A stretch of 64,000 nucleotides of DNA from Candidatus Binatia bacterium (GTDB lineage Bacteria; Desulfobacterota; Binatia; UBA12015). The notes beneath the pieces are model-generated. The model was not told the origin of the DNA, did not search any database, and saw nothing but the letters and a program-made list of their open reading frames with translations. The position numbers and the translations under genes are program-made. How positions within the stretch are numbered: the first letter of the stretch is position 1; the number at the start of each line of letters is the position of its first letter. The DNA lies in assembly GCA_029248525.1 (NCBI GenBank), contig JAQWJE010000008.1, positions 62,001 to 126,000 of the forward strand. Direction: 5' to 3'. Positions 1 to 64,000 of the stretch are shown here, in pieces.

Positions 1-1
1 C

Positions 2-1249
2 CTTGGTTATGGATGGATGCGTCGGTTCTCGGGGCAGATCTTCTCGTATCTCACTTGGTTGGCCATCGGACTTCCCTTTCGCGATAGCCAATGCGGTCTG
101 AAAGCTTTCCGGGCGGATACCGCTCGAAAGCTCTTTGCGATGCGGACGATCGAGGGCTTCGGCTTTGACTTCGAGATTCTGGCAGCGGCTTTGAATCAGG
201 GTGAGCGTGTACAGCGTTTTCCGGTGCGCCTGACCCACTCCGACGACTCGAGGATCCGATTGATCCGGGACAGTTTGCAGATGGCCCGGGATCTCTTGCG
301 GGTTCGGCGGGCGCTGCGGCGGCGCGCCTATGATTTTCAGCCGGACGATCGGACGGAGCACCCATGTCCGCTTTGCGGTGACGCTGATTTCGAGCCCGTG
401 GTGGCCAAGGACGGATTCCGCATGGTCGCCTGCCGTGGTTGTGGTCTCTGGTACCTGAACCCGATGCCCTCGGAGGCTCGCCTTGGCTCGCTCTACGAAC
501 AGGAATATTTCGCGAATGCCGACAGCTTGAGTGCGGGCTACGAGGACTACGCCACGCGCGGGGAGGATTTTCGCGAAGTCTTTGCCCATCGTTTGGCAGC
601 TCTGCCGCCAGAGGTTGAGGGTGGACGATTACTCGATGTGGGGGCCGGGTTTGGCTATCTCCTCGATGCGGCAGAGGGGAAGTTCTCCGAGCGTTGGGCC
701 GTCGAGCGGAGTCCCGATGCGGTCGAGGCTCTGCAGGGCAAGGGAACCGTCTGTCGGGGAACTCTGGCGGAGGTTGAGCTACCGAATTCCTATTTCGATG
801 TCGTGAGCCTGCAGGACTGCCTGGAGCATTTCCGTGATCCTCGCGAGGCGCTCCTGCGGATCCGCGAAGTCTTGCGTCCTGGCGGTCGGGTGATTCTCGT
901 GACGCCCAATACGGATAGTCTGCTCGCCAAGCTGCAGCGCCGATCCTGGGTTTCTCTGAAGTTCCCCGAACACGTGGTGCTTTTTCAACCGGGCACGCTG
1001 AAGCGAATTCTGGAGGAGACCGGTTTTATAATCGAGACGCGAACGGCAGCGGGCCAATACGCGCGCCTCGATTTTCTCGTCTCGCGGGTTTTGAGTGGCT
1101 ACCCACGCCTCGCTTCGCTGGCACAGGCCTCGGTAGCCAAGCTGGGCGGGGCTCATTTGCGGTTTTGGGTCGGCTCCGGCTCGCTGCAAGTGGTGGCCGC
1201 AGGCGCGCTGGCCTCGGTGGCCCCGCCCGAGCGGCCCTCGGCGGACTAG
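2..1249 (+). CDS. Glycosyltransferase 2 (C-terminal part) fused to SAM methyltransferase, 5' partial
   Basis: The frame is open to the left edge, so the start lies outside the window. The first ~100 visible residues match the C-terminal part of a dolichyl-phosphate-mannose-synthase-like GT2 (motif DSQCGLKAF, then FGFDFEIL). A small CPLC...CRGCG double-CxxC zinc-ribbon-like element follows. After it comes a class I methyltransferase with a glycine-rich SAM loop (LLDVGAGFGYL) and LQDCLEHFRDP. The double CxxC plus methyltransferase layout is the same as in the methyltransferase at 58582-59493, so both probably act on nucleotide- or lipid-linked sugars in surface glycan assembly. It converges on nadA with a 4-base overlap of the stop codons. 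The substrate is unknown. The fusion is clear in one uninterrupted frame. Confidence 0.85.
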   Translation, partial: LGYGWMRRFSGQIFSYLTWLAIGLPFRDSQCGLKAFRADTARKLFAMRTIEGFGFDFEILAAALNQGERVQRFPVRLTHSDDSRIRLIRDSLQMARDLLRVRRALRRRAYDFQPDDRTEHPCPLCGDADFEPVVAKDGFRMVACRGCGLWYLNPMPSEARLGSLYEQEYFANADSLSAGYEDYATRGEDFREVFAHRLAALPPEVEGGRLLDVGAGFGYLLDAAEGKFSERWAVERSPDAVEALQGKGTVCRGTLAEVELPNSYFDVVSLQDCLEHFRDPREALLRIREVLRPGGRVILVTPNTDSLLAKLQRRSWVSLKFPEHVVLFQPGTLKRILEETGFIIETRTAAGQYARLDFLVSRVLSGYPRLASLAQASVAKLGGAHLRFWVGSGSLQVVAAGALASVAPPERPSAD

Positions 1250-2589
1250 CGGGCCGCGGCCTGCGTGATCGAAATCATGCGCTCCAGAGCGTGGCGCGCA
1301 TTCTTGACGACCTCATCGCGTTCTTCGGGGTCCAGACGCTCCCGGCGTGCGGTGACTTCATCAATGCTATCGCCGGGCAGGACCCGGTTCAGATCCGGAG
1401 CTTCGCCGCGGCGCAGCAGATCGAGGGTCGCCGCGAGGTGGGGTGGGTCATTCCTCGACATGGTCGCGCAGCCACAACCCATCGAGCTGAATTCGGGGCT
1501 GGGAATATCAGCGACGTTCACCAATTCGATGCCGCGCAAAGCGGCTTGCTCGCGTGCATTGCGGACAAAATGGCCTTCGGTGCCGATTGCCAGCCGATCG
1601 CCGGGTTTCGCCTCGAGAAGAGCATTCCACAGGAATTTGGTCGATCCGGCGCCATCGGCCGCGTCGACAACGATCTTTGGGCATTCAGGATGGACGAGCA
1701 CGCGATAGCCGCGTTCCCGCCAATAGGCGACATGGCGCGGTTGGAAAACCGTATGCACGCCACAGAAGCTGCCCCAGAGAATCATCTTTGCCTGGTCGAG
1801 TCGTTCGAGATCGGTCGCGGAAAGTTGAGCGACCGTCTGGGCTGCGCCCTCGAGACCGCCGCCCCATTGGAATTGCGCTGCTGGAGGTATCCCGCACCAG
1901 CCGGCAACAACCTCGCCGAGATGCCGATCGGGTACGAAAAAGATCTTTCGGTTCTGCTCGAGAGCCCAGTTCACAATGGCCTGCGCGTTGGAGCTGGTGC
2001 AGACGGCGCCACCGGTTCGCCCGGCGAGAGCCTTTACGCGTCCGGAGGTATTCATATAGGCGATCACGAGAATATCGTCGCCGTAGCGGCTCTGCAGGTC
2101 CTCGAAGACCGGCTCGACCATATGGTCTTTCGCCAGCATTTCCATCGTGCACCCCGATTTGGGGTTCGTGATCCACACCTTCTGGTCCTCATTGGCGAGG
2201 AGGGCAATGGACTCCGCCATAAAGTGCACGGCTGATTCAACGATGACTTTTTTCTCGGGGTGGTTTTTGGCCTGCAGCGCCAGCTCATAGGAGTCCGCGA
2301 TTCGGCCACCGTAACGTTCGACCAATTTCACGATCTCGCCACCCATATAATAGTGAGCGAGGAGAAGAAGTTCGTCTCCGAAATGCTTGAGCGCCGGTTG
2401 GATATAGCTATCCATCCAGGGCAAAACCGTCCCGGGCTTGCGGTCCGGAAGCGCCAGATATTCCTCCGCATACGGCTTGAAGGCTGCCTGATACCAATCA
2501 AGCGGAAGATCTTGCTGGCAGATGGGCATGTCCGGGACGAGCTGGATTCCACTGGAAGCCGGAAGCGGTTCGGAATTTGTCGCGCTCAT
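1246..2589 (-). CDS. nadA: Quinolinate synthase NadA, long form
   Basis: NadA condenses iminoaspartate with dihydroxyacetone phosphate to quinolinate in de novo NAD synthesis, using a 4Fe-4S cluster. Visible family motifs are AHYY (near residue 78), the three cluster-cysteine regions SGCTMEM (C147), GSFCGVHTVF (C276) and MGCGCATM (C372/C374), and HPECPK and GTEGHFV. At 447 residues it is clearly longer than the common 300-370 residue form. The first triplet-domain segment is diverged, reading MGGEIVKL where most NadA have a QD-containing segment. Neither nadB nor nadC is next to it. The ATG at 2589 has a GGAG-like element just upstream. Assignment is firm; why it is long is not. Confidence 0.93.
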   Translation of the reverse strand: MSATNSEPLPASSGIQLVPDMPICQQDLPLDWYQAAFKPYAEEYLALPDRKPGTVLPWMDSYIQPALKHFGDELLLLAHYYMGGEIVKLVERYGGRIADSYELALQAKNHPEKKVIVESAVHFMAESIALLANEDQKVWITNPKSGCTMEMLAKDHMVEPVFEDLQSRYGDDILVIAYMNTSGRVKALAGRTGGAVCTSSNAQAIVNWALEQNRKIFFVPDRHLGEVVAGWCGIPPAAQFQWGGGLEGAAQTVAQLSATDLERLDQAKMILWGSFCGVHTVFQPRHVAYWRERGYRVLVHPECPKIVVDAADGAGSTKFLWNALLEAKPGDRLAIGTEGHFVRNAREQAALRGIELVNVADIPSPEFSSMGCGCATMSRNDPPHLAATLDLLRRGEAPDLNRVLPGDSIDEVTARRERLDPEERDEVVKNARHALERMISITQAAAR

Positions 2590-2643
2590 ACTCCATCTAG
2601 CATAGCGAGGCAGAGGCGGTCGCGCGAGAACCCGTGCTGGAGG

Positions 2644-3876
2644 TCAACTCGAGGCTTGAACGGTCGGCCGTCGGAAGTGCGCGCCATCCATCAGGGGAAG
2701 GGGGCGGTCGAGGCCATAGCGCCTCGCGCTGGATTGGAAGAGGGCGTCGAGTTGGGCAAGATAGGCGGCTGAAACGTTGTGATCGCCGGTGGACTCGCCG
2801 CTGGGCGATTCCGCGGATCGCGAACTGTTTTGCCGGCCGTAGTCGATTTTCTTCTGCATCATCGGTCGATCTGTCTGGATCCAGTTCCAGAACGCATTGT
2901 CTGTATCGTGCGGAAGTCCCCCGAGGTTCCAGGCAGCGCTGCGCGCACCCGCCTGCGCGGCCGCCCCGAGGATGGCAGGAATCTCCGAGTCGTTCAGACC
3001 CGGGAGGATCGGGGCGGCCACAACGCTGGTGGGGATCCCAGCGTCGGCGAGTCTTCGGATGGCAGCCAGCCGGGCGCTCGGCTGCGTATGGCCCGGCTCG
3101 AGCCGTTCGGCGAGTTCGTCATCGAGAGTCGTCAAGGAGAGGTGGACCTGAGCCGAGCGACGACGGGCGAGGCCGGCGAGCAGGTCGAGGTCGCGAAGGA
3201 CGAGGTCGGAAGTGGTATGAATGACAACCGGATTTCTGGCCGCAGCCAGGACTTCGAGACATCGCCGGGTGAGACGAAGCTGTCTCTCGATCGGCTGGTA
3301 GCAGTCGGAAGCTCCCGCAAGGGTGATCGGTGCGGACCGCCAGCGCCGGCTGGCGAGCGTTTCCTGGAGTAATTCCGGGCTGGCCGGGTTGACGACGACT
3401 CGTCTGGCGCGCCCGGGGGTGTTCGAGCGATCCGCAAAGGTTTCGGCTGATGTTGCGGACGACCTTCCCTTAGGGCGTTTGTCGGTCGTGGCGGCACCCG
3501 TGTGGGGGGGCTGTACGTCCTTGGCGCACCCGCTGTATGGCTGGAGCTGCCAGCCGCGGTCTCCGTAGAGTCCTGCATTCTCGGTCAGGATTTGTCGCGA
3601 TTGGGTGTAGAGATAATGAATCCGCGTGGCGACTTGCCGGCCTGCCTGAAGGCGATGCTGACGGCCGGTCACGGATCCGTCGGTCACGGATCCGCCGGTC
3701 ATCGACGCGCCGTCGGCCGATCGGTCGGCCGATCGGTCGACCGATCCGTCGACCGATCCGTCGACCGATCTGTCGCCCGATCTGTCGACCGATCCGTCGA
3801 CGAGGTTTGGAGTTTGCGCGGAAATATTCGGTATCCGCTGTGAGGGCGCGCCGTGGAATTCCTGGTAGCTGTCCAT
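2644..3876 (-). CDS. Radical-SAM-like protein (SplB/PA0069-like) lacking the CX3CX2C cluster motif
   Basis: The C-terminal two thirds follow the Rv2578c/PA0069-type radical SAM family closely: a YQPIERQLRLTRRCLEVL segment, LRDLDLLAGLA, LSLTTLDDELAERLEP and GIPTSVVAAPILPGLND. The cluster loop is where the family has CX3CX2C inside PYRGCxHxCxYC. Here it reads PYSGCAKDVQPPH: C117 is kept, but the next two cluster positions are Val121 and Pro124. No alternative frame restores the cysteines. The N-terminal part contains Val-Asp-Gly/Arg-Ser tetrapeptide repeats (about residues 26-70) encoded by a 12-bp tandem repeat. The protein therefore cannot bind a normal 4Fe-4S/SAM centre and is either a pseudoenzyme or a decaying gene that has kept its frame. 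The frame is open over 410 codons. Confidence 0.7.
   Translation of the reverse strand: MDSYQEFHGAPSQRIPNISAQTPNLVDGSVDRSGDRSVDGSVDGSVDRSADRSADGASMTGGSVTDGSVTGRQHRLQAGRQVATRIHYLYTQSRQILTENAGLYGDRGWQLQPYSGCAKDVQPPHTGAATTDKRPKGRSSATSAETFADRSNTPGRARRVVVNPASPELLQETLASRRWRSAPITLAGASDCYQPIERQLRLTRRCLEVLAAARNPVVIHTTSDLVLRDLDLLAGLARRRSAQVHLSLTTLDDELAERLEPGHTQPSARLAAIRRLADAGIPTSVVAAPILPGLNDSEIPAILGAAAQAGARSAAWNLGGLPHDTDNAFWNWIQTDRPMMQKKIDYGRQNSSRSAESPSGESTGDHNVSAAYLAQLDALFQSSARRYGLDRPLPLMDGAHFRRPTVQASS
3667..3801. repeat. Tandem repeat array: two 15-bp units and seven 12-bp units
   Basis: Two copies of ggtcacggatccg(t/c)c lie at 3667-3681 and 3682-3696. After a short link, seven near-identical 12-bp units (consensus cgatcCgtcgac) run from 3718 to 3801 with changes at only a few positions. 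Both unit lengths are multiples of three. On the minus strand the 12-bp unit encodes Val-Asp-Gly/Arg-Ser, inside the radical-SAM-like gene. The unit contains overlapping palindromes (gtcgac, cgatcg), so it reads similarly on both strands. It looks like slippage expansion within a coding region. Confidence 0.9.
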
Positions 3877-4005
3877 TCGCCTTTTATTCGCCCTTTCGAT
3901 GCCGGCGTCAAGTGAAAAGCGAAGAAAAGACGAAATCCACGTTTTATCGATGTTTTACCTCGGGGACTTGACGCGACTACGCTCCTTCTGGCACCGACAC
4001 TCTGC

Positions 4006-5007
4006 ATGAAGGAAAAGCTTGGAGTTGTCCCGTTCTGGCAGGGCTATGACCGCAAGGAAGTCCTGAAAATCGCTCGGATCGCCGAAGACCTCGGTTACGA
4101 ATCCATCTGGATTCCGGAGGCCTGGGGTTACGAGCAATTTCAGTTGCTCACCGAAATCGCGAAGGAAACGACGCGGATCAAGCTCGCGACCGGCATTGCG
4201 AATGTTTTCAGCCGGTCGGCGGGTCTATTAGCCATGAGCACCGCGACTCTGGATGAAATTTCCGAAGGGCGCGTCATTCTCGGACTGGGCACCAGCGGCA
4301 AGAACGTCGTCGAGAATTTTCATGGAACGCCCTATCGCAAACCTCTGACCCGGCTGCGCGAAACGATCGGGATCTGCAAGACTCTCTGGCGCGGCGAGAG
4401 ACTTACGCCGGAGCAAAGCACGCTTGCCGAATTACGGCATTTCAAGTTGGCGATGACGCCCGTGCGCGCGGATATTCCGATCTATGTGGCCTCCCTGCAG
4501 CCCAAGGCGGTACGCGAACTGGGGCGCATTGCAGATGGATGGGTGCCGACTTTCTGGCCCTACGAGCATTTTAATGAAGGTTTGGAATGGATCGCCGAGG
4601 GCGCAAGGGACGCGGGCCGCGACCCCTCCGAGATTGAACTCGCACCGTTCCTCGGGGTTGTGCCGATCGAGGATGTCGACTTCGCCCGCAGCGCTCTCAA
4701 GCCGATGATCTCGTTCTATATCGGCGGCATGGGGACCTACTACCACGATATGTTCTGCCGATTCGGCTTCACCGAAAACGCCGATCTGGTGCGCGACCTT
4801 TATGTTGCGGGCAACAAGCAGGAGTCCATCGCAGCTGTCAGCGATGATCTCGTCGATGCGATTGCGATCTGCGGCTCGCCCGAGCACTGCCGCGAGCGTC
4901 TCGGCGAGTGGCGTGCGAACGGCATGGGTCATGGATTGGTCGGGCTGAGCCCGGGCGCGACGGCGGATTCTGTCGAGTTCATTCTCAAGGCCGTAGCGCC
5001 GGCCTGA
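4006..5007 (+). CDS. LLM-class (luciferase-like, F420-type) oxidoreductase
   Basis: A 333-residue TIM-barrel flavin/F420-type oxidoreductase of the luciferase-like monooxygenase superfamily. The N-terminus has the LGVVPFWQGYD...A.AEDLGYESIWIPEAWGYE pattern. LATGIANVFSRSAGLLAMSTATLDE and GRVILGLGTSG follow, and then IYVASLQPKAVRELGRIADGW, the usual substrate/cofactor pocket segments of F420-dependent LLM proteins. The ATG start leaves no strong Shine-Dalgarno, but the first strand begins immediately after it, so it is likely right. It is monocistronic: the upstream gene is divergent and a hairpin follows. The substrate is unknown. With the Ddn-like gene at 10606 it suggests the organism makes F420, although FMN use cannot be excluded. 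Confidence 0.88.
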   Translation: MKEKLGVVPFWQGYDRKEVLKIARIAEDLGYESIWIPEAWGYEQFQLLTEIAKETTRIKLATGIANVFSRSAGLLAMSTATLDEISEGRVILGLGTSGKNVVENFHGTPYRKPLTRLRETIGICKTLWRGERLTPEQSTLAELRHFKLAMTPVRADIPIYVASLQPKAVRELGRIADGWVPTFWPYEHFNEGLEWIAEGARDAGRDPSEIELAPFLGVVPIEDVDFARSALKPMISFYIGGMGTYYHDMFCRFGFTENADLVRDLYVAGNKQESIAAVSDDLVDAIAICGSPEHCRERLGEWRANGMGHGLVGLSPGATADSVEFILKAVAPA

Positions 5008-5033
5008 GGAGAAAGTCCGAAGTGAGCAGGGAT

Positions 5034-5080
5034 GCCCCGGGGTCTCTCGCCCCCGGGGCCTCTCGCTGGCGCTCCGCCAG
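5034..5080 (+). terminator. Two consecutive GC-rich hairpins downstream of the LLM gene
   Basis: gccccgggg (5034-5042) pairs perfectly with ccccggggc (5051-5059) across an 8-base loop. A second perfect stem, ctggcg/cgccag (5066-5071 and 5075-5080), follows at once. They lie in the 100-base gap between two convergent genes. There is no T-run, so intrinsic termination is plausible but unproven; Rho-dependent or RNA-stability roles are alternatives. Confidence 0.45.
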
Positions 5081-5107
5081 CTCAGGGGCTGGCGACGGCC
5101 CGGAGGC

Positions 5108-5761
5108 TCACAGCCAGGTGCGGGCCCTATAGTAGGCGAGGCCCAGCCATTCGTGGAGTGTTTGCGAGATCAGGCTGGCCCGCGCGGGTGGCTCCCCTTC
5201 GATGCGATCCACAGGCGCTGGGTGGATCTGGATCTGCTGGGCGGTGAAGCAGAGCCGTGCCCGGCGCATATGCAGGGCGCTGGTGACGAGTGTCGCCGAC
5301 CGGATGTCCCGTTCCCGCAGGAGCAGAGAGGCCTCCTCGGCGTTTTCCGCGGTCCGACTGGAAAGACCTTCCTCGAGGATCTGTTCGGCCGGGACACCCA
5401 GATTTTGCGCCATTTCGGCCATGGCAGAGGCACTTACCGGACGGCCCGGTCGCCTCGGCCCGCCGCAGACGACAAAAAGAGCCTCCGGATTGGCTTGGTG
5501 GAGTCTGGCTGCATGCTGCAGACGGGCACGGCTGGTGGCGTTGAGGTGGCCCGTGGATCGAATGCCTCCGCTGAGAACAACAATGGCGCGCTGCGGGCGC
5601 AGATCAGGCTTCAGGCGCAGCGGCCCGGCGAGCACCTGGCCCAGCGGATCGAGTCCATATTTCAGGGCTTTTTCGCCCAGACCCTCGATTTGGCGTTCGA
5701 ACCAACGCCGAATCCTGATCTCGCGCGGGCTGTAGCGCTCCCGATTGGTTTTCGTGGGCAT
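5108..5761 (-). CDS. DUF218 (YdcF/SanA-like) family protein
   Basis: The core matches the DUF218 fold found in envelope-related YdcF, SanA and ElyC. It has AIVVLSGG near the start, a VVCGGP segment, then GVPAEQILEEGLSSRTAENAEEA and SATLVTSALHMRRA, which carry the family's conserved Glu, Ser/Thr-Asn and Ser-His pattern. No membrane anchor is visible, unlike SanA or ElyC. I chose the ATG at 5761 because a perfect TATAAT on the minus strand (5816-5821) lies just upstream. A longer frame with a TTG start at 5905 exists and would place that -10 box inside the gene. The function of the family is poorly defined, with cell-envelope roles in the known members. Confidence 0.78.
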   Translation of the reverse strand: MPTKTNRERYSPREIRIRRWFERQIEGLGEKALKYGLDPLGQVLAGPLRLKPDLRPQRAIVVLSGGIRSTGHLNATSRARLQHAARLHQANPEALFVVCGGPRRPGRPVSASAMAEMAQNLGVPAEQILEEGLSSRTAENAEEASLLLRERDIRSATLVTSALHMRRARLCFTAQQIQIHPAPVDRIEGEPPARASLISQTLHEWLGLAYYRARTWL

Positions 5762-5815
5762 CCAGACTTGTTCTAGCGCAAAATCGGCATTCGGGGCAGT
5801 CTTGGTTTTGGGCGG

Positions 5816-5821
5816 ATTATA
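5816..5821 (-). promoter_or_regulatory. -10 promoter element upstream of the DUF218 gene
   Basis: A perfect TATAAT on the minus strand stands out in GC-rich surroundings, about 55 bases before the ATG at 5761. The -35 region 17-18 bases further up is only weakly like TTGACA. The element supports the shorter start of the gene. Confidence 0.4.
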
Positions 5822-5979
5822 TCTTCCGCAACGATCAGCCGAAGATAGGAAAAGAGGCAGCCGGGCGCTGCCGGCACTTGCGATGAGACCTTTCGACCTA
5901 GACAAAGAGATCCCATGTTCCCTTTCCGGGAGGTCCCGTGGATGCCTGCGGGACGGTGCCCCGGCTTTCAGGAGTAAAA

Positions 5980-7311
5980 ATGGATCTCCCTCGTTTTGAT
6001 CAACCGCCAGCCGTCGTGCTGGGACTCGGACAAAATGGCATGGCCACGTGCCGCGCGCTCGGCCGCGTCGGCGTGCCCGTGATCGCGATCGACTCGGATC
6101 TCGAGCAACCGGGAGCGCAAACCCGCTATGCGACCAAGATCCATTGCCCGGATTTCCAGAAGGGTGGGCCGGGTCTGGTCGCGACGCTGATTGAAATTGG
6201 CGAAGAATTGGCCAGGCAGGGCCAGAAGGGAGTGCTGCTTCCCAGCGGAGACTTGAATGTCCAGATCATCTCTGAAGAACGTGAGGCACTCGATCCATAT
6301 TTTCACTATCGCTTGCCCGAGAAGGAAGTCGCCCGACTCTTTCTGGACAAGAAGTCCTTCTACAAGATCGCCATGGAGCGAGATTTTCCGCTCGCGCGTA
6401 CGTACTTCACGGACGAAGACCACGATATCGAGAAGATTCTCGAAGAGCTCTCCTATCCCGCGCTGATCAAGCCCTTTCAGCCCAATGCGGCCTGGCGCGA
6501 GACCTTTGATACGCGACTTTTCCTCGCGGATTCGGCGGAAATGTTGCGCAAGCTCTATGACCTGACCTACCCGGTTCACCAGGATCTGATCATCCAGGAG
6601 TATATGCCCGGGGACGATAGCCAGGTGATGTGGGGTGTGACCTATCTCGACGCAAACCAGAATCCTCTGGCGGTCTGGACGGGCCGGAAGTTGCGGATGT
6701 ATCCCCGCGGTTTCGGGACCGCGACCCTCGCGGAAAGCCGCCGCGACTCCTGGTTGGCGGAAGAGACCGTACGCATTCTCAAGGACATCGGCCACGTTGG
6801 CTATGGTGTCGTCGAATTCAAGAAAGACCAACGTGACGGTTGCTTCAAGATCACCGAACCGACCGGCGGGCGCACCTGGTTCCCGCATTCGGTGGTGACG
6901 GCATCCGGAATTAATTTGCCGCATATCTGGTACCGTGAGGTCCTCGGAGAATCGACTGAGCCGCAGACCGAATTTCAGGAAGGTCTGAAATGGATTCACG
7001 AAGAGCGCGACCTCAAGACGGTGATGCTCTATTTTCTGCCGGAAAAGAGACTGACGTGGTGGACCTGGTTGCAGTCGTACCGAGGTCGGCGCACCTATGC
7101 CTATTCGGCCTGGGACGATCCGGGCCCGATTCTGAACTCGGTCGGACGGATTTTGCAGGCCGGCGTGAATCGGTTCCAGCGCCTGCTCAAGCGTGGTGGT
7201 GACTCCGAGGCTGTTCGTGTGGAGAAGAGCCGACCGCGCGCCATGGATGAGGTTCTGCTCGCCGCGGACCCGACGGTTGGTCGCGGCATTCGGAAGGTCT
7301 CGGTGGATTAA
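5980..7311 (+). CDS. ATP-grasp carboxylate-amine ligase-like enzyme, first gene of the ComA operon
   Basis: A 443-residue ATP-grasp protein. It opens with a nucleotide-fold preATP-grasp segment (VVLGLGQNGMATCRALGR). A lysine-rich ATP-binding region follows (LFLDKKSFYKIA, YPALIKPFQP), then IIQEYMPGDDSQV and the metal-binding C-terminal part VGYGVVEFKKD...FKITEPTGGRTW. This is the carboxylate-amine ligase type that activates a carboxylate as acyl phosphate and joins it to an amine. The ATG at 5980 has a good AGGAG at 5970-5974, whereas an earlier in-frame start at 5938 does not. The stop overlaps the next start by one base (TAATG), so the lyase is translationally coupled. With the lyase and ComA downstream, the likely substrate is a sulfonated or related acid, but that is inference. 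Confidence 0.85.
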   Translation: MDLPRFDQPPAVVLGLGQNGMATCRALGRVGVPVIAIDSDLEQPGAQTRYATKIHCPDFQKGGPGLVATLIEIGEELARQGQKGVLLPSGDLNVQIISEEREALDPYFHYRLPEKEVARLFLDKKSFYKIAMERDFPLARTYFTDEDHDIEKILEELSYPALIKPFQPNAAWRETFDTRLFLADSAEMLRKLYDLTYPVHQDLIIQEYMPGDDSQVMWGVTYLDANQNPLAVWTGRKLRMYPRGFGTATLAESRRDSWLAEETVRILKDIGHVGYGVVEFKKDQRDGCFKITEPTGGRTWFPHSVVTASGINLPHIWYREVLGESTEPQTEFQEGLKWIHEERDLKTVMLYFLPEKRLTWWTWLQSYRGRRTYAYSAWDDPGPILNSVGRILQAGVNRFQRLLKRGGDSEAVRVEKSRPRAMDEVLLAADPTVGRGIRKVSVD

Positions 7312-8831
7312 TGGCTTCCACAAAGGGGCAAGGCGAAGGCGGTCGGTTGCGCGAAGGTCCGGCCCCGGAATTGCGCGAAGCGGCCTACGGACTCGAAATT
7401 GCGGACGCTCCGATTCTGCACAAGGGATGCAGCCTCGCCGACCTCGCCCACATTTTGATGATGCTCGAGGTTGGCGTCGTTCCCGCGGAGGCAGGCCAAC
7501 GCTTGCTGCGGCAGCTGTTGGAACTGCACGAGATTCCGGTGGAGGAATTTCCGCTCGATGACGCTCTCGAGGATGTCTACTCCAACCGCGAGGCGTGGGT
7601 ACGCGCGCGAGACGAAGAAGCAGCCGGTTGGTTGGGTGCGGGCCGTCCGCGCCGGGAACCGGCGACGATCGCCTACCGATTGGCCGTCCGCGATCGCCTG
7701 CTGGGCCTCTCCGAGCAAGTCCTCGGGATGCTGGACGCACTGGTCTCTCAGGCACGCGAGCACGTCCATACCGTGATGCCGGATTACACGTATCTGCAAC
7801 CGGCGACGCCGAGCAGCCTCGCGCACTACCTCCTTGCTTTTGCCTACCCGGCGCTCCGCGATCTCGAGCGCCTCGAGCAGGCCTACCGCCGCACGGATCA
7901 GTGCCCGGGGGGCATCGGGAATATCAATGGAACTCGCCTGCCCGTGGATCGGGAGCGTCTAGCCGATTTATTGGGTTTCGCCGAGCCGATCCGAAACACC
8001 CGTGACGCCATGTGGCAGGTTGACCAGCCGCTTGAGGTGATGGCCGATTTGATGGCGGTCTTCCTCCATCTCGACCGTCTCGCCGAGGATTTGCAGATCT
8101 GGAATACCAAGGAATTCGGGCTGGTAGAGCTGGCGGATCGCCACGCGCGCATCAGTTTGATCATGCCGCAGAAAAAAAACCCTTACGCGCTGGCCTTCGT
8201 TCGTGGCATTTCTGGCACCATGCTCGGCAAAATGGTTTCCATGGCTGCGGTCGGTAAAAGCCCCTCGGCGCAAATGGATAATCGGATCTTCGCCATCGGT
8301 GAGGTTCCGCGATCGTTGGACGCCGGCATTCGGACGGCAAAGCTCCTCGCGGAGGTGGTTCGCGGATTGTCTTTCGACACCGAACTCATGCGCGAGCGCG
8401 CGAGCGAGGGCTTTATTCACGCAACGGATCTCGCCGAGACCATCATGCAGGAAGAAGGCGCCACCTACCGTCAGGCACATCGTCTGGTCGGGCTGGCTGT
8501 TCGGGAAGCTCTGGCAGCGGACCCTGGCGCCAGAGATGTGCCGCGGGAAATTCTCGCCAACGCGGCCCGGGAGGTTCTCGGCCGACCTCTGCAGCTGACT
8601 GCCGACAGGCTCGAGGCGCTCGCGAATCCGGAAGAAGTGGTCCAGACCCGAACGGGAACGGGCGGTGCAGCCGGCGCGGCCGTCGAGGCGATGCTGGAGG
8701 AGTGCAGCCAGCGGGCCTTGGCGCATCAGCAATTCTGTAACCGCGAGCGGCAACGCATTGCCGATGGTGAAGCTGGACTGCTGGCGCAAGCGCGAAAGCG
8801 GGCGGCTACCAACTCCGCCCAAGTTGAATGA
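7311..8831 (+). CDS. Argininosuccinate-lyase-like enzyme (aspartase/fumarase superfamily)
   Basis: A 506-residue member of the aspartase/fumarase superfamily. The signature loop reads ISLIMPQKKNP, keeping the catalytic-serine position and KKN. Other argininosuccinate-lyase-like segments are DALEDVYSNRE, LPVDRERLADLLGF and FIHATDLAE. It departs from true ArgH at the HAQPT motif, which here is YLQPATPSS, and at EDVH, which is EDVY, so two conserved histidines are missing. It is unlikely to be ArgH. Superfamily members catalyse elimination or addition at succinyl-like substrates. In Xanthobacter CoM synthesis an aspartase/fumarase-family enzyme removes phosphate from the ComA product. The start overlaps the stop of the ATP-grasp gene, and comA begins 20 bases after its stop. 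Confidence 0.85.
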   Translation: MASTKGQGEGGRLREGPAPELREAAYGLEIADAPILHKGCSLADLAHILMMLEVGVVPAEAGQRLLRQLLELHEIPVEEFPLDDALEDVYSNREAWVRARDEEAAGWLGAGRPRREPATIAYRLAVRDRLLGLSEQVLGMLDALVSQAREHVHTVMPDYTYLQPATPSSLAHYLLAFAYPALRDLERLEQAYRRTDQCPGGIGNINGTRLPVDRERLADLLGFAEPIRNTRDAMWQVDQPLEVMADLMAVFLHLDRLAEDLQIWNTKEFGLVELADRHARISLIMPQKKNPYALAFVRGISGTMLGKMVSMAAVGKSPSAQMDNRIFAIGEVPRSLDAGIRTAKLLAEVVRGLSFDTELMRERASEGFIHATDLAETIMQEEGATYRQAHRLVGLAVREALAADPGARDVPREILANAAREVLGRPLQLTADRLEALANPEEVVQTRTGTGGAAGAAVEAMLEECSQRALAHQQFCNRERQRIADGEAGLLAQARKRAATNSAQVE

Positions 8832-8851
8832 CCTCGATTGGAGAATAGACC

Positions 8852-9712
8852 ATGATGGATTTTTTCTCACTTCCCTCCCGCAGTCCCAAGCCACGCGATG
8901 AAGGCGTCACGCATGTGATCGACAAGGGGCTGGGTCTGGCTCAGGTCGAGGATATGCTCGCCACTTGTTCCAACTATATCGATATCGTCAAGTTGGGTTG
9001 GGGTACGGGCTACGTCACCCAGAACCTCGCCGAGAAGGTCGAACTCTATCATAAGGCTGATATCCCGGTTTGTTTCGGCGGTACGCTGGCCGAGGTGGCG
9101 ATCCTGCAGGGTAAATTGGACGAATTTCGAGATTTGGCACTCTCGCTCGGTTTGTCCCACGTCGAGATCTCCAACGGCGTGATCGATATGTCCATGAAGG
9201 AAAAGGCCGGCTATATCCGCGAGCTTTCGAAGGACTTCGTGGTCCTGACCGAAGTGGGCAGCAAGGATTCGGAAAAGATCATCCCGCCGTTTCGCTGGGT
9301 CGACATGATTCAGGCCGATCTCGACGCAGGAGCCTGGAAGGTCATCTGCGAAGCTCGAGAGAGCGGAACGGTAGGGCTTTATTTCGGCTCGGGCGAGGCC
9401 CGTTCAGGACTCATCGACGAGATTTGCACAAAGATCGATCACGTGGACCTGATTTTCGAAACGCCTCAGAAGGTTCAGCAAATGTACATGGTCAAGAAGC
9501 TTGGTTCCGAGGTGAACCTCGGTAATATCGCGACCACGGAGGTGATTCCGCTCGAAACGCTCCGACTCGGACTGCGCGGGGATACAATGGCTGATTTTCA
9601 CGATGTCGACATCTGGAACAAGCGTCGCGATGCCGAGTTGGCGGCCGAGATCCCGACGCCCGAGCGTCGCGAGCGAAAATCGCGCAAGCCCAAGCTGACA
9701 CGAATTCGCTGA
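8852..9712 (+). CDS. comA: Phosphosulfolactate synthase (ComA family)
   Basis: ComA adds sulfite to phosphoenolpyruvate to give (R)-2-phospho-3-sulfolactate, the first step of PEP-derived coenzyme M synthesis and of sulfolactate formation. The 286-residue protein follows the family along its length: HVIDKGLG (K25), YIDIVKLGWGT, CFGGTLAEVA, LSHVEISNGVIDMS, VVLTEVGSKD, ADLDAGAW, CEARESG, IFETPQKVQQ and LGLRGDT. A basic tail of about 30 residues (ERRERKSRKPK) is extra. ATG-ATG at the start leaves a 3-base uncertainty, and GGAG lies upstream. No ComB, ComC or epoxyalkane:CoM transferase gene is nearby, so the end product is open. Confidence 0.93.
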   Translation: MMDFFSLPSRSPKPRDEGVTHVIDKGLGLAQVEDMLATCSNYIDIVKLGWGTGYVTQNLAEKVELYHKADIPVCFGGTLAEVAILQGKLDEFRDLALSLGLSHVEISNGVIDMSMKEKAGYIRELSKDFVVLTEVGSKDSEKIIPPFRWVDMIQADLDAGAWKVICEARESGTVGLYFGSGEARSGLIDEICTKIDHVDLIFETPQKVQQMYMVKKLGSEVNLGNIATTEVIPLETLRLGLRGDTMADFHDVDIWNKRRDAELAAEIPTPERRERKSRKPKLTRIR

Positions 9713-9739
9713 GGCAGGGGGCGGCCCCAGCGCTCGCCC

Positions 9740-10456
9740 TCAAGCGATATCGATCACGATCGCTGTGGCGTTGTCGCGCCCGCCGGCCTGCAATGAACTG
9801 GCAATCAGTCGGGCCGCTGTCGGTCCGCTGCCTTCATGGTTGGCGAGGAAGGTCCGGATGGCTTCCGGGGGAAGCATGCCGGAGACACCGTCGCTGCAAA
9901 GCAGAAAGGTGTCTCCCGCGATCACCTCACTTGCGCCGACGCTGACGCGAACGGCGGGAGAAATTCCCAGAGCGGCCATCAGCTGGTTGGTATGAGGAAG
10001 TTCAAGGGGTGTTCTGGGCTGGTCCCGGTAGGGGAAGCCGTATCGGGTATGGTCTGCGGTGAGAAGTTCGAGAGCGCCTTCCCGGCAGCGGTATAGCCGA
10101 CTGTCGCCAACATGCGCCCAGCAGGCCTCCCCGACATCCGGATCGAGGCTTAGGGCCACAATTGTCGTCCCCATGGATTTTCGACCCACGCTGCCGGAGG
10201 CACCTGCGTCGTGGATGGTGGTGTTTGTTTCCTCGATGGCCGCGGTCAGCGCCACAGTATCGAGACGCCCCTTGCGGGATCGGCATCGCCGGGGGATTTC
10301 CTCGATGGCCATCTGACTCGCTTTTTCCCCGTGGACGTGGCCGCCCATTCCGTCTGCGACGAGAAAGAGGCCCATTTCGGGGAAGCAGCCCACCGAGTCC
10401 TGATTGGATGCGCGGACGTGACCGGTATTGGTTTCAGAGGCGAAATCGACGTTCAT
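9740..10456 (-). CDS. PP2C-type serine/threonine phosphatase (PrpC/Stp1-like)
   Basis: A 238-residue cytoplasmic PP2C phosphatase. The expected metal-binding motifs occur in order: SNQDSVG, FLVADGMGGHVHGEKAS, MGTTIVAL, AHVGDSRLYR, LLCSDGVSG and GGRDNATAIVID. All the metal aspartates I would expect are present. Such enzymes usually reverse Hanks-type kinase phosphorylation, but no kinase gene is in the window, so the partner is elsewhere. The gene stands alone, divergent from the Ddn-like gene and convergent with comA. Confidence 0.93.
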   Translation of the reverse strand: MNVDFASETNTGHVRASNQDSVGCFPEMGLFLVADGMGGHVHGEKASQMAIEEIPRRCRSRKGRLDTVALTAAIEETNTTIHDAGASGSVGRKSMGTTIVALSLDPDVGEACWAHVGDSRLYRCREGALELLTADHTRYGFPYRDQPRTPLELPHTNQLMAALGISPAVRVSVGASEVIAGDTFLLCSDGVSGMLPPEAIRTFLANHEGSGPTAARLIASSLQAGGRDNATAIVIDIA

Positions 10457-10605
10457 GGAGGGGGAATCTCTTGGTTGCTCTCTCTATTTGCCCGATCCGG
10501 TATGTTGCTGCAATCTCCGGCTTCGGGCCGGTGCCTCTGGCGAGTGGCAGATGCATGGCTTAGCGTAGGAGACGGAACCCCGGGCTCGGGGGGGAGGGCA
10601 GCGAT

Positions 10606-10968
10606 TTGGATCTCGAGAAAATGGAACGCGTGAAGGAAGTTCGGATGACCGCTCCGGGTCGAAAGAGCGGCAAGCCGAGATCGGTGACGATCTGGTTTGT
10701 CCGCGAGGATCAATCGATCGGCCTTGGCACGATGGATGATACCCGGGGTTGGGTGCAAAATGCTCTCGCCGCCGACGAGGTCGAGTTGGAGATCGATGCT
10801 TGCCGTATGCGAGGGAAGATCCGAGTCGTCGAGGACCCGGAGGTGCACCGGCGTTTGCGCAAGGCGTTCGCGAGAAAGTATTTGCCAGCGAGGTTGCTCT
10901 CGTTCGTCGGTGTCGGCCAGCGAACCACTTTCCTCGTTGAGAACCTCGAAGAGTTGGAGGCGGTTTGA
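10606..10968 (+). CDS. Ddn-like deazaflavin-dependent nitroreductase family protein (short)
   Basis: 120 residues. VRMTAPGRKSGKPRSVTIWFV and TRGWVQN resemble the TTGRKSGxPR and AWYxNL motifs of the deazaflavin (F420)-dependent nitroreductase/split-barrel family. The protein is shorter than typical members (about 140-150 residues) because the N-terminal helix is reduced. The TTG start is supported by a strong GGGAGGG about eight bases upstream. The substrate is unknown. It could equally be a flavin or haem split-barrel protein. Confidence 0.7.
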   Translation: MDLEKMERVKEVRMTAPGRKSGKPRSVTIWFVREDQSIGLGTMDDTRGWVQNALAADEVELEIDACRMRGKIRVVEDPEVHRRLRKAFARKYLPARLLSFVGVGQRTTFLVENLEELEAV

Positions 10969-11017
10969 TGGGCCTGCGGCGGCTGGATGAAGAACTCATT
11001 GTGGAAAGAGGTCCGGG

Positions 11018-11641
11018 TTGAGTGGTCTCGGCCGCATCCTTCTGGTTCGTCATGGCGAGAGCACGGGCAACGTCGAACGCGAATTTTCCCGCGACCCCGA
11101 CATCGATCTGACGGAGCGGGGTGTCGAGCAGGCCTGCGCAACCGGTCGTCATCTTGCGCGCGAGTTTTCGCCGACCCGGATTGTCGCGAGTCCTTATTTT
11201 CGCGCACGTCGCACAGCCGCCCTGATCGGAGACGCACTCTCTGGGGCCTTCGACATTCACATCGAAGAAGATCTGCGGGAGCGTTCGATAGGCGCCTTGG
11301 CGGGCCAACCCTATGGTGCGATGGCGGCTCACCCGGATTACGAGCCCGAGCGCTACTGGGCGTGGCGGCCGCCGCAGGGCGAATCGCTCGAGGACGTGCA
11401 GGTCCGCGCCGGCGCTGTCCTGCAGAGGGTTGCGGCAGCTTATCCGGGGGAGGACGTGGTGCTGGTCAGCCACGGAGGCACCATGATGGCGCTTTGTGCC
11501 CATGTGGAAGGGAGCTTCGAGCGCCCGCGGGTAGCCGGCAACTGCGAAGTTGTGGTGGTCGAGCACTCGGGTGGTCGTGACTTGCGCCTGGTCGCGGCGG
11601 CGGGACCCTCGGCTGCCGGGACTGAAGAAACAGGCGGCTGA
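11018..11641 (+). CDS. Histidine phosphatase (phosphoglycerate mutase-like) family protein
   Basis: 207 residues with the branch-defining RHGES motif at the N-terminus (ILLVRHGESTGN), the second arginine/glutamate region (IVASPYFRARRTA, LRERSIGALAG) and the distal catalytic histidine in LVSHGGTM. This is the catalytic core of cofactor-independent-regulation phosphatases such as GpmB/CobC-like proteins. The start is TTG at 11018 with an AAAGAG upstream. An extra disordered Gly/Ala/Ser tail is present. The substrate cannot be read from sequence. It may be co-transcribed with the Ddn-like gene 49 bases upstream. Confidence 0.88.
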   Translation: MSGLGRILLVRHGESTGNVEREFSRDPDIDLTERGVEQACATGRHLAREFSPTRIVASPYFRARRTAALIGDALSGAFDIHIEEDLRERSIGALAGQPYGAMAAHPDYEPERYWAWRPPQGESLEDVQVRAGAVLQRVAAAYPGEDVVLVSHGGTMMALCAHVEGSFERPRVAGNCEVVVVEHSGGRDLRLVAAAGPSAAGTEETGG

Positions 11642-11672
11642 TCGACAGCACCGAGGCTGCGCATCCTCGTCG

Positions 11673-12506
11673 CTACTGATGGCGCTGGGCGCGATCCCGG
11701 GCCCTTTCCAATATTGCCGGATCAACCGGTTCCATACGCGCCATTCCACGCAGCAGCAGGCCGGGCGCAAGCAAGCGCAGCAGGTGTGCCGAGATCAGTT
11801 GGGGATTCCCGCGTGGCGCGGTGGTTTCGCGAAGACGCCTTTCAATGACTTCGAGAACCGCTCGCGTGACTGTCGCGGATGGGTATTTATAGCCGGCAAA
11901 GCCCGCGGGTTCCTCTTCGGGGCCGGTTTCCCAAATTGGCGTATCGATGGGGCCGGGATTCACGATGCCTGCGTGAATGTCGGTGCCCTCAAGGTCAGAC
12001 CAGAGTCCGCTGGTGAAAGCATTCAGCGCAGCCTTGGAGGCCGCATAGACGCCCTCGCGGGGAGGGCAGACCTTTGCCGTGAAGCTCGAGACGTTGACGA
12101 TGGTCCCCTGTCCGGCACGCAGGAAGGCCGGGATGGCCCGCAGAGTGCTGTACATCGGCGCCATGAAGTTCACCTGCATGACTCGCGCGGCCTCGTCGCT
12201 GGTGAGGTGGAGGGCCGATTTGTGGCAGGACATCCCCGCGTTGTTGATCAGGATGTCGACACTCCCGAGGCGCGCCTCGGTTTCATCAATGATCTGTTCG
12301 GCAAAGGGGCGTTCGGCGAGGTCTCCGGCGATCCAGAACGATTCCGGGGATGTCTGACGGCAAACGGAGACCAGATCCTGCAGCTCCGGTTCTCTGCGAG
12401 CGACAGCCACCACCCGGGCCCCTCGTTCGGCCAGAGCGAGAGCGGTGGTATGGCCGATGCCGGAGGAGGCTCCGGTGACGATCGCGACTTGATTCCGGTA
12501 GTCCAT
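11673..12506 (-). CDS. Short-chain dehydrogenase/reductase (SDR)
   Basis: 277-residue classical SDR. The NAD(P)-binding glycine motif is TGASSGIG near residue 11, NNAG follows (ILINNAG), the catalytic serine lies in VNVSSFTAK and the YxxxK pair is YAASK. The ARR after the second strand (VAVARREPE) suggests NADP preference. The last ~60 residues form a substrate lid, reading APGLLLRGMARMEP. It is transcribed alone, convergent with the histidine phosphatase. The substrate is unknown. Confidence 0.9.
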   Translation of the reverse strand: MDYRNQVAIVTGASSGIGHTTALALAERGARVVAVARREPELQDLVSVCRQTSPESFWIAGDLAERPFAEQIIDETEARLGSVDILINNAGMSCHKSALHLTSDEAARVMQVNFMAPMYSTLRAIPAFLRAGQGTIVNVSSFTAKVCPPREGVYAASKAALNAFTSGLWSDLEGTDIHAGIVNPGPIDTPIWETGPEEEPAGFAGYKYPSATVTRAVLEVIERRLRETTAPRGNPQLISAHLLRLLAPGLLLRGMARMEPVDPAILERARDRAQRHQ

Positions 12507-12727
12507 AGCCCCGATTTACTCCTGAGTGCGCCCTGGAACCAACGAAAATGCACGAATTCGGCTCCATGAGCCCCGGGGCATGGATTCTCGGGCCTCCAGT
12601 CAGTAAAGAAATGGAGCGCGGATTCTTGAGGGGGGGCTGGCTTCCCTGAAAATAGGCTCCTCGAAGGAGTTTTTTCAGATGGTCGAAGCAGATTTCGGAG
12701 GTTGTATGCGGATGTCGGAGATGAATC

Positions 12728-12967
12728 TTGGCTAAATCGCGGCTTACATTCCAGAAGCGGCAGAAGGAACTTGCGCGAATTCGGAAGCGTGAGGACAAGA
12801 AAAAGCGGATGGCCGAGCGGCGTCCGGAACCCGGGGAAGAGGGCGAGGAGCGGGCCAAGGGCCCACAGATCGCCAGCACCGAGGACCTGGTTGGTCTCGG
12901 GCTTGCCGAACCGGAAGAAGTCGAAACAGAGGAAGAAGACAGCCCGGAAGGCTCGGATCGGGGCTGA
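12728..12967 (+). CDS. Small highly charged protein of unknown function
   Basis: 79 residues. The first half is strongly basic and probably a single helix (LTFQKRQKELARIRKRED). The second half is acidic (EEVETEEEDSPEGSD). The TFQKRQKELAR opening is a pattern I associate with small hypothetical proteins in deltaproteobacterial genomes. It starts with TTG, and a GAGATGAATC stretch precedes it. The overlapping longer frame in another phase belongs to the downstream dioxygenase and is not used there. It may bind nucleic acid, but nothing proves it. Confidence 0.6.
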   Translation: MAKSRLTFQKRQKELARIRKREDKKKRMAERRPEPGEEGEERAKGPQIASTEDLVGLGLAEPEEVETEEEDSPEGSDRG

Positions 12968-12989
12968 CGGCACCGCGTCGGGCAGGTCC

Positions 12990-13862
12990 ATGAGCGCCGA
13001 GAATTCCGATATCACGATTGCCCCTCGCCCGGATGGGTTCGGAGCGGTGGTGCGCGGCGTGAATCTCGGGGCGGAGCTCTCGGATCAGGACGTGCGCCGA
13101 ATCCGTCAGGCCTGGGCAGAGCATGGAGTGCTGGTCTTCCCGGACCAGCCCCTCGACCATGCGGGGTTGGAGCGCTTCAGCAATTCGATCGGGCCCTACG
13201 GTCATGACCCGTATCTGGAGGCGTTGGGCGATCATCCTCATATTGTTGAACTCGCGCGCGAACCTGACGAGAAGTCCTACGTGTTCGGTGCCGCGTGGCA
13301 CTCGGACTGGAGCTTTCAGGCTGCGCCGCCTTCGGCCACCATTCTGCACGCCAAGACAGTGCCGCCGGTTGGCGGTGACACGCTCTTTGCGGATACCGCG
13401 GCAGCATTTGATGCATTGACGCCGGAGCTGCAGCAGCGCTTGCAGGGATTGCATGTCGTCCATTCCGCGGGGGCCGCGTACGGACCGCGGGGTATTCTTC
13501 AGACCGATCCGCATCCGAGTACGACCAAAATTGTGATTTCGCCGGAGGCCGAGGCGCGCGAGGTTCACCCGCTGCTGCGTCGGCATCCCGAGAGCGGTCG
13601 CACCGCGTTATTTGTCAACCCGGTCTACGCGGTCGCCATCGAGGGGCTTTCTCCCGAAGAGAGTCGGGCTTTGCTGGGAGAGTTGTACCTGCATCAGGTG
13701 CAGGAACAATTTATCTATCGACATCGATGGCAACCCGACATGCTCATCATGTGGGACAACCGAAGAACGATGCATCAGGCCGAGGGTGGCTATGAGGGGC
13801 ATCGCCGGGTGATGCATCGGACGACGATCGCCGGCGAAAAACCGCTCGCGGTGCACGACTGA
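12990..13862 (+). CDS. TauD/TfdA-family Fe(II)/2-oxoglutarate dioxygenase
   Basis: 290 residues. Iron and oxoglutarate ligands of the TauD family are visible: WHSDWSFQ (HxD), a threonine-rich strand DTLFADTAAAFDAL, and the distal histidine in DNRRTMHQA followed by RVMHRTTI, with the oxoglutarate-binding arginine. The ATG at 12990 follows GGCAGG and is preferred over the long upstream extension that runs through the small charged gene. Family substrates include taurine, 2,4-D and alkyl sulfates. The actual substrate is unknown. It starts the short block yqeY-enoyl-CoA hydratase. Confidence 0.88.
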   Translation: MSAENSDITIAPRPDGFGAVVRGVNLGAELSDQDVRRIRQAWAEHGVLVFPDQPLDHAGLERFSNSIGPYGHDPYLEALGDHPHIVELAREPDEKSYVFGAAWHSDWSFQAAPPSATILHAKTVPPVGGDTLFADTAAAFDALTPELQQRLQGLHVVHSAGAAYGPRGILQTDPHPSTTKIVISPEAEAREVHPLLRRHPESGRTALFVNPVYAVAIEGLSPEESRALLGELYLHQVQEQFIYRHRWQPDMLIMWDNRRTMHQAEGGYEGHRRVMHRTTIAGEKPLAVHD

Positions 13863-13873
13863 GGAGAGAAGAG

Positions 13874-14332
13874 ATGGCAATTCAGGATGAAATCGAGACG
13901 CGGCTCAAAGCTGCTTTACGCGCGAAGGATCAGGCGGTTCTCGATGTTCTGCGGATGCTGAAAAGCCGCGTTCAGGAACGCACCACCGCCAAAGGTTTCT
14001 CCGGGGAAGTTACCGACGCGCTGTGGCTCGAAGTGATTGCGGCTTATCAGAAACAGATGAAGAAGGCGGTCGGTGAGTACGAGAAGCTGGGGGCTGCGGG
14101 GGCCGAACAGCTGGCGAAAATCTCCTTCGAGGTGGAATTTTGCGCGACCTTCCTGCCGGCTCAGCTCAGTGAGGGTGATTTGCGCACCCTTGTTCGCGAG
14201 CGGATGGAGGAGAACGGGGTGACCGAGCCCGGGCAAATCGGTCGTCTCGTCGGAGCCGTGATGAAAACGCATAAGGGTCAGGTCGATGCTGCCAACGTGA
14301 AGCGCATCGCCGAAGAACTGCTCGGAGATTGA
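13874..14332 (+). CDS. GatB/YqeY family protein
   Basis: 152 residues along the full YqeY length. The family segments are LKAALRAKDQAVLDVLRMLKS, WLEVIAAYQKQMKKAVGEYEKLG, FLPAQLSEGDL and GRLVGAVMKTHKGQVDAANVKRIAEELL. YqeY resembles the tRNA-binding C-terminal part of GatB, but its role is not established. A strong GAGGAGAGAAGAG lies directly upstream of the ATG. It begins 11 bases after the dioxygenase stop and the hydratase follows 3 bases later, so the three are probably one transcript. Confidence 0.93.
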   Translation: MAIQDEIETRLKAALRAKDQAVLDVLRMLKSRVQERTTAKGFSGEVTDALWLEVIAAYQKQMKKAVGEYEKLGAAGAEQLAKISFEVEFCATFLPAQLSEGDLRTLVRERMEENGVTEPGQIGRLVGAVMKTHKGQVDAANVKRIAEELLGD

Positions 14333-14335
14333 CCG

Positions 14336-15118
14336 GTGGCCGGGCTCGTTCGCACGGTTCGCGAAGGTTCATTGGGCTGGGTGATTTTCGATCACGAGGA
14401 GCGTCGTAACGCCATCAATGCCGCGATGTGGGAAGCAATTCCCGAAGCGATGGCCGAGATGGTGGAGGACCCCGAAGTGCGCGTGGTCCTGCTGCGGGGT
14501 GCTGGCGAAGTCGCCTTTGTTTCGGGCGCGGATATCTCCGAATTCGGCAAGCTGCGCACGGGTGCCGCCGCGAGCAGCTACGATGCCAATAACGGGAAAG
14601 CGTTTGCTGCGATCGCTGAATGTCCGAAGCCGGTCATCGCCATGATCCACGGGTTCTGCGTCGGGGGCGGTGCGGCACTGTCTCTCAAGGCGGACCTGCG
14701 CTACGCGGCAGACGATGGTGTCTTTGCGATCCCGGCCGCCCGTCTGGGGCTCGGTTACTCGGCGTCGCTGCAGGAATCCCTGGTGGCGACGGTCGGCCTG
14801 CCGGCGGCCAAGGAGATCTTTTTCACCGCACGACGCTTTTCTGCCCCGGATGCGCTGCGATTGGGGCTCGTCAATGAGGTTCTGCCCAAGGCAGAGCTTG
14901 AGAGCTATGTCCGAAAAGTCGCTGAAGGGATTGCTCGGAATGCGCCGTTGACGCTCCGCAGCGGCAAGCTGATTCAGAACCAACTGGCCGGGGCGGAAAC
15001 GGCCCGTGACCGGCAAGCCTGGTCGGAATCAACGGACGCTTGCTACCATAGCGAGGATTATCAGGAGGGGATCCGCGCATTTCTGGAAAAGCGCCCCCCT
15101 GTCTTTCGGGGCAAATGA
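14336..15118 (+). CDS. Enoyl-CoA hydratase/isomerase
   Basis: 260-residue crotonase. It has the N-terminal DHEERRNAINAAMW, the oxyanion-hole FVSGADISEFG and the acyl-CoA pocket IHGFCVGGGAALSLKADLRYAADD. The second glutamate region is AARLGLGYSASLQESLV: the usual PExxLG glutamate position reads AARLGLG, so one of the two classical catalytic acids is missing. The protein may therefore be an isomerase, hydrolase or other crotonase rather than a standard hydratase. It starts with GTG three bases after yqeY and its stop abuts the convergent P450. Confidence 0.88.
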   Translation: MAGLVRTVREGSLGWVIFDHEERRNAINAAMWEAIPEAMAEMVEDPEVRVVLLRGAGEVAFVSGADISEFGKLRTGAAASSYDANNGKAFAAIAECPKPVIAMIHGFCVGGGAALSLKADLRYAADDGVFAIPAARLGLGYSASLQESLVATVGLPAAKEIFFTARRFSAPDALRLGLVNEVLPKAELESYVRKVAEGIARNAPLTLRSGKLIQNQLAGAETARDRQAWSESTDACYHSEDYQEGIRAFLEKRPPVFRGK

Positions 15119-16363
15119 TCAGCCGCGAGCGTCCTTGCGCAATTTGATTCGAATTGGAAGTTCCTTGACCCCGCCGACCAGTGGCGAGTGCAGGCGTTTG
15201 ACCTCGCCCGCAAGCTCCACTTCCTCGATCTTGGGGAGGAGGTATTTGTAGGCGAACTCCATCTCGAGTCTGGCGACGTGAGCGCCGAGGCAGAAGTGTT
15301 CCCCCTGCCCGAAGCCGAGATGGTGATTGGGCGTGCGGTCCACGCGGAACTCGTAGGGATTTTCGAAGACGTCTTCGTCACGATTGGCTGATGGGTAGAA
15401 CAAGCCGACAGCGTCGCCCTCACGGATCTTGACGCCCTTGTAGTCGATGTCGCAGGTTGCCGTCCGCGCAAAGTGGATAATCGGGCTTGTCCAGCGGACA
15501 ATTTCCTCAACGGCCGGTTTCATCAGGTTGAGATCGTTTTGCAGCTTTCGCATCTGGTCGGGGTGTTCAATGAAAGCGAGCATGCCGCCGCTGGTGGCAT
15601 TGCGGGTGGTCTCGTTGCCGGCCACCACGATGATCAGACACCAGGTCATCACATCCATATCCGGGAGTGGTTTGCCCTCGTATTCCATCTGCGTGAACAG
15701 GGTGGTGAGGTCGTCGCCCGGGTTTTTTCTCTTTTCCTGAGCCAGCTCGGTGAAATAGCCGAAGAGTTCGACCATGGCCGTCTGGGCTGTGGCGCTCGCA
15801 TCCATACCTTCGGTTTGAAATTCCGGATCGCCCGCGCCGATAATGCGGTTGGTCCAGTCAAAGAGCAGCGGCCAATCTTCGCGCGGCACGCCAAGCATCC
15901 AGGCGATCACCGCAATGGGTAGCGGGGCCGAGACTTTCTCGACGAAGTCGCAGGTCGTTTCGTCGCCCAATTCCAGTAGCTCGTCGACGATCTCGCGGGC
16001 AATTCTGTCGATGTCGGGATGCATTTTACGCATTCGTCCCGGCGTGAAGCGTTTGATCGCCATCGAGCGGTAATCCCCATGCTTGGGCGGGTCGAGCTGG
16101 ATGAGGGTGGGGGGCATGAAGCTGTTGTCGGTCTCCGGCTGGTTTTGGAGGACCAGTCTCGGGCCACTGGCGAAACGCTCGGGATCCTTGCCAATCGCGA
16201 TGATGTCGTCGTGGCGGGTGAAACACCAGAAGGGGCGACCAGCGGTGTTATCATACCAGTGGATTGGTGATTCCCGACGGAGCCGGTCCCAAAGAGGGTG
16301 TGGGTATCCCCGGTTGGCGTAGTCACTGCCATCAACAAGATTGAATTGGTCAAAATCGATCAT
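15119..16363 (-). CDS. Cytochrome P450
   Basis: 414-residue soluble bacterial P450. The I-helix oxygen groove is VVAGNETTRNA, the K-helix ExxR is EEIVRW, and the haem loop is FGQGEHFCLGAH with ligand C358. The order and spacing fit class I three-component P450s that need ferredoxin and reductase. Neither is adjacent. Substrate calls by eye are unsafe; the haem-loop and I-helix look like steroid or alkanoate-acting CYP124/CYP125/CYP142 types, but this is only similarity of flavour. It converges on the hydratase and is divergent from the MFS gene. Confidence 0.93.
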   Translation of the reverse strand: MIDFDQFNLVDGSDYANRGYPHPLWDRLRRESPIHWYDNTAGRPFWCFTRHDDIIAIGKDPERFASGPRLVLQNQPETDNSFMPPTLIQLDPPKHGDYRSMAIKRFTPGRMRKMHPDIDRIAREIVDELLELGDETTCDFVEKVSAPLPIAVIAWMLGVPREDWPLLFDWTNRIIGAGDPEFQTEGMDASATAQTAMVELFGYFTELAQEKRKNPGDDLTTLFTQMEYEGKPLPDMDVMTWCLIIVVAGNETTRNATSGGMLAFIEHPDQMRKLQNDLNLMKPAVEEIVRWTSPIIHFARTATCDIDYKGVKIREGDAVGLFYPSANRDEDVFENPYEFRVDRTPNHHLGFGQGEHFCLGAHVARLEMEFAYKYLLPKIEEVELAGEVKRLHSPLVGGVKELPIRIKLRKDARG

Positions 16364-16527
16364 CGTGGTTCCTTCCGGTCGCGGCCAGCTCCGGCCGTCC
16401 TCGGTTCCCTTATGGCACTCCGGGCGCGACGTTCAAGCATTGACCGGGTTCCCGTATCATTTGGGTCGAGTGCGTGGGGACGCGGGTAGGGGTGCGGGCG
16501 GCCTCCGATGCGTTAAGGTGATGTGGA

Positions 16528-17730
16528 ATGACAGGCGAAACGCGCAGGGCTTTCCGCCTGCTTTTTCCCTGCCTGGTGAGCACGGGCATGGGGCAGGCGA
16601 TGTTGTTTGCAATCCTGCCACCGGCCGCTCGCGAGATCGGTCTGTCCTCGATGCAAGTCTCGACGATTTTCGTCGTGTCCGCTGTCTTCTGGGCATTCAC
16701 CAGCCCGGGCTGGGGTCGTTTGAGCGATCGCGTGGGGCGCCGCCGGGTGATCCTGATCGGTTTGCTCGGATACGGACTTTCGATGATTTTGCTGGCGGGC
16801 GTGATCGGCGCCACTCTGGAGGGCGCTCTGACCGCAGCTGTTGCCTGGCCGGCGATGATCGCGGCTCGATGCGTTTTTGGTGCGATCGGATCGGCGTCAC
16901 CACCGGCGGCACAGGCATTCGTCGCGGATCGAACCGGCCCCGAGGATCGCGCGGCTGGGGTCGCCTTGATCAATGCCGCTTTTGGCGTCGGCCAGACCCT
17001 GGGGCCTGCGGTCGGTGCCGCGCTGGCTATTTTTGGTCTGCTCGCGCCAATCTATTTCTCGGCATTCTTGTCGGTGATCAGTGCCCTGGTGATTTATTTC
17101 TGGCTTCCGGATTCGGAACCCCGAGCGGCCCGCGGAGATCTTCCCCGAGCCAAACTCGCCTTCCTTGACCGCCGGATTCGACCGTTTTTTCTCTTGCAGA
17201 TCTTCATGCAAGCCGTCCGTGCGGTAACGATGATTACGTTGGCCTTCTTTCTTCAGGATCAACTGAATTTGTCTTCGGAGGAAACCGGTCAGGCAGCCGG
17301 CATCGGTTTCATGGTGCTTGCGCTTGCGGGTCTCGTCTCTCAGCTGATCTTGGTGCAGCGCTTCCGTCCGGCACCTGCACGTATGATTCGAGGGGGGCTT
17401 GGATCGGCCGCGATCGGCTTCGGAATCCTTTGGGCGGGCGCAACGTTTTGGGTTTATCTCGGGGGGCTGGCCTTTTTGGGGCTGGGTCTCGGACTGGTCC
17501 GCCCGGGGAATGCCGCGGCATCCTCTCTGGCCGTATCCGCGGACGAGCAGGGTGCGGTGGCCGGTTTACTCAATGCCGTGGGGGTGACCGGCAATATTAT
17601 CGGGCCTTTGCTGGGGGGGTATCTCTACACTCTAAGTCCCTCCGGGCCGATCTTTTTGAACTTCTGCCTGATGGTCGTGGGCTCCCTCTATGCATGGATA
17701 CACCCCCGAATTCGCGAGATTCCGAGATAG
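16528..17730 (+). CDS. MFS transporter, 12 transmembrane helices
   Basis: 400 residues with about 12 hydrophobic segments. The first-half signature loop is GRLSDRVGRRRV (GxLxDRxGRR), with GPAVGAALAIFG in helix 5 and GNIIGPLLGGYL in the second half. This is the drug:H+ antiporter/sugar-type MFS layout. Substrate unknown. A leader of 164 bases precedes it, divergent from the P450, so both promoters lie there. The gap to polB is 42 bases. Confidence 0.88.
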   Translation: MTGETRRAFRLLFPCLVSTGMGQAMLFAILPPAAREIGLSSMQVSTIFVVSAVFWAFTSPGWGRLSDRVGRRRVILIGLLGYGLSMILLAGVIGATLEGALTAAVAWPAMIAARCVFGAIGSASPPAAQAFVADRTGPEDRAAGVALINAAFGVGQTLGPAVGAALAIFGLLAPIYFSAFLSVISALVIYFWLPDSEPRAARGDLPRAKLAFLDRRIRPFFLLQIFMQAVRAVTMITLAFFLQDQLNLSSEETGQAAGIGFMVLALAGLVSQLILVQRFRPAPARMIRGGLGSAAIGFGILWAGATFWVYLGGLAFLGLGLGLVRPGNAAASSLAVSADEQGAVAGLLNAVGVTGNIIGPLLGGYLYTLSPSGPIFLNFCLMVVGSLYAWIHPRIREIPR

Positions 17731-17772
17731 AACCATCGGGACGCTTGATCTTCACTCCTTCCCGGACCAATT

Positions 17773-20079
17773 TTGACGTCCGTGCCGACCGGAATCATAT
17801 TGCAACCCAGCTATCGCCTTCGCGGCGGGGTACCGGTGGTGCGGCTATTTGGGCGTCTGGACGGTGGCGGCCCCTTTTTGATCGAAGACGATCGCTTTCG
17901 GCCTTATTTTTTTCTCCGCTCACGCGACCTCGAGAAGCTCAAACGGCGCGACGGCCTGACAATTGAGGTTGGCCGTCTTGTCGACCTGGAAGGACAGAAG
18001 GTTGCACGCATCGGATTTGAGGATCCCGCGGAGCTGCCCCGATGGCGGCAACGCCTGGCGAAGGTCGGCGCGCACCCGTTGGAAGGCGATCTCCGCTTTC
18101 CCTACCGCTATCTGATCGATCATGGCCTGCGCGCGGGGATTCGCATCGAGGAAGAGCCTGTCGCAGCCGAACGTGGTCTGGCGTATTTCCACAACCCGAC
18201 ACTGCATCCGGCGCGGGCGGACCCAGCCTTGGTCTCGCTCTCGTTGGATATTGAAACGACTCCGGATGCCGGACAGATTCTCTCCTTTGCGCTGGTCGGG
18301 GCGGATATCGACGAGGTGCATATCGTCGCGGACAAAAGGGTGCATCGGGCACGTCGCGTGGCCGATGAAAAATCACTTCTGCAAAGCCTCGGCGAACGCG
18401 TTCGCGCGATCGACCCGGATATCTTGTTGGGCTGGAACGTCGTCGATTTCGACCTTCGGGTACTGGCGCGTCGTGCCGAAGCGCTTGGTGTTCGCCTGGA
18501 ATTGGGTCGAGTCCCCGGCGAAATGGTCTTCCAACAGGACCCCAATTTCACCCGGCAGGGCCGCGTGGATATATCCGGGCGCGTGGTTCTCGATGGCATC
18601 GGCCTTGTCCGCGAGGCGCTTCGGTTGCCGGATTATCGTCTCGATACGGTCGCAAATGCGGTTTTGGGCCGGGGGAAGCTGATCGATCATGAGGTTGCGG
18701 ATGCAGGGGCAGAGATTCATCGCCTCTACCGCGAAGACCCCAAGGCTCTGGCCGCCTACAACCGCGAAGATGCGCGCTTGGTCGTCGAGATTCTCGAGAA
18801 GGAAGGTCTGCTGGATCTTGCGGTGGAGCGCAGCCAACTCTGTGGCATGCCATTGGATCGAGTGAGTGCGAGTGTGGCGTCGTTTGATCGCCTCTACCTC
18901 CCCGAACTGCGACGTCGTGGCTTCGTGGCCCCCAGCGTTCGCAGGAACGCACCGGTGGGCAAAGTCGCCGGAGGCGCTGTTCTGGATTCGCTGCCAGGCC
19001 TCTACTCGCACGTGGCGGTCTTCGACTTCAAGAGTCTCTATCCCAGCCTGATGCGAACTTTTGGCCTGGATCCTCTCGGTTTTGCCTGCGCGGGGGACGG
19101 CGCTCTGGAGGCACCGAACGGGGCGCGCTTCTCTCGTGACGCGGCTATTCTTCCCGACCTGCTCGATGACCTGGCGGCCAGCCGCAAACAAGCGCAAGAT
19201 CGCGGGGACGGGCACGGCGACCAAGCCATCAAGGTTCTGATGAACTCCCTTTTCGGGGTTCTGGCGTCTCCGGGGTGCCGATTCGCTGACCCGGAGATCG
19301 CGAATGCGATCACGGGCTTTGGTCAGCAAACTCTGCGGTGGACGCAGGAAGTCTTCGAGGCTCTCGAGGTGAAGGTCCTCTACGGCGATACAGACTCGGT
19401 CTTCGTCAAGCTGAGTCCGGCGCCAGGGGAATCGCCCGCGGCGCTCGCGGAAGAGTTGAGGGGGACGGTCGAGGAGCAGATTTCGCAGCGAGTTCGAGAC
19501 CAATACGGGGTCGAACCTCGGCTCGTTCTGGAATTGGAATACGTGCTTGAAAAATTTTTCCTCCCGCGTGTCCGTGGTGGCCAGGCCGGGAGCAAGAAGC
19601 GCTACGCTGGCTGGCGTGAGGACAAGCTTCTTCTCGTTGGTCTCGAGGCGGTCCGGCGAGATTGGCCCGAGCTCTCAAGGCGCCTGCAGCGTGGCCTGCT
19701 GGAGCGGCTGTTCCGCGAAGAGCCCGTATTGCCCTGGCTCAAGGATCTGGTGGCGGAGGTTCGATCGGGTGCTCTGGACCAGGAGTGTGTCTATACGAAG
19801 CGCCTGCGGAAGGGGGACCTTTCCCGCTACATCAAAGGGATTCCGCCGCATGTGCAGGCGGCGCGCAAAGCCGGAAAGGACGCCGGAAACGTCATCCGTT
19901 ACGTGATCACGGCTCGCGGACCCGAGCCGGTTCTGCGGGGACGGCCCTTCCCGCGCGATATCGATCGCAACCACGCCCTCGAGAAATTAATGCGGCCGAT
20001 TGCCGATGCGATCCTGCCCGAGATTCGGACGACTTTCGACGAGGCGCTTGGCCGACCGGTGCAGTTGCAGCTTCTTTAG
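17773..20079 (+). CDS. polB: DNA polymerase II (family B), exonuclease proficient
   Basis: 768 residues, close to the usual Pol II length. The 3'-5' exonuclease has motif I SLDIETTPD (about residue 157), motif II GWNVVDFDLRVL and motif III YNREDARLV. The polymerase has motif A VFDFKSLYPSL (about 418), motif B AIKVLMNSLFG (about 485) and motif C YGDTDSVFV (about 537). All catalytic acids are present. Motif B carries Phe where many family-B enzymes have Tyr, a position that touches the incoming nucleotide. It would act in DNA repair and replication restart. The start is TTG at 17773; a later in-frame GTG (17782) is possible. No phage neighbours. Confidence 0.93.
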   Translation: MTSVPTGIILQPSYRLRGGVPVVRLFGRLDGGGPFLIEDDRFRPYFFLRSRDLEKLKRRDGLTIEVGRLVDLEGQKVARIGFEDPAELPRWRQRLAKVGAHPLEGDLRFPYRYLIDHGLRAGIRIEEEPVAAERGLAYFHNPTLHPARADPALVSLSLDIETTPDAGQILSFALVGADIDEVHIVADKRVHRARRVADEKSLLQSLGERVRAIDPDILLGWNVVDFDLRVLARRAEALGVRLELGRVPGEMVFQQDPNFTRQGRVDISGRVVLDGIGLVREALRLPDYRLDTVANAVLGRGKLIDHEVADAGAEIHRLYREDPKALAAYNREDARLVVEILEKEGLLDLAVERSQLCGMPLDRVSASVASFDRLYLPELRRRGFVAPSVRRNAPVGKVAGGAVLDSLPGLYSHVAVFDFKSLYPSLMRTFGLDPLGFACAGDGALEAPNGARFSRDAAILPDLLDDLAASRKQAQDRGDGHGDQAIKVLMNSLFGVLASPGCRFADPEIANAITGFGQQTLRWTQEVFEALEVKVLYGDTDSVFVKLSPAPGESPAALAEELRGTVEEQISQRVRDQYGVEPRLVLELEYVLEKFFLPRVRGGQAGSKKRYAGWREDKLLLVGLEAVRRDWPELSRRLQRGLLERLFREEPVLPWLKDLVAEVRSGALDQECVYTKRLRKGDLSRYIKGIPPHVQAARKAGKDAGNVIRYVITARGPEPVLRGRPFPRDIDRNHALEKLMRPIADAILPEIRTTFDEALGRPVQLQLL

Positions 20080-20119
20080 CTTGCACGAAGGGTTTGGGGT
20101 CGATACCCGCGAGGATGTG

Positions 20120-23113
20120 ATGCGTTCTCTCGCGACTCTCTTCGTATATGGTGCCCTTCTTCTGTCGGCCTTGCCGGCTGCGGCTGCGGAGCCACCAACA
20201 GATGCCGATCGGAAAACCTGGATTGCGGAGATGAAGACCGCGCCGCGCGGTCCCTTCGCGCGTATTCGATGGTTTTGCGCCGACGGAACTGTACGGGCGG
20301 CCAATCAAGGCTGTCGCGGGCATGGTGGTGGGGTACAGCATGGCGAGTGGAGCAAGCGCACGCGCGCCCTGCGCGAGCAGGGCTTTCTGGTGGCCAACCT
20401 GATGGTGGAGATTGATCCCGAGACGGTCGCGGGGCCTGAGGGGCGAGCGATCCTGGAGCAAATTCTTCTCGAACGTTTTCTCGTCGAAGCTGATGACGGA
20501 TGGATCCTGCGAGCCGCGCGCTCCTATCGGGGTGCGCTGCAAGCCGAGGACGAGGAGGCCGGGACCTTCCGGATTCTTCAGGCGATGCTCGCCGATCCGG
20601 AGTGGCATCGCCCGGTAAATTTCTTTGTTCTGCGGGAAGCCGCTCGCTACCTTCCACGGACGCCACAGGAGAACGATATTTCGGCATCCGATGTGCGGAA
20701 CTCGGCCTCCTGGATCGCGCGCAAGGATCCGGGGTTTCGGGAACTTCGCGTCAAGATTCACGGCCAACCCGACGCCGAAGATGCGGCGCGGGTGCGAGCC
20801 TATGCCCAGGCAAGTGGCAAGGCGAGCGTCGGCACGGGATATGCGATTCTGGCGAAAAAGATCGATCGACTGTATCGCGGGACCGAGGCTGCCTCCGATG
20901 TCGAGGCGCTCGCGCTTCTTTTGCCGGAAGGTGATTTTCGTGCCGGTTTGGTGAGAGACGCCAGATCACTGGCATCTGCTCCGGACCCCGAGCTTCGCCT
21001 TGCTCTGACAAGCCGATTGCTTACTCGTCTCCGCCTGCGCGCGCAGGAGTTTCGTTCGCCGGAGCTCGGACTGCCTTTTCTGGATGCAAGTCTCTCGCTT
21101 GAGGGAGCGACCTACGCGGCTGGCAATGAGCTGCTTCGTCGCGTCCCGTTTGCGACGCGCCGGCAGCGTCTGAAGTGGCTGAAAGAGGAGGTCGGTTCAC
21201 TTTTCGGGACGGGCCTGCTCTCTGTGCGACAGTCGGCAGCCTTGCAGGAAAGTTTGCGCGAGATCCAGCGCCGGCCGGATCTCGAGACCTATCGAAGGGA
21301 AATTCGCTACCTCGCCCGTGCACCGGAATGGGCGGCGCGGCGTTTGCGTTTTGAAATGTCGGCGGCCGTCGAGAAATTTCGGCGCCTCGACCCGCTTGCG
21401 GATTTGTATTGGCAGGATCGACTGCGGGGTAGCCCGTTTCTTTTCTATTCGGCGATCGTGGACAGCCTCGCGGTAGATGCCGGGCGGCTCGCAGGAATTA
21501 CCCATCAGTTTTTTGGCGAGAATATTGGCTCGGGCCTGCGCGGGCTCAACCCGGGGCTGGCACGCGGCGTCCTGCGGTCCGGCACCGGTTTGGCTGTCGA
21601 GGATTTTTCGCCTTCAGATATTTACCTACTGCCCGAGACGACCGCGGAACTGCCGCCGGTTGCCGGGATTCTCACCGAGGGGGAGGGGAGCTCGCTGTCC
21701 CATATCCAGTTGCTTGCACGTAACCTGGGGATTCCGAACGTGGTGGTCGCCGAGGGCATGGCCGAGCGATTGCGCGCCTATGAGGGCAAACGGATCGTCG
21801 TTGCGGTCAGCCCCGGAGGCGTGGTCGAAATTGCCCTCGATAATCCCGGCTGGGATACGGTGTTTGCCGCAGAGAACTCTTCGAGCAACGCCAAGATGCC
21901 CTTGATCGTGCCGGATCGAGAGAAGTTGCAACTCGACGAGACGGAGTTGGTGACGCTCGATGAGATTCGAGGTCGCGATTCGGGTAGAATCGCGGGGCCC
22001 AAAAGTGCCAATCTGGGCGAACTGCGGCGCTACTTCGAGACTGCTGTTCCGCAGGGCGTGGTGGTTCCCTTTGGCGTTTTCAAAGAGTTCCTAGAGCAGC
22101 CCATCGAGCCCGGAGGCCCCGCCGCCTTCGTGTGGCTGAAGCGCCAATACGATGTTCTCGGCTATTTGCAGGACGCCCCGGCGCTGGCAGCCGAAACACG
22201 AACTCAACTTCTGGAGCGAATCCGAGGGTTCATCGAAACGGCGCCCCTGCCGGTGGACTTCCCCCAGGAGTTGCGGCAAACGCTGCGTGCGACGTTTGGG
22301 TCGGACGGGACATATGGAGTCTTTGTTCGAAGCGACACGAATGTCGAAGATCTCCCCGGGTTCACGGGGGCCGGGTTGAATCGCACGGTACCGAACGTGG
22401 TCGGTTTTACGCGAATTCTCGAAGCGGTCCGCGCCGTGTGGGCCTCGCCGTTTTCCGAGAGGGCCTATCTATGGCGTCAGTCACATATGGAGGATCCCGA
22501 ATGGGTGTTCCCGGCAGTGCTGATCCAGCGTGCCTTTCCCTCGGAGCGATCCGGAGTGATGGTCACCGCCGACGTGGAGAATGGACAGTCGGGTTATCTG
22601 ACAATCGCGGTCAACGAGGGCATTGGTGGCGTGGTCGACGGGCAACCTGCCGAGCTTCTTTTGGTGCGTGCTTCCGATGGCAAAACCCGGCTCCTTGGCG
22701 AGGCGAGCCTGCGCGAGCGGCGTGAAATGGATCCGGCTGGAGGCTTGCGCCGCGTTCCCGCGCGTCGCGATGCCAAACTCCTCTCGGCTGACGATATTGC
22801 AAAGTTGATCGCCTTGGCGCAGGAGGCCAGCGACGACTTCCCGGCGCTGCGCGGTGTGAACGGGGAGCGTTTTCCGGCCGATATCGAATTCGGAATCGCG
22901 GGTGGTGAGGTCGCCCTCCTGCAGATTCGACCTTTCGTCGAAAGCCGAGCGGCCCGAGACAGTGCGGCACTCGCGACGATGGATGCGCGTCGGCAGAGCG
23001 GCAAGCAGAGAGTGAACCTCGATGCCGTGCCGGGTGGGCCAGGTCTCCTTCGCGCGATTCAACCCGATCGCGAGGATTCGGGTTCGGAATCAGCGCCGAC
23101 TAGGGGTGGTTGA
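20120..23113 (+). CDS. Exported PEP-synthase/glucan-dikinase-like protein with swapped domains
   Basis: 997 residues starting with an apparent signal peptide (hydrophobic core FVYGALLLSALP, AAAA cleavage region). About 400 unfamiliar residues follow. A phosphohistidine mobile domain comes next, with GSSLSHIQLLARNLGIPNVVV (H528). The dikinase ATP-binding domain is last, about 626-930: AGPKSANLGEL, VFVRSDTNVEDLPGFTGAG and EFGIAGGEVALLQIRP. Canonical PEP synthase has the order ATP domain, His domain, PEP barrel. Here the order is His then ATP, with no PEP barrel, as in plant glucan, water dikinase. The start ATG at 20120 has GCGAGGA upstream. Why an ATP enzyme would be exported is unclear. It overlaps the convergent hydrolase by 24 bases. 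Confidence 0.75.
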   Translation: MRSLATLFVYGALLLSALPAAAAEPPTDADRKTWIAEMKTAPRGPFARIRWFCADGTVRAANQGCRGHGGGVQHGEWSKRTRALREQGFLVANLMVEIDPETVAGPEGRAILEQILLERFLVEADDGWILRAARSYRGALQAEDEEAGTFRILQAMLADPEWHRPVNFFVLREAARYLPRTPQENDISASDVRNSASWIARKDPGFRELRVKIHGQPDAEDAARVRAYAQASGKASVGTGYAILAKKIDRLYRGTEAASDVEALALLLPEGDFRAGLVRDARSLASAPDPELRLALTSRLLTRLRLRAQEFRSPELGLPFLDASLSLEGATYAAGNELLRRVPFATRRQRLKWLKEEVGSLFGTGLLSVRQSAALQESLREIQRRPDLETYRREIRYLARAPEWAARRLRFEMSAAVEKFRRLDPLADLYWQDRLRGSPFLFYSAIVDSLAVDAGRLAGITHQFFGENIGSGLRGLNPGLARGVLRSGTGLAVEDFSPSDIYLLPETTAELPPVAGILTEGEGSSLSHIQLLARNLGIPNVVVAEGMAERLRAYEGKRIVVAVSPGGVVEIALDNPGWDTVFAAENSSSNAKMPLIVPDREKLQLDETELVTLDEIRGRDSGRIAGPKSANLGELRRYFETAVPQGVVVPFGVFKEFLEQPIEPGGPAAFVWLKRQYDVLGYLQDAPALAAETRTQLLERIRGFIETAPLPVDFPQELRQTLRATFGSDGTYGVFVRSDTNVEDLPGFTGAGLNRTVPNVVGFTRILEAVRAVWASPFSERAYLWRQSHMEDPEWVFPAVLIQRAFPSERSGVMVTADVENGQSGYLTIAVNEGIGGVVDGQPAELLLVRASDGKTRLLGEASLRERREMDPAGGLRRVPARRDAKLLSADDIAKLIALAQEASDDFPALRGVNGERFPADIEFGIAGGEVALLQIRPFVESRAARDSAALATMDARRQSGKQRVNLDAVPGGPGLLRAIQPDREDSGSESAPTRGG

Positions 23114-24136
23114 GCTCGGGGAGGATCGTGCCACCCAGCGGATCTCCTCTCCGGAAACTTCGGTATTCTGAACGAGTTCGTCGATGGCAACGACCAGGTC
23201 CAGCAGCCACTGATTTCCATCAGGGTGCTCGCAAAGTCCGACCAGGATAAAACTGCGTCCCCGATGCCGAATCAGTGCGCTATCGGCATGCCAATGAACC
23301 CAACTGCCGGACTTTCGATGGACGCGAGCCGAGTCGCCGACGCGTCGCATGCCAGCCACGAACTTATGATGGATCCCCGGATCATCGAGAATCTCGAGCA
23401 TGGCTCCACTGGCGCTCTGGTCAATCAGAGTCCCCTGGTCGAGCATGAAGAAAAAGCGCGCCACCTGAAGTGGCGTCGCTGCATGACTCAGGTTCTCGAG
23501 CGGATCGCGACGCCATACGCCGCCGCTGCCATAGTTCTTGCCGGCCCAGAGGCCGCCGCCCCGCTCGGGGTCGTAGAACCGGTACTCGGGCGATTGGAGA
23601 AGTGCTGCGATATACGGTTTGCCGACGCGGTTCATGACCCAGGAGGCATCGGTGTTGGAGGAAAACCGAATCATGCGGTTGAGCCGCCCCATGATTTCTT
23701 CGGATGCCGGTAGTTCACCGGCGCGGATCTTTGCAAAGGCAGCGAAGAGCACCGCGATCTTGGGCAGGCTGGCCGCATAGATCATTTCGTTGGGGTTGAC
23801 CGCAGCAAAGCGCGGGCGCGAGGGGTTGGTGACCTCAACCAGCGCGACGCCCAGTCGTTTGGCTGCGACATCCGGGCTGCGCCCGAGTTTCTCGAGGGTC
23901 TTTTCCAAAGCGGCCTGAAGGTCGGGGTCAGCGAAACTCTCCAGCGGCGCCTTGTCCTCGATCACCGGTTTCAGAATAAACGGCTCGGAGGGCCCCTTCG
24001 CGGTATGCCCGGGCTCGGCTCTGGTGAGCAAGGGGATCACCATGATCAGAGCAACGCACGTCAGGCGGAGGGTTGTGCTGCCTCGGACCCGGGACGGCTC
24101 CTTCCGTGGCTGACCGAAGTGGGAATGAAATCTCAT
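23090..24136 (-). CDS. Serine hydrolase, class A beta-lactamase/PBP-like fold
   Basis: 348 residues with an N-terminal membrane or signal segment (LRLTCVALIMVIPLL). The serine-lysine motif is SLPKIAVL, the SxN motif is FSSNTDAS and the third motif is HRKSGSW (KSG in place of KTG). These three, in order, define the penicillin-binding/beta-lactamase superfamily. An Omega-loop glutamate is not obvious, so it may be a D,D-peptidase-like or other acyl-serine hydrolase rather than a resistance enzyme. The ATG at 24136 overlaps the upstream transporter stop as ATGA, so the two are translationally coupled. Confidence 0.82.
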   Translation of the reverse strand: MRFHSHFGQPRKEPSRVRGSTTLRLTCVALIMVIPLLTRAEPGHTAKGPSEPFILKPVIEDKAPLESFADPDLQAALEKTLEKLGRSPDVAAKRLGVALVEVTNPSRPRFAAVNPNEMIYAASLPKIAVLFAAFAKIRAGELPASEEIMGRLNRMIRFSSNTDASWVMNRVGKPYIAALLQSPEYRFYDPERGGGLWAGKNYGSGGVWRRDPLENLSHAATPLQVARFFFMLDQGTLIDQSASGAMLEILDDPGIHHKFVAGMRRVGDSARVHRKSGSWVHWHADSALIRHRGRSFILVGLCEHPDGNQWLLDLVVAIDELVQNTEVSGEEIRWVARSSPSSTTPSRR

Positions 24137-26190
24137 TTTCCGGAATCCGTACCGGCCGGGCGGGTTGCTTGCGGTAAATACTCCGCCAGCGCCCGTCGGA
24201 GCTGTTCGGGAAGGACGTTCTCGAAATATTCGATGGCAGTCCCGCGCATCCTGCGATCGTCGGATAGCCAGCCCCGGAGCGCGATTGCGACGGCTTCCCG
24301 GTCGAGGACAAGAGCCAGAAGGTTGAAAAGGTGCTCCACTTTCGGGCCCGCTCTTTCGGCCAGATCGTCCTCGAAGAGACCTGCGCCGTCGGGCAGCCCA
24401 CCCGGCGGGTTTTCGAGGTGGGTGTCTGAGGCCCTGTGGATCTCCGCAGCCGCCAGAGCGAATACCCGCGTAGGCGCTGGCGTGAGGCTCGGCTCGCGCT
24501 CGGTGAGTCGGGCCAGAGCCTGCCCGCATGCATAGCGGACTGGAAAAGGAGTGCCTTCGAGCGCCAGCAGCAGCGCGTTCGCGCTGCGAGCGCCGCCGAG
24601 GGATTCTATGAGCGAAGGCAGCTGGGTTCGGACCGCGTCGGGTTGTGTCGCGTCCATCAGTGCATCCGCTAGCTGACCATTGATTCGATCGCCGAGAGTT
24701 TCGAGGGCGGCCGCTGCTGTTTTCTTCAGTCGTTGATCTGCCAGGAGAGGTGTGATCAGCGATGCGACACGGGGGTCGATATTGGGCGCTGTCAGCGCGC
24801 GTCTTTGTTGCATCGGATCGTCGGAGATCAATGCCTGCATTGTCTCGATCAGATCTCCTAGCGGCGGCGAGTCTTCGGCCGATACAACTGCGGGGTACGT
24901 GTGCTCCGGGGGCTTATCGGCTGGCTTCGAGGGGTTCGGTTTGTTGGTCGCTTCTGCGAGCAACCCTCGTTTGAGGCTCTCGGTCAGCTGAACCACGTAG
25001 CCTCTTTTTAATCGAGCGATGACGGCAACGGAGATTGCGGCAACGAGGGCTGCGCTGGTGAGGACGATTTCCTGCGTGAGCAAGGGCGTGATTGCGAGAA
25101 TCAGCAGGATGAGCCCACCGCCCACCAGATCTCCCGTTCGCTGCGCGACCACATCCACGATGGACTTGGCCGCTCGCTTTCGGTTCGGCGGGACGGGGGT
25201 GTAGGTCATCTCGATGCCCGAGCGAAAGAGGGAATTTGCCAGAATGACTTCGACTCCCTTGGCCGCAACAAGAGTTGGGAGGCGGGTAAACGCGGCGCCG
25301 AGCAGGCTTCCGGCCATCGCTGCGATCGGCAGGATGGACATTGTCGCACTCAGGCCGATGCGCCGCAGGGTCGTGTCGGCGAGAAGCCTTTGGAGAAAAA
25401 ATGCGAGGACCGAAGTGCCCGTATAAAAAGCCGCGAAGAACGATACCAGAGAGTCTTCATCGAGGTAATGCTTCGCGGCCTCGGCTTTCATCGTATAGTC
25501 AAGTAATGCGGCGACGCCGGAGGCCAGCGCGACTGAGAGCGCGATCTGCTTCAGGTAGCTCGAGCGCCGAATGACGGCGAGTCCATGCAGCACACCAGCC
25601 CGTTGTCGATCGCCGATATCCGGACCGTTCATTCGGGAGAGGATCAACGCGCAAAGAGCGTGGAGCCCGGAGAGCATCAGGAACATGCCGGTTGGCCCGT
25701 CGAGTTCGGTAAGTCGATCCGCCAGAATGCCTCCGCACACGCCGCCGAATGTCGAGCCGGTCACGATTCGCGCGATTGCGATTTTTGCAGTGTGGGGGTC
25801 GAAAAGCTCGTTGATCAGCGACCAGAAGGCACTGATCACCAGGATGCCGAAGGAGGCCATATGCAAATAGAGCAGGACCGTGATCAGAGCAGGGGCTCGC
25901 TGATACAAGGCTGCGAATCCGAGAAAAATCACGGCCGACACGCTGAACAAGCCGGGGGCCGTCTTGCGCGGCCCGAAGCGGGAAAGAACGCTCGAGAGGA
26001 TCAAGGCCCCGACAAAGGAGAGGAGCGCACCCGCGATCATCGCCTTGGGAAGCTCGGTGGCCGGGAAGTTTACGAGAAAAAGGCCGTCGCGCTCCGCCTT
26101 GCCTGCGATTTGCTGGGCAATCATGGCTGCCGAGGCCACCGTGGCTACGTTGATGCTGCGACGGGTCTCCTGGGGAAGGTCCTTCATCAC
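24133..26190 (-). CDS. Npt1/Npt2-like nucleotide (ADP/ATP) transporter with C-terminal HEAT-like domain
   Basis: 685 residues. Residues 1 to about 420 hold some 11-12 membrane helices and resemble the ATP/ADP antiporter-type family (TC 2.A.12-like) found in intracellular bacteria and, in HEAT-fused form, in many free-living bacteria. Visible points are the FWSLINELFD and TGSTFGGVCGG segments and KRAAKSIVDVVAQRTGDLVGGG. A soluble region of helical repeats follows (RVASLITPLLADQRLKKTAAAALETLGD and later ones). Substrate and direction are unknown. It precedes the serine hydrolase with a 4-base overlap and faces the exported dikinase gene. Confidence 0.78.
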   Translation of the reverse strand: MMKDLPQETRRSINVATVASAAMIAQQIAGKAERDGLFLVNFPATELPKAMIAGALLSFVGALILSSVLSRFGPRKTAPGLFSVSAVIFLGFAALYQRAPALITVLLYLHMASFGILVISAFWSLINELFDPHTAKIAIARIVTGSTFGGVCGGILADRLTELDGPTGMFLMLSGLHALCALILSRMNGPDIGDRQRAGVLHGLAVIRRSSYLKQIALSVALASGVAALLDYTMKAEAAKHYLDEDSLVSFFAAFYTGTSVLAFFLQRLLADTTLRRIGLSATMSILPIAAMAGSLLGAAFTRLPTLVAAKGVEVILANSLFRSGIEMTYTPVPPNRKRAAKSIVDVVAQRTGDLVGGGLILLILAITPLLTQEIVLTSAALVAAISVAVIARLKRGYVVQLTESLKRGLLAEATNKPNPSKPADKPPEHTYPAVVSAEDSPPLGDLIETMQALISDDPMQQRRALTAPNIDPRVASLITPLLADQRLKKTAAAALETLGDRINGQLADALMDATQPDAVRTQLPSLIESLGGARSANALLLALEGTPFPVRYACGQALARLTEREPSLTPAPTRVFALAAAEIHRASDTHLENPPGGLPDGAGLFEDDLAERAGPKVEHLFNLLALVLDREAVAIALRGWLSDDRRMRGTAIEYFENVLPEQLRRALAEYLPQATRPAGTDSGK

Positions 26191-26313
26191 GTCAGAGACA
26201 AGATTGGCATGTCCGCCGTGTCGGGGCCAATTGAACTGAGGGCACTGCCTCGGCTTTCCTGCGGGATCGAGATGTGAGCGGGGTGCCCAACGATCGCGTT
26301 GCGGGCATTCGAC

Positions 26314-27273
26314 TCATGGGGCGGAAGGGGCGGCGGCGCGGAACGTTTCGCGGATGAACTCGATACGCTCATGGGGCGATCGGTCCTCGTTCTGTTTCTC
26401 GATGATGGCAAACCGGTGCGCCAGGCCCGCATCATTTGCGATCTGGATATTCAGGCCGGGACGGGCATTGAGTTCCAGGAGCAGGGGGCCAAGCGTTCGG
26501 TCGAGAACGATATCGACACCGAGGTAGCCCAGCCCGGTCATTTCGTAGCATCGCGCTGCGAGGAGCAGGAAGGCCTCCCAGTCGGGAATAGACAAGCCCG
26601 CCAGAACAACATCGGTATCCGGGTGAATCTCGGTCCGTTCATTTCCCCAGACGCCGTGCAGGGTTCGACCGGAGGCGAGATCGATTCCGGCACCGATCGC
26701 TCCCTGGTGGAGGTTTCCCTTGCCGTCAGATTGTTGGGTCGGTAACCGGACCATCGCCATGGCGGGATACCCCTTCAGCACGATGATGCGGACATCGGGT
26801 ACGCCCCCGAAGCTGATGGCCTCGAAAAGAGCGTCGGGTTGAACGCGATGCTCGACCATCGCAACATCACTTTGGCCGCCCAGGCTGTACACCCCGCTCA
26901 GGATATTGCTGGCGTGGTACGCGAGATCCTCGAGGCCGACCCAGAAACCTTTTGCTCGTCGGAACCGATCGCCTCTGCGTGCCATGGCGATCAGAATGCC
27001 GTGTCCGCCCGCCCCGTGTGCGGGTTTCATCGCGAAGTCTTCGATGTCGCACAGAATTTCCGGCAAGTCGCGGGCCTCGCGTTCATTCGTGAAGGTGGCG
27101 AATAAAGGTGGCACAGGGATTCCATGTTCCTGCGCCAATTTCTTGGTCCTCAGTTTGTCGTCCACCAATGGATAGAGATGGCGAGGGTTGTAGCGCATGA
27201 CGAAATCGCGGTTCCGCTGGTTGATGCCCATGACCCCGCGGCTGCGAAGTCGTCGGTGAATGTTGCCGATCAT
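26314..27273 (-). CDS. Alpha-L-glutamate-ligase-like ATP-grasp protein
   Basis: 319-residue RimK-like ATP-grasp protein. It has KPAHGAGGHGILI in the ATP site, a MVEHRVQPDALF strand and the metal ligands in LELNARPGLNIQIAN. The RimK clan adds glutamate or related amino acids to peptides or cofactors. It is the third gene of the conserved trio: retropepsin-like protease, inactive transglutaminase membrane protein, this ligase. Each start overlaps the preceding stop by 4 bases (27270-27273, 28796-28799). The acceptor is unknown; a periplasmic or membrane-linked target is suggested by the neighbours. Confidence 0.88.
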   Translation of the reverse strand: MIGNIHRRLRSRGVMGINQRNRDFVMRYNPRHLYPLVDDKLRTKKLAQEHGIPVPPLFATFTNEREARDLPEILCDIEDFAMKPAHGAGGHGILIAMARRGDRFRRAKGFWVGLEDLAYHASNILSGVYSLGGQSDVAMVEHRVQPDALFEAISFGGVPDVRIIVLKGYPAMAMVRLPTQQSDGKGNLHQGAIGAGIDLASGRTLHGVWGNERTEIHPDTDVVLAGLSIPDWEAFLLLAARCYEMTGLGYLGVDIVLDRTLGPLLLELNARPGLNIQIANDAGLAHRFAIIEKQNEDRSPHERIEFIRETFRAAAPSAP

Positions 27274-28799
27274 GGTCGCGGGTCCGCGATCGCACGGAAG
27301 CGCAACAATTCGTTCAGGCGATACCCACGATAGGAACCTGCGAGGAGCATCAAGGCCATGATGACGAGCAGGAGGCCGGGGAAGGTGAAGACGAGATGGG
27401 TGAGGAGGGCGTTGGCCATCACCAGGTAGACGAGGGCTGCGGTGAACAGACTACCCGCAGCGACGAGGATGGCGGGCCATGCGCCGCGCTCCTCCCACGC
27501 GATCGACATGCGCTCGATCGTCATGGTGACAATCACCATGGGGAATAGCGCGACGGACAGGCCGCTTTCGAGGTCAAGGCGATGGCTGAGAACACTGACG
27601 CCCGCCATGATCAGCACCACCACGGTCACGACAACGGCGAGGCGCGGCACCAGAAGCAGGTGGAGTTGTTCCAGGTAGGCTCGCACGATCATGCCGATGG
27701 CCAGAAGCAGACTGAAAAGGACGATGCCGGCAAAAAGCTGCGTCTCGCGGAAGGACAGGGCGATCAGCGCCGGCATGAAGGTGCCGAAAGTCTCAATTCC
27801 CACAAAGCTGCGCAGGAAGACGATCAAAAAAACGCCTACCGGAATCATCATCAGGACCCGGTAGAGATCCTGCGTCCGCAACGGCAATCCGAAGAGGGAG
27901 AACTCGAACCATGGCGACCCCGAAATACGACCCGCTTCATTTGCCAGGGTCAGCGAACTGGCGTCGCTTCCGGACACGCTGAAACTTACGGTGGGAGAGG
28001 AAGCACCTTGCAGAGTCAGTAGTTTGCCGGTGCCGGCCCACCAGACCAGAAAGTCTCCGGAGTCCGTTCGCCTCGATTCCGGAGGGTCGAAATAGATCCA
28101 TTCTTCTCCATCGAAAGCACTCAAGAGGGTCTGCGGCATGGCATAGGAGCCTGTGCGCAAAGGCAGCACATGTACTTCCCGTGCGGGGATATTGGCCGAA
28201 TTCAGAACCAGAACCGCTGTCTTGGTCAGATTTTCGACGCTACGGTCCGAGCCCCGAAGAAGCTGTGCATTCTGGTCGGCCTCATCGTTCAGTCGCTTCA
28301 AGGCAGCTGCCGTGAAAGTGGCGATATTTCCCGATCGCCCTCGAATCTGGTCGAGGAGAGCCTGGATGGCGACTGCCTCGGGCCCATCGAGGCGCGGTGC
28401 GGGAACCGAGGCTTCTTGCTGGACGCCATCTGTATCCGGACTTTGCCGATTGGTGACCACGAGGCGATAATAGAGCGCCTGTGGACCGCTGGCGCGACGA
28501 ATCGACCAGATGCTCTCGCGTTGTCCGTCGTTTTTTTCGATCGTTACGCCGTAGTTCCGTGAAACGAAACTCTCACTCAGGTCGACGCGCTGGCCGTCGA
28601 GGTCCGGGGTCAGGAAGCGGGCGATCACCGGTCGTCCGGAGTCCGCCTTGAATTGAATCCGCGCCTCGACCGTCCAGAGGGTTTCGGTTTCATGTGGGAG
28701 GAGGGGCCAACCGAGGACCTTGTATTGGTAGAACGTCATCCCGAGACCTGTGGTCAGCAGAATGCTGACCAGAAGGAACAGGTGGAGATCTCTTCTCAC
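27270..28799 (-). CDS. Inactive-transglutaminase membrane protein (UUP1/7TM type)
   Basis: 509 residues. An N-terminal membrane anchor (LFLLVSILLTTGLGM) precedes about 270 periplasmic residues of transglutaminase-like fold without the catalytic cysteine context. The region ANIPAREVHVLPL, VYPP-like DGEEWIYFDPP, then seven hydrophobic helices (e.g. MIPVGVFLIVFLRSF, RLAVVVTVVVLIMAG, VFTFPGLLLVIMALML) match the family named 'inactive transglutaminase, 7TM'. Known partners of this family are an ATP-grasp ligase and a retropepsin-like protease, both present here. Its role is likely as a membrane receptor or scaffold. Confidence 0.85.
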   Translation of the reverse strand: MRRDLHLFLLVSILLTTGLGMTFYQYKVLGWPLLPHETETLWTVEARIQFKADSGRPVIARFLTPDLDGQRVDLSESFVSRNYGVTIEKNDGQRESIWSIRRASGPQALYYRLVVTNRQSPDTDGVQQEASVPAPRLDGPEAVAIQALLDQIRGRSGNIATFTAAALKRLNDEADQNAQLLRGSDRSVENLTKTAVLVLNSANIPAREVHVLPLRTGSYAMPQTLLSAFDGEEWIYFDPPESRRTDSGDFLVWWAGTGKLLTLQGASSPTVSFSVSGSDASSLTLANEAGRISGSPWFEFSLFGLPLRTQDLYRVLMMIPVGVFLIVFLRSFVGIETFGTFMPALIALSFRETQLFAGIVLFSLLLAIGMIVRAYLEQLHLLLVPRLAVVVTVVVLIMAGVSVLSHRLDLESGLSVALFPMVIVTMTIERMSIAWEERGAWPAILVAAGSLFTAALVYLVMANALLTHLVFTFPGLLLVIMALMLLAGSYRGYRLNELLRFRAIADPRP

Positions 28800-29365
28800 G
28801 AGTCGTTCTGCGGTTGGATCGGCGAGGCGGGGTCGCAGTTGGGTGCGACGTCGCTGCCGATCGAGGGATCGACCACCGCATCAAAATCGACAATCCCCGA
28901 ACGTCCCAGAAGCATCGGGAAAGCAAACCGGCTGCGGTCGGCCAGGTTGACCTCGATCTCCTTTGAGCGCCCGTCCAGGCAAGCGAGGATACGAACCACC
29001 GGGCGCCGCTCGTATTTTTTGCCGACGTTTTCTTCAGCAGCGCGATTCTTGATGCGTACCGAGCGGACGCGAGGACGCTCGAAGACCTTGTCGGTGTTGT
29101 TGGTCTTGTCGCGCACCCGAAAGCGCATCCAGGTCTTGCCCTCCCGTTTGAAAGTTTCGATGTCATGGGCGTCGATGGAAGAGGTCGTGGCGCCCGTATC
29201 GACGCGTGCTTCGAGGACGAGATTTTCGGGGAGCAATCGAATCTTTTCCGACCGACCAATCACGATCTTTGTCGGCATCGAGCTTGCCTCTGCGAGGGCA
29301 GTCGCGAGCACCGTGATCGCCAGGCTGACGAGGATTCTGTATGCCGTGGACTTTGAATCTTGCAT
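28796..29365 (-). CDS. Retropepsin-like (ATP-dependent zinc protease) family protein
   Basis: About 190 residues from the ATG at 29365. It has an N-terminal signal-like segment (ILVSLAITVLATALA), then the aspartyl-protease-like motif ARVDTGATTSSID, PRVRSVRIKN, a domain matching the RimK/LysX-linked aspartic protease family, and FPMLLGRSGIVDFD near the end. Retropepsins need only one Asp per monomer and dimerise. A longer frame opens at 29425, but the signal peptide favours 29365. It is the first gene of the trio, overlapping the transglutaminase-like gene by 4 bases. Confidence 0.85.
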   Translation of the reverse strand: MQDSKSTAYRILVSLAITVLATALAEASSMPTKIVIGRSEKIRLLPENLVLEARVDTGATTSSIDAHDIETFKREGKTWMRFRVRDKTNNTDKVFERPRVRSVRIKNRAAEENVGKKYERRPVVRILACLDGRSKEIEVNLADRSRFAFPMLLGRSGIVDFDAVVDPSIGSDVAPNCDPASPIQPQNDS

Positions 29366-29430
29366 CCGGGTTTCCTGATCGGGGCCGTTTCGGCCGTCGA
29401 TGACAGGGAAACTACACAAATTCACCTCTT

Positions 29431-30429
29431 TTAGCGACGTCCGAAGCCGTGCCGCCCCTGCGGGATCTCCAAAGTCGGGGGAAACCTCCGGATTTCGCTT
29501 TTGGGCAACGGCGCGAGGTCGTTGGGGCCTTGGGGTGCGAGCAGACTGGCGAGTTCACGAGCCTGTTCGCGGCCGACCGAGACTTCGAACATTCCGCCCA
29601 TATAAAAAGGCTTTTTTCGCGATTCACAGAAAGCGGCTGCGGTGAGGAGGTTCAGCACGCCGCCCATACGGGGGATTTTGAGATTTGCGGCAGCGGGATT
29701 GAGGTGATGCAGGGTGCTTTCCGGTGACTCGTCGGTCAATGCGGCATCGAGGCTGAATCGATCTGCCAGCGCGCCCGAGACCGGTTTGCCGCAGACTCCG
29801 GGATCTTCAAGCCAGGCCTCAAAAAGTATTTCAGCGGTTCTGCTTTGCTCGGCGGCGGTGCCGCGATGCTTGAAGTCCAGAACCTCGATGATGCCGAGGG
29901 CCGATAGCGAAGCCAGTGTCCTGGCAGGCCATGCCGGATCGAAATCGAGCTTCACGCCGATCTCCGGCGCCTCCTCCTGATGAGCGTGGAGTTCCGACAG
30001 CGGGTCGGCTGTGGCTCCAAACGAGCGAACGTAGCGGATTTCTGCGTAAGCGGTTTCGCAAAGCTCTGCGAGATTGGTCGAAGCTTGTTGCAGGGCAAGG
30101 TCAATTGCTGCCGACTCGATTGCGGCGCGGCCGTAGGCCTCAAGGGGGCTCCGGGCCAACTCCGCAGCGAAAGTCCCGAGCGAGGATCCCTCTTTCCAAT
30201 GGTGATTCTCGACCCAGGACCGAAAACGCTCATGGTCGGGTCGAGTCCACGCCACGTTCTCGCCAGATCCCGTCCCTCCATCGCCGAACAACTCGATGGT
30301 AGAGGAGGGTCTGGGCTCGCCGGGGTAGGAAGGAAGCGTCACCGCTTTGAGGTGAACGTCGGCCTTTTCGAGATGGAGCGGTAGCTCGACGAGACGTTGC
30401 CGCAGCAGCGCTGCGCGGGTCTCAGACAT
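29431..30429 (-). CDS. Enolase-superfamily enzyme coupled to the ergothioneine fusion gene
   Basis: 332 residues. An N-terminal capping domain includes IELFGDGGTGSGENVAW. A barrel follows with the candidate metal ligands in IEVLDFKHRG, EAWLEDPGV and AALTDES, in the order D, E, D/E typical of the mandelate-racemase/OSBS group. PRMGGVLNLL and MGGMFEVSVGR resemble the conserved C-terminal strands. The usual KxK acid/base on strand 2 reads KLD (VKLDFDP), so specificity should be unusual. The ATG at 30429 overlaps the egtD-egtB stop by 8 bases (ATGTCTGA). The reaction is unknown; involvement in ergothioneine or histidine-betaine chemistry is inference from coupling. Confidence 0.78.
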   Translation of the reverse strand: MSETRAALLRQRLVELPLHLEKADVHLKAVTLPSYPGEPRPSSTIELFGDGGTGSGENVAWTRPDHERFRSWVENHHWKEGSSLGTFAAELARSPLEAYGRAAIESAAIDLALQQASTNLAELCETAYAEIRYVRSFGATADPLSELHAHQEEAPEIGVKLDFDPAWPARTLASLSALGIIEVLDFKHRGTAAEQSRTAEILFEAWLEDPGVCGKPVSGALADRFSLDAALTDESPESTLHHLNPAAANLKIPRMGGVLNLLTAAAFCESRKKPFYMGGMFEVSVGREQARELASLLAPQGPNDLAPLPKSEIRRFPPTLEIPQGRHGFGRR

Positions 30430-32704
30430 CGGCTGCGAGTCGCAAGCCCGCGAAGATCTGACGCCGTTCCGGCAGATCCCAGTTGCGGAAGCTGTTGCGA
30501 GCCGCAACCGGACGGGTCGCCCACGAGCCCCCGCGCAAGACCCGATAACCCTGATCGAAATGCACAGCCGAGTATCGTTCGTAGGGGAAGGCGCGGAACC
30601 CGGGGTAGGGCAGGAATTCACTGCTGGTCCATTCCCAGACTCCGCCAAGCATTTGCTCACAACCAAAGAAGCTGCGGCCTTCAGGGAACGTGCCGTTGGG
30701 TAATGGATGCGGACCGTATTGGCCGAGATCCGCGAGTTCAGGGCTCGGCGGCAATTGTCCCCAGGGATACGTGCGTGGCTCGCCGGTCTCGAGGTCGGCC
30801 GAGGCGGCGACTTCCCACTCGAACTCCGTGGGGAGACGTTTCCCGACAAATCGGGCGTAAGCTTCCGCTTCAAAATACGAGATATGAATTACAGGTTCGC
30901 AGGGCGCCAGAGGACGTTCATGCCCCATCGCGGTGGTGAACCACTCTCCGCCGATCTGGCGCCAACCCAGCGGCGCCCGGATCCGGGATGCTTCTCGCCA
31001 TTCAACTCCGGCCGATGACCAGAACTGAGGATTTTCGTAACCTCCTGCTTCGAGAAATCCCAGATACTCCGCGTTGCTGGTGGGAGCTAGCGCGATGGCA
31101 AAACCCTCGATCTCGCGTCTATGGGCGGGTTTCTCGTTGTCGTAGGCAAAACCCTCCGTCGAGGCGCCAACGCGATACGACCCTCCGGGAACCAGGGTCA
31201 TGCCGGAATGCCCGGGCGTGGCTTTCTGAGCAACGCTTTGGCGGGCCGGATGGGGCGTGCTCTGCCAGGCGAGATCGTTCATCAGGCCGATGCTCTGGAG
31301 CATGGTTTCCTGATGCTGGGCCTCGTGCTGCGCCAGCATTTCGAGGACGAGTCCGTTCTCGAGGAGTTCCTCTTGATGATTCGTGGTCGGCCGGGCAAGC
31401 TTTTGCTCGGACGCCGCGCGAACTTGTCGCAGGGATTCCCATGCTCCTGTCGCGGTGGGAAGGTCCAGAGCGAGGCGTTCCGAACGGGGGTGGGCGGTTG
31501 CCTCGAACAGGTGGTCGGCCTGCGCGCGGGATGGGTCCCGCAGCACGCCGGTCGCCGCGTCAATCCACTGCTCCTCGAAATTGGCAATATGCCCCAGGTC
31601 CCAAACCATGGGGCTCATCAGGGGGCTGTGTTGCGATTCGAGCAGCGCATCGGGCAGGTTGGTCAGGATGCGTTCGGTCGCCTCTCGAGATTCCTGCCAT
31701 TGGCGAAGGGCCATATCGCCGCGTGGCTGCGGTGGGGTCACCTTTCTTGCGAGGAGGAGAGCAAATTGCGCCTGTCGGTCCGTAAAGGTCGCGACACTCT
31801 CAAATCCGTACCCCTCGAGTCTCTGCAGCATCGAATCGACGTGGAATTTTCGGCTGATCTCGGTGCGGATCGATTCACCTGCCGCAATCGAGAACTCCTG
31901 TCCGATGCTCGGCAGGTGAATGCGGGTGGCTTTCGGGAAGCGTGCGCTGATTTCGATCTGCTCTTCCCGCGGGTTCCAACGGGCAATATGCTCGATCTCG
32001 TCGACCTCGAGGTTGGTCCCGAGTTCCCGATTCATGCGGTGGAAAAGATTGCGCGTGAAATCGGCCGTGACGCCGGCCGCGTCGTCGTAGGCGGCCTCGA
32101 GGATATCGGCTTCCTTGACCAGGTCGATGCCGAGAAGAAAGCAGTCTCCGGGATAAAGGTTCTGGTCCAGCATTTGAAAGAAGGCCTTGAGCTGGGGTTC
32201 GGCCAGGTTGCCGATCGAGCTGCCGAGGAAAGCCACCGTTGCTGGCGAGAATTTGCGAAATTTCGGGAATGAGGCTTCGTAGGTTCCCGCAAGCGTTTCC
32301 AGCTCCAGACCGGGGAAAAGAGGCCGGAGAGTGCTGGCGGCACCGTCGAGAGCCTCCCGACAAATATCGACCGCTACGTAGGCGGCCTCGGGATGCTCGG
32401 ACCATGCCTCCAGCAAATGACGGGTTTTTGTCGAAGTGCCCGAGCCTAATTCAATCAGGGTTGTCGATCCGGCTGCGGCGCGGATCTCGGCGGCGTGCGC
32501 ACGCAGTATCTCGTCTTCCGCCCGGGTGAGGTAATATTCGGGGACCCGAGTGATGGCATCGAAAAGTTGCGAGCCGCGGTCGTCATAGAGATACCGACAG
32601 GGCAGGGTGCGCGGGAGACTCGCCAGGCCGCATGCGACGGCGAAGGCAAAAGCCTCACTCTCGGGTAACCTCTTGAGGGCCTGTGCTGTTGCGGTGGTAG
32701 CCAT
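30422..32704 (-). CDS. egtDB: EgtD-EgtB fusion, ergothioneine biosynthesis
   Basis: 760 residues from ATG 32704 (a GTG at 32719 would add five). Residues 1 to about 330 are EgtD, the histidine N-alpha trimethyltransferase: EYYLTRAEDEIL, SAM loop IELGSGTSTKTRHLLE, FLGSSIGNLAE and the IRTEISRKF substrate segment. The rest is EgtB, the iron-dependent sulfoxide synthase: a DinB-like part with DLGHIANFEEQW and HEAQHQETM (H-x3-H-x-E iron ligands), then the formylglycine-enzyme-like part with MTLVPGGSYRVGAS, GKRLPTEFEWE and RVLRGGSWAT. Fungal Egt1 has the same EgtD-EgtB order. No egtA, egtC or egtE gene is adjacent, so a cysteine-using route may operate. Confidence 0.92.
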   Translation of the reverse strand: MATTATAQALKRLPESEAFAFAVACGLASLPRTLPCRYLYDDRGSQLFDAITRVPEYYLTRAEDEILRAHAAEIRAAAGSTTLIELGSGTSTKTRHLLEAWSEHPEAAYVAVDICREALDGAASTLRPLFPGLELETLAGTYEASFPKFRKFSPATVAFLGSSIGNLAEPQLKAFFQMLDQNLYPGDCFLLGIDLVKEADILEAAYDDAAGVTADFTRNLFHRMNRELGTNLEVDEIEHIARWNPREEQIEISARFPKATRIHLPSIGQEFSIAAGESIRTEISRKFHVDSMLQRLEGYGFESVATFTDRQAQFALLLARKVTPPQPRGDMALRQWQESREATERILTNLPDALLESQHSPLMSPMVWDLGHIANFEEQWIDAATGVLRDPSRAQADHLFEATAHPRSERLALDLPTATGAWESLRQVRAASEQKLARPTTNHQEELLENGLVLEMLAQHEAQHQETMLQSIGLMNDLAWQSTPHPARQSVAQKATPGHSGMTLVPGGSYRVGASTEGFAYDNEKPAHRREIEGFAIALAPTSNAEYLGFLEAGGYENPQFWSSAGVEWREASRIRAPLGWRQIGGEWFTTAMGHERPLAPCEPVIHISYFEAEAYARFVGKRLPTEFEWEVAASADLETGEPRTYPWGQLPPSPELADLGQYGPHPLPNGTFPEGRSFFGCEQMLGGVWEWTSSEFLPYPGFRAFPYERYSAVHFDQGYRVLRGGSWATRPVAARNSFRNWDLPERRQIFAGLRLAADV

Positions 32705-32808
32705 GGAAAAAAGGGGCACTTTGTACCGCAGGGAAATTTAACGGACTGAATCGACGGTGCAAATTGCCCCCCGGAGTTGACGAGGGGTAGGGTCTCGTAC
32801 ACCTCTAG

Positions 32809-34837
<2,029 letters not shown>

Positions 34838-34842
<5 letters not shown>

Positions 34843-35284
34843 CTGCCGAGATGGAAATCCTCTGCGGTTTGTCAGCCTCGGCCCGCGGTAGTGTCACCTG
34901 CAGGACGCCGTTGTTGTATTGCGCATCGACGGAGCCGGATTCTACGCGGAAGGGCAACCGGACCCGCCTTTTGAAGACACCGTGGCCACGCTCCTGATGG
35001 CGCCAGGTCGTTCCTTCGGGCAGCTCGTCTGCTTGTCGGGCGCCACTGAGAGTCAGGACATCATCGTCGATCGAAAGGTCGATTTCCTCGGCGGCTACAC
35101 CCGGAATTTCGGCGCGCACCACGGTCACGTCTTCGGCCGAAGTCACATCGAGGCGGGGATAGTTCGAGCCGTAGGAATCGTTCGATTCCTGAAAGGCTTT
35201 TTCCATGCGGGCCTGCAGGCGCGCTGCTTCATTCCAAGCGTTTTGCGTGGGTCGTGCGGTAAATTCTCTGGCGAAAGTTCTCAT
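34838..35284 (-). CDS. Hsp20/alpha-crystallin small heat-shock protein
   Basis: 148 residues. The alpha-crystallin domain runs from PRLDVTSAEDVTVVRAEIPGV to GVLQVTLPRAEADKPQRISI. It includes the A-x-x-x-N-G-V-L-x-V consensus (YNNGVLQVTLP) and a C-terminal ISI motif, the IxI anchor used for oligomer contacts. It is an ATP-independent holdase. A strong GAGGAG (minus strand of 35293-35298) lies 8 bases before the ATG, with a TTGACA/TATCTT promoter upstream. No heat-shock-specific motif is obvious to the eye. Confidence 0.93.
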
Positions 35285-35332
35285 TGTTTTTTCTCCTCGT
35301 TCTGTATTTTTTTATCCTCTGCGGACAGCCGG

Positions 35333-35360
35333 AAGATAAGTCCGATCGAAAGCTTGTCAA
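35333..35360 (-). promoter_or_regulatory. Sigma-70-like promoter of hsp20
   Basis: On the minus strand a perfect -35 TTGACA (35355-35360) is separated by 16 bases from TATCTT (35333-35338). Transcription would begin about 40 bases before the hsp20 ATG, leaving room for the GAGGAG ribosome site. It is housekeeping-like rather than a clear sigma-32 sequence. Confidence 0.55.
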
Positions 35361-35412
35361 CATCTTGTTTTGAAATTTGGCGCTCCTTTTGCGAGCAGCT
35401 TTTCGGGCAGCT

Positions 35413-35982
35413 ATGGCCGAAGGCATGGCACTCCTCGAATCTCAGGCAATCGCAATCGGCAGCACATGTCCCGACTTCGATCTTCCCTCGGTGGACGGAC
35501 GACGTTTTCGGCGGGACGACTTTCGAGAGAAAAAAGCTCTCGTGGTCATGTTCATCTGCCGGCATTGCCCGTACGTGATCGCCGTCGAGGATCGAATCGT
35601 CGAACTCCGTCGTGAATTCGCCATGTCGGGGGTTCAATTTGTCGGCATCTGCTCGAACGACGCAAATGATTATCCCGATGACGCACCCGATAGGTTGGCG
35701 GCACGCGCACGCGAGATGGACTACGGGTTTCCCTACCTCGTGGATGAAAGCCAGGCAGTCGCTCGCCGCTTCGATGCGGTCTGCACGCCGGATATCTATG
35801 TCTATGATGAGGAGCGAAAGCTGGCTTACCATGGTCGGATTGATGACTCGTGGCAGGATGCCGAGCTGGTGACCCGACGCGAGCTTCAGGAGGCTCTCGT
35901 CGCTATCGTGGACGGAGCCCAACCAGCAGCCGATCAATCGCCTTCGATGGGATGTTCGATCAAGTGGAAGAAAGAGATTTGA
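35413..35982 (+). CDS. Thioredoxin-like/peroxiredoxin-like family protein
   Basis: About 189 residues from ATG 35413; an ATG at 35425 with GAAGG upstream is an alternative. The TlpA/AhpC-like fold is clear: IGSTCPDFDLPSVDGRRF, a CRHCPYV active site (CxxC with a Pro after it), FVGICSNDANDYPDDAPD and the C-terminal TPDIYVYDEERKLAYHGRIDDSW with cis-Pro. This variant is the RHCPYV 'thioredoxin family' type seen in many bacteria, probably a cytosolic redox protein of unknown partner. It abuts the aminotransferase gene (ATG at 35984). Confidence 0.88.
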   Translation: MAEGMALLESQAIAIGSTCPDFDLPSVDGRRFRRDDFREKKALVVMFICRHCPYVIAVEDRIVELRREFAMSGVQFVGICSNDANDYPDDAPDRLAARAREMDYGFPYLVDESQAVARRFDAVCTPDIYVYDEERKLAYHGRIDDSWQDAELVTRRELQEALVAIVDGAQPAADQSPSMGCSIKWKKEI

Positions 35983-35983
35983 A

Positions 35984-37126
35984 ATGAAAGAGCTTCACTC
36001 GTTTGCACCGCCGAAACGTATTTTGATGGGACCTGGTCCTTCCGATGTGAGTCCTCGCGTTCTGGCTGCCATGGCACAACCAACGATTGGTCATCTGGAT
36101 CCCGCATTTGTCCGCATGATGGACGAACTGAAGGACCTGCTCCGGGCCACCTATCGCACCGAGAACAGTATGACATTGCCGATCTCCGGTCCTGGTTCGA
36201 TCGGGATGGAGACATGCTTCGCCAATTTGATTGAGCCCGGAGACACGGTGGTGGTTTGTCAAAATGGAGTCTTCGGCGGTCGAATGAAGGAAAACGTCGT
36301 GCGTATGGGCGGCGTGCCGGTAATGGTGGAGAACGAATGGGGCCGGGCCGTGAGCGCCGAAGATCTGGAGGCCGCGTTGATCGGGCACCCCGAGGCGTCG
36401 GTGGTTGCGTTCGTGCACGCAGAGACCTCGACCGGTGCACTCTCGGATGCCGAGACCCTGGCGGCCCTCGCTCGGAGGCACGGGTGCTTGACGATCATGG
36501 ACGCAGTGACCTCGCTCGGTGGGGTGCCCGTGGAAATTGATGGTTGGGAAATTGACGCTGTCTATTCCGGGACGCAAAAATGCCTCTCGGTACCCCCGGG
36601 GTTGTCTCCGGTGAGTTTCTCGGAGAAGGCCATGGATCGGCTGCGGGCACGAAAGACGCCCGTGCAAAGCTGGTTCGGGGACCTCTCTCTTCTGGACGGA
36701 TATTGGGCGGCGGGCGCCAAGCGTTCTTACCACCATACGGCTCCTGTGAACGCTCTCTACGGATTGCACGAGGGCTTATTGGCTCTGCAAGAGGAGGGGC
36801 TCGAGGCCGCATGGGCACGACATCGGGAAAATCACGAAGCGCTTCGCGTCGGGCTCGAGGGCATTGGTATCGATTTTGTGGTGCCGGTCGACGAGCGCTT
36901 GCCCCAGCTGAACGCCGTTTCGATTCCGGATGGCGTTCCCGATGCGGATGTTCGGGGCTTGCTGCTCGAAGAGTTCAATCTGGAGATCGGTGCAGGTCTC
37001 GGAGCACTTGCAGGGAAGGTCTGGCGGATTGGCTTGATGGGGACCTCATCGACGGCGGGTCATGTGGAACTATGTGTGAAAAGTCTTTCGGCGGCCCTCA
37101 GTCGGCTGTCGGCGGCCCGGGCCTGA
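35984..37126 (+). CDS. Class V aminotransferase, alanine/serine-glyoxylate type
   Basis: 380 residues matching alanine-glyoxylate/serine-glyoxylate aminotransferases along the full length. Segments are LMGPGPSDVSPRVL, SGPGSIGMETCFANLIEPGD, the phosphate- and PLP-binding SGTQKCLSVPPG (Schiff-base Lys) and VWRIGLMGTSST. It transfers amino groups between alanine or serine and glyoxylate, in glycine and photorespiratory-type metabolism. It begins one base after the thioredoxin-like stop, so they are one transcript. Desulfurase use is not supported. It overlaps the convergent CFA synthase gene by 29 bases. Confidence 0.9.
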   Translation: MKELHSFAPPKRILMGPGPSDVSPRVLAAMAQPTIGHLDPAFVRMMDELKDLLRATYRTENSMTLPISGPGSIGMETCFANLIEPGDTVVVCQNGVFGGRMKENVVRMGGVPVMVENEWGRAVSAEDLEAALIGHPEASVVAFVHAETSTGALSDAETLAALARRHGCLTIMDAVTSLGGVPVEIDGWEIDAVYSGTQKCLSVPPGLSPVSFSEKAMDRLRARKTPVQSWFGDLSLLDGYWAAGAKRSYHHTAPVNALYGLHEGLLALQEEGLEAAWARHRENHEALRVGLEGIGIDFVVPVDERLPQLNAVSIPDGVPDADVRGLLLEEFNLEIGAGLGALAGKVWRIGLMGTSSTAGHVELCVKSLSAALSRLSAARA

Positions 37127-38042
37127 TAGGCAGCGCGGGGAAATCCGCGTAGATCGCTGCGCGGTTCCGGGGGGATCGATCGGTCTCGCCCGATCTTCGA
37201 GTCAGCGTCTGATGAAGGAAGATGCTCCCTTCCTCGAACGCGACTGCGGATGCTGCCAGGTAAACTAACCAGGTCCGGTAAGTTTTGACTCCGACGCAAG
37301 CAATGGCCTGGCTCTCCGAGGCCTGTAGGCGTGCGGTCCAACTGGCGCACGTTCGTGCGTAATGGGCGCGCAAGTTCTCGACGTCGAGAATTTCAAAGTG
37401 TGCGTTTTCCATTGCCTGCGTCAAATGGGAAATATGTGTGAGGTCGCCGTTGGGAAAAACATGCTCGAGGAGGAAATCCCATTGGGGGGTTTTCTCCCAA
37501 TGTCGGAGCCGCGTGATCCCGTGATTGAGAAAAAGGCCGCCCGGCGCGAGGAGTTGATGGACTCGCTGGAAATAGGCAGGGAAATTTTTGCGGCCGATAT
37601 GCTCGATGATTCCGATGGCGGCGATCTTGTTGAAATTTTCGTCCAGATCGAGGGATCGATAGTCGCGGAACTCGACGCGGCAGATTTTTTCGAGGGACTC
37701 CTCGCAAATGCGCTGCTGGGCGAACGAGGCCTGCTGTTCCGAGAGGGTCACCCCGAGCACTTCGACGCCGCGGCTGCGGGCAGCGTATCGCGCGAGGCTA
37801 CCCCAGCCGCAGCCGATATCGAGGAGTCGATCTCCGGGCTTCAGGTCCAGCTTGCGACAGACCAGCTCGAGTTTGTCGGTTTGTGCCTGCGCCAGGTCGA
37901 CCGTGTCGTTGCGGTACCACGCGCACGTATAGACCATCTCGGGGTCGAGAAAGAGGGCGTAGAATTCATTGGAAAGGTCGTAGTGGTGCGCAATGGCGCG
38001 CCGGCTATCCTCGTGCGGTTTGCGGATCTTGTCAGCAGGCAT
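37098..38042 (-). CDS. Cyclopropane-fatty-acid synthase-like methyltransferase, catalytic part only
   Basis: 314 residues covering only the SAM-methyltransferase half of CFA synthase. Motifs are AIAHHYDLSNEFYALFLDP, MVYTCAWY, LLDIGCGWGSLARYAA, GVTLSEQQ, GIIEHIGRKNFPAYF, HGITR and TYRTWLVYLAA. The family methylates unsaturated acyl chains in phospholipids. The N-terminal domain found in full-length CFA synthases is missing and appears as a separate gene at 39153-39500, with a flavoprotein gene between. The product may be a cyclopropane, a methyl-branched or a methylated alkene chain. Confidence 0.85.
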   Translation of the reverse strand: MPADKIRKPHEDSRRAIAHHYDLSNEFYALFLDPEMVYTCAWYRNDTVDLAQAQTDKLELVCRKLDLKPGDRLLDIGCGWGSLARYAARSRGVEVLGVTLSEQQASFAQQRICEESLEKICRVEFRDYRSLDLDENFNKIAAIGIIEHIGRKNFPAYFQRVHQLLAPGGLFLNHGITRLRHWEKTPQWDFLLEHVFPNGDLTHISHLTQAMENAHFEILDVENLRAHYARTCASWTARLQASESQAIACVGVKTYRTWLVYLAASAVAFEEGSIFLHQTLTRRSGETDRSPRNRAAIYADFPALPIRPGPPTAD

Positions 38043-38054
38043 CTTGCGGCCCTC

Positions 38055-39152
38055 CTAGCCCATCCCGAAAGCGCCTTCGAAAACCATCTTGCGCCGCAGG
38101 AGGGGTTGTTGACAGATCGTGCGTCCGATCCTGTCGAGAAAGGGTCGCGGCAAATGACCGATGATATTGCCGATGCGACCGGGCTCACCGGCTCCGAAGT
38201 TTTGATCCAGATGGCTGGGATATCGCTCGATGGTCCCGGCCAGAATCATGCTCGCCGCGATGCGGCCGCTGATGATGGCGGGGCCAATTCCTTCGCCGCT
38301 GAATGCCCGAGCAAGGCCTGCGGCATCGCCGACGAGGAGCCAGTCCTTGCCGGAGGGGCGCCTTGGACCGCGCAGGCGGACGGCGTAGGCGTGTCCACGG
38401 AAGGGTTCGAGTTCGATATCGGCTGGTAATCGCTCCTCGGCGCGAAGGCGTTCGAGCAAGGTTGTACAGCGCTGGTTCAAAGCACGACCGGCATCGATGC
38501 AGCCGAGTCCGATGTTGAGAAACGGACCTTTGCGGAAGACCCACCCGTAACCGTTGAGGTCGTCCTCGAGGATCAGTTCCGGGATGCCGGCTTTTGCCGG
38601 GACCCGGGCGAGGGTGGCCTCATCCAGGCGCGTTTCGCTCTCACGGGCCATGACAACAGCCTCGTCCTTGTCGATCGCGCCGAGTTGTCGCGCCACGGGA
38701 CAGCTGTGGCCCCCGGCACCGACGACTACCGGCGCACTTGCCTGTGTGTCACCGATCGAAATGAGCCACGTTTCCTCCGCTCGGCTCAAAGTCTGAACCC
38801 GGGTATTGGTCCGGATCGCAGCTCCGGCGGTGGCCGCTCGTTGCAGGAGGTAATGGTCAAATTCGGAGCGGATGATGCCATAGCTGGCGGTATGGTCCCA
38901 GCGCGTTTCCTGCACCTGTCCGTCCAACTCCAATCGTGCTCGGGAGAATGGCTGCAGGGTGCCGGGATAGTCCTTGCCGGGAATCCCGAGAGACTCCCAG
39001 ACCTGAGCTGTGACCCAACCCGCGCAGAGCTTCACTCGGGGGAAAGTGGCGCTGTCGAGAAGCAGAACACGGGCACCCTCTGTGGCCAGCGTTTCTGCTG
39101 CTGTGGCTCCGGCAGGTCCGCCTCCCACAATGATGATATCGTAGCGCTCCAA
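38055..39152 (-). CDS. FAD-dependent geranylgeranyl-reductase-like oxidoreductase
   Basis: 365 residues. The dinucleotide fold is IIIVGGGPAGATAAE at the N-terminus. The GGR-type segment is FPRVKLCAGWVTAQVW, with a cysteine near the flavin, and LLVGDAAGLARAFSGEGIGPA is the second FAD motif. The GGR family reduces isoprenoid double bonds of lipids and oxidises other lipid substrates. The gene starts immediately after the 39153 stop and lies 12 bases before the CFA catalytic gene. It therefore very likely acts with the methyltransferase on the same acyl chain. Confidence 0.85.
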   Translation of the reverse strand: MERYDIIIVGGGPAGATAAETLATEGARVLLLDSATFPRVKLCAGWVTAQVWESLGIPGKDYPGTLQPFSRARLELDGQVQETRWDHTASYGIIRSEFDHYLLQRAATAGAAIRTNTRVQTLSRAEETWLISIGDTQASAPVVVGAGGHSCPVARQLGAIDKDEAVVMARESETRLDEATLARVPAKAGIPELILEDDLNGYGWVFRKGPFLNIGLGCIDAGRALNQRCTTLLERLRAEERLPADIELEPFRGHAYAVRLRGPRRPSGKDWLLVGDAAGLARAFSGEGIGPAIISGRIAASMILAGTIERYPSHLDQNFGAGEPGRIGNIIGHLPRPFLDRIGRTICQQPLLRRKMVFEGAFGMG

Positions 39153-39500
39153 TCAGATTCTCCTCAGGAGCCACCATAATTGGAGCTTTTCCCACCACGC
39201 AAAGGCCATTCCCTCCAATTGGTTCGCGATGCGAAGGCATGCCAGAAGGTCGCCCTCGATATCAATGCGTTGCTCGACAAAGGCTGTGGCCAGCCTTCCG
39301 GTATCGCCGCTGGCAAGAGCCTGACGGAAGGTCTCGGGGTCTCGAATCACAATACAGAAGGAGCCATCGGGTTGGCCGACCTCTCCGCAGGATCCGTCCC
39401 AGAGCCGATACCGGAGTCCGGGTCGGCATTCATGGAAGATGCGTTCCATTACCTGATGGATGGCTTCCTGCTGCCGCCTGCCTTCCACCACGCGCCCCAT
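39153..39500 (-). CDS. Detached N-terminal domain of CFA synthase
   Basis: 115 residues that match the lipid-binding N-terminal domain of full-length CFA synthases. YRLWDGSCGEVGQ resembles the (V/R)xLWDG motif, and IVIRDPETFRQALA and DIDIEGDLLACLR resemble the G(D/E)xDIEGDLxAL segment. It encodes no methyltransferase. The stop abuts the flavoprotein start. GGGAGAG before the ATG supports the start at 39500. In normal CFA synthases this domain positions the membrane lipid for the catalytic half; here it would act in trans. Confidence 0.8.
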   Translation of the reverse strand: MGRVVEGRRQQEAIHQVMERIFHECRPGLRYRLWDGSCGEVGQPDGSFCIVIRDPETFRQALASGDTGRLATAFVEQRIDIEGDLLACLRIANQLEGMAFAWWEKLQLWWLLRRI

Positions 39501-39626
39501 GAGACTCTCCCTTCGTTCTGGTAGACAGCGGAAGCAGGACCCTCACGGTCCGCAATCCGCTCCTGATTCGACGGGAGTGTATATCGGGACCGAAATTCGA
39601 ACAATCGAAGCTGGGAGACAAAGCCT

Positions 39627-41303
39627 GTGGCGCAAAATTTCATATACACGATGCAAAACCTCAAGAAGGTGACGCCTCAGGGGAAAACGATCGTGGACGG
39701 AGTTTCCCTTTCGTTCTTTCACGGCGCCAAGATCGGTGTGTTGGGTCTTAACGGTTCGGGCAAGAGCACCGTCCTGCGCATCATGGCGGGCCTCGATGAC
39801 GAATTTATCGGCGAGGCGAAGCCGGCCGAAGGTACCCGCATCGGATTTCTCCCTCAGGAACCGGAACTCGATCCCACGCGAACCGTTCGCGAGATTGTGG
39901 ACGAAGGCGTTGCCGAGACGCGAGCGCTGCTGCAGAGATTTGAAGAGATCTCGATGGCCTTCGGCGAGGTTTCGGACGACGACGAGATGCAGAAGCTGCT
40001 CGACGAACAGGCCAAGGTGCAGGATCAGATCGACGCGGCCGGCGCGTGGGAATTGGATTCCCGCGTGGAAATGGCCATGGAGGCTCTGCGGTGTCCGGAC
40101 GGAGACGTTTCCTGCGAACATCTCTCCGGTGGCGAGAAACGCCGGGTCGCTCTCTGTCGGCTCCTCCTGCAGGCGCCCGATATGCTCTTGCTCGATGAGC
40201 CGACCAACCACCTCGACGCCGAATCCGTCGCGTGGCTCGAACGGTTTCTCTCCGAGTATACAGGCACCGTCGTGGCCGTGACTCATGATCGCTACTTTCT
40301 GGATAATTGTGCTGGTTGGATTCTCGAACTGGATCGAGGTCGCGGGATTCCCTGGGAGGGGAACTACTCGTCGTGGCTCGAACAGAAGCAAAACCGTCTC
40401 GCCACCGAAGAAAAGCAGGCGAGCTCGCGGCGCCAGACGCTGGCGCGCGAGCTGGAATGGGTCCGGATGGCCCCCAAGGCACGTCAGGCAAAGAGCAAGG
40501 CGCGCATTGCGGCCTACGAGAAGTTGGCGGCAGATGACGGTCTGGCTCGCGAGCAAAAGGGCGAGATCTACATTCCGGTCTCCCAGCGCCTGGGCAATCA
40601 GGTGATTGAAGTTCGCGATCTGAACAAGGGGTTTGGCGACCGCCAGCTGATGGAAGGCCTTTCCTTCTCGCTCCCCCCTGGCGGGATCGTTGGCGTGATC
40701 GGTCCTAACGGGGCTGGAAAGTCCACGCTCTTTCGGATGCTCACGGGTCTCGACCAACCAGACAGCGGCAGCCTCGAGGTTGGCGATAGCGTCCAGCTTT
40801 CGTACGTCGATCAGTCGCGGGATGCGCTCGATCCGAGCAAGAATGTCTGGGAGGAGATTTCCGAGGGTGCGGATCGAATCCTGGTCGGCAGTCGGGAGAT
40901 GGCTTCTCGGGCCTATGTCGGTCAGTTCAATTTCAAGGGCCAGGACCAGCAAAAGAAAGTCGGCCAACTTTCGGGCGGCGAGCGCAACCGCGTTCATCTT
41001 GCGAAATTGGTCCGAAGCGGTGGCAACGTGCTGCTTCTCGATGAACCGACGAATGACCTCGATGTCGAGACCCTTCGTTCTCTCGAAGAGGCTCTGCTCG
41101 ATTTCGCAGGTTGTGCCGTGGTGATCAGCCACGATCGCTGGTTTTTGGATCGAATCGCGACTCATATTCTCGCCTTTGAGGGCGATAGTCAGGTGGAATG
41201 GTTCGAGGGGAATTACGAGCAATATGAAGCCGATCGCAAGCGTCGCCTGGGGGCGGCTGCGGATCAGCCTCAACGAATCAAATATCGCCCTTTGACACGT
41301 TGA
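39627..41303 (+). CDS. ettA: Energy-dependent translational throttle protein EttA (ABC-F)
   Basis: 558 residues, the normal EttA length. It has two ABC domains without membrane parts: Walker [11 protein letters not shown] and [10 protein letters not shown], signature motifs [13 protein letters not shown] and [13 protein letters not shown], Walker [14 protein letters not shown] and [13 protein letters not shown], and the long linker between. ABC-F proteins bind the ribosome exit site and gate entry into elongation by nucleotide state. The start is GTG with GGGAGACA upstream. It stands alone downstream of the divergent CFA operon. Confidence 0.96.
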
Positions 41304-41306
41304 AGG

Positions 41307-42587
41307 CTAGGGTGCTGCCTTCGGTGTGATCGATTCTGCCGGCAGCGAGGCTCCGGGTTCGACGAACTCGATATCAAACCTCATCATCGCTCCCGAAGGC
41401 GAAATGTTTCGGATCGCGAATCGGCCAGGTGTGCCGTCGTAGCTTCCGGTGTGAGGGAGAGTGTCAGGGCCTGGGCCATCGACCCGATCGGCCCAGGGGT
41501 CGCCGGCGTCGCCGCGGTTGCCACCGTTTTTGTGACCGAGGTCCAGATGTGAAGGCCAGGAGTCGGCTGTCAGGAGATCAACCCGTTTATGGGTCGGGAT
41601 ATCCTGGGAGCGCCGAAAACTCGTGCGACGTTCGTCAATATGCCAGATCAGCAGGCCTTCCCCGCGGAGAGAGCGATCGAAACCGATTTTTTGGCGATTT
41701 TCGATGAGGAAATATTCGCGCGGATACTCCGGCCCGCGTGCGAAGATCTGCACGACCTTGCCGCTGGTCTCGACGGCGGGGAGTTCGATGCGTTGGCTCG
41801 TTTCCACGATCTGGGGATCGACCCAGCCCGACATCAGCTTGGAATAGGCCGAAGGGTGCGGCGGCGCCTTGCCCATGCCCACCCACGTCCCCTGGCCCAT
41901 CAGGCCCCAGACACCGATGCCCTCGTGAGGCTTGTTGGGCGCATAGAGTTCCGGCCAGCCAAGGATATGGCCAACTTCATGGCAGAGGACACCGAATGGG
42001 TCGAGTCGTGCGAGGGGATGCTCACCGACGACGACTCCGTGGGGGATTCGTTGCCCGTCGGGAAGCCGATAGTTCAGCGAGCTTACGGCATTGGACCAGG
42101 GCAGTTTGCCCCGGAACTGGAGGTTCATATCGGTTTCCGCGGCTGGTCCCGCAAAAAACAGAATCACGAGGTCCGGCGCGAACGCCTCGAGTTTCGCCTT
42201 CTCGCCTGCCGGCGCGCGGCGAGTGGCCAATTGCAAAGTGTCCCGGAGCATCCCCGTAGGATTGCCGACGTAGCTGGCGCGGGGCTTTTCGAGGGCGTAG
42301 ATCCTCTGGCTGACCTCGGCCTCGAGCTTCAGCCTTCCGCGGGAGGTTTCGTCGAGGTATTGTCCGAGGCGGTCGATCAAGCCGGTTTCTTCGGGATTGG
42401 TGAAGCGCCTGCGTTTGCCTGTCGGTGCGACTTTGGGGAAGGAAGCCCGCAGGACGACGGCTTTCAGCACTTTCGCCGGGCCGGGTTCGGGCACCGGTGG
42501 GCTGGTTTCGGGTGGGGCCTTCATGCACCCCAGCAGAAGCAGGCTCAGGAAAGCACATTGACAAGGGAGGCCCCGTGGTGAAAGCAA
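41307..42587 (-). CDS. M6-family-like metalloprotease lipoprotein
   Basis: About 427 residues. An N-terminal lipobox LLGC (FLSLLLLGC) marks lipid attachment, and a Pro-rich linker (ETSPPVPEPGP) follows. The zinc motif is CHEVGHILGWPELYA, HExxH near residue 200, with PELY as the candidate third-ligand region, in the immune-inhibitor-A-like M6 style. GVWGLMGQGTWVGMG and YFLIENRQKIGFDRSL are M6-type segments. I placed the start at TTG 42587 so that the signal peptide is short; the frame continues to an ATG at 42674 inside the divergent gene's region. It converges with ettA, leaving 3 bases. Confidence 0.82.
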   Translation of the reverse strand: MLSPRGLPCQCAFLSLLLLGCMKAPPETSPPVPEPGPAKVLKAVVLRASFPKVAPTGKRRRFTNPEETGLIDRLGQYLDETSRGRLKLEAEVSQRIYALEKPRASYVGNPTGMLRDTLQLATRRAPAGEKAKLEAFAPDLVILFFAGPAAETDMNLQFRGKLPWSNAVSSLNYRLPDGQRIPHGVVVGEHPLARLDPFGVLCHEVGHILGWPELYAPNKPHEGIGVWGLMGQGTWVGMGKAPPHPSAYSKLMSGWVDPQIVETSQRIELPAVETSGKVVQIFARGPEYPREYFLIENRQKIGFDRSLRGEGLLIWHIDERRTSFRRSQDIPTHKRVDLLTADSWPSHLDLGHKNGGNRGDAGDPWADRVDGPGPDTLPHTGSYDGTPGRFAIRNISPSGAMMRFDIEFVEPGASLPAESITPKAAP

Positions 42588-42672
42588 GCGGGGTAGGGTG
42601 CGTCTTTTTGGCGGCAGAGCGGGCGCACCTCGTACGCCGATTCTTTTCCCACTGCCGAATTTAGGGTCATTC

Positions 42673-43695
42673 ATGCCCAAGTTGATCATCCAGATTCCCT
42701 GCCTCAATGAAGAGGATAGCCTACCTGAAACCATTTCAGCGCTACCAAGGGAAATTCCCGGTGTCGATACGATCGAAATTCTGATCATCGATGATGGCTC
42801 GAGAGACGATACGGTTCGGGTGGCGCGGGAGGCCGGTGTCGACCATGTGGTACGATTCCCGGAGAATCAGGGCCTGGCAAGGGCTTTCTCGGCTGGCGTC
42901 GATGCGGCCCTGAAGCTCGGCGCCGATATCATCGTCAACACCGATGCGGACAATCAATACGAGGCCGACGATATCCCGGCCTTGATCGCGCCGATCCTGT
43001 TGGGGAAGGCCGATATGGTGGTGGGCGATCGCTCGCCCGACAAAATCGAGCATTTTTCTCCGCTGAAGCGCTTTCTGCAAACCTATGGGAGCTGGGTGGT
43101 TCGCGGGCTTTCCGGGACGGATGTGCCCGATGCGGCGAGTGGCTTTCGCGCCTTCGACCGCAGGGCGGCTCTGCGCCTCAACGTTATCTCCGACTTCACC
43201 TACACGCTCGAAACGTTGGTGCAGGCCGGCAAAAAACAGATTTCCGTAGCGTACGTTCCCGTTCGAACTCGCGCGACGCGACCATCGCGCCTCTTTCGCA
43301 GCATGCCGAGCTATTTGCGTCGTTCTCTGGTGACGCTGGTCCGGATCTACTCACTCTACGAACCGATCCGTGTTTTTTGGAGTCTCGGCTTGTTGATGCT
43401 CGGGATCGGGTTTCTTCTCTTTGTCCGTTTTGGCGTCTACTCGATGTTGTTCGGTCCGCAAGGTTTGATCCAGTCGCTGATTATTGGTGCCGCGCTGTCG
43501 ATCATCGGGGTCCAGACAATTCTCATGGGACTGATCGCGGATCTGATTGCCTCCAATCGAACCCTGATCGAAGACACGCTTTTACGCGTTCGGAAACTCG
43601 AGTTGAGCGCGCGCGAGTCGCCGGATCTCGAGCCGGGCTATGATGCCTCGACACAATCTGTTTCGCGCCGCACCGATTCCGAGGAGAAAACGTGA
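42673..43695 (+). CDS. GT2 glycosyltransferase with two C-terminal membrane helices (polyprenyl-phosphate type)
   Basis: 340 residues. The GT-A fold shows LIIQIPCLNEEDSLPETI, IIDDGSRDDT, VNTDADNQYEADDIPALI (DAD) and GSWVVRGLSGTDVPDAASGFRAF. Two hydrophobic segments follow at the end (VFWSLGLLMLGIGFLLF and LIIGAALSIIGVQTILMGLI). This matches ArnC/GtrB-like enzymes that load a sugar onto polyprenyl phosphate in the membrane. It is the first gene of the glycan locus; the next start overlaps its stop as GTGA. Confidence 0.9.
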   Translation: MPKLIIQIPCLNEEDSLPETISALPREIPGVDTIEILIIDDGSRDDTVRVAREAGVDHVVRFPENQGLARAFSAGVDAALKLGADIIVNTDADNQYEADDIPALIAPILLGKADMVVGDRSPDKIEHFSPLKRFLQTYGSWVVRGLSGTDVPDAASGFRAFDRRAALRLNVISDFTYTLETLVQAGKKQISVAYVPVRTRATRPSRLFRSMPSYLRRSLVTLVRIYSLYEPIRVFWSLGLLMLGIGFLLFVRFGVYSMLFGPQGLIQSLIIGAALSIIGVQTILMGLIADLIASNRTLIEDTLLRVRKLELSARESPDLEPGYDASTQSVSRRTDSEEKT

Positions 43696-44843
43696 GAGCG
43701 GTTCTTTTCGGGACATTCAATTCTCGGCATGCGGCGAATATTCTCCTCGTCGAGGAGATTCGTGCCGCGGGTGTCGAGTTGCGCGTCTGTCATGAGCCTC
43801 TCTGGGAGAAGACCAGAGACAAGCAGGATTCCTACTTCGCGGTGGGTGCTCTCCTCGCGCTGGCTTTTCGCTGGATTGTGGCTGCCTGCCGCCTGGCGAT
43901 TCGCTTTCGCTATGCCGCTGCCGGTGCTGAAGTTATTATCGTCGGCTTCAACGGACAACTCGACGTTCTGCTTGCGAGGGTGCTGGCTGGGGGGCGACGC
44001 ATCATCTTTGTACCTCTGGTCACTTTGAGCGAAACCCTCGTCGAGGACCGGCGCGTCTATCCCCCGGGTTCCTTTCTTGCACGAGCCCTTCAGGAATTGG
44101 ATCGCTGGACTTTGATGGCGGCAGACCTCGTGGTGGTGGATACACGAACGCATGGCGGCTACCTGACGGAGGAACTCGGAGTCCCGACGGACAAGTTGCG
44201 CGTCCACTATCTCGGTGCCGAGTCTGCATTTGCTCCCGAAGTCACGCCGACATCGCGGCCACTGGAATGGCAACCGGGGCCCCGCCTGCGTGTCCTTGCC
44301 TATTCCAGTTATCTTCCCTTGCACGGCATGGATGTTGTGGCGGAAGCCGCAGCATCGCTGCGACCGGAAGAAGGAATTGCCTTTCTGATTGTTGGCTCGG
44401 GGCCCGAGAGGTCGCGGCTCGAGGCCCAATTTCGCAGCCTGCCGCATGTCACGCTCGAGGATTGGATGTCACAAGAGGAGTTGGTTCGGCATTTGCGGGC
44501 ATCCGACGTGTCTTTGGGTATCTTCGGGAAGTCCGCAAAGGCGCATATGGTGATTCCGAACAAGGCCTATCAGGCAGCGCAGGCGGGTTGTCCGGTTGTA
44601 TCTCTCGATACGCCGGCAATCCGGGAAGTTTTCCTCCCGGGCGAGTCGCTGCTGGCGGTCACGGCTTCGGGTCCGGCTCTGGCGGCAGCTCTTCGCGAAC
44701 TGGCGGAGGATCCGGCGCTGGGCCATCGATTGGCGGAGGCTGCGACGGTGGCGGTTGCCCGCGTGGCAGGACCGGATGTCCGGGCGGAGCGTTGGCGAGC
44801 AACGCTGGGACTGACCGTTTTGGAGGAGACCGTCCCGGCATGA
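43692..44843 (+). CDS. GT4-type glycosyltransferase
   Basis: 383 residues with a GT-B fold. N-terminal features are FGTFNSRHAANI and IVGFNGQLDVLLARV. The C-terminal half has LRVLAYSSYLPLHGMDVVAEAA, FLIVGSGPERSRLE and CPVVSLDTPAIREVF, the last being the donor-binding E-x7-E region. The start is GTG overlapping the upstream stop. Hydrophobic stretches near residues 50-70 (LLALAFRWIVAACRLA) may touch the membrane. Donor and acceptor unknown. Confidence 0.85.
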   Translation: MRAVLFGTFNSRHAANILLVEEIRAAGVELRVCHEPLWEKTRDKQDSYFAVGALLALAFRWIVAACRLAIRFRYAAAGAEVIIVGFNGQLDVLLARVLAGGRRIIFVPLVTLSETLVEDRRVYPPGSFLARALQELDRWTLMAADLVVVDTRTHGGYLTEELGVPTDKLRVHYLGAESAFAPEVTPTSRPLEWQPGPRLRVLAYSSYLPLHGMDVVAEAAASLRPEEGIAFLIVGSGPERSRLEAQFRSLPHVTLEDWMSQEELVRHLRASDVSLGIFGKSAKAHMVIPNKAYQAAQAGCPVVSLDTPAIREVFLPGESLLAVTASGPALAAALRELAEDPALGHRLAEAATVAVARVAGPDVRAERWRATLGLTVLEETVPA

Positions 44844-45742
44844 GCGACACCCGGGTATTTGCGGTTGTCGTGAATTTCAACGGAGCCGAGGTGACGCACG
44901 CTTGCGTGACTTCTCTCCGCGCGAGCCGCGCTGTCGATCTGCAAATTATCGTCGTCGACAATGACTCGACCGAAAGGGAACAAAGTCGTCTGCAATCGGA
45001 TTGGGGCGAGGCAAAGGATGTCGAGATCCTGAACTTGCCGGCCAATGGTCATTTTGCCGGTGGCGTCAACGCAGGCGCGCTGCGCGCGCTGGAAGCGAAA
45101 GCCTCTCATCTGTTTTTCCTGAATAACGACACGATCATCGAGCCTGATTGCATCGCGCGGCTGATCGGCGACGCCGAGAAATATCCCGAAGCCGGTCTGT
45201 TGGGTCCGGCACTGCTAAATTTGGGAGATCGACGCCCGCTCTCGATGGGCGAGAATTATGCCGCATGGTCGCTGGCGGTCCCGCGCTCTCTTTTGCGTGT
45301 CCGGACACCGGCCGACGAATCTTACCCCGTGGGTGGGATCATGGGCTCGGCGATTTTGGTGACGACCGAGTGCTTTCTCCGTTTGGGGCCCTACCGGGAA
45401 GACCTCCTCGTCTACTACGAAGAGGTCGATTACTGTCTTCGGGCTCGAGCTGCGGGGTTTCAGCCCCGCATGGTTCCGGACGCGATCGTCCTGCATGACG
45501 GGATGCGTGGCTTTGCCGCCGGCCTCCAGCCCTATGCTGCTCGTCTCAAGACTCGCAACCAGCTTCGTCTGGCAATGGACCACGGTGGGCTCGGCGGATT
45601 TTTGATCTTCCTGCCGTTCTTCCTGAGCTTGGTCGTGGTGAGCAGTCTGCTCTATGCTCTTCGTGGCGACGGGGCTACGGTTCGTGCGCTCTGGGCGGGT
45701 GTATTCGAGGGGTTCCGCTGGCTGTGGCGAGGGCAGCCGTGA
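44840..45742 (+). CDS. GT2 family glycosyltransferase (rhamnosyltransferase-like)
   Basis: 300 residues. FAVVVNFNGAEVTHACV, IIVVDNDSTE, LPANGHFAGGVNAG, FLNNDTIIEPDC (DxD-like NND) and YYEEVDYCLRARAAGFQ are the marks of the WcaA/RfbN-type GT2 enzymes. The C-terminal hydrophobic segment (FLIFLPFFLSLVVVSSLLY) anchors it. ATG at 44840 overlaps the GT4 stop (ATGA). A longer frame on the same strand runs back into the upstream gene but does not look like protein. Confidence 0.88.
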   Translation: MSDTRVFAVVVNFNGAEVTHACVTSLRASRAVDLQIIVVDNDSTEREQSRLQSDWGEAKDVEILNLPANGHFAGGVNAGALRALEAKASHLFFLNNDTIIEPDCIARLIGDAEKYPEAGLLGPALLNLGDRRPLSMGENYAAWSLAVPRSLLRVRTPADESYPVGGIMGSAILVTTECFLRLGPYREDLLVYYEEVDYCLRARAAGFQPRMVPDAIVLHDGMRGFAAGLQPYAARLKTRNQLRLAMDHGGLGGFLIFLPFFLSLVVVSSLLYALRGDGATVRALWAGVFEGFRWLWRGQP

Positions 45743-46854
45743 GTTCTCTGCGTGTCGCTATTGGTGCAGTGGCCGGTGTCACCGGGGGCCCGGCTACGTA
45801 TGTGGTCGAGTTGTTGCATGCCATGGCTGATCTCGATCCAGCCGATATTGAACTGCACGTGCTGACCGATCGTCCGGATCTATTCGCCGGGAGATCCAAT
45901 CTTCAAGTTCATGAGGTGCCCCTCCCGAGCGCATGGCACCAACCTCTGTGGGATAATTTGTCTGTGCCGCGCCTCTTGCGACGATTGCGACCGGACCTCT
46001 ACCACGGAACCAAGCACGCTCTGCCTTTGCTCGGGTTGCCGTCAGCGATGGCCACTGTTGTCTCCATGCATGATCTGGCGGTCTACGCGCAGCCGGAGAC
46101 ATTCTCTCGGGCCCAGCGATGGCAACTCTACCTGCACCTGCGGCACGCAGTGCGCCGCGCGAGTCGCGTCATCGCGGTATCGGCGTATACGGCACAAGAC
46201 CTGATCGACCAACTGGCGGTGCCCCGAGCGAAGATCGATGTCGTCGGTCACGGCGTAGGAACCAATTTTCGCCCGATCCCGGATCCGGTTCGGCGCCTTG
46301 AGGTACGTCGCAGCTATGGTGTGGAGGCAGGGGCTCTGGTCGCTTTTGTCGGCACGGCGCAGCCACGGAAACGAATTGAAGCGGCGATCGCGGCCACCGC
46401 GGCATTGGTGGCGGAAGGTCGCGAGGTGCGGATGGTCATCGCGGGACGACGGCGCCCCGGTTACGAGCCGGACTGGCTGGTTTCTCCCCCGCCTTTTGTT
46501 CATTTGGCCGGGGAGGTTTCTGCGGAGGCGCTCGTCGAACTCTATGGTGCCGCTGATGTGATGATCAGTCCCTCGAGCTTTGAGGGTTTCGGGTTGACCT
46601 TTGTCGAAGCGATGGCCTGCGGCTGTCCGGTCGTGGGGGTGGCTGCCACCTCTGTCCCCGAGGTTGTCGGAGACGCCGGGATTCTGGTGGAGAGGCCCGA
46701 TGCCGACTTGCTGTCGAGCGCGTTGCGGGAACTTCTGGGGTCGGAAAAGACTCGGATGGAGTATGGACGCCGCGCGCTTCGGCGGGCGGAGGCTCTCTCC
46801 TGGCCACAGGCGGCGGCCCGGACATTGGAGGTCTATCGTGAAGCAAATCGCTGA
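45739..46854 (+). CDS. GT4-type glycosyltransferase
   Basis: 371 residues, GT-B fold. Signals are GAVAGVTGGPATYVVELLHAM near the start, DLYHGTKHALPLLG, VAFVGTAQPRKRIEAAI, VHLAGEVSAEALVELYGAADVMISPSSFEGFGLTFVEAMACGCPVVG (the E-x7-E donor motif), and SVPEVVGDAGILV. I prefer GTG at 45739, which gives the usual 4-base overlap with the upstream stop; a GTG at 45724 is possible. The downstream gene overlaps by 17 bases. Confidence 0.88.
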   Translation: MSSLRVAIGAVAGVTGGPATYVVELLHAMADLDPADIELHVLTDRPDLFAGRSNLQVHEVPLPSAWHQPLWDNLSVPRLLRRLRPDLYHGTKHALPLLGLPSAMATVVSMHDLAVYAQPETFSRAQRWQLYLHLRHAVRRASRVIAVSAYTAQDLIDQLAVPRAKIDVVGHGVGTNFRPIPDPVRRLEVRRSYGVEAGALVAFVGTAQPRKRIEAAIAATAALVAEGREVRMVIAGRRRPGYEPDWLVSPPPFVHLAGEVSAEALVELYGAADVMISPSSFEGFGLTFVEAMACGCPVVGVAATSVPEVVGDAGILVERPDADLLSSALRELLGSEKTRMEYGRRALRRAEALSWPQAAARTLEVYREANR

Positions 46855-48703
46855 GGTTTCGCGTCCCCCGCTGGGCCGAATCGTTGTCGAATCGCTTTGT
46901 GTGGCCGGGGTGACGCTGGCGTATCTCTGGCTTTGGCGCCTCTACGGGTTTGATGTCGTGGACGAGGGAACGCAGCTTCTGCAGATATCGCGGGCGGCAG
47001 CAGGTGCGCTCCCGTATACAGATTTCGAAACCGGTTATACGCCGGGCTACTTCACGATGCAGTCCTGGCTCTGGCAGTCTGGCGGGTTTGTGGCCATCCG
47101 AACGATGTTGGTCGTCGTGCATGCGGGCGTCGCGGCGACGGTCTACGCTTTGCTGCGCGATTCAGGTGGTCGCAGCAGCGCCAGTGTCGGGGTGGCGATG
47201 TTTGTCGCCTATCTCCTGCCGGTTTCTCTGAATCAGGGTGCCCCGCTGAACATCCCTTATCCCGGGTGGATCGCCTTGCCCGCCGTTTTGATGTCAGTGG
47301 CGCTGCTGGCGGAACTGGGGGAAGGCCATTCCGCGCGCCGGGATTCTCTGGGAATTTTTTTGGCTGGGGTTGGCGCAGCCTTTGCTTTTGCGGTGAAGCC
47401 GAATACCGGACTATTTCTTCTCGGGGGCGCCGCCCTCGCAGTCGCGGCTTCATGGAGGACAACGCATGCAGCGGAGCGCTGGTGCAGTTGGCTATTGCGC
47501 TCGACGGCTGCCTTGGCCGTTTTTTTCCTGGTCTATCCGGTTTTTGGTTCTCGCCTCGGTCTCGCCCTATGGATCCCCGCTTTTTTGGCAGTGATTGTCG
47601 CCGGGCCGGTTCGCGAAGGGGGACGGCGTACCGCCTTCCCGGATCTGGCTGCGCTCGCGGTCGGATTCTTGTTGCCTACCTTGCCCTGGCTCGGTCTCCT
47701 CTGGGCGAGGATTGGTTTTGCTGAGATGGTAGAGAACGTTTTTTTTGTGGGAGAAAGCGGTCGCGCTGTCGTGAGGGCTTATACGATGGCGGCGCCTGAA
47801 TTTCGCCCCGGGATGGTGGTCATGACGGGCACATTTTTGGGTGCGATGTGGCTTGCTCGCTCGCGGGCGGCCCGGCTCGTGCCGGGACTTCTCCTCGCAG
47901 GAGCTTGCCTCGGAGCCTTTTTCGCGTTTCGCGGCGGGGTGCGTCCGCTGGCTGAAAATATTCTTTTCTGGCTGTGTCCACTTTCGTTGGCGCTCGGTCT
48001 TCTCACGGTGGGGTCCGACGAACGTCGTCAGCGCGAACGATCACTTTTGATTTTGGCATCCTTTCTTTTTCTGACGGTCTACCCGCGTCCGGACCTGATT
48101 CATATTGCGCAAATCGGTCCTGTCGTTCTGCTTGCGGGGCTGAGCACATGGCGTCGCTCCAGTTATTCCTGGTTCTATGAGCGCACGCGCGACGGCGCGC
48201 GGAATTTTACCGCACCGGGGATTCTTACCGGTGTCTTTCTCCTGCTCGCCGTTGGCCGAATGGCGCCGACTCTGATGCCACGACTCACCGAGCCTCTGGC
48301 TACCGAGAAGCTGGGACCGGGGTTTGCCGTGGAGGTGCTGGAGTCCCGGGCGGCGCCCTTCCGGGAGATCGCGGCGGTGGTCGCCCGGATTCGGCAAGAG
48401 ACTCGGCCGGATGAGGCCATCTTCACCTTCCCCGACCTGGCAGGGCTGGCATTGCTCGCCGACCGACCCTCGCCCTTCTATTATGTCTATTTTGTGCCGG
48501 GCCGGCCGGATGCCGCACAGGCACTTCGCGTGGAGGAGTCCTGGTCCGAGGCGCGGCCGGGGCTGGCGGTTCTCGGTGAGCCTCGCGTTCCTGTGTTTCT
48601 CGACGCCCCGGAATATTTTCGTGACTTGATCGGGTTCGTTGAGGACCATTCGCGGCCTCTCGACGTGGTGGCAGGTGTGACCCTGAGGAGAGTCGATCGT
48701 TGA
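46838..48703 (+). CDS. Polytopic GT-C-like membrane protein (DEG/TGYTP family)
   Basis: 621 residues, GTG start within the end of the GT4 gene. About 10-12 transmembrane helices precede a soluble tail of ~150 residues. An acidic DEG (VVDEGTQ, residues 42-44) after the first helix resembles the GT-C catalytic loop position. A periplasmic-loop-type DFETGYTP, NIPYPGW and KPNTG (about 186) follow. The same four motifs, in the same order, occur in the 53155 protein. It is most likely a lipid-linked sugar transferase or a protein/polymer glycosyl-transferring membrane enzyme, but this is inference from layout. Confidence 0.72.
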   Translation: MKQIAEVSRPPLGRIVVESLCVAGVTLAYLWLWRLYGFDVVDEGTQLLQISRAAAGALPYTDFETGYTPGYFTMQSWLWQSGGFVAIRTMLVVVHAGVAATVYALLRDSGGRSSASVGVAMFVAYLLPVSLNQGAPLNIPYPGWIALPAVLMSVALLAELGEGHSARRDSLGIFLAGVGAAFAFAVKPNTGLFLLGGAALAVAASWRTTHAAERWCSWLLRSTAALAVFFLVYPVFGSRLGLALWIPAFLAVIVAGPVREGGRRTAFPDLAALAVGFLLPTLPWLGLLWARIGFAEMVENVFFVGESGRAVVRAYTMAAPEFRPGMVVMTGTFLGAMWLARSRAARLVPGLLLAGACLGAFFAFRGGVRPLAENILFWLCPLSLALGLLTVGSDERRQRERSLLILASFLFLTVYPRPDLIHIAQIGPVVLLAGLSTWRRSSYSWFYERTRDGARNFTAPGILTGVFLLLAVGRMAPTLMPRLTEPLATEKLGPGFAVEVLESRAAPFREIAAVVARIRQETRPDEAIFTFPDLAGLALLADRPSPFYYVYFVPGRPDAAQALRVEESWSEARPGLAVLGEPRVPVFLDAPEYFRDLIGFVEDHSRPLDVVAGVTLRRVDR

Positions 48704-48755
48704 TCCATTTATCCGGCTTCTTTGTCTCGCTGCCGAAGCACGATAGGTAGGGGCC

Positions 48756-49700
48756 ATGGCGCAACCGACCGAGAGGGATGTGGCGGTGGTCGTTCTGGAT
48801 TGGGACGGTGGCACCGAGACGCTTGAGGCCTTGGCCAGTGCGCAGGTAAATGATTGTCAGCCACAGCTGATTCTGGTGGACAACGCGTCGACGAATCCGG
48901 TCGTCACGGAGGCCGAAAAGCGCTTCCCCGGTATTCTGGTGGTGGAGAACCAGATCAACCGCGGATATGCGGGCGGGGCGAACGTGGGGTTGGCCGCCGC
49001 CGCTGAAGCGGGATGCTCCTACGCGGTCGTGCTCAACAATGACGCTATTTGCGAGCCGGGCGCGATCGATCGGTTGCTCGATGTCGCGCAGGGAGATTCT
49101 GCCGTAGCGGTTGTCGGGGCGAAGATTCTGGATGCGGCGGACCCCGGCCAATTGCTGATGGCGTGGGGCTCGGTCAGTTGGCGGCAGAGTCTGGTGCGAT
49201 TGGCAGGGGAACAGGTTGCTGATTCGGATGCCTGGAGAGGTACGCATGAGGTGGAGTGGGTTTCCGGTTGCGCGATTCTGCTGCGACTTTCGGCCCTCTC
49301 GGAGGCAGGCTTTTTCGATGAGGCATTTTTTGCCTACCACGAGGAAGTCGAGCTATGCGTTCGTCTGAGGAAGGCGGGATTGCGGGTCGTCTGGACCGGC
49401 GAGGCGCGAATTCGGCACCGCGGCGAGGGGAGCTCCGGTCGCACCTACGTCAGCCGCAAGCAGTATTTTTCTGGTCGAAACATGGTGCGCTTTGTGGCGC
49501 GGCACGGGTCGGTCGGACAGAAATTCTATTTTGGATCGTTCTTTTTGTTGAGTTTGCCCTTTCAATGGCTGCGCCGCCTGCCTTCGGGGGAAGCCGCAGG
49601 CGTCATCCTGAAATGGCAGGGGGCGCGTGACCAATTGCTTGGCCGTCCGCTGCCGCGAGCCGCATTGGGGTTGGACCATCCGCCCGGAGCGGCGCGATGA
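48756..49700 (+). CDS. GT2 family glycosyltransferase
   Basis: 314 residues. VAVVVLDWDGGTETLEAL, LILVDNASTN, ENQINRGYAGGANVG, VVLNNDAICEPGA and FFAYHEEVELCVRLRKAGLRVVWTGEARIRHRGEG are the GT2 motifs, with a hydrophobic C-terminus (YFGSFFLLSLPFQWLRRLP). It lies 52 bases after the GT-C-like gene and its stop overlaps the flippase start (ATGA). Donor unknown. Confidence 0.88.
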   Translation: MAQPTERDVAVVVLDWDGGTETLEALASAQVNDCQPQLILVDNASTNPVVTEAEKRFPGILVVENQINRGYAGGANVGLAAAAEAGCSYAVVLNNDAICEPGAIDRLLDVAQGDSAVAVVGAKILDAADPGQLLMAWGSVSWRQSLVRLAGEQVADSDAWRGTHEVEWVSGCAILLRLSALSEAGFFDEAFFAYHEEVELCVRLRKAGLRVVWTGEARIRHRGEGSSGRTYVSRKQYFSGRNMVRFVARHGSVGQKFYFGSFFLLSLPFQWLRRLPSGEAAGVILKWQGARDQLLGRPLPRAALGLDHPPGAAR

Positions 49701-51130
49701 AGCTGCGCAAGTTTGCTGGACAGGGTGGTTTTGGAATCGGCGCGTTGGTCGTCGAAAAAGGGGCCGCGTTCCTCCTGATTGTCTTGCTGGCGCGGGTCCT
49801 TCCCACCGAAACCTATGGAATCTACAGTTTCACCGTGGCCTACCTGACCCTTTTTCAGGTTCTGGCCGACTTTGGTCTCGAGCCGATTCTGGTACGCCGA
49901 CTCTCGGCGCCCGATGCGGATCGACCGCAGATCCTTTCGGCAGCTCTGGGCCTTCGGCTGGGTCTGGCTCTTGGCAGTGCGAGTCTGGCGGTCCTTCTGG
50001 CTCCGTGGGTTTCGGGCGAGGGGCTTTCGATCGTCCCCGTAATCCTGCTCGGCTGCGGTTCGTTGCTCTTTCTGGCCCAGCCCGGGTTCCGGGCGGTGCT
50101 GCGCTCGGAGTTGCGATTGGGCGCGGTTTTTCTCGTCGCCACGTTCACCGCCTCACTGACTCTGGCGGGGGTCTTTCTGGCCACTCGACAGGAGGGGGGA
50201 TTGCTGGCGGTGTGGACCGCCTATGCCGTGGCTACCTGGGCAGGCTTGGGTCTCGCAGCTCTTCTGGTGTCGAGGTCCTTTCGCTTGCAGGTCCGCATCG
50301 CTCCGGACGTCTGGCGTTCCTTGCTGGCCGAATCCTGGCCCGTTGGTGCCAATTTGCTGGTGTTGATGATGGGGTTGCGAGCGGGTGCAATCGTTCTGAT
50401 GCAAACCGCAGGCCCGGATGCCGTGGGTCTTTATGCCTCGGCCGCGCGGCTCTCGGAGGCATCCAATCTGCTCGGTGAGGGCACGATGCTGGTCATCTTT
50501 CCTCTGCTCGCTCGGCTGGGGCCTTCGCGTGCGGAAGACCTGCAAGCGTTGGCGGGGCTGACCGCCAAAATGCTCGCCATCGCTCTCTGTTTCACGGCTT
50601 TGGTCGGCGGTGCTCTGGCAGACCCGCTGGTTCGGGGGTTGTTTGGTGAGCGCTTTGCCGCAAGCGGGCCGGTTCTGGCGATCCTGCTTTGGTCAGGCCC
50701 GTTTGCCGCCGTGGGGACTCTGTATGCAAATTTGCTGGTGATTACCGGCCATCAACGGCTTCTGCTGGGCGTGAACGCGGGGAGTGCTGCTGTTCTGATC
50801 CTTCTGCAGTTGCTTCTGGTGCCCTCCTACGGGATCCAGGGGGCGGCGTTTGGGGTCGTGGTCGGATTTGCCGCGGGGCACGTCCTGTTGTTGCTGCCCG
50901 CCGCCACCCGAAAGGTGATTTGGCCCTGTTGCCGGGAGGCCTTGCGCCCTATGGCACTTGCTTTGGCCTGTTTAATGTTTTCCGCTTCCTACGACGATGG
51001 TCCAATGAAGGCCCTGATTGCCCTGGGGTTCTTCTCGTTGGCCCTTTTGGGAACGAGAACGTTGTCGATCAGGGATCTCAAGGCTCTGCGAGTGGCTCTG
51101 CGTGACGGTTCGTCGGATGTTTCGCGCTGA
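49697..51130 (+). CDS. Wzx-type flippase (MATE/MOP polysaccharide transporter)
   Basis: 477 residues, about 12-14 hydrophobic helices. The opening FGIGALVVEKGAAFLLIVLLARVLPTETYGIYSF is the typical Wzx/RfbX N-terminus. Arg-rich cytoplasmic loops (VRRLSAPDADR) and VMLQTAG-like VLMQTAGPDAVGLYASAARLSEASNLL follow. It would flip a lipid-linked oligosaccharide across the inner membrane. A 127-base gap with an AT-rich stretch follows, so a new transcription unit may start at 51258. Confidence 0.88.
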   Translation: MKLRKFAGQGGFGIGALVVEKGAAFLLIVLLARVLPTETYGIYSFTVAYLTLFQVLADFGLEPILVRRLSAPDADRPQILSAALGLRLGLALGSASLAVLLAPWVSGEGLSIVPVILLGCGSLLFLAQPGFRAVLRSELRLGAVFLVATFTASLTLAGVFLATRQEGGLLAVWTAYAVATWAGLGLAALLVSRSFRLQVRIAPDVWRSLLAESWPVGANLLVLMMGLRAGAIVLMQTAGPDAVGLYASAARLSEASNLLGEGTMLVIFPLLARLGPSRAEDLQALAGLTAKMLAIALCFTALVGGALADPLVRGLFGERFAASGPVLAILLWSGPFAAVGTLYANLLVITGHQRLLLGVNAGSAAVLILLQLLLVPSYGIQGAAFGVVVGFAAGHVLLLLPAATRKVIWPCCREALRPMALALACLMFSASYDDGPMKALIALGFFSLALLGTRTLSIRDLKALRVALRDGSSDVSR

Positions 51131-51257
51131 ATCAAATCCGTCGGTTCCTATCCCACCGTCAAATCTGTTACGAAGGTAGCGTAGAGAAAGGCCAGTTGGA
51201 GGCCCCGATGGTTCCTTTTGATTCCCATTTTCCCATAAATTTCCGCGAAAGCATTCC

Positions 51258-51974
51258 GTGTCCTTAAAAGTAATCGTCGTCCCCACCTACAACGAGAGAG
51301 GCAACATCGAGAAGTTGCTCCCGGCGTTATTGCAGGTCGATCCCGAAATCGAAGTGGTCGTGGTCGATGATCAATCGCCTGACGGCACGGGCGATGCGGT
51401 CGAGGCTGTCGCAGCGGAGCTGGGACGAATCCACCTGGTGCGTCGCGAATCCAAGCAGGGTCTCGGGCCCGCCTACCAGTCCGGCTTTCGGAAGGCGCTG
51501 GAGCTCGAAGCTGACTATATCGTGCAAATGGATGCTGATTTCTCGCATCCAATCGACTCGCTACCCGAGATGCTCAGCAAAGCCGAGACCAACGACCTTG
51601 TCCTGGGTTCGCGTTATTTCGACGGGATCACCGTGGTCAATTGGCCGATCGAGCGCCTGTTGCTGAGCTATTTCGGAAATTACTATGTCCGCAAGCTGAC
51701 CCGCATGCCGATCAGCGACACGACCGGTGGTTTCAAATGCTGGAGGCGGGAGACGCTGGAGGCGATCGACCTCGCCGATATTCGCGCGAACGGATACTCT
51801 TTTCAGATCGAGATGAATTACCGCGCCTGGTGCAAGGGGTTCAAGATCGTCGAAGTCCCGATCATCTTCATGGACCGAACGGTCGGGGATTCCAAGATGA
51901 GCAAGCGAATCGGGCTCGAGGCACTCTGGATTGTCTGGGAGTTGAAGTTTCGCAGGATGCTCGGCCGGCTCTAG
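51258..51974 (+). CDS. Dolichyl-phosphate-mannose-synthase-like GT2
   Basis: 238 residues without membrane helices. VIVVPTYNERGNIEKLLPALL, VVDDQSPDGTGD, SKQGLGPAYQSGFRKAL, VQMDADFSHP (DAD) and SRYFDGITVVNW match DPM1-type enzymes that make polyprenyl-phosphate sugars. The start is GTG. A closely similar gene, partial, lies at the right window edge (63347-64000): both share GSRYxxGIxVVNW, so one may be a paralogue. It provides the lipid-linked sugar donors used by GT-C enzymes. Confidence 0.9.
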   Translation: MSLKVIVVPTYNERGNIEKLLPALLQVDPEIEVVVVDDQSPDGTGDAVEAVAAELGRIHLVRRESKQGLGPAYQSGFRKALELEADYIVQMDADFSHPIDSLPEMLSKAETNDLVLGSRYFDGITVVNWPIERLLLSYFGNYYVRKLTRMPISDTTGGFKCWRRETLEAIDLADIRANGYSFQIEMNYRAWCKGFKIVEVPIIFMDRTVGDSKMSKRIGLEALWIVWELKFRRMLGRL

Positions 51975-51988
51975 GGCGAACCTCAGCC

Positions 51989-53158
51989 ATGCGAGTTCTC
52001 ATGCTCAATGAGCGGGATGTCAGCCATCCCCTCGCCGGTGGCGTCGAGGTCCACCTCGAGGAACTCGGACAGCGACTGGCTTCTCGTCATGGGATCGAGA
52101 TGACGGTTCTATGTGCTGCATTTCCGGGGGCCAAGGCCGAGGAAGAGCGCGGCGGCCTGCGGTTCCTCCGTTTTGGAAACCGCTTCTCCTATTACGCGCA
52201 ACTGCCCCGGCGCAGCCGTGAGGAATGGGCAACCGGTGAGTACGACCTGGTGATCGAAAACCTATGCAAGCTCCTCTTTTTTTCACAGCTATATCTGCCC
52301 CGAGCGCCGAAGCTCGGGTTGGTTCATCACCTCTTCGGGCTCTCTGCTTTTCGCCAGGTCGCGCTGCCGATCGCCAGCTTCGTTGCGGTTACAGAAGCGA
52401 TGTTGCCCGTGGCCTACCGCCGCTGGCCTTTCGTGGTGGTCTCGCCCAGTACCCGCGATGATTTGCGGGCGCGTTTTCTGCCTGCCGATTCGATCCGGGT
52501 GATCCCGAACGGCCTCGATCACGAGAGGTTCTGCCCGGACGCTTCGGTGGCCGTTGAGCCTGGCCTCATCGTTTTTGTGGGCCGTCTGGAATACTACAAA
52601 GGCGTGGATGTTCTGCTCGAGGCATGGCGGCTGCTCGGAGAGCAGCATCCGGAATGCCGGCTTGTTTTGGTCGGCGCCGGTACGGCTTCCGAGGATCTGC
52701 AGGCACGCGCGGCACGTTTGCCGAGCACGGCACGCGTGACGTTCACCGGCTTTGTCTCCGAAGACGAAAAAATCGAATGGTTGCGCAAGGCTTCGGTCGT
52801 CGTGCAGCCCTCGCACAAGGAAGGGTGGGGCCTGACGGTTCTGGAGGCCAACGCTTGCGGGACACCCGTGGTCGCGACCGATGTGCCGGGGTTGCGGGAC
52901 TCGGTTCGGCCCGGCCTGAATGGGCTTCGCGTGCCTCGCGGAGACGCTCCGGCGCTCGCGGGAGCACTGGCGCGAGTTCTCGAGGACTCTTCCCTTCGTG
53001 CGTCCCTTTCTGCCGGCGCCCTGGCATGGGCGGGCCGTTTTGGTTGGGATGCGGTCGCCGATGCCTTCGCGGAGGTTCTGGGAGCACTCGCTGCAGGCAG
53101 GCCCTTGCCGGAGGTGCGCGATTTCCTCGCAGACGATTCCGGGGAGCGTGCGGCGTGA
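51989..53158 (+). CDS. GT4-type glycosyltransferase
   Basis: 389 residues, GT-B fold. RVLMLNERDVSHPLAGGVEVHLEELGQRL is a typical GT4 opening, VIPNGLDHERFCP follows, then VFVGRLEYYKGVDVLLEAW, FVSEDEKIEWLRKASVVVQPSHKEGWGLTVLEANACGTPVVATDVPGLRD with the E-x7-E motif. The ATG at 51989 starts 14 bases after the DPM-like gene. Its stop overlaps the following gene (GTGA). Confidence 0.9.
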   Translation: MRVLMLNERDVSHPLAGGVEVHLEELGQRLASRHGIEMTVLCAAFPGAKAEEERGGLRFLRFGNRFSYYAQLPRRSREEWATGEYDLVIENLCKLLFFSQLYLPRAPKLGLVHHLFGLSAFRQVALPIASFVAVTEAMLPVAYRRWPFVVVSPSTRDDLRARFLPADSIRVIPNGLDHERFCPDASVAVEPGLIVFVGRLEYYKGVDVLLEAWRLLGEQHPECRLVLVGAGTASEDLQARAARLPSTARVTFTGFVSEDEKIEWLRKASVVVQPSHKEGWGLTVLEANACGTPVVATDVPGLRDSVRPGLNGLRVPRGDAPALAGALARVLEDSSLRASLSAGALAWAGRFGWDAVADAFAEVLGALAAGRPLPEVRDFLADDSGERAA

Positions 53159-56127
53159 GTGCTCCGCGGGCATGGCCCCAGACCATCCTTGTCGGAGCCG
53201 TATCGGCCCTGCTTTTCGGGTCCTTCGTGGGCTATGGGTTCAACCTCGAGGACGAGGGGAATATTCTCTATCAGATCTTGCGAACCTTTCGCGGGGACCG
53301 ACCGTATCTGGACTTTCATACCGGCTATACGCCGGCTGTTTTCTACCTGAACGCCTGGCTTTTCGAGTGGTTCGGCGTGTCGGTGGTGCCCCTGCGAGCC
53401 GTTCTGGTCGGGGTAAATGCGGCCTCCGTCGTGCTGATCTTTCGGCTCGCCTTGCGCTTTGCCCCTCCTCTGGAGTCGGCGGCCGCGGCACTGGTCTATG
53501 CGATCTATTTACCGTTTTTTGCCGGCCAGTTTGCGTCCTTCAATATCCCCTATCCAGCTTGGTATGCGGTGCTGGCATGGCTTGCCACGCAATTGGCGAT
53601 GATGAAAGCGGTCGAGCGTGGCTCCCGTCTCTGGTTGGGAATCGCTGGCCTCGGTGCCGGCCTGGCCTTCTCCTTCAAGCCCAATACCGGGATTCTGGCG
53701 CTGGGGGCCGTTGTGCTCTGCCAACTTCTGATGACAGCGCCGATCCGCGGCCGGGTCGGAGCCCTGCTCGAAGGGTTCTTGTTGGTGGTTGCCTTCGGTG
53801 CGATCTTTGCTGTTTTGACCTTTGACGTTTTCACCGAACAATTTTTTCTGCTGGGGTTTCCTCTCCTTCTCGTGATTGGTGGCGGGTTCTGGTTACGGCT
53901 CGGCGTACGCCGGAATTTCCCCTCACTTGCGCGCCGTTCTCTCGGGGCCGGGTTTGCCGATGTGGGCGTGATCCTCGGCGGATTTCTCCTGATCACGATG
54001 CTCTGGCTTTCCTATTTCCTGCCTCGGCTGGGCATTGACAGATTTGCCGAGGAGATCCTGCTGCTCGGTGCCGGTGTCGAGCGGATCTATCTGATCTATT
54101 ACCCGGATATCAGTGCCTGGAGTGGCGCTCTGATGGCGGGTTTGGTGGCTCTCTGGGGACTAGTTTTCCTGATTGGTGCCGGCGTCTTGCGGCGTCGCGC
54201 GATCCTCGCACTGGGGAGTGTTCTGACGCTGGGCCTTTTGGGCGCTCTGGGGATCTTCGGTCTTGCTCCTGAGGGCCTTTTGCTCTCGATCGCCATGCAA
54301 CTAGAAAATCTGAGCTTCTTTCTGATTCCGGCGTTGCTCCTGGCGGGCACTCTGATGTGGCTGGTGCGGATGAGCCACCCTCTCGTCTGGTTTGCCGCGC
54401 AGGTCCGACCGAGTTTGGCGCGGGTGACGGTCGCTCTGGTGTTTGCCCTGATGCTCTTTCTGCAACTTTATCCGCGCATTGATTTCATGCATGTGGTTGT
54501 GGGGATGCCGTCTGCATTGGTGCTGGCGGCTGCCGCGCTCTGGCGCTTCGAGGTGTGGGCGGCTCGCTCGCTGGCGGTGACGGCGGATTGGCTTTCTCCC
54601 GCAAGAATTCGGTTGCTGGTATTGTTGCCGATAGCGCTCGGGCTTTTTGCGCGTGCAGCGCCTTTTGTCGATGCGCGGCTGGCCTTCGATCCATGGCCCG
54701 AGGGGCGTGAGGCCACGCTCCTGCGCCAGTCCGCGCTGCCTGTGGGAGTGGAAAAAGATCGCGACCACGATTTGCAGGAGCTTCAGGAAGTGGCCGCTTT
54801 CGTCGAGCGATGGACGGAACCACAAGAAGAGATTTTCGTTTTTCCTGCGTTGGCGATCGTACCCTTCGTCACCGATCGACGGACGCCCTTGCCGCATGAT
54901 TATTTCTTCCCCGGTCGCCCCTCGCACGCGGATGAGGCGGATATGGTCGCGGAACTGGAAGCGGATCCTCCGGCTCTGGTTGTCTCCCTGAATGATCGTC
55001 TCGGCTACTTCTCGGCGTCGCCTGCGTACTATTTTATTCTGCGGGACTATATCCAGCAGAACTACGAGATGGTTCGCCGCGTCGGCCGCTATGATATTCT
55101 CGCGCGCAAGGAGTTGCGGAAGGCGAACCCTGCATGGGCTCGTCCTGAAAGCGCCCCGGAGAAATCTCGCAGGTTTGCCGCCGGAGATTTCCATGAGGTT
55201 CTGGTCGAGACACAACGTATTGGTGCGAGTGGATCGTCTGCGGACCTCGCTCCCTGGGGGCATCGATTGGCCGATGTGGACCGAGGCGTCCGCGGTGCGA
55301 TCATCGCGGCTGCGCTGCAGGTAGCGCAACGCGACCCGGGTGGACTTGGCGCTGTCGCCGAAACGATCGCCAACGGTCGGCGCGAGCAGCTTTTGCTGAT
55401 TCGGGCCATGGGCGAGTACGCCGGGCCCGACGCCTTGCCTTATTTGCAGGATGTTTTTCTTTCCTCCTCGGGGCGCTTGCGATGGGAGTCGGCTCGCTCG
55501 ATCAATTACGTTCTCGCACGGAGGCTATCGGATCGGTTCCGTCTGGTAGGCGACCGCAAAGGGCCCCTGTGGGACCTGCCCGGTGACTTCCGTACGGAGG
55601 AGATGGTCGCGATGCTTGATGATTTTGTCGAACGGCAAAGAATCGGGGCCTTTGCGGCGATTGCCGCGGCCGAGGAGGGGCGCCCGGACCTGATTCCGGC
55701 CCTGGAGTATTTCGAAGATGAAGACGAAACGACTTGGTGGAGGATGATTTCCGCATATTCTCTGGTGAAAATGGGTGCGCCGGAGCATCTTGGAACCTTG
55801 TTTGATGCTCTGAATACGGGCACTTTGGCAGGACAATATGTGCCATCGCTCCTTCTGGACGAGGAGCTGGTGGACTCCGCACTGGTTGCCGACCAGATTC
55901 GTGAGGAGTTGCGCGAAGGCACAGAAGAAGAGAGGGAAACAGCAGCGTGGATGGCTGCCTATTTATCTCGCGCCGATCTGACGATGGAATTGGAAGCGGC
56001 TTCGGCCGATAGCAGCGCTGCTGTCCAGCGCGCGGCACGTTGGGCGCTGGAGAAAAGAAGGTCAAGAGAGCAGGGTGTCGAGACAGGCCGTGGGGAAACG
56101 AATTTGCGGCAAGGAGAGCGTTCGTGA
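53155..56127 (+). CDS. Polytopic GT-C-like membrane protein with C-terminal HEAT-like repeats
   Basis: 990 residues, GTG start in a 4-base overlap. Residues 1 to about 480 carry ~11 membrane helices. The motifs match the 46838 protein: DEG (33-35), DFHTGYTP (53-60), NIPYPAW, KPNTG (about 175). A soluble linker follows (EIFVFPALAIVPFVTDRRTPLPHDYFFPGRP, with PxxY/FVPGRP-like elements). The last ~300 residues are alpha-helical repeats of HEAT/EZ type (RLRWESARSINYVLA, RQRIGAFAAIAAAEEGRPDLIPALEYF, TAAWMAAYLSRADL). The same layout as the first protein but extended suggests a paralogue with a protein-binding tail. Substrate unknown. Confidence 0.72.
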   Translation: MSAPRAWPQTILVGAVSALLFGSFVGYGFNLEDEGNILYQILRTFRGDRPYLDFHTGYTPAVFYLNAWLFEWFGVSVVPLRAVLVGVNAASVVLIFRLALRFAPPLESAAAALVYAIYLPFFAGQFASFNIPYPAWYAVLAWLATQLAMMKAVERGSRLWLGIAGLGAGLAFSFKPNTGILALGAVVLCQLLMTAPIRGRVGALLEGFLLVVAFGAIFAVLTFDVFTEQFFLLGFPLLLVIGGGFWLRLGVRRNFPSLARRSLGAGFADVGVILGGFLLITMLWLSYFLPRLGIDRFAEEILLLGAGVERIYLIYYPDISAWSGALMAGLVALWGLVFLIGAGVLRRRAILALGSVLTLGLLGALGIFGLAPEGLLLSIAMQLENLSFFLIPALLLAGTLMWLVRMSHPLVWFAAQVRPSLARVTVALVFALMLFLQLYPRIDFMHVVVGMPSALVLAAAALWRFEVWAARSLAVTADWLSPARIRLLVLLPIALGLFARAAPFVDARLAFDPWPEGREATLLRQSALPVGVEKDRDHDLQELQEVAAFVERWTEPQEEIFVFPALAIVPFVTDRRTPLPHDYFFPGRPSHADEADMVAELEADPPALVVSLNDRLGYFSASPAYYFILRDYIQQNYEMVRRVGRYDILARKELRKANPAWARPESAPEKSRRFAAGDFHEVLVETQRIGASGSSADLAPWGHRLADVDRGVRGAIIAAALQVAQRDPGGLGAVAETIANGRREQLLLIRAMGEYAGPDALPYLQDVFLSSSGRLRWESARSINYVLARRLSDRFRLVGDRKGPLWDLPGDFRTEEMVAMLDDFVERQRIGAFAAIAAAEEGRPDLIPALEYFEDEDETTWWRMISAYSLVKMGAPEHLGTLFDALNTGTLAGQYVPSLLLDEELVDSALVADQIREELREGTEEERETAAWMAAYLSRADLTMELEAASADSSAAVQRAARWALEKRRSREQGVETGRGETNLRQGERS

Positions 56128-56975
56128 GCGAAGCGACGGAAAAAGCAGCTGAAGCTGCAAGGGCGGGTGGCCTGTCGGCTCCCGAGGGGTACACGGGAGA
56201 GCGCCTGGCTGCCGAGGATGTACGTTTCGCTCCGGATATGGCCCGTCATCTCGCGGCCTACCATCTGGTCGGTCCGCTGGTGGCAGGCAAGGAGATTCTC
56301 GAAGCGGGCTGCGGGGAAGGTTATGGCGCCGCCATGATGGCCCAGCATGCCGCCAAGGTGGTCGGTATCGACTATAACGCGGTGGCTCTGGACATCGCGC
56401 GCCAGAGACATTCCGGGCCGAATATCGAGTTTCGCGAGGTGAACCTTCTCGACCTCGCCCAGCGGGACCCGGGGCGCTTTGACGCGGTGACCAATTTTCA
56501 GGTGCTCGAGCATCTGGACGACCCAGCACCCTTTCTGGAGGCGGCAGCCGCTTGCCTCAAGCCTGGTGGGTGCCTGATCCTGACGACGCCCAATCGGCTC
56601 GCCAGCGTCTCGGAGAACCCGTATCACGTGCACGAGTATCTGGCCGACGAACTCGGCGAGACCTTGGCCCCGTTTTTCGATACGGTCTCGGTCAAGGGTA
56701 TCGTGGGCAGCGAGCGCGTGTACGCCTTCGAAAGAGCGCGTGGAGCTCAGGCGCAGCGTATTCTTCGGCTTGACCCTCTCGGGCTGCGCAACTTGCTTCC
56801 GGAGAGTCTGGTGAAGTTTCTATTTGCGCGCCTGGCACTTCTCGTGCGGTCGCGTGTAGCAGCGAGCGACGCCGATCTTGTTGATTTGCAGGCTTCCGAA
56901 TTCGAGATCGGTGAGACAGAGCCGCCGCAATGGATTGATCTCCTGGCGATTGCCTATCGGAAGGTCGAACCCTGA
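56124..56975 (+). CDS. Class I SAM methyltransferase
   Basis: 283 residues from GTG 56124 (4-base overlap). EILEAGCGEGYGAAMMA is the SAM loop, VVGIDYNAVALDIAR is motif II, and NFQVLEHLDDPAPFLEAAAACLKPGGCLILTTPN are motifs IV and V of the methyltransf_11 fold. The YHVHEYLADEL segment is typical of sugar or small-molecule methyltransferases in glycan loci. It is translationally coupled to the HEAT protein. The acceptor is presumably a sugar of the polymer, but this is context only. Confidence 0.88.
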   Translation: MSEATEKAAEAARAGGLSAPEGYTGERLAAEDVRFAPDMARHLAAYHLVGPLVAGKEILEAGCGEGYGAAMMAQHAAKVVGIDYNAVALDIARQRHSGPNIEFREVNLLDLAQRDPGRFDAVTNFQVLEHLDDPAPFLEAAAACLKPGGCLILTTPNRLASVSENPYHVHEYLADELGETLAPFFDTVSVKGIVGSERVYAFERARGAQAQRILRLDPLGLRNLLPESLVKFLFARLALLVRSRVAASDADLVDLQASEFEIGETEPPQWIDLLAIAYRKVEP

Positions 56976-57025
56976 AGGTGATTGGCTATGATGCCGCATT
57001 CGAAACCAAACCTTGAGATCGAATT

Positions 57026-58492
57026 ATGAATGAAGCAATGACTCTCAGCGTGATCATCCCCGTGTATGATGAGCACGCAACGATTCTTGAATTATTGCGT
57101 CGTGTGGCCCACCACCCTGAAGTCTACGAGATGGTAATCGTCGACGATTGCTCTGGCGACGGCACAGCGGAACTGCTGCGTCAGCAGGACTCCGAAAACT
57201 GGCCGGCGCTGCAGGTCGATGCCCCACGCGACCTGCCGCGGATTGTCTTCCTGCAGCACGAAATCAATCAGGGGAAGGGTTCTTCCCTTCGAACCGGTTT
57301 TGCCGCCGCTACCGGAGATATTTTCCTGACGCAGGACGCCGACCTCGAGTACGACCCGCAAGACTACGAGAAATTGCTCCTACCGCTCTACGATGGGCGC
57401 GCGGATGCCGTCTACGGGTCCAGATTTGCCGGGTATCCCCGGCGGGTGCATATGTTCTGGCATACGGTCGGAAATCGGTTGCTGACCTTGCTGTCCAATA
57501 TGCTTTGCAACCTGAACCTGACCGATATGGAAACCGGCTACAAGGCGATGCGCCGGGAGCTCGTTGAGAATATGGTTCTGCGGTCTCGCCGTTTCGGGAT
57601 CGAGCCCGAAATTACCGCCAAGCTCGCTCGTTTGCGGGCGCGGATTTACGAAGTGCCCATTTCCTATAGCGGACGATCCTATTCGGAGGGCAAGAAGATC
57701 GGTTGGAAGGACGCGGTTTCCGCAGTCTATACGATGTTTCGCTGCGCCCTGGTGGACGACCGAGAGGCTTCCGATCCGCTTCATGCCACTCTTCGTCGAA
57801 TGGCGGTTCTGGATCGTTATAATGCCTTCTTGTTTGAGTTGATCGCGCCCTATGTGGGGCAGCGAGTTCTGGAAGTGGGTGCCGGAACGGGAACGATTAC
57901 CCAATTTTTGCGCGGGCGAGATCGGGTCTGTGCCACCGAGTTCGATAGTCAGTACCTGCAACTGCTGGAGCGTCGCTTCGAACACGACCCGCAGATCCGT
58001 GCCCGTATGTTCGACCTGGACAAGCCGGTGCCGACGGACGTGGCTGCGGAGCGTTATGATACGGTAATCTGCCTGAATGTTCTCGAACACATCGAGGACG
58101 ACGGGGCCGCCTTGCGGCGAATGTGCGAAGTCCTCGAGGACGATGGTCGTCTGGTGCTGCTGGTGCCCGCCCACCAGTTTCTCTTCGGGGCGATGGATTC
58201 GGCGATCGGACACTTCCGCCGCTACGCGCGTCCGTCATTGCGGGCCTTGCTCGAGCGGGAAGGCTTTTCTCTGGAAAACGATTTCATGCTCAATGCCTTG
58301 TCCACCCCGGGATGGTTCCTGAACGGAAGAATTTTACGTCGTACCTCGGTTCCCGGAATGCAGGCTCGTTTGGCCAACCGTCTGGTGCCCCTCTTTCGAC
58401 TGGAGCGCAAGCTCAATTTGCCCATCGGCCTTTCGGTCGTAGCGATTGCCCGACGTCGCGATCCCGCGGTGCCTGTCGGTTCCGCTGCCTGA
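57026..58492 (+). CDS. Bifunctional GT2 glycosyltransferase-SAM methyltransferase
   Basis: 488 residues in one frame. The GT2 half (1 to about 250) has LSVIIPVYDEHATILELL, VIVDDCSGDGT, NQGKGSSLRTGF, QDADLEYDP (DAD 104-106) and NLNLTDMETGYKAMRRE. The methyltransferase half starts near residue 265, with VLEVGAGTGTITQFL (about 281), then NVLEHIEDDGAALRRM and LVLLVPAHQFLFGAMDSAIGHFRRYA. Such fusions pair polyprenyl-sugar transfer with methylation. The first gene of the window is a second fusion of the same two activities with a different methyltransferase type. Confidence 0.92.
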   Translation: MNEAMTLSVIIPVYDEHATILELLRRVAHHPEVYEMVIVDDCSGDGTAELLRQQDSENWPALQVDAPRDLPRIVFLQHEINQGKGSSLRTGFAAATGDIFLTQDADLEYDPQDYEKLLLPLYDGRADAVYGSRFAGYPRRVHMFWHTVGNRLLTLLSNMLCNLNLTDMETGYKAMRRELVENMVLRSRRFGIEPEITAKLARLRARIYEVPISYSGRSYSEGKKIGWKDAVSAVYTMFRCALVDDREASDPLHATLRRMAVLDRYNAFLFELIAPYVGQRVLEVGAGTGTITQFLRGRDRVCATEFDSQYLQLLERRFEHDPQIRARMFDLDKPVPTDVAAERYDTVICLNVLEHIEDDGAALRRMCEVLEDDGRLVLLVPAHQFLFGAMDSAIGHFRRYARPSLRALLEREGFSLENDFMLNALSTPGWFLNGRILRRTSVPGMQARLANRLVPLFRLERKLNLPIGLSVVAIARRRDPAVPVGSAA

Positions 58493-58581
58493 CCCCCCCC
58501 ATTCTTGAATTTGCTTTGGCCCCGCGCCTCCGGGAAGCCTGAGCGCTCGACCTGCCGGAGTTGTCCAGATAGACACCCTGC

Positions 58582-59493
58582 ATGGGATTGCAGGGAGGTG
58601 GATTTGTTGCTCAGGCTGCAGCGCTGTGTCGCGCCTGCGATGGGTCGACCGATCCCCGGTTTCAAAAGCGAGGCTTCTCTTTTGTGACATGCAGGGAATG
58701 CGGCGTGATCTCGGTTGCGGACCCGCTGCCGGACACTGTGGACTATGATGCCAGTTATTTTTCCGAGTCCTCCGTCAACGGCTATGCCGCTTACGTCGCG
58801 GATCGCGACCTGATCGAGGCAAACTTCGCCGCCCGTCTTGTCTGGCTGCAATCCTTCACGGCAGGGGGGCGCCTTCTGGATGTGGGGGCCGCCTACGGTT
58901 TTTTTGTTCACCTCGCGGCACGGGCCGGCTTCGCCGCACAGGGTCTGGAGCCAGCTGCAGACTGCGCCGCATTCGCGCGTCGGGAGCTCGGCGCCGAACT
59001 GCAGACAGGTCGGATCGAGTCGGTCGATTTGCCGGACGAAAGTTTCGATGTTGTCACGATGTTCGATGTCCTTGAGCATTTTGAAAACCCGAGGGTCGCC
59101 CTGCAGCAGGCCGCGCGTTTGTTGCGACCGGGTGGTCTGCTCGTCGTGGAGACTGGTGATACCGAGGCGTTGCTGGCTCGACTGGCACAACAACGTTGGT
59201 ACTTCTTCGATCCTCCACAGCATCTGGTTTTTTTCTCGCAGGCGAATCTTGCACAGCTGGCAAGGAGTGTCGGCTTTGGTGATGCGCTTGGGGTGGGCCA
59301 TATCGGCCGTCAGGTCTCCTTGCGGAATTTCTCCTTCCAGTTGAGTCGAGCTCTCGGAGGGCGGCGTGGTGCCTTGCTGCGCCGATTCGGGGAATCAACA
59401 TGGGGGCAGTCACGCTTTCGTGTCCCTGATCGAGGCAATGCGTTTATCATGGCCTTTCGACGAGAACCCCGGCCGGAGTCGAGCCTGCGATGA
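58582..59493 (+). CDS. SAM methyltransferase with N-terminal double-CxxC zinc ribbon
   Basis: 303 residues. Residues ~16-45 have CRAC...CREC, a zinc-ribbon-like pair, followed by the methyltransferase: LLDVGAAYGFFVHLAARAGF, VTMFDVLEHFENPRVAL and LRPGGLLVVETGDTEALLARL. HLVFFSQANLAQLARSVGF resembles the KFPEHVVLFQPGTL segment of the fusion at the left edge. The zinc ribbon plus methyltransferase pair is used on TDP-sugars in natural-product pathways. An 89-base gap with eight C's precedes it. Its stop overlaps the next gene (ATGA). Confidence 0.87.
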   Translation: MGLQGGGFVAQAAALCRACDGSTDPRFQKRGFSFVTCRECGVISVADPLPDTVDYDASYFSESSVNGYAAYVADRDLIEANFAARLVWLQSFTAGGRLLDVGAAYGFFVHLAARAGFAAQGLEPAADCAAFARRELGAELQTGRIESVDLPDESFDVVTMFDVLEHFENPRVALQQAARLLRPGGLLVVETGDTEALLARLAQQRWYFFDPPQHLVFFSQANLAQLARSVGFGDALGVGHIGRQVSLRNFSFQLSRALGGRRGALLRRFGESTWGQSRFRVPDRGNAFIMAFRREPRPESSLR

Positions 59494-61457
59494 TTCCGGT
59501 GTTTCTCGGAGCTTTGGCGGGTCTTTGTGCGGCGTCCTGGGTTGGCATGCTTCTGATGGAGTGGGAGCGGTGGGCTGCCGCCCCGATGCTGGTGGCTGGT
59601 CTTGGGGTTTTTCTGGGCACGTTGTGGCAAACCAGGGCGAAATTCGCCTCAGGGCAGTCGGCGGCTCCGATTTTGGCGCTGCTCGCGAGTCTGACGTTCC
59701 TGCCGGGTATCGATACAGCGTTGATTTCTCAGGATGGGAGTCTTTATCAGGCTGCGGGACGCCACCTGGCTCGCGAGGGAACGATCCGCGTGACCGATCC
59801 CCGATTGGCAGGAATGGACGCGGTCGAGCGTTCGGCCCTTTTCTCGATTGGCAGTTTTTCCACGTTTCGAGTTTCATTTTCTCGTCTGCCGGGAGGCCTG
59901 GTCGTTCCCGATGAGAGGGCTGTCTCGGCAGTCCCGAGTTTTTCTCACCTGCTGATCGTCTGGATCGCGTTTGCCGATTGGTGTGGCGGGTTGTCCGCGA
60001 TTCTGATGCTGGGTCCACTACTTGCCTTTCTGGCGCTGTGGGCCATCGGACTTCTGGCGCAGGATCAGGCGGGATGGCTCGGGGCCGCGGCAGCGATGGC
60101 CTTGCTGGCGTCGTGGATGCCGCAAAATTTCTTTGCGCGTTTCCTGATGCCTGAAATTCTGACGCAGGCCCTCGTTTGGGGTGCTGTTTTCGTTGCCCGA
60201 TTGGCAAATCGGGAGCGAGGAGCGCCTGGGGGTTGGCTCCTCGCGATCCTTTGCGGGCTGTCGCTCGGCGTTGCGGCCATGGCTCGGCTTGAGCAGATTT
60301 TCATCTTCATTCCAGCCTTGTTCCTGTGTCGGGCGATCCTGCCGACGCGGATGCGGATTTTGCCACCACTGGCATGGATCATCTTCGGGCTGGGGGTCGC
60401 GCAAGCTCTTGCCGATTTGATGCTGCTGCCGACCGATTATACGAACCGGATTCTGAAGGTTCTGGCCCTCGCTTACTCGGTGCCGATACGTGCGGTCTTC
60501 TATCTTGTCGATAACGACGGCTATGTGGCTATTCCGATCTTGCGTTACGGGTTGCCGACGCTGTTCGCACTTGGCTTTATGGCTCTGGGCTTCATGACCT
60601 TGCGTCTTGAGAAAAAACGCAAAGGGCTGGGCGTTCGATCCATGTCTGCCTTGATCGGCGTCAGCTGGCTGCTGCTGATTTTTCTGGCGCCGGGGCAAAA
60701 TGAATTCCCGGTCCTCTCTGCTCTGGGCTGGTACCTTCCGGGTATTCTCTGGATTCCATTTCTGATGGGGGCGCCCGGGTTTCTCGCTTTCGGTGGACTG
60801 GAGGTGGCTTTGCTCCTGCAGTCGCTGGACCAGGTGTTCTTCGGTCGCGTTTCGGTGGAGCAGATCTGGGCGTCGCGGCGTTTGGTCACGACGGTTTTGC
60901 CTCTGCTGGCCCTGATGGCGGCGAGCGCCCTGGCTTTGCGGAGTCGGCGGGCAGCGCGTGTTGCGGGGGCATTCATCCTTGTGGGTGTCGTGGTTGCCCT
61001 CCCCATGCTTGAACCGCTGGCCGGTCGGCCTCTGCAAAGAGGGGCGAGCGGTCTGGCTGCCGAGATCGCGTCTGCGGTTCCCGCAGACGCTCTGCTGCTG
61101 GTCGCACGGCCGCTGGATTGGACGCACCTCGCTGCAGCCGTCTGGCTGGGTGAAGGCGGACCAGCGACGTTGGTCGTCCGCGAAGAGGAGGTCAAGGAGC
61201 ACCCGCCCGCGCTGCGAAAACTTCTGCTGCGCGAAAAACAAGTGTACTACCTGCGAGGAGATTTCGCTTCGGAGGGGCCTGCCCCGGTCACGATGGCCGA
61301 GGCGGAGCTACTCCGGGATTGGAGTTTGGTTCCGGTCCGCGAATGGAAACCTCGGATGCGGCGCTTGCAGCCCGAGAACGACGCACCCCCCTCGCGGATC
61401 CAGGAGCTGCGCGGTCACGTGCAACTCTTCCGGTTGGAATCGTCGAGCTCTCCTTGA
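59490..61457 (+). CDS. Large polytopic membrane protein, GT-C-like
   Basis: 655 residues with about 12 transmembrane helices and a soluble C-terminus. A SQDGSLYQAAGRHLAREG segment after the second helix resembles the acidic first-loop motif of GT-C sugar transferases, and FARFLMPEILTQALVW and LLILAPGQNE-like LLLIFLAPGQNEFP are further loops. It is unlike the DEG/TGYTP pair at 46838 and 53155. It ends the forward transcription unit; the 227 bases that follow have no gene. Confidence 0.7.
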   Translation: MIPVFLGALAGLCAASWVGMLLMEWERWAAAPMLVAGLGVFLGTLWQTRAKFASGQSAAPILALLASLTFLPGIDTALISQDGSLYQAAGRHLAREGTIRVTDPRLAGMDAVERSALFSIGSFSTFRVSFSRLPGGLVVPDERAVSAVPSFSHLLIVWIAFADWCGGLSAILMLGPLLAFLALWAIGLLAQDQAGWLGAAAAMALLASWMPQNFFARFLMPEILTQALVWGAVFVARLANRERGAPGGWLLAILCGLSLGVAAMARLEQIFIFIPALFLCRAILPTRMRILPPLAWIIFGLGVAQALADLMLLPTDYTNRILKVLALAYSVPIRAVFYLVDNDGYVAIPILRYGLPTLFALGFMALGFMTLRLEKKRKGLGVRSMSALIGVSWLLLIFLAPGQNEFPVLSALGWYLPGILWIPFLMGAPGFLAFGGLEVALLLQSLDQVFFGRVSVEQIWASRRLVTTVLPLLALMAASALALRSRRAARVAGAFILVGVVVALPMLEPLAGRPLQRGASGLAAEIASAVPADALLLVARPLDWTHLAAAVWLGEGGPATLVVREEEVKEHPPALRKLLLREKQVYYLRGDFASEGPAPVTMAEAELLRDWSLVPVREWKPRMRRLQPENDAPPSRIQELRGHVQLFRLESSSSP

Positions 61458-61684
61458 GATCTCTTTGTCGGGCGTTTCCCTCGTCACTGGATCTGATGAT
61501 GTCGGGATGATCGCCCGAGCCGCGCCGAGATCAGAGCGGCTCTGAAGCCCGAGCGATGCGAAACACTCAATGGTGCCGCACTCGGCTCCTGGAAGCCTCG
61601 GAGGTTCGTCCTCCCTGAGAACGATGCAGCGTGAGATGCATCGAGTCGAAACGGGCAGAGAGGTTCCCGGCAGGATTATTCCGG

Positions 61685-63205
61685 TCAAGCTGCCTGCTGT
61701 GTCTCGTCGGCCTCGGGCACTGGAGTCGAGGATTTGCCTCGAGCGCCGCTAATCGCTTTCCATGCCATACGGACCGTAACCTTGATCCCTTCGACCCCGA
61801 GGTAGGGGAAGGTGATGGGAATCAGGATCAAATAGAGCATGGCCGCAAGACGCCGCATTCGGTGGCGAATGATCCAGCGGATCGCGGGTTTCATGAAATT
61901 CGGCGAGCGAGCATAGACCGGGGTGATCTTGGCCAATGTTTCGGCAAGCTCCTTGTGGGGGTGCTTGAGAATCGACTCGTGATGATAGCCGGAGATGCCT
62001 TGGCGGACCTTCTCTTCACCTTCCTCATCGAGGTAGCCCATCTCGACAGATGCGTCGTACATCTTTGTCTTGGGGAACGGGTAGAAGACATAAGCCGAGG
62101 ATTGCGACGGTTGGATCTCGTCGATCATCGATAGCGTCTTGAACATCTGCTCCGGTTCTTCGCCGGGGTTTCCGTAGATACAGGAAGCCTGCAAGCCGAT
62201 ACCGGCGTCGAGGACGTTTTTGGCAGCGTTCTTGATGAGTTCGTCTGTCATTGGACGTTCCATCAGATGGCGCCGGATATCGGCATCCCCGGAGTCGACT
62301 CCCATGAACACGGTATGGCAGTTGGCCGCCTTCATTGCCTCGACCAGCTTCGGGCGCAACGTTGTCGGGTAACCGAAACAGTACCAGGGAAGGTTGATTT
62401 CCTTGCGGTAATGCTCGCAGAATTCTTCGACCCATTTAGGGTTCGTGGTGAAATTATCGTCGTGTACCGAGACGTATTTCACATCGTATTTTGTCAGATT
62501 CTGCTTGAGTTCCTCGATCACGTTCGGAATCGAACGTTTGCGCAGGAAGTCTCCCTGATCTTTGAAGATCGACCGTTGGTAATGGATGTTGCAGAAGGTG
62601 CATTTGAAGGGGCAACCGCGCCCGGTGAAGACTTCAAGATTGTCCTTGAAACAGCCGTATTCGTACCAGAGCTGTTTTTCCGGGAAGGGCAGGGTGTCGA
62701 GGTCGTTCTCGAGCGGCCCCATGGGGTTGCGGTGGATCAGACCGTCGCGGCGGATCCATAGTGTCGGTACATCGGTATAGTCTTCGCCGCGCTCCATGCG
62801 ATTGCAGAGCTCCAGCATTGCGATTTCGCCTTCACCCAGACAGACCATGTCGATGTTGGGATCGTTCTCCAGCAGCCATCCCGGCAGTGCCTGCGCGTGG
62901 TGTCCTCCCATGAGAATGGGCACCTCCGGCATGGTCTGCTTGAGCTTCTCGGCCATCACCTTCGCGAAGGGATAGAGATTGGTCAGGCAGCCCATCGCGA
63001 TCAGGTCGGGTTTGAAACCCTTGGCCCGATCCAGCAGTTCCTGATGTTTGTTCATCCAGGCGAGATGCGGGAATTTGATAAACAGGTTGTCGTCGAGGCC
63101 GGGATCGAAAATCAGGTCCACATCATGCCCGTGGGCCTTGAGCATGGACATGCAATAGCCCACCCCCATGTTCTCAATACCTCGGTAATAGAACAGTACC
63201 CGCAT
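61685..63205 (-). CDS. B12-binding-domain radical SAM protein
   Basis: 506 residues. The N-terminal part is a cobalamin-binding-like Rossmann domain (GVGYCMSMLKAHGHDVDLIF, LIAMGCLTNLYPFAKVMAEKL, LMGGHHAQALP). The radical SAM domain has GRGCPFKCTFCNIHYQ, an intact CX3CX2C, unlike the 2644 gene. YGNPGEEPEQMF and the C-terminal membrane-associated helix pair (AMLYLILIPITFPYLGVEGI) follow. This family does C-methylation, methylthiolation or other C-C chemistry on lipids and natural products. Position beside the glycan locus suggests a lipid or sugar target, which remains speculative. Confidence 0.87.
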   Translation of the reverse strand: MRVLFYYRGIENMGVGYCMSMLKAHGHDVDLIFDPGLDDNLFIKFPHLAWMNKHQELLDRAKGFKPDLIAMGCLTNLYPFAKVMAEKLKQTMPEVPILMGGHHAQALPGWLLENDPNIDMVCLGEGEIAMLELCNRMERGEDYTDVPTLWIRRDGLIHRNPMGPLENDLDTLPFPEKQLWYEYGCFKDNLEVFTGRGCPFKCTFCNIHYQRSIFKDQGDFLRKRSIPNVIEELKQNLTKYDVKYVSVHDDNFTTNPKWVEEFCEHYRKEINLPWYCFGYPTTLRPKLVEAMKAANCHTVFMGVDSGDADIRRHLMERPMTDELIKNAAKNVLDAGIGLQASCIYGNPGEEPEQMFKTLSMIDEIQPSQSSAYVFYPFPKTKMYDASVEMGYLDEEGEEKVRQGISGYHHESILKHPHKELAETLAKITPVYARSPNFMKPAIRWIIRHRMRRLAAMLYLILIPITFPYLGVEGIKVTVRMAWKAISGARGKSSTPVPEADETQQAA

Positions 63206-63346
63206 AGAAAGAGAATCCGGTACGATGACTCGTCTGTCAATACGCGAAACAGCTTGTGAACGATGTTTTAGAGGAATTATCCTCCGGAAAGCTTCTCGGA
63301 GAGGTTTTTGACCGGAAACTGGCGAGCAGGGAAGGCAATCCGGGCG

Positions 63347-64000
63347 CTATTGCCAAAGACCGAGTCGCATCCGCCAGGGCGTCAGCATGGAGCGGAGAAT
63401 CTCGGCTTTGGAGATTTTGGAGGCTCCGGCACGCCGTTGGGTGAAGATGATGGGCACCTCAACGCCGGTGATCCCTGCGTAATGCATCCGATACTTCAAC
63501 TCCACGAGAAATGAATATCCGTCAGTCGTGATCGAATCGAGATCGATCGCTTCGAGAGCTTCGCGACGGATACATTGGAAGCCTGCTGTCGCGTCCTGAA
63601 ACGGCAGGCCTGTGATGGTGCGGACGTAGCCATTGGCGAATTTGCTCATGATGAGCCGCGATAGCTCCCAATTCACAACGCTGATTCCGTTCAGGTAGCG
63701 CGAGCCGATGACCAGATCGGCATTCTCCGCAGCCTGCGCGAGTTGCGGCAGGTAGGAGGGGTCGTGGGACCAGTCACCATCCATCGAGATGACGGCGTCG
63801 TATCCCTCCTGCAGGGCTCTGCGAAAGGCTTCCCGATACGCCGAGCCGAGCCCGAGTTTTCCGGCCCGGTGCATCACATGAAAGCGCTCTTCTCGCTCCG
63901 CAATCTGGTCGGCGAGATCCCCGGTCCCGTCCGGAGAATTATCATCCACGATCAGATACTCGAGATCACCGGGCTGGGACAGGACCGCAGCCGCCAACAA
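63347..64000 (-). CDS. Dolichyl-phosphate-mannose-synthase-like GT2, 5' partial
   Basis: The frame runs off the right edge, so the N-terminus is missing. Visible are YLIVDDNSPDGTGDLADQIA, GKLGLGSAYREAFRRAL, ISMDGDWSHDPSYLPQL (DGD) and IGSRYLNGISVVNW, the DPM1 pattern without C-terminal helices. It parallels the 51258 gene (same SRY..GI.VVNW and GYSFxxE). With the first gene of the window (a GT2 piece) it suggests the glycan locus continues beyond the right edge. Confidence 0.88.
   Translation of the reverse strand: MLAAAVLSQPGDLEYLIVDDNSPDGTGDLADQIAEREERFHVMHRAGKLGLGSAYREAFRRALQEGYDAVISMDGDWSHDPSYLPQLAQAAENADLVIGSRYLNGISVVNWELSRLIMSKFANGYVRTITGLPFQDATAGFQCIRREALEAIDLDSITTDGYSFLVELKYRMHYAGITGVEVPIIFTQRRAGASKISKAEILRSMLTPWRMRLGLWQ

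Follow-up and report, generated by a model that had tools for sequence, protein, structure and literature searches.

A conserved ATP-grasp–lyase–ComA operon of a Candidatus Binatia bacterium may make a three-carbon sulfonic acid and ligate it as an amide, possibly to a surface glycan

The locus lies in a 64,000-nucleotide stretch of Candidatus Binatia DNA, which we refer to as the window. Direct reading of the sequence places three genes, encoding an ATP-grasp ligase (5980-7311), a lyase (7311-8831) and ComA (8852-9712), in one operon-like unit. The features of the locus are:

5970..5974, + strand: Shine-Dalgarno-like AGGAG upstream of the first ATG of the operon (5980), read directly in the sequence
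5980..7311, + strand: ATP-grasp ligase, 443 aa; its predicted substrate for activation and ligation is a sulfonated carboxylic acid (from fold match, residues and orthologues)
7311..8831, + strand: XcbC-type lyase of the aspartase/fumarase superfamily, 506 aa (from profile scores, tree, residues and predicted model)
8852..9712, + strand: ComA, phosphosulfolactate synthase, 286 aa (from PF02679, structure matches and invariant columns)
10606..10968, + strand: F420H2-dependent quinone-reductase-like small protein (PF04075, 24.6 bits, cut-off 22)

The stop codon of the ATP-grasp gene and the start codon of the lyase gene overlap in TAATG, sharing base 7311, and 20 bases separate the end of the lyase stop (8831) from the ComA start (8852). 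This reading bears out the initial annotation, which had described a single three-gene unit with a 1-base overlap followed by a 20-base gap. An LLM oxidoreductase encoded upstream (4006-5007) was considered as a further member and is not counted, as no similar gene was found at the other loci of the host family (f1). A homologue of the small downstream protein occurs on the same strand within ~6 kb of ComA at loci L026, L031, L035 and L039 and is absent near ComA at L027, L030 and L034; this pattern is only suggestive, and the protein is a candidate accessory component, perhaps an ene-reductase.

Neighbourhoods in relatives were read at the best 80 of ~580 ComA loci using tblastn and Pfam matches, as ORF calling gave false antisense ORFs in GC-rich loci. 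The gene order, which the initial annotation had proposed to look for in other genomes, is kept in many: it is conserved across f1 and recurs in families f5 and f8 of the same class, at ~53-79% protein identity. Since the order recurs across these families, the linkage is not a product of chance. The trees of ComA, the ATP-grasp protein and the lyase agree on the main groups, and every complete cassette retains both the ATP-grasp gene and ComA.

The ComA protein passes PF02679 with 285 bits (curated cut-off 25.2), and its nearest solved structures are the phosphosulfolactate synthases 1u83 (E 1e-60) and 1qwg (E 6e-50), so that the earlier assignment by motif stands. It shares its invariant columns with the Xanthobacter homologue. 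As it scores 254.9 bits against the archaeal ComA equivalog TIGR03849, below the cut-off of 280, we class it only with the ComA family, as one of its bacterial proteins, and not as the archaeal equivalog. The predicted reaction, addition of sulfite to phosphoenolpyruvate (PEP) to form phosphosulfolactate, is well supported by homology.

The first protein of the operon has no Pfam match at E<=1e-3 and yields weak PRK12767 matches. Its class is settled by the predicted model, which matches structure 2pn1 (Z 25.2, rmsd 2.9, 287 residues aligned) and also many biotin carboxylase and GARS structures, all in agreement with its original description as an ATP-grasp ligase. Six residues invariant in 11/11 homologues (K124, K164, E207, E279, E293 and R298) would, by analogy, be the ATP- and Mg-binding positions of the ATP-grasp fold; position 295, a usual Mg-ligand position, is Thr in the f1 proteins and Asn in the f11 and Priestia homologues, a difference that counts against the proposed role. 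All across f1, and also in f5 and f8, orthologues of the ligase are encoded beside the lyase and ComA genes. The ATP-grasp gene also accompanies ComA together with other second-step enzymes, namely ComB (PF04029) in G038, a lyase plus an FAD_binding_2 protein in family f11 and sulfopyruvate decarboxylase in a Chloroflexi MAG, or with none, as in f15, where only the ATP-grasp gene and ComA are found. This recurrence lends support to our inference that the ATP-grasp enzyme conjugates the sulfonic acid.

The lyase carries the Pfam domains Lyase_1 (123 bits) and ASL_C2, and its predicted model has a pLDDT of 85. We call it XcbC-type rather than XcbC because its score against the NCBIfam XcbC profile NF052535, 522.5 bits, falls below the cut-off of 575; on the same profile, its relatives score 445-556, the Xanthobacter protein 742 and the lyase of an f9 CoM-type operon 628. 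The initial annotation had suggested comparing the protein with XcbC1 and with ArgH in a tree, and it sits outside ArgH in an XcbC clade of 25 rows (support 100/100), which takes in the lyases of the Xanthobacter, Nocardioides, Mycolicibacterium and Methylocystis clusters as well as those of the complete CoM-type operons of family f9, from the same class. Eight residues (W107, R115, E116, Y161, R231, M234, Y292 and N324) are invariant in 25/25 members of the XcbC clade and absent from 20/20 ArgH proteins, and in 25/25 clade members other residues occupy the positions that serve catalysis and substrate binding in ArgH. Two ArgH histidines had been noted as missing from the lyase; relative to the genome's own ArgH, whose numbering we use, they are indeed replaced (H91 by Y90 and H162 by Y161), and the Ser base is gone too (Ser284 to L283). 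Further changes affect argininosuccinate binding (S29 to E, D33 to A, N116 to R, Y323 to Q, Q328 to I and K331 to I), the roles of all these positions being those that we take from delta-crystallin structures. The earlier proposal that the lyase acts on the ComA product by phosphate elimination or addition is narrowed: elimination is favoured because the lyase groups with XcbC, and the formation of sulfoacrylate from phosphosulfolactate is a prediction well supported by homology.

Our data suggest, with about an even chance of being right, that the operon both produces and consumes a three-carbon sulfonic acid, PEP and sulfite being converted through phosphosulfolactate to sulfoacrylate, which would then be ligated as an amide, the most probable partner being an amino sugar within a surface glycan. 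The lyase would act by β-elimination of phosphate, giving the sulfonate analogue of fumarate, and the ATP-grasp enzyme would use ATP to activate the carboxylate by forming an acyl phosphate, and then couple the acid to an amine; the ligation, the amine and the exported glycan that we propose as the likeliest acceptor are all putative. In the f11 clusters, a fumarate-reductase-like flavoprotein, encoded at 6686-7885 in locus L032, probably first reduces sulfoacrylate to 3-sulfopropionate. The host operon contains no such gene, and the only host matches to the f11-type FAD reductase are 28-32% identical and belong to far longer reading frames of 557 and 841 aa, so we rejected an FAD reductase dedicated to the host pathway. 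The f1 cassette has no reductase linked to it, so that the acyl group in f1 would be the reactive sulfoacrylate, a point against this scheme. The acceptor side, a surface glycan with an amino sugar, which we regard as probable, and the reductase variant are new with respect to the initial annotation.

The assignment of the acceptor draws on the genes around related modules, which adjoin glycosyltransferases, flippases, a PIG-L deacetylase, a sugar aminotransferase or a fumarate-reductase-like flavoprotein. A flippase lies 3.5-6.5 kb from ComA in f11, G067 and G038 (chance ~1% per genome), a PIG-L deacetylase and a GT4 glycosyltransferase adjoin the cassette in G067, and GT4 and DegT aminotransferase genes flank it in G057. 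Neither the window nor the other f1 loci have a flippase or glycosyltransferase adjacent to the cassette, so the glycan link at f1 loci rests on two genes in trans. A host contig other than that of the cassette encodes a glycosyltransferase, a sugar epimerase/dehydratase and a DegT aminotransferase, which are candidate acceptor genes; this DegT protein is 66% identical to that of G057 (next host paralogue, 38%), and its gene adjoins an orthologue of the G057 glycosyltransferase gene. Other f1 genomes that were searched gave no close match to the host DegT (39-41% at best), so members may use different acceptors, or the pairing may be fortuitous.

The absence of adjacent glycan genes in f1 would also be expected if the product were a small soluble conjugate, such as a sulfoacryloyl- or sulfopropionyl-amino acid or peptide serving as an osmolyte, thiol-like cofactor or natural product. 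Peptides and amides are common products of ATP-grasp ligases, f15 pairs the ATP-grasp gene with ComA without obvious glycan genes close by, and a Streptomyces ATP-grasp and ArgH-like pair stands beside a cysteine-synthase-type enzyme near an NRPS. We nevertheless regard a soluble conjugate as doubtful, though with an appreciable chance, given that the orthologous cassette lies within glycan clusters in f5 and f8, an analogous one does so in f11, and the proximity of flippases exceeds chance.

The XcbC-clade lyase and the complete CoM-type operons of f9 in the same class could instead indicate a CoM pathway whose later steps come from unlinked or replaced genes, with the ATP-grasp enzyme as a bystander or accessory. 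We consider this unlikely. A profile search of the host genome, which is 98.9% complete, found no XcbD above the cut-off of 600 bits (highest score 65.9), the four weaker matches being its Lyase_1 paralogues, and no ComB was found in that genome. Moreover, the f9 operons carry XcbD/E/F beside ComA and the lyase and have no ATP-grasp gene, which every complete cassette keeps. With the rest of the CoM pathway missing, as judged from XcbD and ComB, the end product is probably not CoM, which supports the earlier suggestion of a different product.

Eliminations in the aspartase/fumarase superfamily are reversible, and the related XcbD is modelled as cysteine-adding (NCBIfam name '3-sulfopropionylcysteine synthase'), so the lyase might catalyse an addition instead, combining sulfoacrylate with an amine or thiol into an adduct that the ATP-grasp enzyme would ligate; this is quite unlikely, as sulfoacrylate would then need a second enzyme and the window lyase resembles XcbC, not XcbD (28 bits on the XcbD profile). 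It is highly improbable that the lyase has its role in arginine metabolism, or that ComA is a mere neighbour of a general ArgH-like enzyme teamed with an ATP-grasp ligase, an arrangement known from other such pairs: the lyase passes argH TIGR00838 narrowly (287.7 bits, cut-off 279.5), yet scores 235 bits more on the XcbC profile, groups outside ArgH, has altered argininosuccinate-binding positions and sits beside a ComA kept in every complete cassette, while a separate true ArgH (587 bits) is encoded elsewhere in the genome, and we rule out that it is ArgH.

Returning to glycan ligation, we propose more tentatively, and at somewhat less than an even chance, that in this class ComA-derived sulfonic acids decorate bacterial surface glycans by a route not described before; Actinomycetota and Chloroflexota have related ComA clusters. 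The ATP-grasp enzyme and ComA would form a core to which alternative second steps are added: an XcbC-type lyase, a lyase together with a fumarate-reductase-like flavoprotein, ComB or sulfopyruvate decarboxylase. The groups transferred to amino sugars would be sulfoacrylyl, 3-sulfopropionyl, sulfolactyl or similar ones. No such system emerged from a literature search covering sulfonated glycans, sulfoacrylate, and ComA in connection with polysaccharides, which is weak evidence as subscription journals lay mostly outside the search. If correct, the first two steps of CoM synthesis would feed another end product, sulfonates derived from PEP and sulfite would gain an outlet besides CoM and spore sulfolactate, and cell surfaces would carry acidic, non-hydrolysable C-S groups. 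It would also suggest a function for many genes of uncultured bacteria annotated as 'argininosuccinate lyase' or 'phosphosulfolactate synthase'.

Among known systems, ArgH shares fold, family and ~30-35% identity with the host lyase, which differs in its replaced catalytic and substrate-binding positions, its separate clade and its coexistence with a genomic ArgH. A Priestia megaterium plasmid cluster (PIG-L, GT4 and exosporium genes) contains a PRK12767/CarB-like ATP-grasp protein 31% identical over 85% of the protein and, like G067, has PIG-L and GT4 neighbours but, unlike the host operon, lacks ComA and the lyase. The archaeal CoM and Bacillus sulfolactate routes (ComA and ComB) have ComA in common with the host, where phosphate removal is predicted to occur by the lyase and not by the phosphatase ComB. 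The CoM pathway of Xanthobacter autotrophicus Py2 (XcbB1/XcbC1/XcbD1/XcbE1, with genes like Xaut_5052-5055 and Xaut_4872-4875 on pXAUT01), the first two reactions of which are reviewed in PMC8727900 and PMC11507031, likewise pairs a ComA homologue with an XcbC-clade lyase, and presumably the same two reactions occur in the host. The host lyase, however, is ~40-44% identical and under the NCBIfam XcbC cut-off, no epoxide-degradation genes lie near the host operon, and an ATP-grasp ligase stands in the place of the missing XcbD.

The operon consists of three adjoining plus-strand genes, which the initial annotation had described accurately (coordinates from sequence reading):

5980-7311, plus strand, ATP-grasp protein gene
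7311-8831, plus strand, lyase gene
8852-9712, plus strand, ComA gene

The first two genes overlap at a TAATG motif, a 20-base gap separates the lyase gene from ComA, and AGGAG precedes the ATG of the first gene. The window covers bases 62001-126000 of contig C8 in a 4.27 Mb genome that is 98.9% complete, and G118 is a second genome of the same species. Elsewhere in the window, a radical-SAM gene (2644-3876, minus strand) has a low-complexity N-terminus at 3700-3843, built of successive DRSVDGSVDRS-like 12-base repeats, and a TauD/TfdA-family dioxygenase gene (12702-13862; PF02668, 229 bits), whose reading frame extends far upstream, lies about 3 kb downstream of ComA.

The assignment of the third gene as ComA was confirmed by a profile match of 285 bits to PF02679; its nearest relatives of known structure are 1u83 (E 1e-60) and, from archaea, 1qwg (E 6e-50), and the protein has invariant columns in common with the homologue of the Xanthobacter coenzyme M (CoM) cluster. 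By these sequence comparisons, it is a homologue of phosphosulfolactate synthase.

The lyase scores above the cut-off of the argH model (288 bits; cut-off 279.5) and below that of the NCBIfam XcbC model (522 bits; cut-off 575). Our maximum-likelihood tree of 53 sequences places it in a 25-member clade (support 100/100). This clade also holds lyases from clusters of Xanthobacter, Nocardioides, Mycolicibacterium and Methylocystis and from two CoM-type operons of the host's class, and ArgH of the same genomes forms a separate one (93/100). Fixed residue differences distinguish the XcbC-clade lyases (25/25) from ArgH (20/20): the ArgH catalytic His162 is replaced by Tyr161 in the window lyase, the Ser of the GSSxMP loop by Leu283, and the differences include ArgH positions S29, D33, N116, Y323, Q328 and K331, which we take from delta-crystallin work to be argininosuccinate-binding residues. 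The host carries a separate ArgH (587 bits), and a search of 21 genomes found true ArgH in 20, with scores of at least 566 bits. Clade membership, replaced residues and the separate ArgH together make a role in arginine metabolism very unlikely.

A Pfam search with the first gene product gave no match at E<=1e-3. Its AlphaFold2 model (mean pLDDT 75, with the C-terminal 100 residues poor) aligns to 2pn1 with a Z-score of 25.2 and to biotin carboxylases and GAR synthetases with Z-scores of 22-24, and the Lys/Glu/Arg positions of the ATP-grasp fold are invariant across 11 homologues. The model thus bears out the proposed ATP-grasp fold, from which the substrate does not follow.

ComA would, by homology, convert PEP and sulfite to phosphosulfolactate, from which the lyase, judging by its clade and residues, would eliminate phosphate to yield sulfoacrylate. 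The ATP-grasp enzyme may then activate the carboxylate of this acid as an acyl phosphate and join it to an amine to form an amide; from the gene neighbourhoods, the amine is most likely an amino sugar in a glycan that is exported. No reductase is tied to the host operon. An F420H2-quinone-reductase-like gene (10606-10968) is kept near ComA in some loci of the host's family (f1) only, and its participation is a guess. A histidine-phosphatase-superfamily gene lies about 1.3 kb past ComA (11018-11641), and such a gene shortly follows ComA at five Actinomycetota loci (L056, L087, L104, L109, L113); it could encode a phosphosulfolactate phosphatase or be a coincidence.

Because the CoM lyases do not form a single group inside the 25-member clade, the cassette lyases stand among or beside CoM pathway enzymes. 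In the host, the XcbD model hits nothing beyond the four Lyase_1 paralogues (the window lyase, ArgH and two more on contigs C43 and C49), the highest score being 66 bits where the cut-off is 600, and ComB (PF04029) is absent from the genome. On these XcbD and ComB searches, the operon product is probably not CoM, as first suggested. Apparently complete CoM-type operons (ComA, XcbC, XcbD, XcbE), without an ATP-grasp gene, occur in family f9 of the host's class at L158:8369-14040 (G093), where XcbF is also seen, and L159:5132-9780 (G092).

ComA is found in 36 of the 148 genomes of the class and, in a first survey, in 12 of 13 f1 genomes. The order ATP-grasp, lyase, ComA is constant in every f1 locus whose sequence extends far enough (~63-79% identity) and recurs in f5 (G067, G066) and f8 (G057), so that the initial interpretation survives both tests it had set, gene-order conservation and the lyase tree. 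The main groups are concordant between the ComA and lyase trees and largely also in the ATP-grasp tree. Since f5 lyases nest inside the f1 clade whereas f5 ArgH groups with f11 and f15, the phylogenies suggest that the cassette was horizontally transferred as a unit.

The neighbourhoods vary. The f11 order is glycosyltransferase, flippase (PF13440), ATP-grasp, FAD_binding_2 flavoprotein, lyase, ComA. This flavoprotein resembles fumarate reductase and L-aspartate oxidase. Because sulfoacrylate can be viewed as the sulfonate counterpart of fumarate, a natural guess is that the flavoprotein reduces it to 3-sulfopropionate. Related flavoproteins lie directly 5' of ComA at Actinomycetota loci L057, L061, L063 and L081, and L062 has class I fumarase subunits between flavoprotein and ComA. 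In G038 the genes after ComA encode ComB, a glycosyltransferase, an ATP-grasp protein and a flippase. In a Chloroflexi MAG those after ComA encode a sulfopyruvate decarboxylase (182 bits to TIGR03845, which has a cut-off of 148) and an ATP-grasp-like protein, amid sugar genes; in f15, an ATP-grasp gene alone adjoins ComA. The G067 cassette adjoins GT4, PIG-L deacetylase, a second ATP-grasp gene and MBOAT, with a flippase 6.5 kb away, and that of G057 has GT4 before it and a sugar aminotransferase of the DegT type after it. A flippase lies near ComA in six genomes, which hold 3-5 PF13440 genes each, so that by chance a gene would have one no more than 10 kb away in 1.0-1.6% of cases; finding it in 3 of ~7 evaluable lineages, counted post hoc with the four f11 genomes taken once, gives a rough p near 7e-5.

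A host run of candidate acceptor genes on C49 comprises GT4 (43% identical to that of G067), an NAD-dependent epimerase/dehydratase and DegT (66% identical to that of G057; next host paralogue, 38%). By orthology, genes contiguous in G057 are split over two contigs in the host. This pairing is qualified by the other f1 genomes, which have GT4 at 42-48% but no close DegT (best 39-41%).

Other ComA loci differ in setting. G013 (family f2 of the host's class; L041, L042) has 15 ComA-family matches (best ~170 bits, 27-28% identical to the window ComA) interspersed with solute-binding proteins, MmgE/PrpD, PGA_cap and FAD_binding_2, and G139 has seven; G013-type homologues are probably a different, perhaps catabolic, branch. 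At Actinomycetota loci L057, L061, L062, L063, L081, L087, L097 and L110, ComA adjoins a fumarate-reductase-like flavoprotein, class I fumarase subunits, a LysR regulator or PAPS reductase. Polysaccharide genes are frequently close by, and these loci possibly mark another sulfopropionate or sulfolactate route. Loci L054, L055, L058, L060 and L064-L130 include Bacteroidota and Balneolota, and many Bacteroidota ComA proteins are 50-59% identical to the window ComA without cassette genes nearby. A 970-aa Legionella lytica plasmid protein annotated as phosphosulfolactate synthase (L047:6850-9762) confines its ComA homology to the last third, with an aminotransferase before and ComB after.

The accessible literature yielded no description of ComA and lyase combined with an ATP-grasp ligase, or of the glycan setting. 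The first two proposed steps are of a known kind, and it is this combination and its setting that may be new.

Follow-up and report, generated by a model that had tools for sequence, protein, structure and literature searches.

In the 64,000-nucleotide stretch of Candidatus Binatia bacterium DNA which was analysed (the window), a gene for an EgtD-EgtB fusion (egtDB; ATG at 32704, TGA at 30422) is followed by a gene for an enolase-like protein, whose frame starts with the ATG at 30429 and ends at 29431. The features of this locus are:

30422..32704 (-): egtDB, EgtD-EgtB fusion, 760 aa (open reading frame, profile matches)
31745..32641 (-): EgtD half (histidine N-alpha-methyltransferase), residues 22-320 (PF10017, TIGR03438)
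30434..31705 (-): EgtB half (sulfoxide synthase), residues 334-757, DinB_2 and FGE-sulfatase (profile matches, alignment)
30422..30429 (-): 8-base overlap of the egtDB stop codon and the enolase-like start codon (frame coordinates)
29431..30429 (-): enolase-superfamily (MLE subgroup) gene, 332 aa, KxD/DxK subgroup, putative PLP-independent C-S lyase
29944..29952 (-): KLD (K160-L-D162), beta-2 position of the canonical KxK acid/base pair (alignment)
29869..29877 (-): DFK, with D185 at a metal-ligand position and K187 replacing the usual Asn (alignment)
29803..29808 (-): E208-D209, the metal-ligand Glu position, with Asp replacing the Gln of MenC-type rows (alignment)
29746..29748 (-): D228, third metal-ligand position (alignment)
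29677..29679 (-): K251, beta-6 lysine in NLKIPRMGG (alignment)

The first-pass annotation had described a single 760-residue frame with EgtD and EgtB motifs, its stop overlapping the enolase-like start by 8 bases, and both points were borne out by the frame coordinates (30422-30429) and the profile scores. The EgtD half was identified as EgtD (PF10017, 326.5 bits; TIGR03438, 312.9 bits, cut-off 290.9) and the EgtB half as EgtB (TIGR03440, 386.4 bits, cut-off 360). By alignment, the EgtB iron-ligand positions are present as H372, H460 and H464 (positions 51, 134 and 138), Y708 corresponds to Tyr377 of Mycobacterium (M.) thermoresistibile EgtB, and R407 and R410 correspond to R87 and R90, both of which are kept. 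EgtA, EgtC and EgtE had been reported as not adjacent, and none was recognised among the window's frames from 24 to 39 kb.

The enolase-like protein matched family profiles weakly (TIGR01928, 32.9 bits, cut-off 200.65; PF13378, 15.5 bits, cut-off 29.4). Its AlphaFold2 model (pLDDT 91.8) has the full MLE-subgroup enolase fold, with a capping domain and a modified TIM barrel, and among the structural matches listed (50 chains) Z ranged from 26.7 to 29.3 across 298-314 residues, the best being OSBS, N-acylamino acid racemase and dipeptide epimerase (Z 28-29). D185, E208, D228 and the beta-6 K251 were invariant in all 23 aligned members (L037, which has a stop in frame, was left out), and the three acids, at beta-3, -4 and -5, align with the acids of 30 KxK-type rows. 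The fold and these invariant positions confirm the earlier assignment to the enolase superfamily with plausible metal ligands. The reported KLD in place of KxK (29944-29952) is also correct and is invariant within the family: every full-length member checked has KxD, as well as the new lysine in D-x-K (the fragments L051 and L053 were set aside in the comparison with KxK-type rows). With KxK replaced in this way throughout the full-length members, the enolase-like protein is a distinct, divergent subgroup and no standard MLE-type enzyme; its mark seems to be a lysine shifted from KxK to DxK.

With N-acylamino acid racemase and N-succinylamino acid racemase-OSBS the protein shares its fold (2zc8, Z 28.8; 1r0m, Z 28.0), the three metal-ligand positions and the beta-6 lysine in NxKxxRxGG, but identity is 16-24%, KxK has become KxD, DxN has become DxK, EQ has become ED, and only the enolase-like protein is linked to egtB/egtD. 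Dipeptide epimerases (3rit, 3ro6 and 1jpm; Z 28-29) also share the fold, and their dipeptide substrates are N-acylated amino acids in which the carboxylate is left free, resembling gamma-Glu-Cys derivatives (the title of 3rit names an L-Arg-D-Lys complex). Unlike these enzymes, the enolase-like protein has no KxK pair and so should not carry out a standard two-lysine epimerisation. To judge by structure titles, the ligands of its nearest structural relatives are N-acyl amino acids or dipeptides whose carboxylate is free.

As TIGR01928 was the best of the weak family matches, the protein could be a MenC (o-succinylbenzoate synthase) located here by chance, but this is extremely improbable and we rejected it. 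The score is far below the cut-off, the catalytic lysine of KxK is missing, and MenD was over its cut-off in only 7 of the 16 Binatia-class carriers of the enolase gene (9 being without it) and in 0 of 4 Gemmatimonadota. In the window's own genome, MenC is encoded separately, 2 kb from MenD (TIGR01927, 131.4 bits, just above the cut-off of 130.55), and among the matches listed at least five further MenD regions contain an enolase-superfamily gene of the KxK type, as read from tblastn rows and not from a family model. A succinylbenzoate substrate, which the first-pass annotation had set against a link with ergothioneine, is disfavoured by the MenD distribution and the separate MenC. For a muconate substrate, also named there, the analysis covered family scores, which were weak.

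We found the enolase gene in 16 of 98 related genomes, each time directly after the EgtB-coding part of the fusion. EgtD was present in 63 of these genomes, fused in the same 16 and unfused, without the enolase, in the other 47 (fusion-enolase association across the 98 relatives: Fisher P = 3e-15, uncorrected for kinship). In 15 of the 16 Binatia-class carriers the enolase gene has a possible start codon that overlaps the stop of the fusion, the same gene order occurs in all 4 loci found in Gemmatimonadota, and coupling to egtDB was thus seen in 20 of 20 loci from the two groups. In five Thermoleophilia-class loci the enolase gene lies beside an unfused egtB, with egtD seen too in three. Conservation of the coupling, which had been named in advance as a test, therefore holds in relatives and in Gemmatimonadota, and with unfused egtB also in some Thermoleophilia.

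In a sample of 150 Thermoleophilia genomes, the enolase family was found in 58 of 61 genomes with EgtB versus 52 of 89 without a recognised EgtB (P = 1.7e-7; 110 enolase genomes in all, best E ≤ 1e-40). At E 1e-20, 61 of 66 EgtB genomes carry the enolase, and G188 and G253 become exceptions on partial matches. Two copies of the family occur in at least G111, G112, G113, G102, G216 and G219. Because of these two-copy genomes and the 52 genomes without a recognised EgtB, some members of the family act differently or with an unrecognised partner. The non-Egt copies had varied surroundings, and no consistent neighbour-based function emerged in 20 regions (gene calls came from a simple GC3 script, in which errors occur). 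This distribution would suit an enzyme for an unrelated carboxylate, in general N-acyl or cysteine-conjugate chemistry, whose linkage to Egt genes is secondary; we consider this rather improbable given the strict coupling to egtDB in all 20 Binatia-class and Gemmatimonadota loci and a tree, with duplicates and fragments dropped, in which Egt-adjacent copies branch close to the base of the Thermoleophilia group. It should be noted that L130 (G243) is labelled 'other' in this tree, yet egtB is about 1 kb away, and that record titles name L046 as Actinomycetes, L044 as Acidobacteria and L051 as Bifidobacterium breve, while their genomes belong to the class sample of G111.

EgtC (TIGR03442 over cut-off) was found in 0 of 31 genomes with both the enolase and Egt genes versus 5 of 15 other Egt genomes, and the window's own genome has none over this cut-off genome-wide. 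No egtC lay beside egtB in 17 enolase-bearing EgtB neighbourhoods, some of which stop at a contig edge and four of whose genomes were also searched whole. Among three Thermoleophilia with EgtB and without the enolase, egtC adjoins egtB in two (TIGR03442, 224.5 and 209.3 bits, cut-off 218.65); G184 has EgtB, no enolase and no EgtC near EgtB. The enolase and EgtC are mutually exclusive in the genomes examined, a contrast which rests on few independent events, and this exclusion points to a step after EgtB. The earlier proposal of a role in ergothioneine metabolism is thus partly supported, as a possible step after EgtB, by the conserved pairing and the exclusion of EgtC, but many Thermoleophilia have family members and no recognised EgtB. 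We know of no amidases among enolase superfamily members. From the mutual exclusion, EgtC, a gamma-glutamyl amidohydrolase, apparently has the same place in the pathway; it is described as an Ntn hydrolase in the portion available of PMC9103826, unlike the enolase-like protein.

The fusion had been likened to fungal Egt1, and the two do share their domain order and their fused state; however, the EgtB half clusters with mycobacterial EgtB, in a tree which contained no fungal row, whereas Egt1 uses cysteine (passages of PMC9103826 and PMC10903977). M. thermoresistibile EgtB clustered with the enolase-bearing rows, Thermoleophilia rows included (support 98/96), and two egtC-bearing, enolase-free Thermoleophilia were sister to enolase-bearing L197/L200 (100/100). 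L145-L147, L151, L152, L203 and L130 were omitted from this tree, as were duplicates and fragments, and the EgtB of L203 deviates from the EgtB motif. In the tree, the EgtB partners of the enolase fall into one clade with the mycobacterial enzyme, which uses gamma-glutamylcysteine, and 30 of the 31 enolase+Egt genomes carry a GCS2 (gamma-glutamylcysteine ligase-type) gene. Alternatively, the enolase might replace EgtE only, eliminating sulfenate from free hercynylcysteine sulfoxide, with EgtB using cysteine as Egt1 does or another amidase removing the glutamyl group. The Egt1-like domain order, the two-gene layout and the absence of EgtC from all 31 genomes would fit, and R87/R90 are no proof of gamma-glutamylcysteine use because C. 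thermophilum EgtB keeps both (PMC9103826, in part) and prefers cysteine (PMC10903977, in part). We nevertheless regard replacement of EgtE only as unlikely: beside the clustering with the mycobacterial enzyme, EgtBs with the same motif as the enolase partners accompany EgtC in G120 and G222, and the nearest folds have the ligands noted above.

In the sections available of PMC10903977, PMC4493562 and PMC9103826, oxygen-dependent ergothioneine routes finish with a PLP C-S lyase, EgtE or Egt2. No genome passed the sole EgtE model, TIGR04343 (cut-off 400), whether it carries the enolase or not (0 of 98 and 0 of 150), and EgtE presence or absence is therefore uninformative as a test of complementarity; a generic PLP lyase could serve as EgtE. 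The window also encodes a class V PLP enzyme (35984), 3.3 kb away from the fusion. It may be such a lyase, but we did not take it as one, since it scored 30.2 bits for EgtE and its cluster occurs in just 4 of 24 loci. Beside unfused egtB/egtD, no consistent PLP lyase partner was seen among the matches listed (20 regions, gene starts read by eye). The only PLP gene adjoining egtB among these matches, in L135, is nearest to CobD/HisC (268.8 bits, where the cut-off for CobD is 290.55). In L203, which bears the enolase, an aminotransferase lies two called genes away from egtB.

The analysis shows the pairing of the two genes and how it is conserved, the pattern of residues, a predicted fold, and that the enolase and EgtC exclude each other in the genomes examined; from these observations and from superfamily chemistry we infer a substrate, reaction, metal, catalytic base and by-products. 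The gene pair would be a compact ergothioneine pathway, in which EgtD would trimethylate histidine to hercynine and EgtB would join hercynine and gamma-glutamylcysteine as gamma-glutamyl-hercynylcysteine sulfoxide. A PLP lyase could not cleave this sulfoxide because its amine is acylated. That the enolase-like protein replaces EgtC, and probably EgtE too, by a metal-assisted, PLP-free beta-elimination on it has, in our judgement, close to an even chance; betaine-type transporter genes near some of the loci also speak for it. D185, E208 and D228 would hold a divalent metal to which the free cysteinyl carboxylate binds, either K251 or the new lysine, K187, would abstract the alpha-proton, and the enediolate would expel the sulfenate by beta-elimination. 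Ergothioneine sulfenic acid would be released and then reduced by cellular thiols, and the second product, gamma-glutamyl-dehydroalanine, would be expected to give glutamine and pyruvate in water. To our knowledge, the enolase superfamily includes no C-S lyase, and the EgtE fold differs from the enolase fold. The proposed outcome, ergothioneine via its sulfenic acid, is the same as for EgtE and fungal Egt2, PLP C-S lyases (PMC4493562, in part), but the enolase-like protein would use no PLP, another fold and an acylated substrate. For EgtE, dimedone has served to trap the sulfenate (PMC4493562). We put forward more tentatively that the family is a new enolase subgroup of metal-dependent, PLP-independent C-S lyases which bypass EgtC and EgtE, with ergothioneine, glutamine and pyruvate as products. 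If true, such a lyase would be, as far as is known, a new reaction for the superfamily and an undescribed ending for the ergothioneine pathway; it would account for the possible completion of ergothioneine without EgtC in these Binatia-class bacteria, Gemmatimonadota and Thermoleophilia, and production strains could be given a route of two genes.

Betaine epimerases exist within the enolase superfamily, and the enolase-like protein could instead epimerise or otherwise convert hercynine or ergothioneine, both betaines carrying a free carboxylate, to a new derivative, with K187 and K251 possibly working on opposite faces. This would leave the mutual exclusion with EgtC unexplained and is quite improbable, although betaine-type transporter genes were found close to 7 of 24 loci, in three phyla.

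The first-pass annotation had described a 760-residue EgtD–EgtB frame ending in an 8-base overlap with an enolase-superfamily gene. Both points were borne out: the frame is open throughout, its EgtD half scores above the cut-offs of TIGR03438 (312.9 bits) and PF10017 (326.5 bits) and its EgtB half above that of TIGR03440 (386.4 bits), and the enolase ATG at 30429 precedes the fusion's end at 30422. The features of the region are:

32704-30422, minus strand: egtDB fusion, one open frame, 760 residues
30429-29431, minus strand: enolase-like gene, open frame, ATG inside the fusion's end and stop at 29431
26314-29425, minus strand: three genes directly downstream of the enolase (family scans)
35984-37126, plus strand: class V PLP enzyme lying 3.3 kb from the start of the fusion; pyridoxamine-pyruvate transaminase is its nearest match (202.6 bits, cut-off 600)

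The three downstream genes encode a retropepsin-like RloA-type protein (130.6 bits, below cut-off), an RloB-like inactive transglutaminase membrane protein (542.6 bits, below cut-off) and an alpha-L-glutamate ligase-like protein (TIGR02291, 431.3 bits, over cut-off); the latter two genes are common to 4 of 24 loci, including this one. A second EgtD is encoded elsewhere in the genome (G000:C27:111393-112289; 398 bits vs 316 bits for the fusion's EgtD), and the genome has a single EgtB match.

We found the enolase in 16 of 98 related genomes, this one included; every one of these loci has the EgtB end of the fusion immediately before the enolase (in G012 the fusion is spread over two contigs). 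EgtD occurs in 63 of the 98; judged from match places and open-frame lengths, it is fused in exactly the 16 enolase genomes, and none of the remaining 47 EgtD genomes has the enolase (Fisher p = 3e-15, relatedness not corrected). On inspection of the sequences, a candidate start codon overlaps the fusion's stop in 15 of the 16 loci, these putative starts being ATG at -5 in 3, GTG at -14 in 10 and other positions in L014 and L018; L013 has no overlapping start. As the GTG overlies conserved codons, part of this conservation could reflect constraint on the upstream frame. A contig scan gave 59 loci, seven of which (L025-L031) are 99.7-100% identical to earlier ones (L026, for example, to L017). 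The coupling, which the first-pass annotation had proposed following across EgtD–EgtB fusion genomes, is kept in 16/16 Binatia-class loci and in four from Gemmatimonadota (L032-L035), where the enolase comes right after the fusion (in L032 only partly visible at a contig edge). Five Thermoleophilia-class loci (L043, L045, L046, L050 and L051) have the enolase beside an unfused egtB, the first three also with egtD; the remaining Thermoleophilia copies from the scan mostly have no Egt gene in their flanks. An EgtB match was present in 19 of 21 family-bearing genomes from outside the Binatia class, 14 above cut-off.

The enolase-like protein is barely detected by family models, and its best phmmer match among enolase-superfamily chains is 1wue (1.7e-7). 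An AlphaFold2 model (pLDDT 91.8, pTM 0.92; input alignment of 23 sequences) was compared with known structures, also using Foldseek. The top matches were MLE-subgroup enzymes: a probable OSBS (3mwc, Z 29.3), an N-acylamino acid racemase (2zc8, Z 28.8) and the dipeptide epimerases 3ro6 and 3rit (Z 28.8 each), with Z differences below 1 being ties. In 30 relatives of the canonical type the residue pattern is KxK, DxN and EQ, and two that were scanned pass the MenC model TIGR01928. In the superfamily, acid/base catalysis is carried out by the beta-6 lysine paired with the second of the two KxK lysines. The family instead has KxD (K160, D162), DxK (D185, K187) and ED (E208, D209), with D228 and K251 retained; it therefore lacks the second KxK lysine and has a new lysine two residues past the first metal ligand. 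All eight residues are invariant in 23/23 aligned family members and in all 50 Thermoleophilia rows (some being one gene fetched twice). The earlier reading of a lost KxK with plausible metal ligands (D185, E208 and D228) held.

We rejected MenC as the identity of this enolase on the distribution of MenD and the presence of other enolase-superfamily genes near it. MenD exceeded cut-off in 10 of 80 genomes (7/16 Binatia-class carriers, 0/4 Gemmatimonadota, and Thermoleophilia genomes G102, G158 and G172), and six MenD regions (in this genome, G002, G005, G012, G060 and G102) contain a separate enolase-superfamily gene. The one in this genome (L178, 6502-7527, minus strand) has KFK, DVN and EQ and narrowly passes MenC TIGR01927 (131.4 bits, cut-off 130.55).

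In a tree of 70 enolase rows (duplicates and fragments left out), all 20 egtDB-linked rows formed a single group (96/80) and the Thermoleophilia-class rows a second (99/98). Three Egt-adjacent rows lie near the base of the latter, L045/L046 group with the non-adjacent L042, and L130, labelled 'other', has egtB about 1 kb away. Egt linkage on either side of the first split suggests that the link may be ancestral in the family. Within Thermoleophilia the family extends beyond EgtB: some genomes lacking a recognised EgtB carry members (L114-L133), and G102, G111, G112, G113, G216 and G219 have two copies each, which points to another role for at least some members.

Genome-wide, EgtC (TIGR03442) was above cut-off in none of 31 genomes with enolase and Egt genes and none of four enolase genomes without EgtB (highest score in enolase genomes, 28 bits). 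Of the 15 Egt genomes that lack the enolase, 5 exceeded the cut-off, and G041 stayed below it with 123.8 bits. Among 150 sampled Thermoleophilia genomes, EgtB (E <= 1e-40) was present in 61, of which 58 have the enolase, as do 52 of the 89 without recognised EgtB (Fisher 1.7e-7). We compared the three EgtB genomes lacking the enolase with 17 enolase-bearing EgtB neighbourhoods. In G120 and G222 egtC lies immediately 3' of egtB (209.3 and 224.5 bits, cut-off 218.65), G184 (1.7 Mb) has neither egtC nor enolase near egtB, and egtC was found in none of the 17 fetched stretches, some ending at a contig edge and four from genomes also searched whole. In the EgtB tree, G120 and G222 are placed as sister to two genomes that carry the enolase (100/100), so EgtC and the enolase look interchangeable within one lineage. 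Few independent events underlie this contrast in EgtC.

In an alignment, the fusion's EgtB retains the iron ligands, the Tyr377 equivalent, R87 and R90. A review (PMC9103826) describes M. thermoresistibile EgtB binding gamma-glutamylcysteine through two arginines, printed Arg87 and Arg89, and the same pair in C. thermophilum EgtB, which prefers cysteine according to PMC10903977; the pair is therefore not diagnostic of gamma-glutamylcysteine use. The RNWD segment of mycobacterial EgtB appears more telling on EgtB type: it occurs in 30/30 enolase-linked rows (several being second copies) and in 16 of 17 EgtBs from enolase-bearing neighbourhoods, L203 departing. By contrast, residue 87 is K and residue 416, a position with a special role, is Y in nine rows from other genomes that carry EgtC (L137-L140, L142-L144, L148, L149), while L134-L136 show FF. 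M. thermoresistibile EgtB groups with enolase-linked Thermoleophilia rows (98/96). All but one of the 31 enolase and Egt genomes have a GCS2 (gamma-glutamylcysteine ligase-type) gene, the exception being a 1.4-Mb genome.

Enolase-superfamily enzymes abstract a proton alpha to a metal-bound carboxylate. We infer that this enolase may be an ergothioneine-pathway lyase acting on the EgtB product, where the enzyme would abstract the proton of the cysteinyl carbon and expel the sulfenate as leaving group from the beta position. Because glutamate would still acylate the amine, PLP chemistry would be impossible and enolase chemistry feasible; among the nearest folds are enzymes that act on N-acyl amino acids and dipeptides. 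The by-product, gamma-glutamyl-dehydroalanine, would hydrolyse to glutamine and pyruvate. A single enolase reaction would take over from both EgtC and EgtE, which fits the observed exclusion of EgtC. EgtE with PLP converts hercynylcysteine sulfoxide to sulfenic acid, pyruvate and ammonia (PMC4493562). A PLP enzyme encoded elsewhere could perform the lyase step; the EgtE model was above cut-off in none of the genomes scanned, with or without the enolase, and among the unfused egtB or egtD regions read, L135 has a PLP gene next to egtB. No paper joining ergothioneine with the enolase superfamily was found among the open-licence papers searched; the one that brings together the superfamily, beta-elimination and cysteine deals, as listed, with pentose metabolism.

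Six loci (L137-L140, L148, L149; family f5) repeat the order 'MDVLITCPSQRDR'-type protein, EgtC, EgtB, EgtD, some with an asparaginase-like ('TGGTIS') protein after EgtD (names assigned by eye); these outer genes may be unrecognised pathway parts. Betaine-type ABC transporter genes lie near egt or enolase genes in L034, L035, L168, L169, L170, L173 and L176, with Pfam verifying an OpuAC domain for L034, L173 and L176, and possibly encode an ergothioneine transporter like the EgtU described in PMC9732360.
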